Assembly (NCBI GenBank): GCA_023078555.1
Contig: CM041198.1
Coordinates: 2,406,800-2,470,799 of the forward strand
Direction: 5' to 3'
Length of the DNA stretch: 64,000 nt
Source: Ulva prolifera
Taxonomy: Eukaryota; Chlorophyta; Ulvophyceae; Ulvales; Ulvaceae
In this document: one piece after another, positions 1 to 64,000 of the stretch
Layout of the letters: every line of letters begins with the position of its first letter
How positions within the stretch are numbered: the stretch's first letter is position 1
Position numbers and translations under genes: made by a program
The notes under the pieces: generated by a model
Databases searched by the model: none
What the model saw: the letters and a program-made list of their open reading frames with translations, nothing else
Told to the model about the DNA's origin: nothing

Positions 1-3000
1 CCGCGCAGCGCACGCCCCAGCCGAGGGGCGACGGGGAGCCGTCAGAGTTCTGGTGGAGGAAGAGCTGCAGCGGCAGGAAGGTGCCGCCGGCCGTCACCCT
101 GCAGGGCGCACCGCCTTGGGACACGTGCTGTGAAATCAGACGGCCACTGCATGGCGGAATGACAGCGCAGGATGCGAAATGTCGGTGTTGGTGGACCGTG
201 CTGCGACCCAACGCATGATGCTGAGGCCGCAGCCGAATTATATATACGCATGATGCGTTGGGCCGCAGCACGGTCCACCAACACCGACATTTCGCATCGT
301 ATATATAGTGTCGCTTGGCAAGGACGTTGAGTCGATGGGTGAGGGCAGAGTCCGCCTCTCAACTGAAATGTCGCGTCTTATTGTGAAAAGTGCCACTTGC
401 GCTGTAGCATCTAATTGTGAAAAGTGCCACTCGCGCTGTCGGCCAAGGCAGCCCGCCAATCAGGGCTCTCCAAGCGCACCACGGCAGCCAGCATGCATAT
501 TAGCACTGACGCACAGCAGCCATTGTAGTCAGTCTGAGTCAATAGAGCAGGCAAACAGCTGTGTAGACAGAGCACTGTTGTCAAACAAGCATGTTCGTGC
601 GGGCCCGGCGCATGCGGCATCGTGCCTCTAACCCTCTCGCACACCTCTGCAGCATGCAGGGGAGCACACAAACTGCGCCGGCATGGGCAATCGCAGGCCG
701 AGCATGCCAGTGCCGCCCAGGCTTCGAGAGTCAATCAAGGCCAATACAGCACAAGCAGGTCGCGCACGCCCTGGCCTCGCGTGACCGGGGATGCAAGGGG
801 ACGCACGATCTGAGGGCGCAGGAGCAGCCTGGGTCACACTCGACCAGCGGCGTGTGGTTGGAGAACGCCTCGAGGCACCCCGTCGGCCCGAGCCGCACCG
901 TGCCAGGATCCCGCAGCCGCGCGCACTCTGCACAGCACAGCACAGGTTTTCAGGCCACTGCACAGCACAGAGCAGCAGGCGCGGCGCGTCCTCGGTGCAG
1001 CACAGCACAGCATGGCAACGCATCTGCACCGTACAACACAGCACATCACAGCACAGCACGGCAACGTCTCTGCATAGTACAGCATAGCACAGCACGGCAA
1101 GGGCTCTGCACAGCAGAGCACAACACAACACATCCGTGCAAGGCCTCAGCACAGTACGGCGCTGCATGTCAAGCATACAATTCGCTGACCTGCCCGGGTG
1201 ACACTATGCATCTGCTGTCTGTGGACAATGCACCATGCAGTACAGATCAAGTCTGCGGAGGACGGACGTGTCACGCAGAGACACGAAAGAGGTGCAGCGA
1301 GGTATGCATGCATGTGAGCAGCAGGAGGCCGCACTCGCTCCGCCGGTGCGTGCGCAGCCGCCCCACATGTTTGCCGTCTGGAACGGCGGGTACACGGTGT
1401 CCAGGAACTTTCGCGCGGCGGGCGTCACGGGCAGCGCGGCGGGGTCGGTGCAGTAGGTGAAGCCGTCGGGGAAGATCGGCGGCGGCGCGAGGCCGGAGGC
1501 GCGCAGCGCAGCCGGGTCGTCGATCACCGCCGGAATTGGAAAGGCCTCCGCCCCTGCCGAGATGTCCGCGCAGTACACGTGACTTTGGCCCTGCATGCAT
1601 GCACACAGTCGGCGCCGCATTCACATGGACGGGGGAGATTGCGTGCAACACGAGTCCTCAAACATTGACTGAGCCGGTGCGGCATGCGTTGTTGACGTTG
1701 CAGATTATTTATGCGTCACGCATGCATGCAGTGCATGCATTGCCCTTCGGAAGGGGACGCACCGGGACAAGCTCCGGGATGCGGCTGTGTAGTGCGGCAA
1801 GGGTGCTGTGCGGGAGGAATGCCCTCCAGTAGTCCCTCGCCTCCGCCTCTGCCTGCCCATGAGCGGCAGAAGTGCCCGAGCCTCTTTTGATGATGGTGCC
1901 TGCCGCCCCGCCCGGCGCGCTGCGGCGGTGTCTGCCGTGTGTGCGGCGCCGCGCGGCTGCTGCTCTCGTGCCCCGCAGCAGCCCCGACGCGGCCGCGGCA
2001 GCAGCGCCGCGTTTGCGCAGCATGCGCGTCTCCACGACCAGCGCCGACTCCGTTGCATTGGCGCCAAGCGCCCTGATGGCCTGACGAAGAAAGAAAACCG
2101 CCCCCGGACCTTTCACCTTCCCTCGCACGGTGTCGCAGCGCTTGCAGTACACTGACGAGAGATGACGTGGACTCACCAGGCACAAATGGCACATACTCGC
2201 AAGCCCTGTGCCGATGGGAGGCTGCTGCAGCGTAGCACATGGCGCTGCCGCAATGACAGCACCACCATCGGCTTCACCCTCCGAGCCGCTTGCCGCACTG
2301 CAGTTTGAGTCATCGTCTACGCGCTCACTCTCCCCTCCATCGGAATGCTCGTCCTCTACAAACGAGTCGGCCTGCGCGCCAGCGCGGCTGCCGCCTTCGG
2401 CTGTGGCCGGCCCTGCCTCGCCTGTCCCCCCATGCACTGCGTCAGGGTGCACCCTATCGGCCGTGGCAACTGCATCACACTCCCGCAGCTTCTGTGCCCT
2501 TGCAAGTACAGCTGAAGTCTCTGTGTTGGGGCCAAGCTCACGGACGGCCTGCCGGAGGAATGCCACTCCACCCGGGCCTTTGACCTTCACCGACATGCTG
2601 TTACAGCGGCGGCAGTATGACCGCTTGTAGACACAGGGCTTGACGAGGCACACACGGCATCCCTTCGCAGACGCAGCGCCAGTCCGGAGACACAGCCTCT
2701 TTGCAGGTGGCACTGCCGTGACGCCATCACCATCATCATCAGCATCGTCATGTTCAGCACCTGTGTCGCGCAACGCACACGAGTCTGACTCCTCCTCATC
2801 GCGCATATCACCTGGCGCGCTCATGCCAGCTGCAGGTGGAATCCCGCCCGCGACACCTTCCCTGCAGCTGCGCTCCGCAGCGGGCTCAACCTGCATAGCA
2901 CGCGCATGCGGCAAAGCGCCGGCATGTTCTCGCGCAGGGCTGTCGCACGCGGCACGGGCGGACCCACCGCGAGCGCCTCCGTCCGCTGCGGCCGCCGCGG

Positions 3001-6000
3001 CAGAGCACACATGATGCGCGAGCGCGAGCCGCGCGGACTCGCCGGTCCTCGATCGACCGGCCGCGGGGACCGCAGCCGCCTCCCCCCACTCCGCGTGGGC
3101 CTGCACCGCCCGCAACACCTGCACGTCTGACAGCCCGGAGGACCTGCCGTGTGCACGCAGGATCCCCCTCGTCGCACGCATGCTCTCGGCCGGCTGGGCA
3201 ATGCACACGCCCGTGCACAGCCGCAGCACCCGCCGGCACTGACCGCACATCTCGGAACTGCTGGCCGCGCTCAACTCACCGTCAGGCATCTGCTCCTCGC
3301 AGATCCCGCATCGCGGACGAGCCGGGAGCCCAGGGGGGGCATCGTCGCGCCCATGCATGGGCGCGGTGCCCTCCACCGACTTGCCGAAGCGGTCGTGAGC
3401 TGAGCACAGCGCAGCAGCCGCTCCGACGGCACCAGCACCGCACTCCGGCGCCGGGGCGCATGCCGGGACCCCCATTGCGTCATGGGGGTCCGAGCCTGCC
3501 GGTGCAGCTGCATCGTCGCACCCATCGCCGGCAACCCCTGCGTCGACGCCCTGAGCCCCGTCCCCCTCACCTGGCTCAGGAACTTGCTCATGCACCACCA
3601 CAGCCGCGGCACCCGCTTCCGGCTCCACGGCACACTCCGCCGCACCGCCGTGGCCGGCCCCCCGGCCCGCGCCCTCGCCCCCGGCAGCGCGCTGCGGCTC
3701 TAGTTCTGCATCCCCGGCAGCAGGCGCTCCTGCGCCGTGCAGCGCGGCATGCATGACGGCAACGCCGTCCTCCCCGAGCCCGCGGCTGCGCAGTTCTGCG
3801 AACGCAGCGCGCAAGCGCGCCGGTGTGACCGCGTCGCGCGCGAGCATGCTCAGCATGAGGTCGCAGCGCTGACAGTGCTGCGAGCTCTTCTCGCCGCCGG
3901 CGCCTGCCGTGGGGCCCTCGGAGCTCCCGCAGATGCCGCACTCACGCGCCGCAGACGCCGAGACGTCGTGGGCGGCGTCACACACGACTGGGGCCGCAGC
4001 CGATGCCGCAACACTGGCCTCGGGCGGGGGAGCAGCTGACGCCGCACTGGCTTCGGCATCCTCAAACTGGGAATCGAACGAGGCCCCAGCATTGCCATCA
4101 TGCGGAGGACGGGCTGTGCCCGGACCGGCGGTCTCATGTGCGGACTCTGAGGGGGCTGCACTTGTGCCTCCACCAGTAGCCATGGCAGCACCGTGCATCA
4201 CACACCCAGCGTCAAGACTGTCCGAAACACACACTTGTACGACGCGCAGCGGCTCTGCACCGCCACTGCTCGATGCATCAGCGCCACACGGCGTATGCAC
4301 TGCCAACGCATCACCAGCAGTCACCGCCTCTCCCGGCACAAGCGCGGCGCATGCGCCTGTGAGGGCGTCGCCGCGCCGCTGTGGCTGCTGCTGCGGTGTG
4401 TGTCCACAAGCTCCGCCTTCACCTCGGCGTGTGCTCAGCTGCATGGGCTCCACAGCATGCATGCGTGCTGCCCGCACGCCACCATCACTGCTGCTCGGCT
4501 GCATGGGTCCCACCTCCACCCTGGCAGCGTTGCGCCCCCCGGCCACTGCATACCCCACACGCTGCTGCCCCACACCGCCCGCCCGCCGCGGCAGCGCAAT
4601 GCTCGAATCGAGCTGCCGCACCGGCACACTCCGCGCCGTTGGCGCGCATGCATCAGGAGCTTGCGCGCCCGCCACGCTGCTGCCGGCATCCATCTGCAGG
4701 GGGATCAGCGCCTGTAGCCGCCAGGCCGGTGGCGCGGCTGCGGGCGCGGACCCCGACGGCCCGGCTCGATCAGCGCCCTGGGCCACACCACCCAGCGCCG
4801 CTGTGGCCCCGCGGCGTCTCAAGGCGGCGTCATCGCTGTGCGACACAAGTTGGCCACACGCGCGCTGCCGGCCACCCGCACCGCTGCCGCTCGGGCCGCT
4901 CACGGCCGGCCAGTCCACATGACACTCCTCACCACCACCCCCTCCACTGCCATCCTGTTCGATGGTGACCCGCCGACGCCGCCAGTGGCCATGCCGCGGG
5001 CGCAAACCCTGTGGCTCCATGACTTCAGGCGGGTCCTGGGATGGCACCACAGAGCCGCCGGCGTCAATCGCAGTGAGGGTGTCGTCGGCGGGGGAGCCGA
5101 CGCATGGGTCGGGGGGGTTTCCGGCGGCTGGGGCGCGGCGGCCGTTGGGGCGGCTGTTGGGGCGGGCCTGCTCGGCGGTGATGGCCTCGACAGCCTGATC
5201 GATGAGCCGCTGCCGCTTGGCGCCAGTGGCAGTGGGGTGCATGGCCTTGACCTGCAAGCGCCAGCAGTTCGAATGATGCATACTGTAGTATGTGAACAAG
5301 CACATTCTATAATACAAATCACACAGGGCCACAGAACACACAAATCAGCCTATGTGGTAGCCCCACGGCCAAGTGTTACTGCACGCACCGTTGCATGTGG
5401 GATGCAGAGACTCGATGGTTTATTGCACATCGATGCCTGTCTGAAAATTTTGCAGTGGAAATATGAGGGAATACAGCAGCAGGAAGCTCCCAAGCCCCTC
5501 TGCCGAAGGGGGCTTCTCAGTGACTGCCAGCACATATCATGACGCAGTGCTGGTGGTGCGCCATACAACTATCAACTGACGCAGAAGCCCTCAATGGAGC
5601 AACTGAAAACGCACCCAACAACAAGAACACCACATCGATGGTACACAAGCGATCAATACAGCGCCATCGCCAACACGGATGCAATCATGCAATGGAGCCG
5701 CGAGCGCCAGCGTTCATGCAAAATGCCCACCTCGCATGCAGAAGTTGCATGAAACCAGACACAGTGTTGTGGAGGGAAACCCACTCCGCGGCAGATAGAG
5801 CTGGAGAGCTGACACAGGTGTTGAGCTGTGCATCACACGCAGGGCCGCACCGTGTCTGCAGCGCGCTTGGCGCGCCAGCTGGAGAGCCCCTTGCGCGTCC
5901 AACCACCCTTGTAGACGCCGCGCGGGACCGTGCCGTGGGGCTGCGAGTGGCCGGGCACGCCTTGAAGTATGAAGACGTACTCCGTGGGCCACCCCAGGCT

Positions 6001-9000
6001 CGCGGCACCGGGCTCATCGACATACCGCCTGCACCGCCACGTCAACAATTAGGACGCTACTTGGAGGCCTCGTCCGGGCGAGGGTGTCGTCCGTTCGACG
6101 GCGAATGCTGTGTGCTACAAGGACGGCGGCGAGAGGGCAGGCAACACTGTTCGCACAGCATGCACAGCATGCACAGCACAAGATCAGGTCCCCGGCACTG
6201 TGCACCCAGGCCGCAGCCAGAAACCCTGACAAAACACACAGCCCACTCAACACCACCACAACGCCAAGAAGCCCCGGACCCGCACACGCATGCAATCCAT
6301 TGTAAGACATTCAAGGATTTGTTCCAGCAGGGCAGATTCTAGACGGCAGGGGAGGAGTCAAAGGAGGCCAGGGAGCCGCACTTGTGGCACTCGATGATCA
6401 TGTAGAGGCCGTCGTAGACGTACACTCGGCTGTCCTCCGGCCGTTTCTTCGCCTTGGCGAGCACGACCCGGATGGGCATGCGTAGCGCGTACGCCTTTGC
6501 TAGCGCCGCGTTGCCCTGCACGACCAGCGCGCGCGTGATTCCCTTGTGAATGCGGACCGCAAGGACCAGGTCATCTGGTGAGGTGGCAAGGTGAAAGGGC
6601 AACGGCCACGGACGGAGGACGCAGCGGACAGGCTCGCGCCCGCCGGTGGTCTGTGCGGGTGGCGGTGGCGGCGTCTGAGGGGTGCATGCCGGCACTGAGG
6701 GGCGCGTGCTGGGCTGGGCACCGGGGCGGCGAGTGCCGAGGATCCCGGTCCCAATGCATGCAGGGACGCCCTGACCCACACACACGTCGCATGCATGTGT
6801 GCACCGACAGACTATCAGCTGGCAACAGCCACACGAAACTTGTAGGCACTACATGCATGATGCACATGCATATGGAATATTAAATGCATGGATCTCATGC
6901 ATATGCACCTACTCACAACTTGCTCGCACCAGCTCCACCTCCACCAGCTCGCACCTTTGTAAGCTTCTGGCTCGTCGAGAGCCGGTTCGACTTGGGGTCG
7001 CGGCCGCCCTCACCGCGGTACTCGAGCACCGCGCCGCCGTCGGCCGCGGGCGTGCTGTACCCCCCGGAGTCCACGATCGAAGTCGCGAGCGGGAACCCCG
7101 CTGACGCCGCCGCCGCCGCCGCCACAGCCTGCGGGCCGCCGACCGGCGCCGATCGGGCGGGAGCTACCAGGTCAACCTTGCCGATGCCGTGCATCTGGGG
7201 CAGGTGCACGCCGAGAGCGCAGAGCTCGGCGCGGCCGTGGAACTCGGCGCCGATGGCGATGCCGAGGGGGTGGCCGACGATGTCGGGGACGACGTGGCCG
7301 GCCGTGTTCAGCACGCCGCACGCCTAGCATGCAGTACGGCAGTCAAACGGGCGGTAAAGCATAAAGAATTACAAAGACACGGAGGCGAGTACAGCCGCAG
7401 GAGCGGCGTAAGGCACGTGCGTAAGCAACAAAGACAGAGCAGCCTCGAGGGCTAGTCCGCACACACAGAGTGGGGAGGGGGAGGACTGTTCTGCAAGGAG
7501 AGGAGACAGCACCGCCGGAAGACCACAAACGCACAACGGAACCCCGAGACGCTGACATACGCCAGCCTCGACCACAAATGTACCGCGCAGGACGACAACG
7601 GAATCGCCGCACATGCGTATCGCCGCACGTGTGTACACCCAACGCCGGATCGCGACAGACATACACACGGCGCGCCACTCCGCGGCGCCACTCCAACACC
7701 CACACAAGCACACATGCGCACACACCGGACGTCTGTGTAGCCATGCGGACGACATGCATGCGGGTGCGACTATGCAGGGTGACATGCGGCCGCCTCATAC
7801 CGGGACATCTGCCCGCTATGCATGAGCAGCATGCATTTGTTTACCCTGGGAGTGACCTCCCACACTATGCATGACAGGCTTGACACACCTATGCTTGCAT
7901 GCGGTTTGATCATGCACCGTCCAGGCTGTGTGCTGATGGGTGATGTATGCAGGCATAATATGCATGGCTGCCATGCATGCTGTGCAGGCCGAGGTGTGCA
8001 CCTGCATGTCTGGCCGTTTGGCAGAGGCGCTCCGCCCATTGACGACGGGCGCCCTGCACACGGCGGCCTCCCCCTTCTGCACCAAGCTGGCGATCTCCTC
8101 CAAGGCTCGTTGTTTCCGTGCTTTCTGCGACGACTCTGCCCCGGAGCACTTCCTGGCGGGGGGGGCCTTTGCGGATGACCGCTGATTGCTTGTGGATGCC
8201 TCGCCGCTCTTGTGCGGCTGGTCCGCGGCCTCATTTTTGAGGCGCTCGACCAGGCCCGGCTGCACAGCACCATGGCGCGTGTCACAAGGACAAAGTTGGG
8301 GGTGCGGGCAGCACCTCTGGGACAATGCAGCATTGCGTCGCGTGTCAAGTGGGGCCTGTGTTCATGTAGGTGCCGATACAATTGACAGAGCTGAAGCTGG
8401 CGGATGCGTTGCAGGTACTGTACAGGCAGATGGTGCGCTTGAGTCACTGTGGTCGAAATTCTTTGGATGTTGTACCCGTGCACTCATGCTATTGAAGTGC
8501 AAGGGCTATCATCAGTGCAAAGAAATCTGCGCAAGGTGAGGCATTGAAGCAGGTAAAAACGGAGGCGCACAACATCACAGAAACCGCTGATGTTTGGAAT
8601 TTTCATTCAGATGTCGGTATCTGTTCGACGGAATGCATTCGTATCCCATGTTGAGTATCACCGTCCACATGTCCAGTGGAGATGGCTGGTGCATGGTCAT
8701 GCACACCGTCGAGAAACTAATATCATACGACGCATAGAGCCACAGACAGCATGTAGTTGCTGCAATTGTTAGGCATGGCATATGCAGAGACTGGCATGCA
8801 TCAGCAGAAGTTTAACGCCCGACAGGCTTGATGCACTTGCAGCTGGCGATTATCGTGAGCGCACCTCCCGTCGAATCGCTTGATGCACAAGCCGGTGATT
8901 TCGCAGCAGCTCCTGTGCGCGCTTTTCTTCGGATGGCTGGACAGTCCTGCGGAGGTTGCACCCCAGTCCGTGCATCTTCGAAGTGCTGGCCACCGCCGAT

Positions 9001-9164
9001 TCCTCGCCAAGACCAGCATACTTGGGCGGAAGATTTATGAATGGCGTCTCTTCTGTCCTGCATAATGCATACGCGGTGATCGCTCGATCCAAGTCTGACA
9101 GAGCAGTATTCGCCCGTTCGTGCAGATAATGCGGAGGCCAGCCGTGAGTTCGGGCCATAGGCAT
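1..9164 (-). CDS. SUVH-like: SUVH-like histone H3 lysine-9 methyltransferase with giant zinc-module insert (partial, runs off left edge)
   Basis: Exons (minus): 9164-8865 (tentative first), 8259-8002, 7323-6955, 6515-6382, 6028-5851, 5251-1763, 1590-1335, 927-807, 98-1 (continues off the window). Phases agree at every junction. The first two exons end in a plant-SUVH-like run leading to KRPDMQ. The SRA-YDG domain follows: PLGIAIGAEFHGRAEL, SIVDSGGY, RVYVYDGLY, then GWPTEYVFILQG. The next exon is 1,163 codons of low-complexity protein with four CxxC modules. Pre-SET begins at CADISAGAEAFPIPAV, continues with ECDPGCSC, and the SET domain opens with LGWGVRC at the edge. In plants such proteins bind methylated DNA through SRA and write H3K9 methylation. 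The order SRA, insert, pre-SET, SET differs from plant SUVH only by the insert. The pre-SET looks poor in cysteines in this model. The catalytic SET core lies outside the window, so activity is inferred. Confidence 0.78.
171..298. repeat. Near-perfect inverted repeat (46-bp arms)
   Basis: Bases 171-216 and 253-298 are reverse complements with one mismatch in 46, separated by a 36-base AT-rich spacer. It lies in the last visible intron of the SUVH-like gene (99-806), so any intron transcript would fold into a long hairpin. It could be a small foldback transposon or a source of hairpin RNA. Confidence 0.85.
379..440. repeat. Short direct repeat, two copies
   Basis: A block beginning attgtgaaaagtgccact and ending gcgctgt occurs at about 379-403 and again at 415-440, with a single base change. 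It follows the hairpin in the same intron and may be part of one small repeat element. Confidence 0.7.
930..1150. repeat. CAGCACA-type minisatellite
   Basis: Many imperfect copies of cacagcacagca-like units fill the intron between the 1590-1335 and 927-807 exons of the SUVH-like gene. On the minus strand they become tgtgctgtgctg, so the tract directly abuts, and may serve as, the pyrimidine-rich region before the acceptor at 928-929. Long apparent reading frames here are by-products of the repeat. Confidence 0.75.
1763..5251 (-). other. Giant exon: four-module CxxC/CxxC insert between SRA and pre-SET
   Basis: One uninterrupted exon of 1,163 codons joins the SRA block to the pre-SET block in phase 0 on both sides (acceptor at 5252-5253, donor gtgcgt at 1762). 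It is mostly Ala/Gly/Ser/Glu low-complexity sequence. Four cysteine modules stand out. Module 1 (about 3945-3790) has ECGIC, 18 residues, then CQRC. Module 2 (about 3315-3150) has RCGIC, 17 residues, then CGQC. Module 3 (about 2665-2530) has CRVC-x11-CRRC, and module 4 (about 2195-2065) has CHLC-x11-CKRC. Modules 3 and 4 both continue with a KVKGPG motif and an FLRQA(V/I)R helix ending in LG, so they are clear duplicates. A basic KRLCLR stretch precedes module 3. The spacing suggests zinc binding; I know no named family with this pattern. Confidence 0.7.
5851..7323 (-). other. SRA-YDG domain (three exons of the SUVH-like gene)
   Basis: Exons 7323-6955, 6515-6382 and 6028-5851 encode about 227 residues matching the SRA (SET and RING associated) fold. 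The visible marks are the entry strand around AIGAEFHGRAELCALGVH, then GIGKVDL, SIVDSGGYS, YRGEGGRD, SQKLTKGNAALAKAY, RMPIRVVLAK, VYVYDGLYMII and EYVFILQGVPGHSQPHG. Introns start gtgcga (6954) and gtgcgg (6381); the middle junction splits a Lys codon in phase 2. In SUVH and UHRF1 proteins this domain flips out and reads methylated cytosine. A long Ala-rich loop replaces the usual short linker before SIVDSGGY. Confidence 0.85.
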
Positions 9165-10843
9165 GACAAGCCATCACCACAGATCAGGTGTTGCCATGCT
9201 CGGCGAATATGCTGTGATCTCGTCAGCCGATGTGCGGGATCGTGCAGTTGATGGTGTATTCGAGTGATCGCCTGCCAGCAGAATTGGGGCGGTGCACAAT
9301 ACCAGCAGACACGTTACGATGACACAAACAATAGGATTACGACATACAGCAGGCTGAAAGGCGTACGTGCACTCGGGAGGAGTCGTCGGCTTTGCTGTGC
9401 GCTCGCTCATTGTCCAGGACAGCCTACTCAGCTCCCTGCCAAACGGGCAACAGCTCAATGCTAATGCTTAGAGAACATTATACGAGTGTGCAGTCTATAT
9501 CCAAATACAACGATACGGCAACGGTTGCATTTGCGACAGACGTGTCTATTCAATGAAGCCAAGAACGCTGTGCAATACACCGACGGTTGCGTCCGCAACG
9601 GCTTGCTCATTCCGATGTAGAGCTGATCGATCATCATCATTCTCATAAGCATGTCTGTGAGATTCTCCGTAACTGCAGTAGACGTGCAGATGGTTCGCGA
9701 CCTGTCAAGCTGCGCATGTGTTGCTACTTTCGGAAGATCCGGTGACCTCGATATCTGAGCAGCAGTCACTCGTCGCAATGCATCGTCGCAAACGCTTCAT
9801 TGGCGAAGTGAGTGCACGCGAAGCGTCTGAAACCATGACAAATGCATTCTGTGCCCAGCTGAGATGGTCTAATGTCCGGCATGAAAGCGACCAATGGCCG
9901 AGCGTATTCAGAACACCATGTGACGCTTTCCCAGACCCCAGGAAGCACGGAAATGCACCGCTCGCATAGTATCAAAACGCAACCAATCTTGTACACACTA
10001 TCGACATGTAGAGCGAGATTTCAGGACCACCCAGACGGGGGTACAGGGCTGCAAAGCTATGAAGCATGGCATGCGCGGGATGAACTGACAAGCACACTTT
10101 GAGCAGGGAGCCGCCATCACCGACGGTCAGTGACATTTTTTCCTTGTACATTGCATGTGTAGGCCGTGGTCACACATAGCGGAAAGCCAGGTTTCATGAG
10201 TAGAGCTGCTGACCACAGCGCATGTCTCCCCAATGAGCGCTTGAGATTGAACCGTCTATCAGCACTATCAGTTGATTTGAGTCGTGCTAATCTGAATGAA
10301 CACTAATTGAGTTACAATGATCGGCTATCTCACAGTCAAATTGTCGATAATGATACTCATTGCACTCAGTGCAATCAGTGCACTTGATTGCTGTTCAGCG
10401 CCGTCTCGCAGATACCAATGACAAAATCAGCGACCATTGAATGTTACCGTACACTGCCTCTGTCGTCGTGCTAGAAAATCGTGGAGGTCATGTGCAGCAG
10501 TGCTGCTCAGCTGCTCGTGTGACCGATGGGCACACTTGCAGCCTGGCTCTGGCTCTGGTGCATGCAACACTGCTTCCAGCACATCAATAATTCAGTGTGG
10601 GGCTATGTAGGGCTCCCTCATGAGCTACACTGCGTGGCATGATATGAAATCCGCTGCAAAGATGAACGCAGATGCAGCCTGAGATAGCTGGCAAGCTCAT
10701 CATCAGCCTCAGGACAGCAACAAACACATGCTCAAGGGACCGCCTCTTGATGAGTACAAATGGTTATGGTATAGTTGACTCAGCCACAGTCCGATGGGTT
10801 GAGGACGGATTAACAGCAACCCGCTCCATTTCAGGAGGTCGTG

Positions 10844-10878
10844 GGTTCGATTCTGCGTGCGCTGTGGGGAATCGAACC
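10844..10878. repeat. Inverted pair of tRNA-type B boxes
   Basis: GGTTCGATTC at 10844-10853 is repeated in reverse complement at 10869-10878, fifteen bases apart. Each is a perfect core of the RNA polymerase III B box found in tRNA T arms. Convincing A boxes and complete cloverleafs are lacking, so this looks like a SINE fragment or degenerate tRNA-derived sequence rather than a tRNA gene. Confidence 0.4.
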
Positions 10879-10970
10879 GGCCGTACGTGACCACCTCGCT
10901 AAGCACATGAGGAGGCCCTGTGAGTTGCGTACGGTCGTCTGAGGGGGGTGTCCAGGTGGTTTACCCCTTC

Positions 10971-11051
10971 GGCATATGTGGTCCTGTTAACTCGGAGTTG
11001 TTAATGTCCGATAGGATACGGCTCAGTAAATTCAGATTTGCTTCACTTTAC
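10971..11051. repeat. Solo end of a terminal-inverted-repeat element
   Basis: About 80 bases, from ggcatatgtggtcc to cttcactttac, match the right end of the element at 39930-40007 almost base for base in order: ATGTGGTCC, AATGTCC, then CTCAGT and ATTCAGATTT. No matching left end was found nearby, so this is a broken copy or solo terminus of a plain DNA element. Confidence 0.6.
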
Positions 11052-14000
11052 AGTTGCAAGTGGCCAGTCACATTCACTTCCATGACCTCCTGAACCAGCA
11101 CAGATGTGTGGTACAGGCAATCAAGGCTTGCAGGCCTGGTTGCTTCCGCTACAACGCTATGTATTTCAGTGAGGAGGACAATCGATCATGGTGTCGCAGC
11201 AACAGCATCACAAACAAGAAAGTGGCAGAGCTCTGCAGGAAGCCGAAGAGCTCCTGAAAACTTCAAATGTCAGCCCTGGCCAGCCATGAGGTCATGGGGC
11301 TGCCGCGCCACAACGAGCATTGAATTTCCAAGTACCCAGGGTGTCCAGAATTGAAACATGTACCTACAGAACTGTGTCCTTGCTTGGACATCGTTTGGAA
11401 GAGGACATGCACTTGGCCTGGTCGAAGCTTCTCTCGCATTGGGAAGGAATAGCTGTGTGGTGCAATTGGGCACCCAGCTTTAAAGAGGAGCCGCCACAAC
11501 ACCGTTGATCTTAGACAAGAGGGTCACCAACACCTAGCTGTGCCTCAAGGCAGTTGCCATGGACAAGTCTGAACGCCCTTAATGCATACAACAATTTCCA
11601 TCAGAGATGTTTACAGCAGCTTCACAGCCAGCACCACAAGTACCAGGCACGCCCTGTGTATGCCTGTAAAGGAAAGTAAAGTAAATCTTAATTATATGTA
11701 TACCACCATGCACTAGTTCTGCACGTGTACTTCGTGCACAGCTGGTGGGCATGGCTGCTACTGTCAGTAGCAGCGAGTCGAGCGACATAAGACTGTGCCA
11801 CACGTCAAGCTGCAGCAGCATCACCACCAAAACAATCAGTTCCAGGCATGCCTTGTGCGCTGTGTAAACATTTGATTATGGCATCCCTATCAGTAGTGCG
11901 TACGCTGCAGCAGCGATGCAAATGTTGACTTGTCATGCCCCGCCATGATTGTGTGGATGAAGAATCAACGAGAAGACAGGAAGCTAGCGGTCATCTGGAG
12001 CATGCACGCCAGGTAACGATCGCTGCTCACAAGGCTTCACGCAAAGCCCATCAACACCCTCCTGAGGCACTGGAAAGGTCTCAATGTTTGTGCTGCCTGT
12101 TAGCTGCTCGTAAAAGCAGACTACGAACGTACTCTCCTAATACCAGTAAGAAGATATGTCAGTCCTTCCTCTGCTGTTGGAGTTGTTAGTGCTAGTAGCT
12201 CAAAGCTGCGTCAGACATACTCTGCTACGCATGATTGCTCCATTGTTGTGAACAATCGTTCCTGAATGCAACCAGAGCATGCATTGGATGTTGAGTATCC
12301 ATTTGTGTAAGATCGTCTCTCTTCAATCTCAGTGAATGCTGTGCAGATTCTTGATTATCAGAGAAATGGCTGCACTCTTGCGAGTGCTCCGCCGTATGAT
12401 TGACCAGCTTCTTATGCCGTGGTTCGTGTTGATGGCGCTGCATTGTGGATTTCACACCATCGCAGTACTGAAGAAGGTGAGAAGTTGCAACTGAAGAAGT
12501 TTGAACCGAGAGGTACTAGTTCAAAAGATCGGCCTTGTGAGCCTATTCCGGGTTATCCAACGGAAAAACATGTCCCTGCTAACGATTGAGATGCTGAGGA
12601 GTCAGATGATGAAAACGATCTAGTTTCAATGCGTGAGCTGAATGCGAAGCATGCGGTCTCCGTAGAGGCGGACAGGTCATACCTGTAAAGATGATCTCCA
12701 TACTGATAAAAACAAAAAATTTGTACGAAGAGCGCTGCAGCTATTGATTAGCACAGCGCTCACTGTTCAAAATAACAGAGTCTGTGTGCTGTCGTTCACC
12801 ACGGGACAGTTTGGAAAACACACAAGACAGTGCCAACCTCGTCAAGTAGGCCTAGGGCTTCCGTATGTGACTATATCTACGTTTTATGTGCAGTGCGCAG
12901 CTGGAAGAGTCAAAAGGCGGTCAGACGGACATGTTGTTTGTCACGTAGTGGATCGGGGGATACTAGTCCCAGAACATGCCAGTTCGGTTCCGTCACTGTC
13001 CCAGGCAAGCTGCACTACCATATGCAGTGAGAGTATTGCTGCCAACACATGAAATGCATTTGTTGGACAACAATGATGTCTGTAAAATGAGATTGCAATG
13101 CAGAGGTGATACAATCACCAAAAAAGAAGAAACAAAAAACAGTAACTTCTGCATATTCATTTGAGGATTGATTACAGAGGCTTCAGTGACCATACAACCT
13201 GCTGCAATCTGGCTGAATTGCAATTCGGTAGCCTTGTGCATTGCAAAAGATGTCCATTCTATCTTGACGCAGATGAAACTCTTCATGTGATCACACCGCT
13301 GCCCACATACCTGGGCACACGCCACATCACCACTATCACATCTCTGCTGTCAGCGATGTGCCAGCTAGCGCGCGAGCTGCCAACATCAGGCACTGGCCTG
13401 CATGGCGGGTCTAAGGGACCTCGACAGCCCCTGCTACAGTCCAGATGCACTCTGGAACACAGATGCACAGCCTCTGCAGCAAAATCTTTGCCCAGAGCAG
13501 CCTTAAGGGTTGTTCAGGGTGCCCTTGCTCATGTTTGTGTTACCTTCTTTAGCTGCGGCCTGCACACCAAAACCCATTTCACAATTGGCACAATTCGCCT
13601 CAAGAGACACCAGCCATGTGCAGAGCTTCAGTTCATTCTCAATGGCATCCATAATTTGCCCACGAATCAGAGGCAGTGAAGCACCGTGACCTTAAAAGTT
13701 AAGGTCGCCCTGCCACATGGCATGATGCTTCGAGATGTGAACAAGCATCATCTATCCCCGCCCAGACGATCAACAACTTGTAAGTGTGGTGTTGTGAAGT
13801 GCAACTTCAATGTAGTGTACAGCTCTGAGGTATCGTGATGCCTGTGGACATGCAGCTGGATCCGTGTGATGAAGTATTGTGTACTCTGATTGCATCGAGC
13901 TTCGACAGCCTGGCCAATGCATGACTGTGTCACCTGCCCTGTGCACTGCACTGTGCCTCTCATAGTGCAATGCATCTGCATAACGTGTTATGCATGTGCA

Positions 14001-14092
14001 TTGCACACACAGGATGACTCAGGCTGGTAGAGAACGAGGCATGCGATCATGCGATCAACGCCAACATATCTGCATGCTGCCTGAAACGAATT

Positions 14093-15282
14093 CTATTCTG
14101 CTGCGTGGTACTGGGCTGCATCGAGATTCTGAGCTAATCTTTTGTAAGGAGACATCCTCTTAGCATTCATAGCAGCAACCGCATGCAGCTGAGGGCATAG
14201 GCAACTACTACAAGCCACTGCCGCAGCTGGATGTGTGGGCTCTATGATGCGGTATCACACATACGAAACCACACAACAGCCGAGAACAAAAGATGTTTGA
14301 CATGCGGACCTGCAAGACGCCAACAATATTAAAATGGTACAGGCAGAAACACACCGATGACTCGTGCAGGCTGCCCGATTCGAGAATCTTTTGCACAACA
14401 TCTTCCTCCTTGTGTGTCCCGAACTCACTATCAAGCATGGCTTGAGAAGCATGCGACATCATGCCTTGACCTCCATTCCTGCATAGACGTATGTGTCAAG
14501 TGTGCGTACATCTACCTAGATGATAATGCCCACATAGAGGTTGTGCATCATCTCATAATAAACATCAACAGCGGTCAATCTGAGGACCGCGGTCTTCATA
14601 CGTGCTTGTGTGCATCAGGAAGGCTGGCTAGGGACACGCTGTGAGGGACATCAGATGATGACAGCGGGCATGACGCTGATGTGGCACATCATATGTGCAC
14701 GTAAATCAATCAATTGCAGATGCTCTAAATGTTGACCTCGGAAAATATCGTTCGCATTGGCGGAGCGTCGCGAGAAAGAATGGATGTCGGAGACCGTCGT
14801 CCATGCAGATAATTCATCCTCGATGAACCGCAGCGATAAGGTTAATTACGTGTCTCTGCGTTCGCAAATACCGCTAAACTGTCATTATGAGATGCGCGTG
14901 TAACACCAGTGTGTGTCAATATCTAGACAACTAAGATGTTGGTCATCATGTTGGACCAAGGCTACCCGATGAACGCCCACAGCACTCGGGCATTGCGCCA
15001 AGGAGCTGAGTTATACAGCAGATTATTCATGACATATCAGATAGAAAGCACCAATAATGATATAATTTGGGCGTAGGGTGGCTGCCACCAGTGCGGGCGC
15101 CACCAGTGCGGATAGACGCACTCGGTTGTGAAGACTTGGAACGACTGGACGACGTCCACCAGAGGAACGCTCTTATCAGACTTCCACTTTTGTAGAGCTG
15201 TGGTATCGTCGATGAACACAACAAAATCTCTGTCCGCTGCGCGATAGTGAACCTTTGACTGAATTCCGTCTGCCTTCACCAT
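14093..15282 (-). CDS. SBDS-domain protein, Rtc3/YHR087W-like (three exons)
   Basis: Exons 15282-15122, 14478-14355 and 14188-14093 give 126 residues. The start MVKADGIQSKVHYR, then DFVVFIDD and WKSDKSVPL, continue across a phase-2 junction into NGGQGMMSHASQAMLDSEFG and DVVQKILESG. This is the N-terminal SBDS fold as found in short stand-alone proteins such as yeast Rtc3, not full-length SBDS. Members are thought to act in RNA metabolism; the ribosome-maturation role belongs to full SBDS. Donors are gtgcgt and gtgtgt; acceptors end gcag and tcag. The third exon (LHAVAAMNAKRM to the stop) has no clear counterpart in other members and is less certain than the first two. The exons are less GC-rich than the neighbouring genes. 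Confidence 0.8.
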
Positions 15283-16429
15283 TGCGTCAAATTGTCAGTC
15301 GGTAGCGCAAAAAAAGAAGTTGGCCTGATTGCTGCGGACTAGGAGCGACTGTGGAAGACCGGATAGTCTTGGGGACAGCTATCTGTTCCCTGGAATAGCC
15401 TAGGTGTCGTGACGAGGGATCTGATCACCAATCCTTGATTTTACGGAATGTTACGCGCCTGGCTGCTGGCGTCCGTCTATATGCTACAACATTGCCCCTT
15501 CTACAGCCATTTAGTGGGTTTGCGACGGTCAATGTGATGGCACGCGCCTCGACAATAGCCCTCACGAAGGCCTCATTCCGGATCGTGGTCATGCCGCGAC
15601 CAGCCACACATCAGCTGACACGTGGAAGCCACCGTGGATAGCTGCCACACGCCGTGCACAACTCAACTCGATCTCAAGAAATGCTGCGAAAGAAACCAAG
15701 ATGAAGCAACCTGAAGGGGCACGTCTCGCCCATACGCCCATCAGCCTGAACATCCCCAGGCACGGACGAACTGATGACATAAATGGCAAAATAGATCACA
15801 AGGGTACGCATGCACTGCCCTACATGAGATATGTCAGGTGTGTGTTACAAGGACAAAGTTGCAGAGGCCGGCGGTGCCGCTGGGGAAATGCACGAGCACA
15901 GAAATGCCACCAGATGCTCTCACACACCAGCGCATTTGCCCGGGGCACAGCAGGGCGGCCACATACATACACTCCACACCCAGGACTACCACAGCACACC
16001 TCCCTTAAGAATTCTCAGCCCTCGACGAATATGCACTCGGGGCCACTCCGGCGTGCAGAGTCTGCAGACGCACACACCGACACACACTGCAACACCCCGG
16101 CGACAGGGGGCCCTCCGCTCTCCCCTGTGCACGCCAGGGCAGACCCCGAGACACCCTCCCGCGCAGCAGCCCAGCCCGATCCCCCAGCCTCCCCCGCCCC
16201 AGCCGCGACTGCAACCTGTCGTGGCGCCGAGGCTGCCGCTCCCACCACCTACGCGGCTGCTGTCACGTGCTCGGGCGACGTCGAAATGGCAAGTGGCACC
16301 CTCCGGCCACTCTGGCATTGGCCGGCCTCGCTGCGGGCATGGGAGACCCCCCACGCGCGCCAGCGAGCTGCCGCCAGCCCCCGGCGACGCACAGCAACAG
16401 ACGGCCTCGGGCCGGACGTCCCACTCGCG

Positions 16430-16482
<53 letters not shown>
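16430..16482. repeat. Poly-C run, 53 bases
   Basis: An uninterrupted run of 53 cytosines (poly-G on the other strand). It makes a run of prolines in one plus frame and glycines in a minus frame, which is why frames stay open here. The length may be affected by assembly or polymerase slippage. Confidence 0.95.
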
Positions 16483-16484
<2 letters not shown>

Positions 16485-17733
16485 AGCCGCCGAAGGGCTC
16501 ACAGCGTGGCGACATCTTTGCGCTCTTCCTGGGCGCGCCGGTGATCGGCGGCGTGTGTGTCACTGAACTGGTGGCAAGCTCGAACATCCGCGCCATGGGC
16601 GCTACGTGACGGCGCCGCTGCGACGGCAGCTTCCCGGCAAACACGGCCGTGCTGGTGTCGGGCATTCACCCTGGTCACGCTGCCGTATGAGACGTATGGC
16701 CGCGTCCGCCCGGCAGCGTTAGCAGTCCACAACAGGCTTGCTGGTGTGGCTGCAGGGGCACCAAGCCGCTGCGCTCCAAACGGCGGTCGCGCGACCACAT
16801 GTTCCGTTGCGGCAGCAGCATGGCTGCCCAGCCACTGCGCTCCGACACCCGCAACACCACCCCCGCCTGCCCGCGACAGGACCCCGGGGCTCCATGGCCG
16901 CATATCCCCGTGATGCATGATTACCATGAGATGACGGTGCAATGATGTGTCTCCGGGTGTCCCCGTCTGGTCTTGGCTGCACAGCCGGCACAGCGACGAC
17001 GACCTTCAGAGTCTAGTGTATTACAATGACGGAGACGCCGAGGCGGGCAGCACAGCGTACGTACCATGGCTGCAGCGAGCATCACAACAACACAACGGCC
17101 AACCCAGCCCGACGCACGCACACCACAGCCGCAACCAGCGCACGCAAGGCTGTGCCCGGAGGGAACTGTACAGTCGATACTAGACTTCCACGTGGCCCGC
17201 TGGACGGCCTAAAGGAACATCAGAGTCTCAGGCCTTTGGCCATATGGCTGTGTGGGATGCACGTGCGCACAGACAGTGTACGGGCGGCAGCAAGTTCCAG
17301 AGCGAATGTAGGTGGCTGGCATGTGGTGCAATCGCTCGCGTGCGGTGTTTGGTCGGCAACGGTGGGAGTGCAGGACAAGCTCGGGCCGATGTCGCCTGAC
17401 CTGTGCATTCCATTCAGTGCACTGCGCCTGTGGAGGCGGCCCCTATGCAGCTCTTGGCGAGCCTCTGGCGCTCCAGGACGCCATGGCGCCCGGGTGGCTG
17501 GCAGCCGCGACGGTGGCGGGGTTGCAGACCCGTGCCGCCGCGTGCATGCATGTGGTAGGGCATGCGTTTGCGACGTCGTTGTACTGACCGAGACCTGGGG
17601 CAGGGGCCTCGAATGGGCCTTGTGCGGGGCGCTGCAATGGCACCCGTTCCTGGCGTGGACGGCCTCGTTGACGGCAGCATCTGGGGCATGGCAGTGGCGC
17701 GCGCACGAGGACCCGATCGACGGCGGTGCCCCG

Positions 17734-17769
17734 GGGCCTCGGGTTGCTCCGCGGAGCAACCCGAGGCCC
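17734..17769. repeat. Perfect 36-bp palindrome
   Basis: GGGCCTCGGGTTGCTCCG followed by its exact reverse complement, with no spacer. It is GC-rich and would extrude as an 18-bp stem. It lies at the 3' end of a GC-rich block and could be a transcription terminator-like hairpin or a protein-binding dyad. Confidence 0.95.
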
Positions 17770-20196
17770 ACCGCGGTGCACATGCCCGGCATGCTGTCTT
17801 ACATGTATAGAACCGTCAATGTCTGTCCCCAAATCGGTGGAAACGACGAAATTTGTCTTGGGACGGCTGTGACGACGAATGTGTGAGGAAGATTTGTCCT
17901 GTGTCCGGGATCCCGGGGTTCTCGTTGGTACATGTTATGTCCTTTTTGTACTTTTCCTTCCTAGCTGGTTCGTCGTCTGCCGTCACGTCAATGCAACCAG
18001 ATGACTCGCTTTTACTGATTACGCTCACACGCTGCTCAACTTCAAGTTGGCATGGACTCTCATGCCGGCGTGACGAGCGACTAAACAAAGAAACAAACGT
18101 GTCCCGTCTCCCCAGGCACGCTGCTGACGAACCGCTGAACAATGAATTGCCTGTATGTCCCTGTCGCCACCGAAACGACGGCCTCCGACAATGATTTTCG
18201 CGTCCCGTCCGGGCCCTGCGGGGCTCACAACGGTTCTTTACATGTACAACGGTACGTGCGGACGCGCTCCATCGCCCCTGCAGCGCTCCTTGATTGTTAT
18301 ATGTATATATAATTAAGAAATACAAGTCAAACACATGGATTACCTCAATTTGATTAAAAATTTGGAAAATACAATGAAATGAGATGTACTCTGAGATGTG
18401 CTATGCTACGTTGGGGGTGCTGCAGCCTGCCAGAGGAATTGGCACACGCACGCCTCCGCGCCCACTGCCACCGCTGGGATGTGACAGTAGCTACTAGCCA
18501 CTATAGTATACTACGTAGGCGCCCAGCCCGAGGAAGCCCCATTGTCCGTCCGGTGCGAGGGTGGCGCGGCGGTGGCAGTCGCCTGAGACTACACACATTG
18601 CGGCCGTGTGGCGGGATTCCGGCAAGTGTGCCGTGTACAACGTGTACCTGCGCTGCCCGGTCACGGCGCTTGCACCAATACCGGAGGGCCCCGCGCAGAG
18701 GCGGCCCCGGTCGTGGAGCGGAGCCGCGTGCGGCCTACGCAGCAACACGCTGCGGCGGGGTGTTCCGGGGCGTGTCCTCGAGGTATGCGGGGTGGGCGCT
18801 GGGGTCCCCGGAGTGGTGTCTGCACGAGTGTCGGGTGGGCGCACGAGTCTCGCGCCCGGGTTTCGCAGCCCATCGTGTGCGCGGCCATGCCCAGCGTGGA
18901 GCACCTGCGCCTACACTACCTGCATGGCACCCTGCGGGGACGGTTGAATGAACCCTGCGATCGACTCCTCCGCTCTGGCCTCCTGTGTGTGTGTGTGGGC
19001 CGCATGCCTGGTGTATGGCTGCGATGACCTGCGGTTCTCAAGTTCTGTTACAGTTGCACCGACGCTGCTGCTGATGCATCGTGCTGTCCCTGTCCTGCTC
19101 GACCCAGCGGTACTTGTATAGATTGTACAACGCCTGTGATAAAAAACAATGGAATCAAGGAGGCAAGGCAGCAGGCAGCATGGAAGCGAGGCTTGCCGCG
19201 GGTTGCAGTTCCGCACGGGGGTGCGGCACGGCAGTGAGGTTTAATGGCATGGCTGGGCTGGGGCTTGTGTTGCCTGTGTGGCGGTCCCTGCGCGTTCCCC
19301 TTGGCGTGTTCGTGTTGCTCCGGCGCCCCTTTCCCCTCCGGTCTTCCTCCCAGTCCCGCTCTTGGCGCTGTCGCCGCTGTGTGTGTGGTGGTCTGTCGCG
19401 TGTGGTGCGTGCTTGCTTTCGCCTAGCCAGGTGCTGAGGCCCATGCCCTTTTGGGCCTGGCATGGTACCAGCCTAAATGTCACTCGTCTGCCACCTGCTG
19501 GCGTAGCAGCTGTTGTGGGTGTGGCGAGATTTTCTACACCCTGGCATTTTGTTACATTACAGTAGCGTGGAACCTACTGTATCCTGTGGTGCAGAGGGAT
19601 GATGTTGCCTCTTGCAGCACTTGGTAGTTGTTCTAGACACTAGCACGTTTCAGCTGCCCAGATTTGTGTCAAGGCAAATCTACAGTTCTCGTCCTGTCCC
19701 TATGTCTCAGATCTAGAAATGCCTGAGCATGTGCTGTGGTTTGTGAAGTGGTTTATGCTCGGTGACGCCATGCATTCCTGCATCCAGGGTGGAATCCATA
19801 GCAGCATGCATATCAGGCATGCATATCTGGTGCACTCATGGTTACTTGGGTACAAGGAGTGTTACAAGGAGTGGACACGCAGTGAGAACAGTGCATGGGC
19901 CAACTTGGACAATTGCAAGCCTGGCACCTCTTTGTCAAACTTGGTAGGCAATGCTGTTGCTGGCATTGATCTGTCATGTATGGGTGAAGGCAATCAGCCT
20001 GCTTAAGCAAAACAGTTTGTAATTTGGTTCATAGAACAACTGTGTACCAGATGAAAAGCATTCAACATCAAGCACGGATGGACTAGAACATCAGGACACC
20101 CAATCAAGAAGATTGTACTCAAGTACAACCAGTAGAACCAGACAAGATGTTTGAATTGAGAGGTACACTGCTTCCTGTTTGTGCAGTTTCCAGTGA

Positions 20197-20277
20197 GTAA
20201 AGTAAATCTGAATGTACTTGGCCGGCCGTATGCTTTAGTGGACACTGATAACTCCACATAATCGGGGCCTCATGAAG
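20197..20277. repeat. End of the GTAAAGTAAATCTG inverted-repeat element
   Basis: Begins GTAAAGTAAATCTGAATG and continues with blocks (GTATGCT, GGACA, ACTCC, CATGAAGG) that match in order the left end of the element at 39552 and the reverse complement of its right end. No partner end was found downstream, so this is a solo terminus of a plain DNA element. Confidence 0.55.
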
Positions 20278-21303
20278 GTTTGTGCCCTGCTGATCTTTGG
20301 CAGCCACCGATTGCTTGCATTGTGAAAAGGTGTCCAGTGGACATGCTGTATGCTATTTACTGTTGGGTTGTGAGAAAGAAGTACATGGATGGGCCAGCTG
20401 TGAAAGCTAACTGGGCAAGTCTGTCCGCACAGCACACATTTTCGCGCCGCTCGAAGACAGGACTTTGATGCGATGCAGTTTTTTATCGTGATGTTGTGAC
20501 ACTTCATAGGTGAGCTCACAGAAGCGCAGGCTTCCAGCTGTCAGGAGACAACTGCGTTCTGTGCATGGCCAGTACAGCGTTGAAACTGCACAGAGGCATT
20601 GAAATACGTCCACTTTCACTCTATGCATGTCACTTGCTATGATTGGGGTGCTTGGCCGGTTAATTCAGTGTTTGCAGGACGACCTGTCCATGCCGCAGTT
20701 TGAGTTTTACTCTTCTCCGCAACACTGCCGCTTCTAGAATGTCCGTGACCATCATCCCATACACATTACAAGAAGTATGAAAACAACAGACTAGGTGATA
20801 TCGACGACAACATGACCTTGTGTGAGCCCAAGCCGCGCGTGGAAGGTACGCCGGCTATTCAACATCCATTAGAGGGACGAGACCGAGACGGGACGTCAGT
20901 TGTCTACTGCCTGTGGGAGATGTTATACAGCGGCTCCTGTTTACAATCGGCAAGGCGCACATGCCACGAAGTGAACCTGGCAGATGCGCGGTGACCCCCG
21001 CAGCTTCGGACTTCCGTCCCATCCACACATGGATGAGCTAGCTCCTATCGAAGCCAAGCTGCGCCACGCTTACGAAGGCGTCGTGTCGAGATATGGCACT
21101 GAGTATCCACTGCTTCCAGGTCATTTGGTACATGTACAATTGCGTTTAGGTACATCGATATATATGGCGATATCCTGGCTGAAGCAGAAGGTGCCAGTGA
21201 AGCCTAGTCTCATTGGCAAACATGATGAAGTGCATGTCCCAATGGCAATGTAAGGATCTCGGGTGGGCATGCTGGCAAATCGCAACAGTGCAAATGGGTC
21301 AAG

Positions 21304-21584
21304 TGTTGTGATGTACCAGCCGTGGTACATGTGCACGCATAAATAATCATGGCGTGAGGGGTGTCAGGCATAGCGTGTACTGCATGCATGACACGTCTGA
21401 TGAGTGTTTAGCGATGATGGCTGCGCAGTTGATGCGGCAGCCATGCAGAGCACTGTGACATGCAATTGACAATAAGTATGTGGTGTATCGAAGATACACT
21501 ATCGGTTCAGATAGATCTATAGATAGATCTAAGCATATGAGTGCTGTAATGTGTACTGCACAGGTCATCTGCTGAATCACAACA
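21304..21584 (+). repeat. 5' LTR of the copia element
   Basis: 281 bp, identical to the 3' LTR by eye along its whole length. It contains a run of tagatctatagatagatct and a short inverted repeat near its start (taccagccgtggta). The primer-binding site should follow immediately (GGTTATGGGCC), but it is not an obvious match to the usual initiator-Met tRNA primer. Confidence 0.95.
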
Positions 21585-21887
21585 GGTTATGGGCCTGCCG
21601 CCTTCCACTGCTTAGCCGGTACCGTTTATAGAAAGGCTCCTAGGTCTTGAGACTCGATAGTGATGCCGGTTTCTTACGGTAGGTGAAAGCCTGGTAGGTA
21701 GAGCTTCAGGTTCGGTCAAACGGCCATCGACTGGTCGCTGAGGACTGAGAAGCACCGCTGTGCACAGATTTGAATCTGCGGGAGCGCAGTGCATAAGATA
21801 CTGTTTGACGCAGTGTGACGCAGGTTGTGTGTCGGTCAAAGTTTTTTTTGGTTCGACTATCGACGCAACAAGTCAAATCGACGCAAC

Positions 21888-22701
21888 GATGGGAATGTCA
21901 GACTTTATGAAAGTCACTCAATTGACCATGACAAACTATCACCGATGGAAAGGGGACATTCATTCTGCTTTAATTCTCTGTGGATTCTGGCCGGCTGTGG
22001 AACAGAACGCAGAGTACGCGGCGCTCGACGCTGCCGGGAAGCTTAAGATGTCACAAAAAGCCCTTGCAGTGATACGAATGAACACGTCATCAGGTCTGAG
22101 GATTCATATCGACAGTGCCAATTCAGCAAAGGACGCTTGGGAAGCACTGGAAAGCATATTCACGACTGAATCTCTCGGTGCAAAGAATCGGATGAGGGAT
22201 GAGCTGCACGCGTTGCGGCGGGAAGAAAAAGAAACAGCATTTGAGTTCGCTAGCAGAGCCAAGACTCTGCAATGCAGAATGTTAGATGGCTGTGGAATTC
22301 GTGTCCCGGATGATGAAATCATTCACGCGGTCATGAGAGGGCTTGGTCCGGAGTATACAATTTTCAAAAGATGCATGTCTCAAACCGTCAAGAGCATGAC
22401 TCTAAATGAATTTTGCAATCGACTGCTCGAGGAGCAGCCAGACTCTTCGATGGAACAATTGGAATCGGAGCTCCAAGCGTTCCATGTGCAGAATTCAGGT
22501 GGCAGACAAGCCAAAGCCCCGCCACCTAGGAGATCGCATAAGCCAAAAGCAGAGGATCCACCAAAATCGAAGCGTTTTACAGGGAAATGTTTCAACTGTG
22601 GAAAGAAAGGACATCGTAAACCGGATTGTCCAGCTTTGAAAATGCAAACTCCTACTGACCAAAACGCCAGTCGAGACATCTGTAACTCAGCAGAGTTATG
22701 A
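21888..22701 (+). CDS. gag-like region of the copia element
   Basis: The capsid-type region has the features of the copia gag family: the block LTMTNYHRWKGDI near the start, an internal ALRREEKETAFEFASR stretch, and a CCHC zinc knuckle, CFNCGKKGHRKPDCP, near the end. The product would package element RNA. It belongs to a young insertion but is treated here simply as part of a mobile element. Confidence 0.85.
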
Positions 22702-22714
22702 GAAGCCCAAGACT

Positions 22715-25700
22715 GTGTCATGGGCGGAACCGCTGGAAGTTTTTCATGTCTCATATGACTTGTTTCACAAGCGACTAGGGCATCCATCGCCCACTGTTAT
22801 CAAACACATGTGCAAACATGATTGTTTGAAATGCATGCCAGAGAAGCTAGGTGCACCAAGCCATGTCTGTGAGTCTTGCATGAAAGCGCATCAAGCCAAG
22901 TTGCCTTTCGATGAATCTGACTCAATCGCTGACAAGCCAATGACACTGGTTCACGTGGACACCATGGGTCCATTCCCACTGCCGAGTATGTCAGGTGCAA
23001 GATATGCTGTGGTCATGATCGATGACTACTCTCGCATGATAGCAGTGGTATGTGTCAAATCAAAAGCTGACATACCGGAGCGATTGACGTTCGCGCTGGG
23101 GCAGCTGCAACATTTGTCCAGGCAGCAGATGTTGTTCATGAGGTCAGACTACGGGTCTGAGTTCATAAATGCCAGAGTTCGAAAGTTTTTGGACTCGCAA
23201 TTCATCAAACATCAGAAAAGCTGCGTTTACACACCAGAGCAGAATGGCAGAGTTGAAAGATCAAATCGGTCACTTATGGAAAAACTGCGGGCTTTGATGT
23301 TCGAATCACATGCACCAGCATGCATGTGGGAGGAGGCTTTGAATACGGCTGTGAAGCTGTACAACATGACAGCCTCCACACGCAGAAAGAAGACTCCATA
23401 TGAGTTATTCTGGGGGATTAAACCAAGCTGCGATGCACTCAGAGTTTTTGGGTGCAAGGCTTTTGTTCAAGTACCCGAACAGAAGAGAAATAAGCTTGAT
23501 GAGCGATCAGTGGTGGGTACCATGATTGGTTACTCACAGTCATCCAAGGCGTACCGGATCCTGATTCCGGATGGTGACAGGTTCAAAGTGACAGAATCTA
23601 GACACGTCAGATTCGACGAAAATGCGCCTGGGCCATGGATGACGAACAAGTCTTGCACAGACGAAGGCATCGATTTCAGTGACAACGTATTGATGCCGAA
23701 CATGGGGAGAATGTTGCAGCAGCAGGATTTCCACCCTGCAGCCGCAGGTATCCAGCAGCAGGAAGGTGCAGGTGTTCAGCAACAAGACGTACAGCAACAA
23801 GATGAAATGCCTATGCATGAGCCAGAAGTTGCAGGACAGCAAATAGATGATGCAGATGAAGTGCATGAACCGCATGAACATCTAGATGAGGCTGAGCTGA
23901 ATGCACATGACAACGATGGTCAGGTGGCAGCTGCACAGGACCTGCCGGTAGCTGCACAGGAACAGGGAATGATTGATGCAGACATGCCAGAATTGGAAGA
24001 TGCATCAGTCGCATCAGATCTACAGGACCCAGAGGAACTGGACGATCATGCTCCTGGGGAGCAGGTGATGCAGGATCAGATAGCACATGAGCCAGAGGCT
24101 GGGGAGCCACCAGCACAATTTGGCAGGCCAAAGCGAAACACCGGGCCACCAGCTAGATATGCAGATTACAGGGCATATCATGCAGATTTGCAGGAGGAAC
24201 CCAGAACATTCCATGAAATCAAGTTCAGACTGGACAAGGAGCAATGGTATGAGGCAATCGCAAAGGAAAATCAGGACATGATCAAAAACGGGATGTATGA
24301 TGTCATTGACTGCAGCGATATGCCACCGGGAACCAAGGCAATTCCAACAAAGTATGTGTTTAAGTTCAAAAAGGATGAACTGGGCCGAATTGAGCGATTC
24401 AGAGCCCGATTCGTGGCCATGGGATGTGAGCAAAAGGAGGGCATTGACTACGTTGAGGTTTATGCACCGGTCAGCAAGTATGCTACGGCCAGGATGCTTA
24501 TGTCAGAGGTAGTGCAGAATGACTTGGATCTGGTGCAGCTAGATGTCACAGCAGCGTTCATGCACAGTGACCTCGAAGAAACTGTCTATGTCAAACCTCC
24601 GCCAGACTATCCAATCAAAGGAAAGGTTTGGAAGCTTAACAAGGCCATGAATGGTCTAAAGCAAGCAGGGCGTGCATGGTTTATGCACCTCAAGAGATGC
24701 CTGCTCAATCTGGGGATGACAGTGGCTCACGCAGATGAGAGCCTGTACATTTTCAGAGCTGATGGTGACGATAGGGAACCCACGTATGTGCTCGTGTACG
24801 TGGATGACCTCATTCTTGCAGGGAAGAGAAACAAAATTCAGTGGATCATTGAGTCTCTTAAGAAACAGCTGGAAATCGTTGACAAAGGAGATGCAAAGTT
24901 GTTCTTGGGAATGGAAATCATTCGAGACAGAGCCGCCGGAACGCTGTGGCTAGGTCAGAGTCAGCATGCATCTGATTTACTCAGCAAGTTTGGGATGACT
25001 CAGGCAAAGGGTAGAAAAACTCCATTGGATGTCAAACTCAGTTTGCAGAAGTTTGATGGAACTGCCAATCAGAAAGATCTGAAGCATTATCAGAGTTTGA
25101 TTGGAAGTCTTCTCTATCTAGCAAACTGCACAAGGCCAGACTTGGCGCAGTCTGTGGGTTTGCTGGCACGCTTCATGTCAAATCCGTCGCAGGAGCACAT
25201 GGAAGCTGGCAAGCAGGTTCTCAGGTACCTTGCAGGTACCAAGGAGCTGGGGCTATCGTTTAAAAGGTCCAGCCCTAACAGCATCAAGGGATATTGTGAT
25301 GCCGACTATGCAGGGGATTTAGATAAACGCAAGTCCACGTCTGGATATGTGTTCACTAGATCCGGGGGAGCTATTTCATGGAGCTCCAAATTGCAGAGCA
25401 CAGTGGCACAGTCCACGTGTGAGGCTGAATTCATAGCCGCGGCACATGCAGCAAAGGAAGCTTTGTGGTTGCGCGACCTTCAAGCAGAATTCAGAAGACG
25501 CGTTGACCCAGTGATGATGTTTGGTGACAATCAGGGAGCTCTCAAGCTGATTCATCACCCGCATGCGCATCAACGCACCAAGCACATTGATGTGGCCCAC
25601 CGATTTGTTCAGGACAGAGTGGAACGTGGGGAGCTTCAAGTAGAGTACATATCTACTCATGATATGGTGGCCGACTGCATGACCAAGGGAGTGCCCATGG

Positions 25701-25753
25701 CTAAGTTGTGGGAGAACATCCGGGACATGGGACTAACCAACAGACCAGCATAA
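22715..25753 (+). CDS. pol-like region of the copia element (integrase, reverse transcriptase, RNase H)
   Basis: About 1,000 residues. The order is the integrase zinc-binding region (FHKRLGHPS with a following CxxC), the catalytic integrase core (HVDTMGPFP, DYGSEF), a long acidic Gln-rich linker with repeated QQQ, reverse transcriptase (QLDVTAAFMH, the YVDDLILAG active site) and RNase H (GYCDADYAGDLDKRKSTSGY). Integrase before reverse transcriptase is diagnostic for Ty1/copia rather than gypsy. Confidence 0.92.
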   Translation: MSWAEPLEVFHVSYDLFHKRLGHPSPTVIKHMCKHDCLKCMPEKLGAPSHVCESCMKAHQAKLPFDESDSIADKPMTLVHVDTMGPFPLPSMSGARYAVVMIDDYSRMIAVVCVKSKADIPERLTFALGQLQHLSRQQMLFMRSDYGSEFINARVRKFLDSQFIKHQKSCVYTPEQNGRVERSNRSLMEKLRALMFESHAPACMWEEALNTAVKLYNMTASTRRKKTPYELFWGIKPSCDALRVFGCKAFVQVPEQKRNKLDERSVVGTMIGYSQSSKAYRILIPDGDRFKVTESRHVRFDENAPGPWMTNKSCTDEGIDFSDNVLMPNMGRMLQQQDFHPAAAGIQQQEGAGVQQQDVQQQDEMPMHEPEVAGQQIDDADEVHEPHEHLDEAELNAHDNDGQVAAAQDLPVAAQEQGMIDADMPELEDASVASDLQDPEELDDHAPGEQVMQDQIAHEPEAGEPPAQFGRPKRNTGPPARYADYRAYHADLQEEPRTFHEIKFRLDKEQWYEAIAKENQDMIKNGMYDVIDCSDMPPGTKAIPTKYVFKFKKDELGRIERFRARFVAMGCEQKEGIDYVEVYAPVSKYATARMLMSEVVQNDLDLVQLDVTAAFMHSDLEETVYVKPPPDYPIKGKVWKLNKAMNGLKQAGRAWFMHLKRCLLNLGMTVAHADESLYIFRADGDDREPTYVLVYVDDLILAGKRNKIQWIIESLKKQLEIVDKGDAKLFLGMEIIRDRAAGTLWLGQSQHASDLLSKFGMTQAKGRKTPLDVKLSLQKFDGTANQKDLKHYQSLIGSLLYLANCTRPDLAQSVGLLARFMSNPSQEHMEAGKQVLRYLAGTKELGLSFKRSSPNSIKGYCDADYAGDLDKRKSTSGYVFTRSGGAISWSSKLQSTVAQSTCEAEFIAAAHAAKEALWLRDLQAEFRRRVDPVMMFGDNQGALKLIHHPHAHQRTKHIDVAHRFVQDRVERGELQVEYISTHDMVADCMTKGVPMAKLWENIRDMGLTNRPA

Positions 25754-25796
25754 GCAATGGGATGCATTCAATTCAAGCAATGCCTTCCATGGGGAG

Positions 25797-26077
25797 TGTT
25801 GTGATGTACCAGCCGTGGTACATGTGCACGCATAAATAATCATGGCGTGAGGGGTGTCAGGCATAGCGTGTACTGCATGCATGACACGTCTGATGAGTGT
25901 TTAGCGATGATGGCTGCGCAGTTGATGCGGCAGCCATGCAGAGCACTGTGACATGCAATTGACAATAAGTATGTGGTGTATCGAAGATACACTATCGGTT
26001 CAGATAGATCTATAGATAGATCTAAGCATATGAGTGCTGTAATGTGTACTGCACAGGTCATCTGCTGAATCACAACA
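25797..26077 (+). repeat. 3' LTR of the copia element
   Basis: 281 bp, the same as the 5' LTR. A purine-rich tract (ggggag) lies directly before it and would serve as the polypurine primer. The TCAAG target duplication follows at 26078. Confidence 0.95.
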
Positions 26078-27918
26078 TCAAGTCATTTGACGACGTACCT
26101 ACGGGATATGTGCGCTGGCTCAGTGTTGCATGCCATACCCGCGTCGCGTTATCGACCTGCTGTGACTGTGCAGCAGTCACTAGCTCCAGCTGTATCAGCA
26201 CACGTTAAAGCGGGCGTCTGTGCTGATCCTTGAGAATGCAAACCAGATTGTCGGACAGGTATGAGCGGTGCACACGCAGCTGCCGGATGCCCTCAGAATC
26301 TTCTGGCTATTGGAGCAGCTCATCTAACGGTAGCCTTAGTGGCATGAAACCACCTTCTACAATACTACAGCGGAGGATGCGATGCCGTACGATGCTGTAG
26401 ACACAAGCGTGCAGCTGCCACGGCCTGCATGCCACCAGCTCATCAAGTACGGCAGTATCACGCAATATCTCGTGCACATCCGTAGCACAAGCTGCTTTGA
26501 GGCACACGTGTTCCTCCCGGGGGAACGCGGGCAGCTGGCGTGCCAGGTGGGCAAGCGGCGGGCTAGACGTGACGTAAACTCAGCAGCACTAGCACTGCAT
26601 CAGGCCCGTCAACTCCACCTAGTTGACCGAGCTCAAGCAACGCTCACTGTGGCCACGTTTTGAACGACTTCACGCTCAGAACCGCATACAGCTGAGCGCG
26701 TTGCAGGTTGACCACGTTGGTGTCGCGGTCACCGAACTTGTTCCCTCGCACGCCGGCGCTCTCGCTGCTGGGTCCACGTCAAGCCCATGCGGGTGAAGAC
26801 AGCCTGTAATACTTGCCGCGCACAGAGATTCGGAGATGCACACATTCAACGCTCGATGCATGTGTACGGCTGAGTGAAGCACCCATTCATGCATTTTGCG
26901 GTCAAGCTATGACATACCGTTGATGTTTTGTGTTACCTGGCTGTGATCGGGTGCGCGTCATACGCTCCGAGGCGAGCGCGGATTGTGGGCATGTCGGCGG
27001 CTGAGCTACCCACCAACCTCTGCAGAGCTCTGCGTGCGTTGGCCGGCCTCCGAAACCCCCGGCGCCAGGACGTATGATGCGAGGATGTTAACATTTTTGT
27101 TGGATAGAGCAGCATGCACAGCTGACTTATAGCAGCTGCTGTGGCGTGCGATTGAAGCTTCGCGGTAGGCCATAAATCTCGGCAGCCCATGCATGGCCGC
27201 GCGCGCGGTGTCCCGCTGTGGGGTGAGCAAATTTGCGAGCACACCATCCGCCCTGAAGCCGGACATGCCGGTAGCGCAAGAGGGCTGGAGGGGCGAGAAT
27301 TTGATAGCATCGCTTCAAGGCATGTGTCGATGGTCACTGCGCTGTACACTATTGATGGTTACAACCCGTCATCTGCAGCCCGCGCACGCCTCGCCCCGCA
27401 TAGCAGCATATCACGGAGCTGATACTCCGAACGCACCTTCATGTCAATTTAGAAACATGTTCTGTGGTGATGTGTTCCGGTAGTGCAACAAACGATCAGC
27501 TCGCCACGATGTGGCTGTGACCAGGTCACAACTGTAGGTCATACAGCTCCAGAAGCGCTTGTTCAGGTACGCAGACTCCTCACATCGTCGTCATTTTCTG
27601 AATTTTGGGCTTGTTGCCTGTACCTACTGTATCATGCGCTTCCGCTCCTCGCTTGCTTTGAAACGCACGGCAACTCGTGGAATGCTCTGATCGACCGTCC
27701 ATCAACAGCCATGTGACCTTGCTTGCACAGCCTATAGCCTTACAGGTTAACTTCACCTGCAAAATGTGGTGCCATGCACGGTGATGTTACCATGCAATTC
27801 TGAATTTCGCGCACACAACTCTGAACCCGGTGGCCTCATCGCGTACTCAGCCGAAGTAAACCACATACATTTCATACATTTCAGACGTCTAGTATCAAGT
27901 CAGAAATGCGCAATTTCC
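26078..27918. other. Spacer with unassigned coding-like frames, 26.1-27.9 kb
   Basis: Two overlapping frames look coding-like: plus 26382-26663 (contains ARRDVNSAALALHQ, faintly like a double-stranded-RNA-binding domain) and minus 26507-26307 (contains VHEILRDTAVLDELV). They cannot both be real and neither has a neighbouring exon I can confirm. A minus frame at 27266-27006 is also unassigned. I see nothing else. Confidence 0.4.
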
Positions 27919-30900
27919 ATGTTTCGGCACACTGCGGCTCCAGCTATGATCGCTCAAGGACCGCCTGTGCTAGCACGTACAGGCTCAGCCGTTCCGGAGC
28001 ACCCGCGGCGGGGAACCGGCCACACTTTCATGGGAGTTCATCCGCAGCTAGCAGCTGTGGAGCGCGTAGCAGCCGGCTCTAGGGGCGACATGCAGTCCGT
28101 GGGCAACCACGTTCTGGGCTTGAAGCCCGGCACTCCGTCACCCCCTTGCCTAGACGTCCACTTCAACACCGATCCATTGTTTGTCCGTGCTGGCATTGAC
28201 GGCATGGCCGTGCCCCGCGGCTTGAGCGGGGTCGAGAGCGACACATCAGTGCCGGTACTCAAGTTCAAGAGCGACGACGCCTATGCGACCGCAGCAGAGC
28301 TCAGCAGAAGAGCCTCAGCTGCGAAGGAGATGCGAGCAGCTCTCGCGGCGCAGATCTCCGCAAAGCGCATGGTTACGTCGAAGGCCTTCGACGCCGACGA
28401 CCACTACGAGGTGCGCATCCTCGTCACCACGCAGTTATCTCCCCTTCACCCTCTCCACGCCCCAACGCGTGCACCGCAACCCCCGCGCCAACTCCCCCAA
28501 CCAACCCCTGCAGGCTCACCTCGAGGCGTCGCGGACGCTGGACGTCCAGGATGCCGTGTACTCCAGCCCCCGCCCGCCGTCCGGCTCCCTCCAGCCCTCT
28601 CGCAGCGACACCCGTCTCCCAAGCTTTCGCGGCAGCCCGCCGCTGACCGCCTGCTCCCTCACAGCCAGGGAGCCCCGAGAGCCCTACCCGTCGCCGTCCC
28701 CCCGCGGCGCGGCATCGGAGAGCTTCAACAGCCGCGGGGCAGCGATCCCGGCGCGACGCGCCGCGGCGGCGCGGGAGATCCAGGGCGCGCTGGATGCCCA
28801 GATGCGGGCGGCGGCACTCCTCCAGGCCCGGATGAACCCCACAGCCACAACGAGTTCCGACGAGACCTCGGCATCTAGCCTCGCGATTGACCGCGAGCCG
28901 GCCCCGCTGGTGCGGAATCTCCCTTTGTCACTCCTGTGACAGCATGTGCGTATCTCGGTGGACCACTCGCCTCTTGGCGGTGCGCACCAGCCAGGACAAG
29001 ACCAGCTTGCCCAAATGGTGTATCTCTCATGAGTATTGCATCGCCGCCAGAACCTCTACCCATGGCGTGTGTACAAAGCCAGGTTACCGCCGCCATGAAC
29101 ACCCTCCAGTGCATTGCTGGACTGCGTGTACGCCGGTCTACCAGTTGACGTCATGCGTAACAACAGATGTCCAGGCGGCAGCGCAAGCTGCCGCACCCAA
29201 TCGCCACACAGAGCTGCCCCACGCGCCGCAGGCACGTCCTCGGAGCCTCGTACAAGTGTGGGTGCTTTGCCGTGCTAGCCCCCTCTGTGACGCCACTGCC
29301 TGCGGATGGTTGGGCGCCTCGCACTCGCTTCTCTTGCGCGACACGTGGCCGCGCGATCGTTTGTCAACCGTGTGTCGCAGAGGCACATGCTGCTCAGCAT
29401 GCACACATACGCCCCCCTCCGGATGCAGGCGGCATGGGAGCAGACAGCCAGCGGGCTCAGCGCAGCCACGGACACGGCGACCAGCAGCATGAGCTCCATC
29501 AGCAGCGTCGGCGGGGGCTGGCACGCGCACTCCTCGCGCCCCCGCATCTCCATGCATGAGACCGTCGGCAACAGCGCCGTCATGTGTAGCGTGAGCCTCG
29601 CGGACGGTGTCGCGAGCGGTGGCGGTAGCGGCGAGGCGAGAGGAGGGGGGGGTGGGGAAGGGCGCGGCGGGGAGGGCCGCGACGAGCCGCCGCAGGTGCC
29701 ACCCCTGCCCACATCGCACAGCACTACCGAGAGCCACATCAGCTTCGGCGAAGCCCGCTCGGTGCGGCGCATGCACCTGCACCAGCAAAACACCTGTTGT
29801 CAACCTTCAACAAGCCGTTGTGTCTCCTGAACGCGTGGCTTGAGTGCCTAGATAGATTTACTTTTTTGCTGCCCCTGTAGCCACAGGAAACAGCACAGGT
29901 CCGCTTGACGTATGATCACGGTCTTTCATAGGGCAGGCGCTTCGTCACAGTTGCAGACCTGAACATGGCCATGGCAACGCAGCATGTGCGCACACGCTTG
30001 TCAGGCAATCATCCATCGCGTGCTGCAGATGCACTCTGGCCGCTCCACCGGCCACGCAGACGACCTCAAGCTGTCTCCCGGGGGCCGCTTCGGCCGCCCG
30101 GGTGGCAACCCGATGTCCCGCGCGGCGGTGCCGATACTGCGCTTCCGCAGCGACGATGCGTACGCGACGGAAGCGGAGCTCTCCGCGCGGGCCAACGCGT
30201 CCGCGCGGCTCCGGGCCGACCTCGACCGCCAGGTCGCCGAGAAGCAGCAGCGTCGCGAACAGGAGCGTGGCGAAGGGGGCGACGCCGGGGTGCGCCTTGA
30301 TGCTCACCTGCCCTTCATCGGGGGTACCTCAGGCGCACGAGTAGCTGCCTTCGTATACGTCGTTAAACCACAGGGATTTGCACATGCTGTGTGCTCTGCC
30401 GCACCACGCGAATGTGTACGTGACTCTTGCATTTTCAGTGAACGTGGGAGTCGGGAGCTACCCTGTACTGTTCACCGCGCGACACCGCCAAACTGGCCTC
30501 CTTTCTCTCTGCGGCCCTGTCGTGTTGCCCGCGTGTGCGGCCGCGGACGTCCCACCCTGAAAAGCGGGGCTGCCTGGATCTGGACTTATTCCTCGGTGGT
30601 GCGCGCAGGCGATCCACGGCCGCTTCCGGAGCCCCCTCTCGCACCGCTCCAGCGGCGGCAGCGGCCGCATCACGCCCCGCAGCCGCTTCGACGCCGCCGA
30701 CCTGCCACCGCGCGGCGGCGCCTCCGCGTCCCCGCGCTCCGCCCGCCTCGGCATCTCGAGCGGCATCGGCCGCAGCCCCTCTGACGGCATCGGCCGAAGT
30801 CCCTCGGACGGCCCCCGCAGCAGCGGCCTGTCGCATGTGATTGATGGCTTCGGGAGGGAGGGCAGCGCGAGGGAGAATGATGTGCCGGGCATGGAGGACC

Positions 30901-32608
30901 ACGCCGCAGAGGCGCTGCTGAAGGGCCTGGAGGGGCTCAAGGGGAGCCAGGTGCGCACACCCGCTTCAGCCGCAGTCGAGCCTGACCTCAGCTGGCATGT
31001 GGTGTTGTTGGTGTGTGTGATGGGCGAACCTTCAGATCACCGAACTGTGGCTGCAATTCCGTGTTGTCCGTTCTGGTCCTCCGCAACACACTAGCCTTCA
31101 TTTCGGCGTCAACAATCTCTCCTGTCCCTGCGTGCAGCTTCATGCATGGCGGTGGCGCACTCATTCACACCGCACACAACATGGTGATGCACCGAGGACG
31201 TCGTGCCTGCTGGGACGTTCGGTGTCGCCAGTGTCTTCCAGTGTCCTCAAGGGCGGTGTAGTGATCGGCCGGGGCTTCTGCCATCCCGATTTCATCGGCT
31301 TGTGATGTAATTTGCGATCGTCACGGATCGGCATGTGCTGCAGACACCCCGCCCGCCACTGCAACCATCAGGCAATCTGACGAGCCCCCGGCCGCTCGTC
31401 TCGGCCCGATACACCTCCATGCCTACCCCCCTCTTCGACTCCGCCGACACGACCCCTCTCCCCACCGCCCGCGACTCCGTCGACGGCGGCCGCGCCGAGC
31501 CGCAGTCCGCCCGCGGTATCCCGCGCTCGGCGCGCGGCGAGCCGCAGTCCGCCCGCGGCCCCGGCCCCGTCCGAACGCTCTCCTCCGAAATCAGCCCCCG
31601 CATCCCGCTGCCGTCGCCGCGGCAGTTGTCACAGTACAATCGCGGCCGCGTGCATGAGGCCGCGTCGGGGGGGCTTGCGGCGGTCGGCGCCGGGTCGCAG
31701 CGCGTCGTGCATGAGGACCCTGTGGAGAGGTCGTGGCGGCTGGCAAAGGAGGAGGCGGAGCGAGCGCGCAAGCGCAGGGTCCGCGCGCATGCGGCCGCCG
31801 CGTCGCCGGAGCTGCTGGTGCGATGCCCTCAACACGCCGGCAGTGCATGCATGCACCACTGTTCCTCATGCACACACTGTCAACTCAGGCGTGTCCTCGA
31901 TTGGTCCACCAAATGTCACGGCGGCACATGTGCGGCCTGACCCAGCGGCGATGCTGCGTTGTTGGGCGCGCTCATACTGTCTCCACTCCTGCCGCACACG
32001 CATCACGTGGCCGGGCGTCCATTTTGAGATGATCTGGCATGGTGATTGGACGATTGGACGCGAGACCCATCTCCTAGCGCCTGTTCCGCCTCTGTGGCCG
32101 TCCCCAGTACAACTGTCGAACCTCCGATCGAGCCCTGAAAACACCTGTCAAGACATTTCCAGCCTTCGCTCGCCACGCTGTCATGCCAGCTGATTCGTAC
32201 GCAGGCGGACCTCTTCGCTGACCAAGCTGTCACATGCATATGCACCCCTTCGCTGACCAAGCTGTCACATGCGGACCTCTCCGCTGACCAGTCTGTCACA
32301 TGCATATGCACCCCTTCGCTGACCAAGCTGTCACATGTGGACCTCTCCGCTGACCAGTCTGTGCCATGCAGGCGGACCTCGAGGCGTCGGCAGAGACAGG
32401 CGCGAGCAGCGACGCGGTCGAGCAGCCGCCGACGCACGACAGCGCGGCTGTCACGATGCTGCCTCGCGTCGACGACACCGACGAGACCTCCCTCGGAACC
32501 ACCTGCTCCTCCTCCTCCTCCTGCGGTGGTCCGGGGGTGCCGTGCGGCGACCACCCGGCCAAGAGCAGCATGAGCTGCGGACCCTCATACGTGCGCCGCC
32601 GTGGTTAA
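27919..32608 (+). CDS. Unrecognised Ala/Arg/Ser-rich protein, seven exons, internal SDDAYAT repeat
   Basis: Exons 27919-28410, 28514-28909, 29429-29761, 30029-30289, 30609-30950, 31344-31817 and 32372-32608, every junction in phase 0, give 844 residues. Donors are all gtgcg; acceptors all end in gcag. A repeated module appears twice: SVPVLKFKSDDAYATAAEL in exon 1 and AVPILRFRSDDAYATEAEL in exon 4. Each is followed by an Ala/Arg helix with RAALAAQ or RADLDRQ, and exon 2 has a similar helix (EIQGALDAQMRAAALLQARM). Elsewhere there are Ser/Pro-rich tracts (RSPSDGIGRSPSDG; three ARG-x-PxSARG-like copies) and a charged helix LAKEEAERARKRR. I see no signal peptide, membrane segment or catalytic motif. 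It could be a cytoskeletal or flagellar structural protein, but that is a guess. The start is the first ATG before the conserved part and is uncertain; it may be two genes. Confidence 0.6.
32205..32371. repeat. Minisatellite (66-bp higher-order unit) abutting an exon
   Basis: Units beginning gcggacctctccgctgacc and gcaccccttcgctgacc alternate, each ending gtcacat. GCGGACCTC-type starts fall at 32205, 32271 and 32337, 66 bases apart. The last copy ends exactly at the acceptor of the final exon of the unrecognised gene, whose first nine bases (32372-32380) are again GCGGACCTC. Confidence 0.9.
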
Positions 32609-35600
32609 TTTATTGTCTTTCCCCTCCTCTGTTGCTTGGTGATGCCTGTTCTGCTGCACCAACTTGCTGCTGCTTCTCCTCAGTTCTTTGTCAATGCAAT
32701 GGATGCGATCGAAGGAGGCGAGGAATGGTTGCAGCGCTGCCTGGCACTGCCGCGGGTGGTGTGCGTGTTACGTGGGAGTGGCCACAGCCCCGCAGGATGC
32801 CGGAGAATGTAGCCTGTTCGTGACGCTGCACAGCACAGCACAGATCAGCACCCAGTTTTGGCGCTTTCATGTCGTGGATGCAGGCTCTGCTATCAGATCA
32901 GCACCCAGTTTTGGCGCTTTCATGTCGTGGATGCATGCTCTGCTATCAAATCCTGTCGGGGGAGACCGCGCTGGGGTGTGTAGAGGTGTTTGTAGGCTCG
33001 GGGAAGGCTGAGGAGCAGAGTGCATGAGCTGAGCGGTTTGGCGTGGTGTGCAGAATCGGAGGAGGCCGTGGTCTTGGTTCACCTGCTGCCTATGTGGCAA
33101 GGTGTAGATGATGCTGCTGTCAGTGACGAGCTTGCCACTGCCCAGGGGCAAGCGATGGGTGCTTCAGCGGGCTCAGGAGGGCCATCAGACTGCACTGCTC
33201 AGAAGAGCTGCCGATAGTGGTCCCTTCAGGCTGCTCCGAGGCAGGTTCAGTCGATGCCATCCACATGCTCGGGATGGAGATCTGGGCGGAGATTGGGCGG
33301 TGCTGGTGGCGTTTCGCCACTCGTGACACAGCCACTTTCAGGTGACAGGCAATGGCACTCGGCTGTGTGCTGTTGCTGCTTGCCTGTAGCCAAGCTAGTG
33401 CTGTGAGGATACCTGTGCCAGTGTTGTTGAAGGGACTGTGTACCATTGCTGGTGTCAAACTCAGCCAAGAAAGAACGTCCTGTGCTGCTGGATCCGAGGT
33501 GTCATTCGTTGACCTATGTGTGGACACCAAGCTGGAGTGAGAACTGCACAATCTAGGACGCTGTTGTGTGAGGAGTGAGAAGCAGAAGGCATCATAAACC
33601 TGGTGCAAAGTGAGGAGCTGATAATGGACCACAACGGGGCTCCCGCTGCCCCCTGGTCCATCTTCTCACCACCAGAGAAAGGAAAGGGCTGCATGAGAGG
33701 ACTGAAGCGGTGATGTGTTGCGGTTTCCGGTTGAGTGGGGATGATATGGCTGCCACTGTCAGGACACGCAGCATGGTGGCCGCTGCCAAAATTGCCAAGC
33801 TGTCGACTGAAAAGAGTTGATGCTCTGGTCTGAGTTTGCCATGGATTTTTTGTTTGCATGGGGAACGGGGCATGGGCAGGAGTGTGCCAGACATTGCTCG
33901 TGATATTGGCAGTCTGCTGGGTGTGGGGTGTGTGCCATGGCTGCTCGGTGTAAATTTGTTTGGTTTTACAGGCGGCAAGTGTCACCTGGGCCGCACGACG
34001 TTGCAATTTGCGATTCGTCTTCACAAGTTCAGGAAGGTTCACTTTCACATCGAATGAGTGCTGATGCGTCACAATCATCCATGTTTCTGTTGCGCCCAAC
34101 GCACACGCTGTCGATCGAACGTGGTTGCACTCTTGCTGGGTGTTGATGTAAGATGGACTGGCGAGGATCGTGCATCCTGGAACTCTCGCTGCACGCTGCA
34201 GAGCCACCTGTGAGATGTGCTATTCCTGCCTCTCCTGCTATCGCGCTCGGCACGCATACCTTCCCTGGACGCGATATACTGCCAAAATTGATCATAGTTG
34301 TCATTAGTCATTTTTGTGTGACTCATCATTTTGTAGCCGCTTTTGTCACTGTGGATCAGTGGTTGTGACTGCTGTTCCCAGCATGAAGCCTGTTCACAAT
34401 GTCCAGGGCTGACCCGAGACGGCTGTGAAACACTCAGGCATTCGCAATTTAGGTAACAGATGAGTGGAAACATTGCTAATCAGTAATCCGGTACTGCGGG
34501 TGGGAGTACAATGCCACATGAAACGAGGAGATGATGGTGTTTGTGCCTGCGATTTATTGGCCAGTTGCATCATATACAGTAGGCACGCCTAGGAGGAATA
34601 CAGCTCAGCCAGGTCAACACTGCTCCAGTGCCTCCTCTGACCTGCCGCCCTGTTCTACAAGGCGAGAAGTCCCAAGGCCCCCTGCAGCAGAGTGCAAGAC
34701 GATGACTTTCTTGTGGTCAGCAGCGTCCAAGAGCCTGAGACAGTTTCGTCTGCCTGGGACCTGACACACCCATGTTGTGTGGTGGTGCTTGCCTGCCTGC
34801 CTTTGTCCACAACCTGAATGCAAAGAGGGTCATCCGCTAGCATAGCTGCGTGATGCTTCGTTGCATCATACCCACTTGATGCTTTGTGGCTTCGTGCCCA
34901 GAGGCAGTGTTGTGTCTCTGGTGCGCATTGGTTTCGATGGGACCGCTCTTCATCCACCTCATGGAGCAGGAACGCACTCTGCATATATGTTGCTAGAACT
35001 GGCCGCCCATGCATCTCGAGATGCCGCATTTGATGAACCCCCTGCAGCACTACGGGGGTCCGGGTGTGGATGTGGTGATTGCGAGCGGACGGCATTGCGC
35101 AACCAGGGCACAGCCGTGACATGACTTAACAGATGATGCATACATACAGCCGAATCAATGCCATGAATTCATCAAGGTTCCGGTAGCTGGACATTCTTCC
35201 AGCAGGTATAAAAAAAAAAAGAAAAAAGTGTGTTCAGCTGTGTGTTCAAGAACATTCCGTGGTCTGCAGCGGCAGATACTCGGATGAGTTCGCCTCGCCA
35301 CTGGGCCGGACGACTGGAGCAACCTCCTGTGGACAGCTGCTAGCCAGTATTGGGCCGTCGGGCCCAATCACATAGAACAAATCCGAATATTCAGCTCTAA
35401 GTTCTGGACGGCGGCCTCAAGAGTGGTGCAAGGCGACAAAAATCTGCTGCTAGCACACTTCCCGACACTGCAGCAGCCCCAGCTGCTTGCCAAGCCCAGG
35501 CGCACTATTGATTCACAAAGTATATCAGGATATCGCCTACGTATCAGTGTTTCGCCTGGAATCAGATTTGAAGAAGACTGAGCGGCCGGCTGATCTGAAA

Positions 35601-37039
35601 TCATGGGGCCGGCCTGGGTGCATCTGCCCCGGGCAACATGCGGGTGGACTTCGTGCAAAAAGACGCTTTGTGCAGCCAAAGGCCGGCAGAACCAACTTCG
35701 ATGATACATGCAGCATGGAACGTGCTGTGTAGCCTACGGATCTTGAGTCGGAAAGCTGGGACTGGCTTGACTGGGGTCCCCCGGGGAATATACAATACAT
35801 TCTTCAGATCTTCGGAGAGGGAGGGGGCGGCATGTCAGTGGGGCGTGGCAGCTCAAGCTCGATCAGTTGAGGGGTCCACTCGTAAGAGAAGAGATCTCTA
35901 CAGCTTTGCAGAGACACCTTCGAAAGGCGACTTTGGCAACGTGTGAGTTGTTCCGGCTCAGGCGGAAGCATCATGCAACACGTTTCCAGCACCATCGAAA
36001 CTACATGCCTTAGCTGTATGACCAAAAACGCAGGTGATACGAACATTCCATGCACAATGTCCAGCATACATTGCCTGAAACTGCTCAGGACGTTGTGTTT
36101 GACTTTACCGACGTGAGGCAGGTGCAACGCAGTCAAGGCGCAATGGGATCAGTGCGGCAGGCGGAATGAGGCAAGTCGCCAGGTCGCAGGCCCAGGATTG
36201 AGTAGTCCAGCACAGAGCATGCAGGCTGCTTGATGGCTGTTGTGGGAATCCAGTGGTACGACCGCTGCAGCACTGGAGTCTGATGTGAGGATCCAGTGCA
36301 ATAGCAGACATGTCACTGGACTGCCACCGCTGCTGACCTGCAACTTGTCAGAGATGCGGTGGTCTGTCCAGGAAAATCCTGAGCTGCAGAAGATGAGCTT
36401 GTGCGGTGGAGCTGGCAGCCGCAGGCCAAAGCACCTGCAAGGCAGGTGCCACCTGGGCTTCAGCTTGTTGACAAAGACGCTTGAGACTCGCATTGATCAA
36501 TGGCACACAGCTCACAGCATTAAAATTTGTCTCTGAGTGCAACTTTAGATCTGTTGTATGCGTGACCGATGCCAACTGCAGCAAGGCAAGATCTTCATGC
36601 TGGTCAGCTCGCTGGTCACACCGTTCAATAGCGATGGTGGTGTATACATCAATACTTCAATGTTGCGGCTCCCTTCCTGCATGGGTTTGTAAAGTGGCGT
36701 GCATCATCGGAATATGACAGTTGCGCTGGTGTGGAGGGAACGCGAGCAGCGGTGTTCCGAGAGCGCAAGTTGCGCGCTTGTGGCCAAGGGGTAACTGGCT
36801 GCAAAGCCTCACGGAGTAGTTGAATCCTTGCTGCAAACAATCGCAGAGCAACAGATCCATTCCGATACAGTAGTCTCGCGTCATCGGTGGTGGTCGATGT
36901 GAATCTAGCGAGAACACTCGCATCCGGACTTGCCATCACTATGGCAGTGCCCCAGTGTACAGGCCCCAGAAAGCTATACTAAGCCAACGTGCCGCACAAC
37001 ACTGGAATCTGCTGCATACTTTCAGTCATTTCAGGCGTC
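32609..37039. other. Spacer without recognised gene, 32.6-37.0 kb
   Basis: No family match in either strand. Frames are short or of unlikely composition; the longest (minus 34207-33461) looks non-coding. There is a 53-bp tandem duplication at 32843 and an A-rich tract at 35207-35227 that could be the tail of a retroposed sequence. Nothing else can be supported. Confidence 0.6.
32843..32948. repeat. Tandem duplication, 2 x 53 bp
   Basis: Two adjacent 53-bp copies starting gatcagcacccagttttgg, differing at one base (gcaggc versus gcatgc). It is a recent slippage duplication about 240 bases after the stop of the preceding gene. Confidence 0.95.
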
Positions 37040-40000
37040 ATGGTTCACCTAGCATTAGCATGCACTTGTGCATCGAGGCCTGCTGCCCGAACGCAGGCTA
37101 CATCGATGCCACAAAGAAGACGCACGACGCGCTCCTCTGCCGTGGCGAGCGTCAAAGACATCCCCGCTACTGATGGAAAGGCTCAGAGTCACGAGGCTGA
37201 TGTGGTCGTGATCGGGGCCGGTATCGGCGGTTTGAGCTGTGCTGCAATTCTGGCCAAGTACGGGCTGGATGTCACCGTGCTGGAGAGTCATGACGTGGTT
37301 GGAGGAGCAGCGCACGTACGACTCTCAATCTACTCAAACTGATGCATATGGTATTTTTGATAACTTTGTGCGCGAGGTGGTGAAGCATACGATGCGGCAA
37401 GTGCGCTGTTCCAACGTGCTGCCATCCGTTTGGACATGATCAGCCTCTCCAAATGACAGACGATGCTCATCAGGTGTCGTGAAGCGTCAATCTGCTTCGA
37501 GATGGTTTCCCTGACAGTGTATCTGTTCATTTCGAGTTCGCTTCGAGCTGTGTGGGACCTGGTGAGGCAGCCGCAGCGTACAGCAGTGGGAATCTCTTCA
37601 GGCGCCCACAAAGTGATGCCGACAGCTGAGACAGCGTATGTACTGATCTGCAGGCCTGGGAAAGGGATGGGTATCATTTCGAGTCAGGCCCTTCACTGTA
37701 CTCGGGCATGGCTGACCGTGGCGTGGGAGCCAATCCGCTGTCTCACATCTTCCAAGCCATCGACGAGCCACTGCCCCTGATCAAGTACAACAAATGGAAC
37801 GTCCTCCTACCAGAAGGCGAGTTTCTCACGAGAGTGGGGGCCACACAGTTCCTGGAGGTCCTGCAAGAGGTGTGCACATACAGTAGACAGATGCCTGCAC
37901 AAGTCGATCTGCACACCACAGCATGTGCCATTCTGTGCATCATCTCCAAGCGTACGCGCGAGCAATTTCATTAGCGGCAATCCTCATCCGAACATTGACA
38001 CATGCACATACCTGAGTTGTGGCATCATCATGGCAGCCACAGCGTCCTGAGCGGAGCTCTCAGTTGTTCCCCGGGCCGCAGGCCTCCTGTATGCAAGAGC
38101 TATAGCAAACCTAGCTGATGCTCTCACAGCCGGGTGGCATGCCTGAGTGGTGTTGTCGCTGCTCTGATACCGCATCTTGCACGGGCATGGCCTCAGTGCG
38201 CCGATGTGCCAGCAAGGCCACGGCTTCTTAGCGCTGATACACATGCAAGATCAATGCCTCCTAACGCTGATGCCCCCCCCCTCCAAGGACGACACCCCCT
38301 CACGCCCGTCCTGCGCAGGTCCGCGGCGACGCCGCAGTGCAGGAATGGAAGCAACTTCAAGAGTTCATGCGGCCGTACGCCGCCGCGGCGTCGGCCGTGC
38401 CACCGGCCGCGCTGCGCGCCGACCTCGGCGCCGCCGTGACCGCCCTCGCCCGGTACTCCCCCTCCCTCCTCGCGAATGGCAGCCGCGCCGGGCAGCTCGT
38501 GCAGCCGTTCGGCGACCTCGTGGGGGGCGTCGTGCGGGACCCCTTCATCAAGAACTGGCTGGACCTGCTGTGCTTCCTGCTGTCCGGGCTGCCGGCTAGC
38601 GGCACCATCGCGGCGGAGGTGCGCGCTGCAATGGCTGAGGGGGGTTGCGGCAGCTCAGCGCATGGGCAGCCGGAAGTGTGGGGATAAACAACAGTTCACC
38701 GCTGTAGTAAAGGACTGTTCTCTGGGGTGGTATGAATGGGATGTTGTCCTTCGTGGGGGCAGCTGTTTGCGGTGTTGATCTCACTGCAACGATAAAGCTT
38801 GCGTGGACCTATCGTCTCCAGTGAGCGTAAAGGATTGCACGGATTTTGCATGGATCGAGGCCAGATGCATGCATTCCATGCCCGTGGAATGATCAGAATC
38901 ATGTCGACCCCCGCGATGCAGGTCGCCTTCATGTTCAATGAGTGGTACAAGCCCGAATCGACGCTGGAGTTCCCAGTAGGTGGGTCGCAGGCCATGGCCG
39001 ATGCGCTCGCGCGCGGCGTGCGCCGCCGCGGCGGCCGCGTGCACGTCCGCTCCCACGTCGAGCAGATCCTCCTCGACGACACCTCCGGCCGCGCCTGCGG
39101 CGCGCGCGTCCGCGGCGGCGCCGAGATCCGAGCCCGACGCGCCGTCGTCACCAACGCCACCCTATGGGACGCCCGTGGCCTCCTCCCCCCCGGCGCTCTC
39201 CCGGACTCCTTCGAGCGCGACGTGGAGGCGCTGCCGGCGACGCGGAGCTTCATGCATCTGCACGTCGGGTTCGACGCGGCGGGGATCGACCCAGAGATGC
39301 ACCACATCGTGGTGAACTCGTGGGAGGGCGGGGTGGACACGGAGCAGAACGTGGTGCTGATCAGCATCGCGTCGGTTGCGGACCCGACGATGGCGCCGGA
39401 CGGGAAGCATGTGCTGCATGCATACACGCCGGCGACGGAGCCGTTTGAGCTGTGGGAGGGCCTCGACCGCAAGAGCGAGGAGTATGCGCAGCTCAAGGAG
39501 GAGCGCTCTCAGGTGTGTCCCTCTGGTTCTATCATGCGGATGTCTCTCATAGTAAAGTAAACCTACAGTTCCTGAGCCGTACCCTGTAAGGACATTGACA
39601 ACTCCGCACTGACGGGACCACATATGCCAGAGAGTGTACACTCCAGGTTTGGGCGGTTCACTGCATTGTTGAGGCTGCTGCGATGCTGGGTGGGAGGTGG
39701 GAAGGAGAAGACGGCGGTCATTCGTGTCGGGGTTGAGCCTGTCGGTGAGAGGGCGAGGAAGCTCTGTTTGCGGCACATCAGAAGTGCTAGTGTCTGCCAC
39801 GCAGTGCCGCCTTGAGCGCAACGTCGATGCAGGGTCGGGGTCGTTGGGGTATGGGAGGTTGGCATCCCAGGATGCGACTGCCATCTGGTATGTGGGCTCT
39901 GGAGTACCTTGTATTGTAGCACCACTTTCGGCAGATGTGGTCCCATCAATTCAGAGTGGTCAATGTCCTCTTCAGCATACGTCTCAGTGAATTCAGATTT

Positions 40001-40713
40001 ACTTTACCCACACCATCACCCATACCGGGTTTTATTCATCCGTGTCAGCGTAGCTATAGAGCCTGCTTCTACCAGTGCATGTGGTGGGGAACAAGCAGCC
40101 CCCTCCTCTGCTTCTACCAGTGCATGTGGTGGGGAACAAGCAGCCCCACCTCTGCTTCTACCAGTGCATGTGGTAGGGAACAAGCAGCCCCCACCTCTGC
40201 AGCTGACCTCCCGCTCAAGCAAGTCACCCTCATGGATCGCGCCCAACCCAGTTCTGATCACGATGCCCTCGTCACCACCGCCTCGGACTCCACCGCCTCC
40301 ACCGCCTCTGGGTTTCTGGCGCCACGACCACGCACGGCAACAAGCACGGGGGCAAAGCATGGCGACAATGCATGGAGATAATGCATGGCATGGTTCTGCA
40401 GGTGCTGTGGAAGGCCGTGGAGCGCGTCATCCCGGACATCCGCGAGCGCGCCGAGATGTCGTTCGTCGGCACGCCGCTCACGCACCGCCGCTATCTGCGT
40501 CGCCACGCCGGCTCGTACGGGCCGGGCCTGCCCGCCGGCGCCGGCGCGATGCTGCCGAGCTGCAAGACGCCGCTGCCGGGCCTGTATGCATGCGGCGACA
40601 CGACGTTCCCGGGAATCGGGCTGCCGGCGGTCGCGGCGTCGGGCATGGTTGCGGCGAACACAATCGTGCCGGTGCCGGATCATTGGAAGCTGCTTGATGA
40701 GATGGGGTTGTAG
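37040..40713 (+). CDS. Carotenoid-isomerase-like FAD-dependent oxidoreductase (plant At1g57770 type), plastid-targeted
   Basis: Exons 37040-37315, 37654-37869, 38319-38618, 38922-39512 and 40402-40713, all phase 0, give 564 residues. The N-terminus ([19 protein letters not shown]) is Ala/Ser/Arg-rich like a chloroplast transit peptide. The dinucleotide-binding fold follows: [18 protein letters not shown] and TVLES. Later blocks [43 protein letters not shown]-like, [54 protein letters not shown] and LLDEMGL track the land-plant CRTISO-like family end to end. The family is related to prolycopene isomerase and phytoene desaturase; the exact substrate of this subgroup is not established, so a carotenoid substrate is inferred. 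The start ATG is the first in frame. The last intron carries a mobile element and a minisatellite. Confidence 0.92.
39552..40007. mobile_element. Non-autonomous DNA element with ~78-bp terminal inverted repeats
   Basis: It starts GTAAAGTAAACCTACAG (39552) and ends CAGATTTACTTTAC (40007). About 75-78 bases at each end are imperfect reverse complements, sharing GGACATTGAC, GGGACCACAT and ATCTGCC-like blocks. The 456-bp element has no long open frame of its own, so it resembles a MITE. No clear target-site duplication was found. It lies wholly within the last intron of the carotenoid-isomerase-like gene. Related ends occur at 10971-11051 and 20197-20277. Confidence 0.7.
40065..40198. repeat. Minisatellite, three units of 44-45 bp
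   Basis: Three units of gcttctaccagtgcatgtgg followed by ggggaacaagcagcccc and cctct, almost identical. It sits 57 bases after the inverted-repeat element in the same intron, about 200 bases before the final exon. Confidence 0.95.
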
Positions 40714-41009
40714 CGGGGGGTCAGGGGTGGGGGGCATCATCGCATGCAAGCGTGGAGGCTGGAAATAATGCGCCAGCAGAGTATCAATGGCCGGTATTGG
40801 TTTCAGCCTGTTCACAACGACCGCTACCTCAGTATTGTAAACATTGAGCAACACTGTGGCGATGCAGACACGACTCCGGGGTGCCTGTTTGATTCCGCGG
40901 GGTGGTTGATTCGCACGCTGTTTGAGTGGTGGCTGTGCTGCATGGGCGAACGCAGTGAAATGGAAGCCCTGTGGTTTTTCCATGCAAAGGTCGATTGATG
41001 AAGAACAGT

Positions 41010-41183
<174 letters not shown>

Positions 41184-41646
41184 CCGATCGGGTATCAAGC
41201 CGACGCCAAACCCACGACCCACTGGGGCATCGGCGTCAGCAGGGCTACACACAATTCTGAGGTTGGACTGCATCGTACGACACGCCAGCAGTGCACACGT
41301 AGCACATTGTACATGCCACATGTATCATGTCGCATGATACATGTGCCTATGGTCTGACACATCCCCGTGTACCCGCACTTAGACACTGTGCAATAAGTCA
41401 GCGTCTAGCCAGTCGGCCACCACAACAGACTGAGCTGCAGAGAGGGTTGCTCGGGATTCCCGGGCCGGGAATGTGCAAGGGATCTGTGGAGCAGCCACTG
41501 CTCACAGGTGGGGTACCTGGCATTCACGGCGCGCATCTCGCCTGGTACGAGGGCCTGAGTTTGTCTGAGCAGCATACCCAATACACCAGGGATCCAGGGG
41601 TAGTGTCCCCAACTGTAAAAGGGGCACATTACACGACACGTGGAAC

Positions 41647-41717
41647 CGTCCAAGCCGGGAATCGAACCCGGGTCTCCCGCGTGGCAGGCGAGTATTCTAC
41701 CACTAAACCACCTGGAC
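41647..41717 (-). tRNA. tRNA-Gly (GCC)
   Basis: On the minus strand the molecule reads from GTCCAGG to CTTGGAC plus discriminator G, 71 nt. Acceptor stem of seven pairs (one G-U), D arm with TTTAGTGGTAGAA, anticodon loop CTGCCAC (anticodon GCC) closed by a five-pair stem, and T arm ACCCGGGTTCGATTCCCGG. A and B boxes are intact and there is no intron, so it should be a functional nuclear glycine tRNA. Confidence 0.95.
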
Positions 41718-43989
41718 ACCGCAGCTTGCGGCTGGAGTTGTGAAACGAGTTCTTGTGATTCAATTGCTAGATTGAGCGTATAATTATTTTTTTTTTGCGA
41801 TGAATTTATGCACGGGCAGAGCACGCCACGGCCAGTGTTCTTGTCCCCGACCTTTACTCTCGTCCGGTGCTATCCCCCCCAGCTGGCACACATCATGCAT
41901 GCACACAAGCTAGCGCACGGGCCGCAAACATCAGCATACACATCATCCCCTTGTAACACACATCATCCCCAACAGGTCATCTTTGTCCTTGTAACACATG
42001 CTCCTTTGGGTGCTGAGGTCGATGGCCATGCATTCGAGTCACGACGCGAACTCAGGTCCTTGGTTAAATTTTTGAGTCCTGGCGTTGCCTCGCTGCATCC
42101 CCAAGTACAGTGCTCTAAATCCACAGGTGTACCTTAAGATTGCTCCATGTATATGTGGCTCTCTGTTGATCAAGGCCACCAGAACCGCCTCCTCATATGG
42201 CCTTGCCATTCATGCCAGGGCAACAGCCTGAGGCCATGTACTTCGTCACCCCATTGCTGTTGAAGGCGCGCCATATATCGCGGGAAGGTTAATATGATGT
42301 TTTAGCCCGCATGTCGCGGGAAAGCGTGCCACCGTTGGACACAGAGTCCAGTCAACTTCTTTGCCTCCGCATCTGTCTGCAGGCTGCCTGTGGTGCTGAT
42401 GGAATGATTCAAACCCTCAGGGCTTGCCAAGCGTCACACATTGTGTAGTCTTGATCCTATCTGCACCAGCGCGCCTCTCGCGATCGAGGACTTTCCAGAA
42501 CGAAAACTAATCAACGAATTCGGCACTCAGCTTGATACATACGAGCGCTCTCAAGCTAACTCTGCATCGGACCCGGAACCAGTCGCACCTTCGAAAGCCG
42601 AGCCTTCACTATGGATTCTGTCGGGAAATTTGCCGCGGTCAACCTCAAGGCTCACGAGTCTCGAGATGAGAACAGCTCTCCGATCTCGATATCAGGCAAA
42701 CCTGTCGACTGTCGTGTCCACAACACACACGCCGGGAGCCCTCTGAAGGTGTGCTCCTCCGGTACCGAATGAGAGAGATTTCGGCGCTGCTACTGTGGTG
42801 TCTGCGGGCATTAGGCAGAGCCCCTGTGCCTGGAGTTTTCGAACACAAGATCCTCGTCACGGACATGCACGCGAGACCGCTGAGAGCACGCACCCGCCTT
42901 GATTGACCGCTCTGCAGCAACGTGTTGACGATTTTGGTTTTGGTTGGGGCTGTGTTGGTGTGTCCGGGGGGTCTGGCTCCGAGGATGCCTTGCGAGCTGG
43001 CAGGTACCTACGTAGAGCCTGTCCGTTCGCCTAGGCCTGCGTGGGCTGCCCCGCCCCGGAGACGCATCTGGCGTCATGAAACAGCCATTCTGTAGATATA
43101 TGCTTGCTTGTGGACTGCTGAACCGTGTTCTGGCGCAGCTACGAGCTCCCTGGGCCCCTTAATCTGCTGAGCACGCCCTGACGTGCTGTGCCGTGCTACG
43201 CCATGATGCGTTAAAAGCGGGCGGGCCACGTCACGGTACCGCCGCATCCTACTCCGAAACTGAACTGATTTCATCATATGTTGCTTGAAAGCTCCCACCA
43301 GTGCATCGCGCGTGTTTGCGTCGTGTCATGCTGCGCAAATGTAGCCTGTCACTCCTGATCACCCGATCACAGCTATACCTAGCCAAGCGTCTTCCAACAG
43401 AGCAAACGGGAGAAGACAAACACCATGAAAGGATCTCATCCGAAACAACAGAGCCATATGTTCCTTGCCATGCCCGTGGGGCCTCAGATGGGGCCCCCTG
43501 GTCTGCAGCCATGCCCTCAGATGCTGTGCATTTGCAGCTGCTAGTGATCATGTGGTGCACCCCACGGCGCTGTTGGGGACTCGCTGTCGGGGACAGTGTT
43601 CCCAAGCACTTGCCTGCTCAGTCCAGCATGCCGTTCATCATCCGGCACTAATTCAGCTCCACACAGCTCCGTCCACGAACTTGCCAATATTGTATATGTG
43701 TTCGACGTTCACATGGTGGTATCTGCGCCACTGGCGGGCCTCTGCTCATCGCGCCCACCTACATGCTGCCTGTAGTCACACTGGCAGAGCTTAAAACAGC
43801 AGCTTCCGTTCCGATGTGATGCAAGTGCACCAAGTGATCAAGTGCATCAAGTCATGCACTGGGCAGACACGAGCAGCATGGTGCACGGCCGCAGCACAGC
43901 ACGCAGCACGCAGCACAGCACGCAGCACATGGCCGCAGCGCCAACAAGCAGCCGCATGTGTTCACTTGAATCCACACCTGAAACATCAG

Positions 43990-46314
43990 ATGTCCGCCAC
44001 GGCTGTGCAGGTCTGCGAAGTCACGAAGCCGGAGGCTCCCGCCACCCCGACCGCTTCCGCCCCAGACGAAGACTCCGTCTCTGACGATGTGCGTGCCCAT
44101 CCCTACATCCATCCGACTCAATTTGTACCTACCCCCAGCGCCTGAATGTACGTCTCTTCTGGCCTGAGCATGTCATGGTCGCACCCTCATCAGAAAATGA
44201 GGTCTGTTGGGCACTACCGGTCCAGCATGAGACCTGGTGATCGGTGCCAGGCCGGGCCCCCCAAGCCCCAACAGAGCCGTGGCTCTCTCCTCCTGCTCCT
44301 GGTATCGCTTATTACCAAAACATTATCTCTTATGATCTTGCTTTATCCTTATAATGGCATGTACGATTTTTTTTGTTTTCTAGGCAGCCGGCTTGTCCTC
44401 TCTGTCACCCCTCCTCATTCAGCATGTCTGAGCTCCGCTGACGGCCGCGGCTCTTGGACATCAAAACCCCCGCTATCTCAACCTGTCAGTCCCCATCGTC
44501 CGTCTGACGCTGTCTCGCTGTCATCGATCGCAAGTCCAGCCAACACGTCCGCAGCGCATGGCTAGCCGCCACGTCTACACCATCTTGGGCTCGCGTATGC
44601 ATGGGCGTGGCCGCACCGCACCCTGACGCACCCGCTCGTGCAGGGTTCCCTGGACGCACCAGCCACCCCACCGCGCGGCAGCCCCGCCCCTTCCTCCGTG
44701 CCCCCGCCCCCGCCGCAAACCCTGACTCTCCCCTCCGTCTCCATGGCGACCGCCTCCCACGCAGACCTCGCCGCCGCGATCTCCGCCGCAGCGACCGCGG
44801 GCGGTGCAGGGGTGCTCCTCCTGAGGGGCCTCGCCCCCGGCGCGGCGCCGCTGGCGGCGGTGCGGGACCTGTTCGACCTGGTGGCGTCACGGCCGGAGCT
44901 CGTGGAGCGGGCCAACGCCGCGTACAAGCGCGACAAACTCATCTTCAAGGACACCTACGCCACCGGCAAGGTGCGGGAGATCTCCCCTCCCCCAGCACAG
45001 TGCTGCCGCATGCCCGGTCCCAGGGTGCTGTGGTGCGAGTAGCGTGTGGCTGTGTTCAGGGCGGTCTGTTCGATTGGTCGAGCGACTATGAGTGTGTCGG
45101 TGGTATCTGCCAATCTGCCTTTTTTTCCTTGCGACATGCCACGCCAGCGTTGCGTGTGTGGCAGTGGTCGTCCAGACTTTGGCCCGCTGTGGCTGCCGCG
45201 GTCATGGCAGTATTTCTTTTGTGTGGCGTGGAGATGATGTATGGGCGGGCATTGCGTGTTGTTGTGTGTGCGCTGGTGGCTGCGCCCTGCCGATGTTTGC
45301 TCCCGGTTTCGCCCGCCGCAGATTACCCTACCGATTACTCCAGGCGATGGTTGTACGTTTATTTTGTATCAGTAGCAAATTCGTCTTCATCGTTGCCGTT
45401 TGCAAGGAGCTGGATATGCTTGACCTTTTCATGGGCACGATCTGTCCCGCACGCGTAAACGCATGGCCGAGCGATTGCTGCATCTGCACGATCAGATCGC
45501 ATGCATGCTGCAGGGGGGCCCGGCCATCGACCAGAAGCGCGTCTTGGACTTCTCCCCGGCCCGCCTCGACGCCGTCGCCAGGGTGGACCCTGACCTCGCC
45601 GCAGATCTCGGCGCGCCCCTTGCCGCCGCCCTCACGTTCTTCGAGGCCGTGCGCACTTCCGAGGTCCCACGCATCGCCGCGGCCGCCGCCGATGCCGCCG
45701 GCGCCCCGGCCATCGCCGGCGACGCGCTGTGTAACTACCGCATGGTGGACTACTACCAGCGCGCGGCGGCGGCGGAGGCGGGGGGCCTGGCCGGCTCCAC
45801 GCAGCCGCCGCGTTGCGGCGAGCACCGAGACTTCGGCTCCTTCACACTCATCTTCCAGGACGCCGTGGGGGGCCTGGAGGTGTTTGTGCCGGAGGCCACC
45901 GGCGGCGGTGACGGAGGTAGCTGGGCCCCCATCCCAGCCGGGGGGCCCGGGGAGGCTGTCCTGCTCTTCGGCTGGTGCACCACCTTCCGATCCAACGGCC
46001 GTGTCCCGGCGGCGCTGCACCGCGTGACAAGCCCCCCGGCGGCGGAGAACCCTGATGAGCACGCGGAGCGTCGCCGCGTGTCGGCGGTGCTGTTTGTTGC
46101 GCCACAGGCGGAGGCGTCGCTGGCTCCGGAGGTCGCAGCTGGGGAGCGGCCGCGGTTCCGCGGCGTCGCGGCGGGGGAACTGCGGAAGGAGGTCGGGCGG
46201 AAGTGGCAGTACCGCGAGGGAACCCTGACGGAGGAGGAGATGCGTGCGCAGGCAGAGCGGCTGGCGGAGTTCCCGACGCAGGACGCGTACATCGCGCATG
46301 CATATGGCCTGTAG
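43990..46314 (+). CDS. 2-oxoglutarate/Fe(II)-dependent oxygenase (isopenicillin N synthase-like)
   Basis: Exons 43990-44088, 44644-44970 and 45514-46314, both junctions phase 0 (donors gtgcgt and gtgcgg; acceptors gtgcag and ctgcag), give 408 residues. The iron and cosubstrate motifs are in order in exon 3: GEHRDFGSFTLIFQD supplies His-x-Asp, VPAALHRVTSP the distal His, and RRRVSAVLF the Arg-x-Ser that holds 2-oxoglutarate. The middle block DKLIFKDTYATGK, GGPAIDQKRVLDFSP is typical of a plant/algal oxygenase subgroup. The substrate cannot be told from sequence. The first exon is Thr/Ala/Pro-rich and could be a targeting or linker segment. The start at 43990 is the ATG nearest the splice-consistent part; an upstream start is possible. 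Confidence 0.88.
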
Positions 46315-48830
46315 GCCGCACCTGACGCAGGGCAGCACCCACCCACGGGGTCAAGTCTTGTGATGGATGTTGGAGTCCTCGTCCATCGGCCCCCAGCTCA
46401 GTGTCCATGTGCTGCATGGGGCAAGCTCGCACGGCCAGTAAAACTGCTATGTTGTGTATAACCCCATCTGAGCAGCACAGAACAGATGGGGGGAGGGGTA
46501 TGATGGGAGGGGGGGGGGGGGGGGTGCTGTGCGCGCACTCTGCGGCCATTCGTGATTCTACGGGCTGCTTGTGCTGACAATAGCGATAAGTGTTTGGCTG
46601 GCTGATGATTCTTTGCTTGTTAATTCTTTGAACCGTGTGGCTGGGGGTGTGAGGTGAATTCGCGGATACACCCCGCCACTCCTCTGATAGATCTGATGCA
46701 GCAGGCCGGCGGTGATGCTCGCGTTGATGCCGAGGCTGCGGGTGCTCTGTCTATAATTCTTCAATGTGCTGTGTAATTTGTCAACCTCTCATGCCCAGCT
46801 GGCGTATGTGGGGAAGCAACTGCAGCGGCATCAACGACTGTGCATGGATCAGCAGATGCAATTCAGCATGTACACCACATGTACACCAGTTCTTGATGTT
46901 GATGTTCGAGGTGAGAATCGGGAGCATGGTGGACTGATACACCAGTCCAAGTGCCTCCTCAGGCACATGGCTGCATGCAAGGTCAAGAAAACCTGCATGT
47001 ACTTAGCCCGAAGGGGTAGGGTAGGATCGGGGTAGACCTCGTCCCAAACACAGTACACTCAATGTGGCAGTCTCGGCGGCCATTGCATGGGATAGCACCA
47101 GCACAGGCTACCACACATTGCCACCATCAACAGTGCCACATGGAGCAACCAGAATACATCACACCACAATCACAGGCTCCAGGATAACCACATCGGCCCC
47201 AGCACGACTAGACTACCATCAATGTCCTTGATCAGAGCAGTGATGATATTAGTCTGGGCAATTCCATGGCCACTGCTCGACTCCATGGGATCCAATCTTT
47301 TTTTTTGCAACTGATGCTGCTGATCTGCGATGTGCACAGCATGACTTGGGTATACACTACTGTCTTCTATCACCTATCACTGATAGGCTATCAGAGGTAT
47401 GCGGAAGCAGATTGTCTGCTGGGAGGGATACACTACATGAATGTGTGTTGCAGGGTGCTTCAAGTCCCCGGTTTTCTGGTCTGGGTAGCACTCAGGATAG
47501 TGCACTGGATAGCAGTGTATGGATGATTAATGTATGCACATGTGTGGGATCAGGCATCAGGTCCAGTATTGTGTCAGTTCAACAGAGGTCAACAGAGAGA
47601 CATCGCAGCATCTCAAACCAACTTGTTACATAGAAACTGCAGGAACAGAATGGCTCAAAATGATGCTGCAATAGTCTGCTGGTGAGTGTAGAGAGGCTGT
47701 GACAGGTTTTGCAGGCTGTTGTCTGATGCACACAGTGAACTTGCCTAATTTTGTAGCTTGCTCTAGCTGAGTGGGAGGGACACTGCCTTTGATGCGCTCT
47801 CGTGCAGGATGATGCAGACATGGTCTGGAGCTACATGCACGATGCCAATCGCTGCTCTGCTCTTGGCACAACATGCCATCTGCTTGCCTGGCGCTGTGAC
47901 GCGTATCCAAAACCCAGCAGACTCATGCAGACAAATGTACGAATTTGTCACGGCATGGGTCCGGATCAAATCGTAGCGGTCGCAAAACGCGGGTTCCGCG
48001 GAAAGCAGGTTTGAACGGGCTCGGACGCGGAAGCCTCGCTCCGCAACAGCATGCATACGAATTGCCTGTCTGCGACCAGCAAGCTTGATACATTGAGTAA
48101 TTGCATTAGCGCTCTACTTGTAGCTACACAGCACTGTACAGCTGTACACTAGTGCCGACCACCACGCTCGGATTGGCTCAGCCGCAGCGCCCTGCGCCAC
48201 AGGCGCTGTCCTGCTCCAAAGGAGGACAATACAGTATTGTGACAGAGCCGAAAGCCTGGATGACTTTCTGCACACAGCGGGAAGCTATGCTGTTGATGTC
48301 GCTGAGGGGAATCAGTCCCAGAAAGCAAGCACACATCTGTTTCTTCCTGCAGCATGTGAAGTCTGCAAGTGCTGGATCCATGTCAACTTACAACGATTTG
48401 ACAGTGTCCCGTATCCTACAATGGCCTACAGTAACCCACTGGAAGGCTCAGTACTCGCCTCCACTCCAACTAGCCTCCAGTGGTCCAATGCACAGAGTCT
48501 CCAAAGCACAGAATCTCTACTTCGGCCTGCTTTACGCACCTGAGATTCACACAACAGTGACCTCAGTCACATCTACTCAAGAGGCAGCCAGCGCGCGACA
48601 GCACCATACTGAAAAAACAACACGGTTCTCTGCGGGCACACTGCCAACAGGTGCCGATCCACTACCAACCACAATTGTCTGAAGCACACAGAAACTCTCC
48701 GACTCTCCGACGAACGATACAGATTGATCCCTACCCCGCCTGCAATCCCCTGTACGCGCCCTTCAGCACGCTCAGCCCAATGCTTCCAGGCTCGAACGTA
48801 AAGCACCTACCTGCTTGCATCAGCATCCAG
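46315..48830. other. Spacer without recognised gene, 46.3-48.8 kb
   Basis: A run of 16 G (46509-46524) lies about 200 bases after the oxygenase stop. A short minus-strand frame near 46740-46660 (LGINASITAGLLHQIYQRSG) looks like an isolated exon but has no partners I can find. An open frame at 48152-48682 (plus) has no family match. Nothing else is supportable. Confidence 0.5.
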
Positions 48831-51205
48831 CTACTGACTCCCCTCGGGCTGCTCGAGCTCGACCGACAGCACATCAGCTGCCTCTGCTACACCTGTGTCT
48901 GCAGTGGCGCCCGCATTGCCCAGCAGCGCCACGCCGCCAGACGGCGCAGAGCTCGCAGGTGTGACGTCTCTGGCACACTGCGCTTCGGCTGCAATTGCTG
49001 TGCCACCGCCGCTGGGCTCGCACGCGAGCCAGACCCCGGCAGCGCCTCCCCGATGCGGGGACCCCGGCTCGCTCCTTGCCGCCTCCAGCACAATCACCCC
49101 CGGCCCGAGCCGCTGCGACGCGCCGGCCGCCGACACCGCCGACCCCGTGCCGGAGCACGGCAGCAGCATCTCCCCAACCGGGAGCCCGATCGCCGGCGCG
49201 CTGAGCGGCCACCGCTGTGTCAGCGCCGCCAGCATCGCCCCCCCCGCCGCGGCGTCCACAGGCGGCGCGATGCTCGGCAGCCCGATCGCGGCGCGCGCGT
49301 CACGCGGGGCCGCGCCGCACGCGGCCGCGGCATCCGCCGCCGGCAGCCCGATCGCCGCGGCCTCCGCCGCGGACAGCGGCGGCTGCACGCGCACGAGCAG
49401 CGCCTCTGTCGTGCCGTCCGAGTTGCACGACGCCAGCATCTCGTGCGCGTGGTACGCCGGCAACCGCAGCGACTGCCGCCGCCGCAGCAGCTCTGGCGCG
49501 ATCGGCGCCTCCGGCGGTCCCTCCAGAGGCACACTGCTCGACCGCGCCGATTCGGAGGCCTCAGACGGTGGCCGCAGCGGGCCGGACCCTGCAAGCGCAA
49601 TCCCCGCCGCGCGCGCATGCATGGGCGCCACGTGCAGTGCCCCCGGCATGTATGCGCTCGACATGGATGCCGGGAACATGATCGGCATGTAATGTGCGAA
49701 ATGGATCGTCGGGGGGAGGGCCGTGGTGGACGAGGCAGCGAGGCCATCGAGGGGCGAAGGTTCGATGAGGGCAGGGGCCGAGGCGGGCGCAGCGACGCCG
49801 CCCGACATGCACCCCGGGTCCTTGACGGCGAGCGCCAGCGTGGAGTCTGGGAGCTCGACGTACAGGTGCCGCTGGGAGGAGTCTTTCGGGGAGACGGCTG
49901 TGGAGACGCTCGCAGAGCTGCCGCGCATGCCAGAGCGCGGGTACGGCTCCCACAGCGGCGGCTGCATGCCTGCAGTGCATGCGTGGCATGAGCACGCCTC
50001 GCTAGTGGTTGCGGGCGGGCTGGCTGCACTCGGCAGATTGAATCGACGAGCAACGGACAGCATCCGATACGCCAGCAACGCAGGTTTCTTTCGGTGTTGC
50101 GTGCCATTCCTTCAGTGAAGGATGGTGAGACGGGACGTGCGTGATGCCTGCGTGTAGTGCAATGAAGCGCTGGGCATGCGGAACATCTGCACGGGTGACT
50201 GTCCCTGATCGGACGGCATGCATGGGCCTGCCCTGGTGTGACGTGCTGTAGGACTCTGCATGCTGTCAGTCCGCATATGCCTCCATCAGATGAAAGAGGG
50301 GCCAGTATTGTGATCAGCAGCAAGCGGCACCGCACGCGGCGGGGAGAAGTGGTGTGGGAGTCGGGGGCCAAGAGGACAGGCAGGGGCGCACCAGTTGCGG
50401 CTTCAGGGGGCCCGGCTGAGCGTTGGACAGACGAGCGCCGGCGGCACCGTTTCATGCACAGCGCACACAGAACCATCAGCAACGCCCCCGACACTAGCAG
50501 CATGCACGAGCCTGTGGCGACGAGGATGATCTGGCCTGCATGAGCAAGCATTCAGCTTTTACTGCGGGCAAGGTGCGCCCGGAATCGGGACAGCCCGTGC
50601 TAGCGACACAGATGCCCGAGCCCACTGTCAAGCAGGCTTGGGCATCTGGAACAGCGGCACACTGTCCGATCTGATGCGCTCGAGTCTTGTCGATGGGCTT
50701 CTGATCTACTTGGTGACGACGCAGGTCAGCAGAGATGTGTCTGCCAGCAGGCATAAGGAGCAGCCAGTGAGGCCGTACCTCGTTGTGCACCAGAGCTGTC
50801 AGCCTCGACAGGCTGCAGATCATGATTATGAGGCCGGCGGGTTATGGATCCGACGGCAGGAGGATTATCTGAGGTGGCGATATCGTCGCAGCTGCTTGAC
50901 CGAGGAGCCCGAGGAGCTGCATGCCCAAAGAAGGGCACGTTGGTCTGGTCCAGAGGAGCGCAGTGGTTGTGCGTTGCCTCGTCGTCTCTATAATGCAAGT
51001 ATTCGTCCTCAAACTCGCCATTGTCATCGCCGTAATCGGAATCAGCGAAGTTGGGAGGACCAGTGCGTGAGCCGCGTCCATGCACTGGCGCGACCGGGGG
51101 ACTTGCTAACGCATTGCTCTCATCATGAGCCGCTGGAGCATCGTGTTCTTTTTCTGGGCATCCTCCGTAAAGCCTTTGTTTGAGTCCACAGCTACGACCT
51201 GACAT
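48831..51205 (-). CDS. Unrecognised single-pass membrane protein with long low-complexity tail
   Basis: Exons 51205-50779, 50535-50336 and 49961-48831 (phases 1 and 0; donors gtacgg and gtgcgg; acceptors atgcag) give about 585 residues. The N-terminal 140 residues include an acidic stretch, DYGDDNGEFEDEYLHYRDDE. Exon 2 is a single membrane span, IILVATGSCMLLVSGALLMV, followed by a basic cap KRCRRRSS, the pattern of a type I protein or N-out anchor with the tail in the cytosol. The tail is Ala/Pro/Ser-rich with three AIGLP copies. There is no signal peptide at the chosen ATG, so 5' exons encoding an outer domain may be missing. No family is recognised; a receptor-like or adhesion role would be a guess. 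Confidence 0.6.
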
Positions 51206-52552
51206 TGTGTATAAGTAGCACAGCGGTCACAGGTTGCACTGGAGAGCTGGTGACCGATGCCGACGTGTGCACAACTGCAGAGTCGAGACACCGGCTGCTA
51301 TCAGCAATTCATCTTGCCTCAATAATTACAAGGCACTTGACCTGCAGGCAGCATGTAATCAATTTGCGTCGCGCCATAGTCTGGGCGTGGTGGTGCGCAA
51401 TGAATTGCTCGAGCTTCCAGCCGCTCGCAGTTTATCCTAGGTGACACCTCGTGTAGCCATGAAGATCACACAGAAACGGCGCATATGCTATTAATTGCCT
51501 GTGTTTGATTCTGGTTTCTTGCAATTGTGGCGGAAACCAGAGCCATGGACATTGTATGACGAGAGACTGTTGCGAACAATCCAGTTCAGAACCAAACTGA
51601 CACTTCGCGGCGATAAAAAAATTTTATTTTTGTTGCCCCAAGTGTTGATGAATCGAACCTCGCTGGACAGCGCTTCCCGCATCTCTTCTGGTCGACGCGG
51701 TAACTGGTGGGAGAGGAGACTGGTCTTGATAACAGATTGGATGATCGGAGCAACCTGAGCAAATGATACGGTAAAAATAGAAGAATAAAACACGCCTGTG
51801 AGCGGTCTTCCTCGTGTTATGTACGTATCATCCTGCAGCTAGTGAAGGCAGAATACAAGGCACATGGAGTGGAGACCAGTGCACATGCATTTGGACATCA
51901 TAAACTTTAATTTAGCTTTGAACGTGAGTGCTTACTCTGAGTCTCTGACCTACGGGCGACATGCCGCGTACAGTTCGGCAGCTCGCCCCAATGTCCGAAC
52001 GGGTGTGTCCACGAGGTGTTCATGACCAGCGTTTTAGGTGGTCTTCCTTCCAGGGGAAATCACATCCGGATGCAACCCCGTTGACAAAGAATCGACTGAC
52101 ATTCACCACATTTGATGGTGATTGGCACGTGCAGTATGCCATGTGGTGGTTTGACCCAATGATCAGGTGAACGTGTGCTTGGAGAAGGATGGTCGAGGCC
52201 TGTGTGCCAGCACCCGATGCTTTGCAAGTTGGACTTTTGCTTTCATGAGTGGGCAAGAGCCGTGGAAAGGTGCGCATATCGGAAGCGGCAGTGCATTGCT
52301 GCTGGTCGTCCGCTGTGTTCCCCGATATTCAAGGCTACTCCGGTGAGCGCAACCTAAAGAGATAACACATCTTCATCACATCTGCTGAAATAGCTGCAGT
52401 CCTTCTGCAAGCAGTGCGCGATGTTTTCGACTCGGTCTGACTCCCCCACACCACCGCGCTCACGCTGGCGCACTTCTGTCATTGTGGTGCCGTGACCGCG
52501 CGAATCTGGCCACTTGGTGACTTATACTGAGATTTCTCTCGTATCTGTGTAG
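51206..52552. other. Spacer between divergent genes, 51.2-52.6 kb
   Basis: The membrane-protein gene (minus) and SEC24 (plus) diverge here, so both promoters and the missing first exon of SEC24 should be inside. I cannot place a TATA box or the first exon with confidence. A minus-strand frame near 52100-52020 (RFFVNGVASGCDFPWKEDHL) slightly resembles a plus frame near 63090 (KFFINGVALHLAHSRS), which may be a small dispersed repeat. Confidence 0.45.
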
Positions 52553-55500
52553 CTCCACGGCCATCAGTGCCTCCCGGGGCTCCACTCAACACCAGCAATG
52601 GCTTCTCTGGCTCTCGGCCAGCAGCACAGTTCGCACAACTTCCAGCGGCAGCAGGCCCCCCTGGACCAGGACCCGCCAGGACACAGCCCCATAATGCTAC
52701 GGGGCGTCCATATGGAGCTGCGAGCATTCCACCTCGAGGCGCAATGCCTCCAGGAGCACTTGCCAGGCCACCACCAGGTGCCCAAAGACCAACAACCGCA
52801 CCACCAATGCGACCACCTCCAGGCGGCTTGCCAGCACAGCGTCCCGCAAGTCCATCAGGCTCTACGGGAAGTCCACGGGCTACCGGGATGCGCCCCGGGC
52901 CTCTGCCCTCCTCAACAGCGGGCCCTCAGCTTCGTCCCTCCATGCCACCAGGGCAAGCCCAACTGGGCCAGACTGCACCAGGTGTACCGCAAGCAGGCAT
53001 TCCACCTGCACGGCCACCTCCTGGATTCTCGCGTCCGGGTTCTCCTGGCGGCAGGCCGATGTCAGCCGGTTTCGCCCGACCTGGGCTGCCCCGACCGATG
53101 ATTCCAGGGCAGCGCCCCGTCCCATCATCTGCCCCTGCATCAGCCAACAACTCCGCATCACACGAGTCACCGACCTTCCGCAGTGCCTCTGACACTGCCA
53201 CCTCGCCCCCGCATGGGGGGTCACAGCCACCACGAGGGCCTCCACCGTTTGTGACTCGCCCCGCCGTCCCTCGGCCCGCGTCCCCAGGTTTTCCGCGGCC
53301 GTCCGGGGTAGGAGCGCCACCCATTGGCATGCCCCGTGCAGGTGGCCCACCCCCTGGTGGCCCACTGCAGCAGCGGCCCCCAGGCCCTGCAGGGCCCACC
53401 ATGACACCCCCACCCCAGCCGTTTGGCAGCCAGCCGGGTATCCGGCCCCCCAGGCCAGGCTTCCCCTCCCAGCCTCCTCCCAACGCCGGTGCAGCCCCAC
53501 CACAACAGGGGCCCCCGCCGGGCATGGGCCCACCGCACCAAGGCCCTCCACCCGCGCAGCCCCCAGGCCAGTACCCCCCCCTCCAGCGCCCGCCCCCCCC
53601 ACCCTTCGGCGGCCCAGCCCCCGGCCCCCCCGCCCCCCAGCCCGGCGCCCCCGGGCCCGCCCCGGCGCCGGTGCGCACCCACGCCGCCCCCAGCCCGCCG
53701 CAGCAGCAGCCGCGCTCGTCCGCGCGCTCGCCGTCGCGCAGCCCGCGCCGCAGCAGCCCGCGCAGCCCCAAGATCGACCCCCGCAAGCTGCCCCGGTACT
53801 CACTGGAGTTCCAGCAGGCACCGCTGCAGTTCGAGTCGCGCACGATGGGCAGCCACGGCGAGCTCGTGCACCAGATCCCGCGGCGCGCGGAGAGCGACGT
53901 CATCTGCAAGGATGTCGGCTCTGCGTGCCCGCAGTTCATCCGTGTCACCGCGAACAACTTCCCGCAGTCCAAGGACGAAGTCGTGCGCGCCCGCCCCGCA
54001 CCGTCATGCTTCCTGGCCTGCACTGCGTGAACATATGTACCTTGTTGTCACCTGCACAGTGTCACAGAATGGCTTGGTGACTGTACGTGTGCGCTGTTCC
54101 GCGGTGAGCGTGAAAGGCTGAGAGCCGGTGCACCGATGCGGGCCGGTAGTCAGCGCCAGGTGGTTTCAACCTCTACGTAGCTTTCATTGTGTCCAGCTGA
54201 ACCTGCAGTGCAGCTCACTCGATCAGTCGGGAACACCACCGCGGGCTGTTCCCCGTGCGTTCACTGTTGGGAATCACGGAGCCATGTTCATGTACAGAGG
54301 GTTGTCCGCAATGCGTACGAGATGCACTGTAGCGGACCAGTGCGAACGCCACAGATCGTAATCAGCAGGCTGTGCCTTTGCATCAGCGACGTCTCAGTAG
54401 AAGCTTGCCATTGTCTCAGGCGGTGCTCGACATTCAAAGTGGCGAGCATGCTGACACGCCGCGACCCACCGTCGTTGCAATCTTTCGGCATGAGTAGTGA
54501 ATTTATAGCGAACCATAGGGAAGTCCGTGTCCTGCGCCTGGAGCCGGCCATGTGTCAGCCGGCCTGCACTGCACCTGTACCCTCACAACAGACCGCGCTG
54601 TAGCCGCCGGGGCGCTGCCTGCAGTACCCCGGGGGGGCCCTCACAGGCTTCTCTCCATGCTTGGTCTCCGTTCACTGTTATAGTGCGCAGGTGATCGTGC
54701 ATGGAGTCACTGAGTGCCTAAGTCTGTGTGGCTGTGTGTGTGTGGCTGTGTGTGGCTGTGTGTGGCTGTGTGTGGCTGTGTGTGGCCATTTGGAAAGTGT
54801 GGCTGTGTTTGGAAAGTGTGGCTGTGTGTGCGCAGACGCAGAGCCACCTGCCGCTTGCGGCGGTCATCACGCCGCTGGCGCAGGGCCACCCGGAGGACGA
54901 GCCCCTGCCGCTGATCGACTGCGGCGAGGAGGGGCCGACGCGGTGTTCCCGCTGCCGCGCCTACATCAACCCCTTTGTCCGCTGGGCCGAAAACGACCCC
55001 AGCCGCACCGCGTTCCTGTGTAACCTGTGCGGAGCACGCGGCGTGATGAACGCCGAGCGCGCGCGGGAGCTGCAGCGGCCCGAGCTCGAGCTGTGCGCCC
55101 CCCCCCCCCCCCCCCCCCCATTGCGTTCAGCCTCCTGCTTCATGAATGATGACCCCTACTCTTGAGGCAGCATATCTCGTTGAGATGCTGCCAGGCTCGA
55201 GCAGTATGTTATGGGCCATGTGAAGGAAATCGTGCCCGTGAGATGGTTGTCAAGGTGCAGCATGAACGAATCAGCAAACTAGTCCGGCACGACCGGCCAT
55301 ACCCAAGTGGCAGACGCAGCTCGGGCACGCCCGCCTCGCAAGGTCTCATGGCTTCCGCCTCACCAGGTCAGTAGAGACAAACCAGCGCTTGTGCAGGGGG
55401 TCGGTGGAGTACGTCGCGCCACAGAGCTACTGCGCGCGGCCGCCGATGGAGCCGTGGCATGCGTTTGTGATCGATATGACGGTGGGGGCGCTGCGCTCCG

Positions 55501-58500
55501 GCGCGGCGGCGGCGGTGTGCTCCGCGGTCCGGGCGGCAGTCGAGGCCCTCGCCGCGGAGCCCCGCGCCCGCGTCGCGGTCATGACGTACGACGACCGGAT
55601 ACAGTTCTACAGCGTCGCGGGGGGGACCCCGCGGATGATGGTCGTGTCGGACATCCAGGTGTGGGTTGGACAGTACCGGCGTTTGCTGTTCATGCGTGCG
55701 AGGCTCATCTTTGCAGAGCGCGTGCGCGCTCTGGTGTCCACGGCCGTGGGGCCCACATGGACGTCCATGTCATCCGGCTTCATTGAGTCTATGCATCAGA
55801 CTATGTCGTAGTAGCTTGCAGCGTGTGGCCACGCAGCGCCGCTTCTGTTGTTGTCTGCGACGGCCTGCCCCTGCAGCTCAGCTGTAGAATGACATGTACC
55901 TGTGAAGCATCTGCTTGGTGGCATGCATGCCGCATGCGCAGCACCCGGGCGGCAGCGCACCGTGCCTGCCCTTTTCCCACCAGTGCAACCATTGGCTCGC
56001 AGCGGCCATCCCCTCTGTTCACAGGAGAGGCACGGTCACTGCCGCTATGACTTGCCACCGCGTCATGTCCCCCTGGCACATCTGGATCACGCCCTCCACT
56101 GCGTGGGTACTTTTGGCGACATTTTGGTGACATTGGGAATCGGGGTCATGACCTCGCATGCGTGAGTGGCCAGAATTCAAGGCCACGAGTCCGCACGGCC
56201 GCAAAGGCAACAGGACTCAGCAGCGTCTCGCAGAGTTTAGAGTGTAGAGTGCCAGCTTTCGGCCTGTGCAGGCGCCGTTCGGGATCCCGGCGGAGACGGC
56301 GCTCATTCGGCCGTCCGACTCGGCCGCCCTCCCGGGCCTCCTCGACCTGCTCGACTCCCTGCCGGGCCTCGTCAGCGACGCGCTCGCGGCCGACCCCTCG
56401 GCGGCGGAGAACCAGCCCGCGGCGAGCCAGGCGGCGCTGCTCGCGGCGATCGACACCCTCCGCCCGAACGGCGGCAAGGTGCACATGTTTGTGACGTCGC
56501 TACCGAACGCCGGGGTGCACCGGCTGGTCCCGCGGCACCGTGGCAACACCGGGGACACGCTAAATTCCGCGCTGGCCGCGAAGCAGGACCTGCTCGCGCC
56601 TGCGGGCACGGAGTGGAAGGCCGCGGCGCTGGTGGCCGCGGAGGCGTCGGTCTGCATCGATTTCGCGTTCCTCACGCAGGTGTGCCGGCCACCGCTTCCT
56701 GGACGTGTGTACAGTGAAATTGCTGTGTGATGCGGAAGCGGCAGTTCTGCGGTGTCTGTGTGGCCCATGTGGCCGTCGAGACGTGCCGGCATTTCCCCGC
56801 GAAGCACTGCGTTCGCTGTACGCTGCGGCTGTCTGACACAGGATGTAGTTCAGCTGCCTCTGCAGGTGCTACACTGGTTCTGGTTGCAGCCGCACTGATC
56901 ATTCAGAACACACGCTACAGATGGGCCGTAGGTGCTGTCCCGCATTGACCGACAGCTGTGGGTTGGGTGTGCGGGTATTCAATCGATCATGTTGGTAACG
57001 AAAGGGATTTGAACCCTTGCGATCGCATTCGCAGCGCGCAAGGTGGTGCCTTCCCAACTGAGTTTTATTCAAAAGATGCACATGGTGCAACCTGCCTCAA
57101 CGTCTGTGACATCGTGGCACAGGAATGCCGCGTCCCCCTGTGGCCACTGATCAGCAGCAGCATGAATGGTAGCCTCGTGGGCTGCATGTGATTGCCCCCG
57201 TGGTGCGCGTGTTGAGGCATGTGTGCGCGCTGGCAGCGTCGGACTGTTGACGCACGCGTGGCTGCAGGGGTATGTGGACGTCGCGCAGCACCGAGACTGG
57301 GTGCAAACGACCGGCGGCTCGCTGTACCACTACCACCCCTGGCACGCCGCCCTCGACTACGACGAGCTCCTCAACGACCTGCTGTGGAACGTGCGGCGCG
57401 AGCAGGCGCTCGAGGCGATGCTGCGCGTGCGCTGCAGCCAGGGCTTCGACGTCGACAACTGCGTCGGCGCCTTCCTCCGCCGCGAGACCGGTGCGAGACC
57501 GCCCCCCTTTTGCTTGTTTTCTCTGGTCTTTCATCACACCCGCAGCACACGCACATGCGTAGCTGCCTCGGATGATGTTTGTTTTCTCGAGGTCTTGGTG
57601 AGATCGTGACCCGACCGGCTCCTGGTTCGGCAGCGCACACATGTCTGGCGCCCTTGCAGCCATCCTCGTTCAACCCCGGAGTGAGATCATGGAGCGCCCC
57701 CTCCCGATTCAGTATATCATCGGTAGCCGCGATGCTGTGTGGTCTGCTCTGGAGCTCTGCCGTTCGATGCCCCGAGCTCTCGTCGTTTGTTTCCTAGCAG
57801 CCGTGTGCTGGCCGTGGCCTGTGCAGGTTGCAATCGCATGTGTGCACTTCAGCTGCACAGTCCGCGCGCGCGCGCCGCTGTGTGAGCCGTGTGTGCGTGT
57901 GCTGTGTGCTATGCGGTGTACCGCAGCATTCATGTGCTGTGTGCTGCGTGACCACTGCGTGGCGTGACGCTGGACCGCACCGCCGGCCACCCTTGTTGGG
58001 CCAGGTGCATGTGTGCTGGGCGTGCTGTGTGCTGGGCGCCACACGTCGCGGTGTCTGGATCTGCGCACTCGGTGTCCGCACGCGAGGGCCGCGCTGTGAC
58101 GTTGGCGGCGCTGGTGCAGACCTCGTGCTTGCGGGCGTGGACTGCGACAAGTCCGTGGTGTGCACGCTGCGGCACGACGAGCGGCTGCGCTCCGGCGGCA
58201 CGGCCTACATCCAGGCCGCGCTGCTGTACACGACCCCCGGCGGCCAGCGCCGCGTGCGCGTGCACACGCTCGCGCTCCCCATCGCGAGCAGCCTCGGCTC
58301 CGTCTTCCGGGGGGCCGACCTCGACGCCACGCTGCAGGTGCGCCCGCGACGCGCGTCCTCTACACGCATGACCACCCGCTTGCTGGGGCCCTCTCCTCTG
58401 CGCTTGTTGATGTTTTGTGCAGTTTTTGCGGCGTGTGGCGGCTTTGCGTGCTATGCGCTCTGTGTGAGTCTGGGGCTGAGGAAGATTACAAAGAGCCAGC

Positions 58501-60416
58501 GGCCAGGATCCGGAGCGCACGCTTGCAATCGCCACCCCATCGTAACCTGAACCCGGGGGCCTGCTGGCGTCCGTTTGGCACCGTGTGCCGACCCCAGCAG
58601 GCCCCAGTGTTTGTGTCTGCCGTGCCACAGCATCCGTGAGAAGTGTCACAGGTCTCTGGTGACCATTCGGCATGCAGCTGGCCGTGGGCGCCCATGTTGT
58701 ATCTGTTCCAGGCAACTCTGCCTTGTACCCGCCCGCGCACCCTGCCGTTTCTCAATGCGCAGCTGCGCTCTCGCCAAAGCAGGTGCCGCACCAGACGACA
58801 GAGCAGTTGACGCGCGTGCGCAGGCGGCGGCGAGCAAGGTCGCGTGGTCGCTGCCGATCTCGACGATCGCGAAGCAGCGGGAGGACATGGAGAACCTGTG
58901 CGTGCACATCCTGACGGCGTACCGGCGGCACTGCGCGGCGCGCTCCTCCAACGAGGGCCAGCTCATCCTCCCGGAGTCCCTCAAGCTGCTGCCGCTCTAC
59001 ATGTGCATGTTCTTCAAGAGCCGGCAGCTGAGCGTCGGGCCGCCGGACGGGCGGGCCGCGGCGCTCGCAGCGCACCTCTGCGCGACCCCGCGCCGATTCG
59101 CGATGACCGTCAAGCCCCGCCTCATCGATGTGCAGGTGCGGGTGCAGCCTGTATGTAAACATGCATGCATGGGCGCATACGCACAGCATCTATCGACGTG
59201 CAGGAGCGGGTGCCATGCGTGTTTATCAACGGCACATCGTGTCCACTCCTTCTGCATGGCGCTGTGTGTGTGGTTCACCCTTGTGGCTTGGCGCACTACC
59301 TTCTTCGGCGCCCCTTCAGCTTGGCACGCTATGCTCGCCCTCCTGCCACGCCCCCATGGACACCACCCGACCCCATCACACCAACCGTGCTGTTGGTCTG
59401 TGTTACGATGTCAGAGGCAGCGAGGCGGGCAGCGCCCGAAGTTGGCGAGCTGTCGATCTGTGTGACTGATACAAGGACCCCAGCACGACCGTCGATGGCA
59501 GACTGACGCGGGGCGGTGGATGTGCAGGCAGCGCACAAGGTGGATGGCCCGGGCGGCGTTGAGGAGTGGCGGCCCGAGGCGTACCTCACCGTCACCGGCG
59601 ACAGCATCGCCGCTGACGGCATCTACCTCCTCGAGAACGCCGTTGACGTGCGCCCCTGCTGGATCACCCTCGCTCTGTCACCCTCTGCATGCATTGAAGT
59701 GACGAGCCTTCTTCGTGCGCGTGCGCGGATCCCGCCTGCGCCCGAGTATGTGACAAGGGCTGCAGTCATGCCTTGCATGCAATCAGCGTTCACATCCCTA
59801 CATGTCATTGGATTGCGTCGCTGGCGCGTTCGCTCACAAGCATGAGCATGTCGACTGTAATACCATGCTCTGTCGCGTCAGGTTGTGTGTACCTGTTTGA
59901 CTCCTGTCAACAATCGCATGTAGGCTACATGATCCAGCACAGCTGCAGCACTCCTTGTGCGTGCCACCCGGTTTTCGGTATGCGACCACACCCATGCCTA
60001 CCAGTGCATTCCCCTCCGCGATCGCCAACCCCTAGATTCACTGACCACGCAACATACCAATAATGGTGCATGCATGCATGCAGATGTTCCTGTACATCGG
60101 GCCGTCGGTGCCGGACAACTCGGTCGCCGCACTCCTCGGCGTCGCCGGCTGGGCCGGCCTCCCGCCGGAGCACGAGCCGCTGCCGCTGCCGCGCCTGCCG
60201 GACTCACCCCTCAACGCGGCCGCCAACAGCCTCATTGACGGCGCGCGCGTGCGCGTGCGCTCATGCATGCGCCTGCGCGTCGTCTGCCGCGGCCGCCCGG
60301 AGGAGCGGGAATTCCATGCGTGCATCGCAGAGGACCGTGTGGCGGGAGCGATGAGCTACATTGAGTTCTTGTGCCACGTGCACAAGCGGATCAGCACGAA
60401 CATATTGAAGCGGTAG
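52553..60416 (+). CDS. SEC24: COPII coat cargo-selection subunit Sec24 (first exon not found)
   Basis: Exons 52553-53979, 54836-55092, 55397-55658, 56272-56679, 57268-57490, 58120-58337, 58824-59135, 59528-59647 and 60084-60416; all phases agree and give about 1,186 residues. The first exon listed opens two bases into a codon, so a short upstream exon with the ATG is missing. Sec24 binds Sec23 and picks cargo for ER-to-Golgi vesicles. Visible parts in order: Pro/Gly-rich N-terminus (about 400 residues), zinc finger TRCSRCRAYINPFVRW with CNLCG, trunk GSVEYVAPQSY to VHMFVTSLPNAG, beta-sandwich QTTGGSLYHYHPW and AGVDCDKSVV, helical part LILPESLKLLPLYMC, gelsolin part DGIYLLENAVD and MFLYIGPSVPD, and the end SYIEFLCHVHKRI. 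Normal length for the family. Confidence 0.95.
54723..54835. repeat. TGTGTGGC minisatellite ending at a SEC24 acceptor
   Basis: Imperfect copies of tgtgtggc, then two copies of tttggaaagtgtggctgtg, run straight into the acceptor gtgcgcag of the second listed SEC24 exon. The usual pyrimidine tract is thus replaced by a TG-rich repeat. Confidence 0.85.
55098..55119. repeat. Poly-C run, 22 bases
   Basis: Starts five bases after the SEC24 donor at 55093 (ct|gtgcgcccc). It is intronic in the model; read-through would give a proline run and an early stop. Confidence 0.95.
56993..57062 (-). pseudogene. tRNA-like sequence, degenerate
   Basis: On the minus strand CTCAGTTGGGAAGGCACCACC resembles a D arm and the 5' side of an anticodon stem, and AAGGGTTCAAATCCCTT is a perfect T arm with B box. 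The 3' strand of the expected anticodon stem is replaced by a GC-rich insert, and no 5' strand pairs with the apparent acceptor TCGTTAC. It is probably a broken tRNA or tRNA-derived repeat inside SEC24 intron 4 (56680-57267). Confidence 0.4.
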
Positions 60417-61130
60417 ACCCGGTTTTCATTTGGCACAAGGGTGGCCAGGCGTGCGCACGCGCCGCCGAGCGGTTTTGGATCCTGGCTTCACTGACAAGGC
60501 GCAGATGGGTAACGAAATGTGGGGTCTGGTCTACTTTCAGCGGGTGTAGCCGCAGCTTGACCGATGCGGTGAGGTGCTGGGCCCTAGCAGGGTGATGAGA
60601 GGGTATGAGGAATAGAGGAATGGGAACGGAAGTTTGCTTTAACCGTTTACTAGGTAGCAGCAGACGGCGACTGGTGTCAGTGCTAGCTGAGCTTGCCTTG
60701 AATGAGACACAAAACAAATTCACACACACACACAAACTGAGTGAACAGCATCTGTTGCTAATCCGACTTTGAATTGGACACCGAAACCTTCATGTCCTTC
60801 CATTCTCAGCAACACAGTGCATTATATGATGCTGAGATCACAGCAGTATCGTTTTTCACGCCATGTGTGGCTGACATCTGTGCAACAGTAAGCTCCAGGT
60901 CATTGCAGAAAATGCCTCAACGGCAATTCGTCCACTTTAAGACATGCTGATCAGTGTGATGCAGTGTGGTCCATCCACCCACACAGGAAACCACACTGCA
61001 TTTCACATACCAGCCAAACGACCCACACAACACAGCCGAGGTTCCTCATCATGCACAGGTGGCGAGCAGAGTTACAACAGCGTGCTCGCCAGATCCCAAC
61101 CCCAGCACAGAGCGCGCAACACCGCAGAGC
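60417..61130. other. Convergent spacer between SEC24 and RPL18
   Basis: The two genes end facing each other, so this 714-base stretch should hold both 3' untranslated regions and polyadenylation signals. A short acacacac run lies at 60721-60733. No gene is visible. Confidence 0.6.
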
Positions 61131-63020
61131 CTACGCCTTGTAGCCACGGGACTTGCGGCGGCCACGGGCCGACTCGAACTTGCGGCCCTTGGCACGCACG
61201 TACGGCTTGACGTGCGAGTGGGGCACGCCGGCGGCACCGAAGTGCTTTACCGCCTCGCGGCTGTTCTTGGGGCCGCGCAGCAGCACGCAGTTCGCGCCGG
61301 TCGGGGCGCGCATGGCGAGCTGGTCGAAGGTGATGATCTCACCACCGGCCTGCACATCACACGGGCCGCTGCTGCACCTGCCAGATCGGGTTCGTTCAAG
61401 TGGATGGGTCAGGCTGTGTAGATGGGCCGTAGGTGAATTCACCGGATCTCACCGTGACAGATCGAGCAGGAAGAGCCATGCATGAGCCTAAGCGTTTGCA
61501 AAACTACAGCGTTGCGATGTAATGCACAATAGTCTCGACGGACATGTGCGATGAGATGATAAGTTGCACGTTGGCTGATGGATTTGCATCATGATAATTG
61601 ACCCATGCAGACAGGGGGGGGCTTGGTTTGCAGAGCTCAGCAGTATGTTCTGTTGCTCTGCCATGCAACCGCCCAGGGTGTGGGGATGTTGATGTAGCAC
61701 CGCAGATTCTATTTGGCACAAATGAGGGAGGATGGGAGGAAAACAGACAAGGACATGTCAGACTGGAGGGCTAGCAGGTGGCTGGTAGCAAGGTAGAAAT
61801 GCCTGATTGCATACAGCAGGCACGCTGGACAACGATGACATCTAGACGAAGCAATTTGGGGGTGGGAATGAATGGTCGACGATATTCTGCAGCGGAGGTT
61901 GTAGCAGCGCGCACAACCAGGCAGGCAGCAGCCTGAGGTCTATGCAATGCTTTTGCAGTTGAGGAACCATTAGTGGGCTACATGAGCACGGTCCATTTGC
62001 AGTGTCGTTGCAGGAGACAGAGTACGAAGGTTGCTGGAGGGACAGACCTTGATGATGCGAGCACGGGCTGTCTCTGTGACACGCAGTGCGCAGATCTTGA
62101 GGGCTGGCACCTCAAAGATGCGAGTGTCATCGGTGACTGTGCCCACAATCACTGCTGTCATGTCCGTCTGCACATATACATCGACCCAATGAAGCTGGCA
62201 CCTGACTCTGCCAACGTGTAGCAACCACTAGGTGTTCAATAGCTGACGGTGACGTTCATTCACTGGAACATCAGGATACATCGCCATGAGCCATTGGCCA
62301 GGCAAAATCACATTCTGAGGAGTATACCTTGCCGTCCATGAATTGGATGAGCTTCGAGAGGGAAAGAGGGGGCCTGTTGATCTTGGACATAAACAGCCTC
62401 TTGAGCACAACCTTGTTGAAGGGGGCATCTGTACGCCGGGCCAGGAAGCGGTACAGCTGCATGTAGGACAGCTATTATTGAACAGCGCACAAACACTTGA
62501 GGCATCAAATTAAATTCATCATGATGTTTCCGTTATACAATCCATCGAACGGTGCACCTTCCATTCGCGCAAGGTCGTGCAGCAGGAACGAGCCGCGGAA
62601 CAAACCACTGACATGCATTCGAGATCTCAACACAGCGATACAATGCACCCCTTCAGTACATAGAAACGTTTGTGGTAGCACTGTGAATGTATCGGCTACG
62701 GACGCGTGGCATGTGCAGTGCGACAGCGTGTGGCACAGTTTGGCCAAACTGTCATGAACGTTTCTTCAGCGCAGTGAAACAAGAAAATGATAGTCAGAAC
62801 TTTCTTCATTGCCTGTCGGCTAGATGCGTAATTCGTACCTTCACCAGGAGCGACAGATATACATTATCGCTCTTAGGCGCTGTGCGCGCAGTCTTCTTGT
62901 TGCGGCCTCCCGCAATGAGATCAATGCCCTGCAACAATGTAGATCGATTGTAGTATGGACATTGACATGGTCAACGCGCCAAAGCAGCTGAGCATTTCGC
63001 CATGTAGTGGGCCGTACCAT
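61131..63020 (-). CDS. RPL18: Large ribosomal subunit protein eL18
   Basis: Exons 63020-63018 (ATG only), 62928-62839, 62456-62328, 62167-62048 and 61349-61131, all phase 0, give 186 residues against 188 in human. The protein reads [20 protein letters not shown], then [113 protein letters not shown] and [18 protein letters not shown]. It is a core component of the cytosolic 60S subunit, contacting 28S rRNA. The first intron follows the start codon directly (ATG|gtacgg). Its donors (gtacgg, gtacga, gtatac, gtctgt) differ from the GTGCG type used by most neighbours. Confidence 0.98.
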
Positions 63021-64000
63021 CGCGACAGATTTTCCAGCACGTCGAGAACCAGGAGAGGTCGTTACGCCTTCTCAAAATTCTTTATCAATGGCGTTGCGTT
63101 GCACCTGGCGCACAGTCGATCGACAGCGACAGCGACAGCCTAAGGCATGCATTCCGTGTGAGGGGGGCTTGACCCACTTGGCGGCGGCGTGCCAACACCG
63201 TGGGCGAAGTGGTGTCTTTAATGACAGCTGTACATGCCCCGGAAGGTGCGGAACACAGCTGATACTTTAGCAACGCAGCTGCACATTCCAGCTGACGAGT
63301 GGGTGTCGTGTGCTACATTGCCTACTCCCTTGCTCCAAGCGCTGCATTCGCCAACGCATTCAGTCACAACCCGCACAGGCCACAGCCGTGAACTTGGTAG
63401 GATTGTAAATATGTGACTTATCTGTATGTATCACTGTTTATTTGATCCTCTTTTTGTCGAATCGCAACCTGCTCGTTGCGCCAGCTACGGGTGTCTGCAG
63501 CAAGGCGGGCCTGTACCGTGCCTGATACGTTGGCTTATACGCGAGACCCACCTAAGCTCATTGGTAAGGGACACACGCAAGCTTTTCAATGCATTTCGCT
63601 CTCCCTGACATCCCTGCGCGCCTTCCCAATGTGCTCCAGCTCCCACCAATCGGTCGGCCCAGCCAGCCGTCTCTCAGCTGTACAGGTGGTTCACTTCTTC
63701 TGAAGACTCCAACAGATTGCTTGCGAACCCATGGAACCGGTATGTGGTACGCCCAGATATACCGCCCTCGCATGGATCTGTAGTGAGCACGCCTGCACTT
63801 CACGACTCGCACCCTTTTTACCACACCTGGTGCTGACAACACATATAGGCTAGCCTGTTACTGACGACAGTACAGTTCAAAGTGCATTGGCAACCTGAGC
63901 TTGCCCAGCCTGAATCTACCTCGGTCAGCGACCGACGATCTTGCACAGCATCCTGATTCATGCCGCCACACCTTTCCAGAGATGAGTGTACTGCGGGCGT
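63021..64000. other. RPL18 upstream region and unassigned right end
   Basis: The RPL18 promoter and 5' leader should lie just above 63020. Short frames on both strands show no family resemblance. A plus frame near 63076-63140 (FSKFFINGVALHLAHSRS) may be a small dispersed repeat shared with 52.0-52.1 kb. I see no gene up to the window edge. Confidence 0.5.

Follow-up and report, generated by a model that had tools for sequence, protein, structure and literature searches.

Plant SUVH (SU(VAR)3-9 homologue) proteins link DNA methylation to H3K9 methylation. SUVH4/KRYPTONITE, SUVH5, SUVH6 and SUVH9 share the domain order SRA - pre-SET - SET - post-SET, and the solved SUVH chains are compact; those of SUVH9, SUVH6 and SUVH4, which are possibly truncated, have 518-533 residues. 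Among green algae, SET3p of Chlamydomonas is a SUVH homologue acting on H3K9 (PMC8566409, PMC10178440); the excerpts of these two articles mention no module of the kind described below.

Here we describe a locus at the start of a 64,000-nucleotide stretch of Ulva prolifera DNA (the window; contig CM041198.1, positions 2,406,800 to 2,470,799). As judged from the sequence, we are highly confident that it is one gene, for a predicted SUVH-class protein of ~3,050 residues. This protein has the domain order of the plant SUVHs and differs from them in having a 1,163-codon, module-bearing linker between SRA and pre-SET, a SET domain split by ~1,160 codons and a weak pre-SET. The initial annotation knew of no described enzyme with this layout, and among the matches listed from the open-licence literature nothing contradicts that statement.

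Gene model

On the minus strand, an open model of 11 exons runs in phase and without stops for 3,048 codons and extends past the window edge. Exon 1 (8865..9164, minus strand; 100 codons) is an open frame with a candidate start and a GTGCGC donor in phase 0, and it begins at the position that had previously been given as the upper limit of the gene. Exon 2 (8002..8259, minus strand; 86 codons, phase 0 to 0) lies between a TGCAG acceptor and a GTGCAC donor, and its C-terminal residues, KRPDMQ, directly precede the SRA part. Splice sites were chosen by hand, such that the frame was kept and GTGCG/TGCAG fitted, and their uniformity (GTGCG at nine of ten donors and GTGCA at the other; TGCAG at nine of ten acceptors) is therefore partly our own choice; the 4,241-nt stretch 5840-1600 contains 17 GTGCG and 18 TGCAG. 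The SRA exons (7323-5851), the exon 5251-1763, the pre-SET exon and the SET opening GWGVRC lie, exons and frames alike, where the initial annotation had placed them, and join in phase. Eight DNA-methyltransferase exon matches were also observed in the same genome, whose PsaD agrees best with photosystem I chains of plants and green algae.

SRA, pre-SET, SET and post-SET parts

The SRA part is distributed over exons 3 to 5, all on the minus strand. Exon 3 (6955..7323) carries the first part of SAD_SRA, its frame alone matching PF02182 at E 3.2e-13 over profile positions 2-85. Exon 4 (6382..6515; phase 0 to 2) continues it (VYVYDGLYMII), and its frame alone reaches E 3.5e-7 and 30.5 bits, slightly below the cut-off of 30.7. 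The SRA end (YVFILQGVPGHS) is in exon 5 (5851..6028), an open frame between TGCAG and GTGCGG sites; this exon gave no Pfam match by itself, and its SRA end matches the paralogous locus L023 over 16 residues (E 0.005). Once joined, the SRA exons match PF02182 at E 3.1e-26, and an SRA domain is thus present; it is closest by sequence to those of SUVH5, SUVH9, SUVH6 and SUVH4.

The pre-SET part starts in exon 7 (1335..1590, minus strand; YCADISAGAEAFPIPAV), behind a phase-0 acceptor (GCATGCAG), and continues in exon 8 (807..927, minus strand), which was placed by its frame and splice sites and holds the pre-SET Cys cluster (ECDPGCSC). In a joined query this cluster aligns with the pre-SET of an H3K9 enzyme; exon 8 stops short of what we take to be the usual last pre-SET Cys of the canonical pattern. 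The initial annotation had named SRA, pre-SET and SET domains, and the domain search recovered the first and the last, whereas Pre-SET (PF05033) on the joined exons stayed at E 0.14 and 13.2 bits, below the cut-off of 29.1. A genome search with PF05033, of a kind that can miss split exons, found no match anywhere, nor in the controls.

Exon 9 (1..98, minus strand, continuing outside the window to C3:2406648) encodes the N-terminal half of SET with its GWG motif (GWGVRC), and exon 11 (L002 4947-4635) encodes RFINHSC, the post-SET and the stop codon. The pre-SET and SET exons joined, with the first residues only of exon 10, match PF00856 at E 6.6e-12, and the SET C-terminal frame alone does so at E 2.2e-6. 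The SET domain, which retains its catalytic motifs, is closest to H3K9 enzymes, Clr4, SUVH6 and EHMT2 among them, and SUVH4 is also among those matched. The post-SET pattern CxCxxxxC occurs before the stop as CRCGSTPC and aligns to H3K9 enzymes. Exon 10 (L002 8693-5215; 3,479 nt, ~1,160 codons), which lies beyond the window and went unseen in the initial annotation, splits the SET domain. Its GC by codon position (0.78, 0.68, 0.67) follows the same odd profile as that of exon 6, described below; it consists of Ala/Pro-rich units with one CxxC and has no zinc-type module.

A giant exon between SRA and pre-SET

Exon 6 (1763..5251, minus strand) has 3,489 nt, or 1,163 codons, and is in phase 0 at both ends. 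Its ORF, of 1,211 aa, is open past both splice sites, from 5344 to 1709. Chance can be rejected as the origin of this ORF: in 300 dinucleotide-matched Markov sequences, each 12 kb long and read in three frames on a single strand, the longest ORF averaged 355 aa and never exceeded 670. GC by codon position is 0.76, 0.64 and 0.70 in exon 6, and third positions of the SRA and pre-SET exons have 0.83-0.91. A Pfam search of the ORF returned nothing at E 1, searches of Pfam, NCBIfam and PHROGs gave no significant match to exon 6 or to its modules, and the whole ORF, used as a genome query, matched only the window itself.

The evidence that ties exon 6 to its neighbours comes from paralogues in the same genome. 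The last part of the exon (1763..1849, minus strand; WRAFLPHSTLAALHSRIPELVP), which ends at a GTGCGT donor, is shared: a profile of three paralogue tails matched the window ORF at E 0.0027 (0.012 for the tail stretch alone), a moderate match but the best non-training one among 2,694 ORFs, with the next best at E 0.023. Judged by eye, the similarity of the tails ends at the donor. The order of module-type exon, common tail, phase-0 GTGCG donor and pre-SET exon is found in the window, L026, L027 and L032, the L027 acceptor having been read by eye. Counterparts of exon 7 are 86% identical in L026, 80% in L038/L039 and 59% in L027. At L023, an SRA end (the exon 5 match given above) and modules share one open frame (6856-8712), just downstream of matches to the first and second SRA exons at E 1.7e-8 and 8e-6; at L041 (673-1947), SRA and modules are likewise in one frame, with matches of E 0.001 to the second and only 0.40 to the third SRA exon. 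Because the order of tail, donor and pre-SET is common to four genes, and because SRA-end and module sequences share a frame at two loci, we consider it very probable that exon 6 belongs to the SUVH protein.

SRA and modules need not occur together, since L027 and L032, which have modules and SET, showed no convincing SRA in the flanks examined; module ORFs on C1 showed no convincing SRA, pre-SET or SET within 1.5-kb flanks. Weak low-complexity matches to the first SRA exon at many loci (including L037, E 0.021-0.57) were discounted as spurious, as was a match of 12 residues to the tail on the other strand of L037 (E 0.070).

A SUVH paralogue on C5 (L020) resembles the window gene in its SRA and SET halves and has the same phase-0 introns before the pre-SET and before the SET-internal exon; it differs, as judged by eye, in having no CxxC module and a much smaller SET insert. 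In this paralogue one exon of 346 nt comprises SRA end and linker and is followed by the same phase-0 intron. The proposal of an insert between SRA and pre-SET thus survives in modified form: a huge exon with zinc-type modules does lie there, and it looks more like a linker enlarged at a conserved place than like something inserted into a fixed joint.

Zinc-type modules

A motif search of the exon 6 ORF gave four CxxC..CxxC motifs. A profile built from 19 modules that lie outside the window, searched with Z set to 200,000, matched the ORF at E 6.2e-27 overall and detected ORF aa 469, 896 and 1052, with no match at module 2 (ORF aa 679); among 2,694 ORFs, that of the window was the sole non-training one listed at E 10. 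On the minus strand, module 1 (3728..3940; CGIC..CQRC..LRAAFAEL) has a domain E of 0.0047 and net charge 0, module 3 (2477..2659; CRVC..YCRRC..FLRQAVRELG) 2e-11 and +10, and module 4 (2009..2191; CHLC..YCKRC..FLRQAIRALG) 2e-9 and +9, whereas module 2 (3083..3310; CGIC..CGQC; net charge 0) is a divergent candidate found by motif only. Thus, of the four putative zinc modules proposed initially, modules 1, 3 and 4 are solid members of a family, defined here by the pattern CxxC - YCxxC - LRxAYxxLG, whose profile they match significantly, and module 2 is divergent.

Across 23 modules, the mean net charge is +5.4 and the charge is positive in 21. Their Cys pairs, one arginine and one leucine of the helical part are kept in at least 90% of copies; because the copies were selected by their Cys pairs, only the conservation of the later residues is telling. 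The set excludes candidates seen by eye, namely a second copy at L041 (frame broken) and a copy at L026, as well as the first copy at L032 and, in the second unit of L023, a third copy. Identity to the first of nine modules is 23-48%. A genome search with our own consensus of these nine, four of them from the window, found modules in 17 places, spread over 8 loci, at E 10; at 1e-3 there were 14 such places, at 7 loci. Predicted structures of module 3 (pLDDT 78; helices 25-33, 39-50 and 56-78) and module 4 (pLDDT 82; helices 25-33, 39-50 and 56-76) both have three helices, the first beginning at the second CxxC pair.

The modules, which would bind zinc, look like an unnamed domain family, with neither a Pfam family nor a convincing PDB relative. 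The PHD finger, as in UHRF1, has the pattern Cys4-His-Cys3, and the Cys-pair stretch matches it weakly (PDB E 0.067 over 20 positions; Pfam PHD at best E 0.016, in two of nine module members, not significant). The module differs from it in having four conserved Cys followed by a helical body, and with no Pfam match in the ORF at E 1 we do not assign it to the PHD fingers. Nor is it a CXXC-type (ZF-CXXC) CpG-binding domain, which has eight Cys and is absent among the Pfam matches listed. In the predicted helix that starts at the second CxxC pair, the module may resemble the treble-clef type zinc fingers as a fold class; no sequence relative was found. PDB profile matches to DpHF filaments (6.1e-5 and 0.038), which we take to be designed proteins, were discounted: they cover the helical part only, and no stretch passed alone. 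Scans of viral contigs and of bacterial and archaeal genomes, sensitive to close relatives only, found nothing, which says little about other algae because these sets hold few or none.

Proposed function of the arm and competing explanations

We lean towards the explanation that this giant SUVH would use its module arm as a chromatin tether. The SRA would dock on methylated cytosine and the SET domain would methylate H3K9, while modules 3 and 4, both strongly basic, would form an extra nucleic-acid or nucleosome-binding arm, which would keep the enzyme on silenced DNA, give it reach to neighbouring nucleosomes and possibly work together with this genome's stand-alone module proteins. Contact with nucleic acid or nucleosomes may have been lost in modules 1 and 2, which are uncharged and divergent. 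The tethering role of the modules, taken by itself, is put forward tentatively.

The alternative that fares best differs in the last step alone: the modules would bind each other or other proteins, as a homotypic scaffold that gathers SUVH and stand-alone module proteins. Several module copies in several proteins, including the C1 ORFs without convincing SRA, pre-SET or SET flanks, and the predicted three-helix body speak for such a scaffold, yet the positive charge of nearly all modules fits nucleic acid better, and we regard it as possible but doubtful. Exon 6 might instead be usually skipped, exon 5 being joined to exon 7, which would give the main product a linker of the ordinary kind and leave the long arm to a minor or stage-specific form. 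The phases would allow this, exon 6 being 0/0 and the junction of exons 5 and 7 in phase and open, and the short exon of the C5 paralogue shows such a linker; against it, exon 6 stays open over its full length and has modules and a tail in common with other loci, and at L023 and L041, because SRA-end matches and modules occupy one frame, a skip would also lose the SRA end. We therefore consider predominant skipping unlikely.

We likewise think it improbable that the enlarged exons are chiefly disordered filler in a GC-rich genome and that their modules are a repeat in slow decay, of little importance to the enzyme. The escape of module 2 from the profile, the lack of charge in modules 1 and 2, the codon-position GC of exons 6 and 10, which is unlike that of the conserved exons, the make-up of exon 10 and the empty Pfam search of the exon 6 ORF would all fit filler, but despite the low identity among modules their Cys pairs, arginine and leucine persist, and modules 3 and 4 are still canonical. 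Finally, it is very improbable that exon 6 represents a gene of its own, nested in a SUVH intron: the ORF does run past both splice sites and could have its own start and stop, but the shared tail ends at the donor before a pre-SET exon at four loci, SRA end and modules share a frame at two, and TGTAA, the algal poly(A) signal, does not occur from the ORF stop to 1300, a weak point because the 1.2 kb downstream of the SUVH stop lack it as well, though it is present in L026 and L020.

Implications

The architecture looks like a real, unusual design. Here reader and writer are separated by a joint that is some ten times as long as its counterpart in the C5 paralogue and that carries repeated zinc-type modules, and the catalytic SET domain is itself interrupted. 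The module family merits a profile entry of its own. More speculatively, and in our estimate against the balance of probability, the locus may belong to a lineage-specific chromatin system built on an unnamed zinc-plus-helix module, comprising SUVHs that have or lack an SRA, SRA-module proteins and stand-alone module proteins. Such a system would unite, in giant proteins, a reader of DNA methylation, a writer of H3K9 methylation and a multivalent scaffold, with an arm removable by exon skipping. The gene bears on whether reader and writer need closeness for a self-reinforcing loop, and on whether an extra module supplies such enzymes with more chromatin contacts.

Structure and domains of the SUVH-type gene

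The genome comprises 88.9 Mb in 44 contigs, with the window at G000:C3:2406800-2470799, and the gene could be traced beyond the window edge into the adjoining stretch, L002. When the coordinates of the initial annotation were rebuilt from the DNA, its SRA frames, huge open frame, and pre-SET and SET frames as far as position 1 were all recovered on the minus strand, where a 1,211-codon open frame spans 5344-1709. Eleven minus-strand exons were joined at GT/AG sites: exons 1 (9164-8865), 2 (8259-8002), 3 (7323-6955), 4 (6515-6382), 5 (6028-5851), 6 (5251-1763), 7 (1590-1335), 8 (927-807), 9 (98 to –151), 10 (–1106 to –4584, i.e., L002 8693-5215), and 11 (–4852 to –5164); those below position 1 lie in L002, where the position is the number plus 9799. 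The model has 3,048 codons, with the frame kept at all joints and the sole stop as the last codon. Donors read GTGCG at nine of ten introns and GTGCA at one, and acceptors TGCAG at nine of ten and GCTAG at one; because sites were chosen by hand for frame and for the GTGCG/TGCAG pattern, this uniformity cannot be taken as independent support. An ATG within an open frame serves as the putative start codon, and the exon 11 joint could shift by a few residues, since two other acceptors likewise preserve the frame.

Profile search bore out the SRA and SET domains that the initial annotation had claimed. Single SRA frames matched PF02182 at E 3.2e-13 and 3.5e-7, the latter slightly below the curated cut-off, and the joined exons at E 3.1e-26. 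Among solved chains, the joined SRA matched, in order, SUVH5, SUVH9, SUVH6, SUVH4, the TagI endonuclease (4.8e-8), and UHRF1 (0.001). The joined pre-SET/SET exons, a query in which just the first residues of exon 10 were kept, matched PF00856 at E 6.6e-12. At E 0.01 they matched 76 different PDB sequences, the best 60 of which were headed by H3K9 enzymes, Clr4, SUVH6, and EHMT2 among them. The SET motif RFINHSC and the post-SET motif CRCGSTPC are both present. The Pfam Pre-SET match of the joined exons (E 0.14) was not significant, and the cluster, as judged by eye, has too few cysteines. In L020, a SUVH paralogue on contig C5, most pre-SET cysteines have, by eye, apparently been lost, with the SET and post-SET motifs kept. 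The enzyme is a real, unusual variant of the known SUVH family, its SUVH identity and conserved introns being ordinary.

A giant exon of putative zinc-finger modules between SRA and pre-SET

Exon 6, which carries three clear copies and one divergent copy of a Cys4 module with a predicted helical part, is coding, and as judged from sequence it very probably belongs to the SUVH gene, because of the length of its open frame, its module profile, a tail and intron shared with paralogues, the intron of the C5 gene, and paralogues with SRA and modules in one frame. In 300 Markov sequences of its dinucleotide make-up, the longest open frame averaged 355 aa and reached at most 670. A profile of 19 non-window modules matched the window frame at E 6.2e-27, and no other non-training frame of the 2,694 searched scored at E 10. 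With parts of the gene used in tblastn over 45 sequences (44 loci and the window), the pre-SET exon matched L026 (86% identity), L038/L039 (80%; they overlap L032 and count as one gene), and L027 (59%). In the window, L026, L027, and L032, the tails that close the exon preceding pre-SET are related (W..xxSTLxxLHxRVxQxV) and run up to a phase-0 GTGCG donor, where by eye the similarity among the four ceases. A profile of the three paralogue tails returned the window exon as its top non-training match (E 0.0027; runner-up 0.023). The pre-SET acceptor is phase 0, as computed for the window, L026, and L032 and read by eye for L027. The module-free C5 gene has the identical phase-0 intron, preceded by a single 346-nt exon that, by eye, contains the SRA end and a linker. 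One open frame of L023 (6856-8712) takes in three modules together with a 16-residue match to the SRA end (E 0.005), and matches to SRA1 (1.7e-8) and SRA2 (8e-6), the parts coded by exons 3 and 4, lie upstream; an open frame of L041 (673-1947) combines one module with matches to SRA2 (0.001) and, weakly, to the SRA end (0.40). Counting against this assignment, GC by codon position in exon 6 is 0.76, 0.64, and 0.70, whereas the third position of the SRA and pre-SET exons is 0.83-0.91; exon 10 departs from those exons likewise.

Exon 10, a second giant exon of 3,479 nt just outside the window, lies within the SET domain: PF00856 positions 45-104 are coded after it in the window gene, and the frame before the corresponding C5 exon covers positions 1-44. 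Since its start with EEL at a phase-0 acceptor is common to the window gene, L026, L027, and C5, exon 10 looks like an enlarged old exon, as with exon 6. By eye it contains about eight copies of an Ala/Pro-rich unit of about 33 residues, and only one CxxC (QCKPC).

The module and its spread in the genome

Searches of Pfam, NCBIfam, and PHROG with the module matched no family, and PDB matches were weak or helix-only; it looks to be unnamed as a domain. Among 23 copies selected for their Cys pairs, at least 90% also retain one arginine and one leucine within the helical part. Net charge averages +5.4 over the 23, window modules 1 and 2 being at 0, module 3 at +10, and module 4 at +9. Structure predictions for two of the four window modules were concordant (best models pLDDT 78 and 82; 52 to 82 across the five models of the second): both gave three helices, and the second CxxC pair marks the start of the first helix.

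Nine modules, four of them from the window, were condensed into a 61-residue consensus, which at E 10 or better found at least 17 places in at least eight loci: the window, C3:2.249-2.255 Mb, C3:2.265 Mb, C3:1.763 Mb, C1:8.109, 8.100, and 2.968 Mb, and C4:4.079 Mb. At 1e-3 it found at least 14 places in at least seven loci. About 130-180 kb from the window gene, G000:C3:2237001-2272000 (L026, L023, L024, L027) is a cluster of SUVH-like and SRA-module paralogues, in some of which the SRA is degenerate or NHSC is missing from the SET end. The SET ends of L026 and L047 have NHSC; that of L024 is without it and probably belongs to the L027 gene. L023 holds two SRA-module units, the second of which may be part of the SET gene of L026. 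At G000:C3:1757001-1769000 (L045, L032, L047), a module-rich exon with five profile matches precedes pre-SET and a SET that has NHSC, and the 4.5 kb upstream yielded no convincing SRA. It is likely that this genome also encodes stand-alone module proteins, because neither SRA nor pre-SET nor SET was convincingly seen in the flanks (about 1.5 kb) of the three C1 loci (L037, L040, L043). A helical repeat, GGGxAxxLxxALxxxxxD, like the module's second half, is by eye common to L037 and L040.

Other features were seen in the genome and window. On contig C10, L021 (5390-8595) holds an SRA domain with RING-like Cys motifs on either side, a layout that by eye we take to resemble plant VIM/ORTHRUS. The window carries Copia-type LTR retrotransposon frames (gag, integrase, reverse transcriptase; 21742-25750, plus strand; Pfam), an open frame with a Sec23/Sec24 helical domain (58551-59462, plus; Pfam E 3.2e-17), a tRNA-Gly(GCC) (41646-41718, minus) near an 86-copy CA repeat (41011-41182), and an unbroken run of 53 C (16430-16482).

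Proposed function

The excerpts consulted describe a known loop for SUVH4 and its relatives, in which the SRA binds methylated cytosine, H3K9 is methylated, and CMT3 follows (PMC5410703, PMC9861306, PMC8566409). One excerpt gives SUVH4 and SUVH5/6 as common to all groups investigated (PMC5410703), and another reports SUVH among algae from Chlamydomonas only (PMC10178440). A literature search returned no paper on SRA and SET parted by such modules among the matches listed, as far as their excerpts go. DNA-methyltransferase exons gave eight matches in this genome. The window enzyme would run the known SRA/H3K9 methylation loop, and its basic modules would contact nucleic acid or nucleosomes, a step that we only infer; the likeliest reading is this loop with an added tether.
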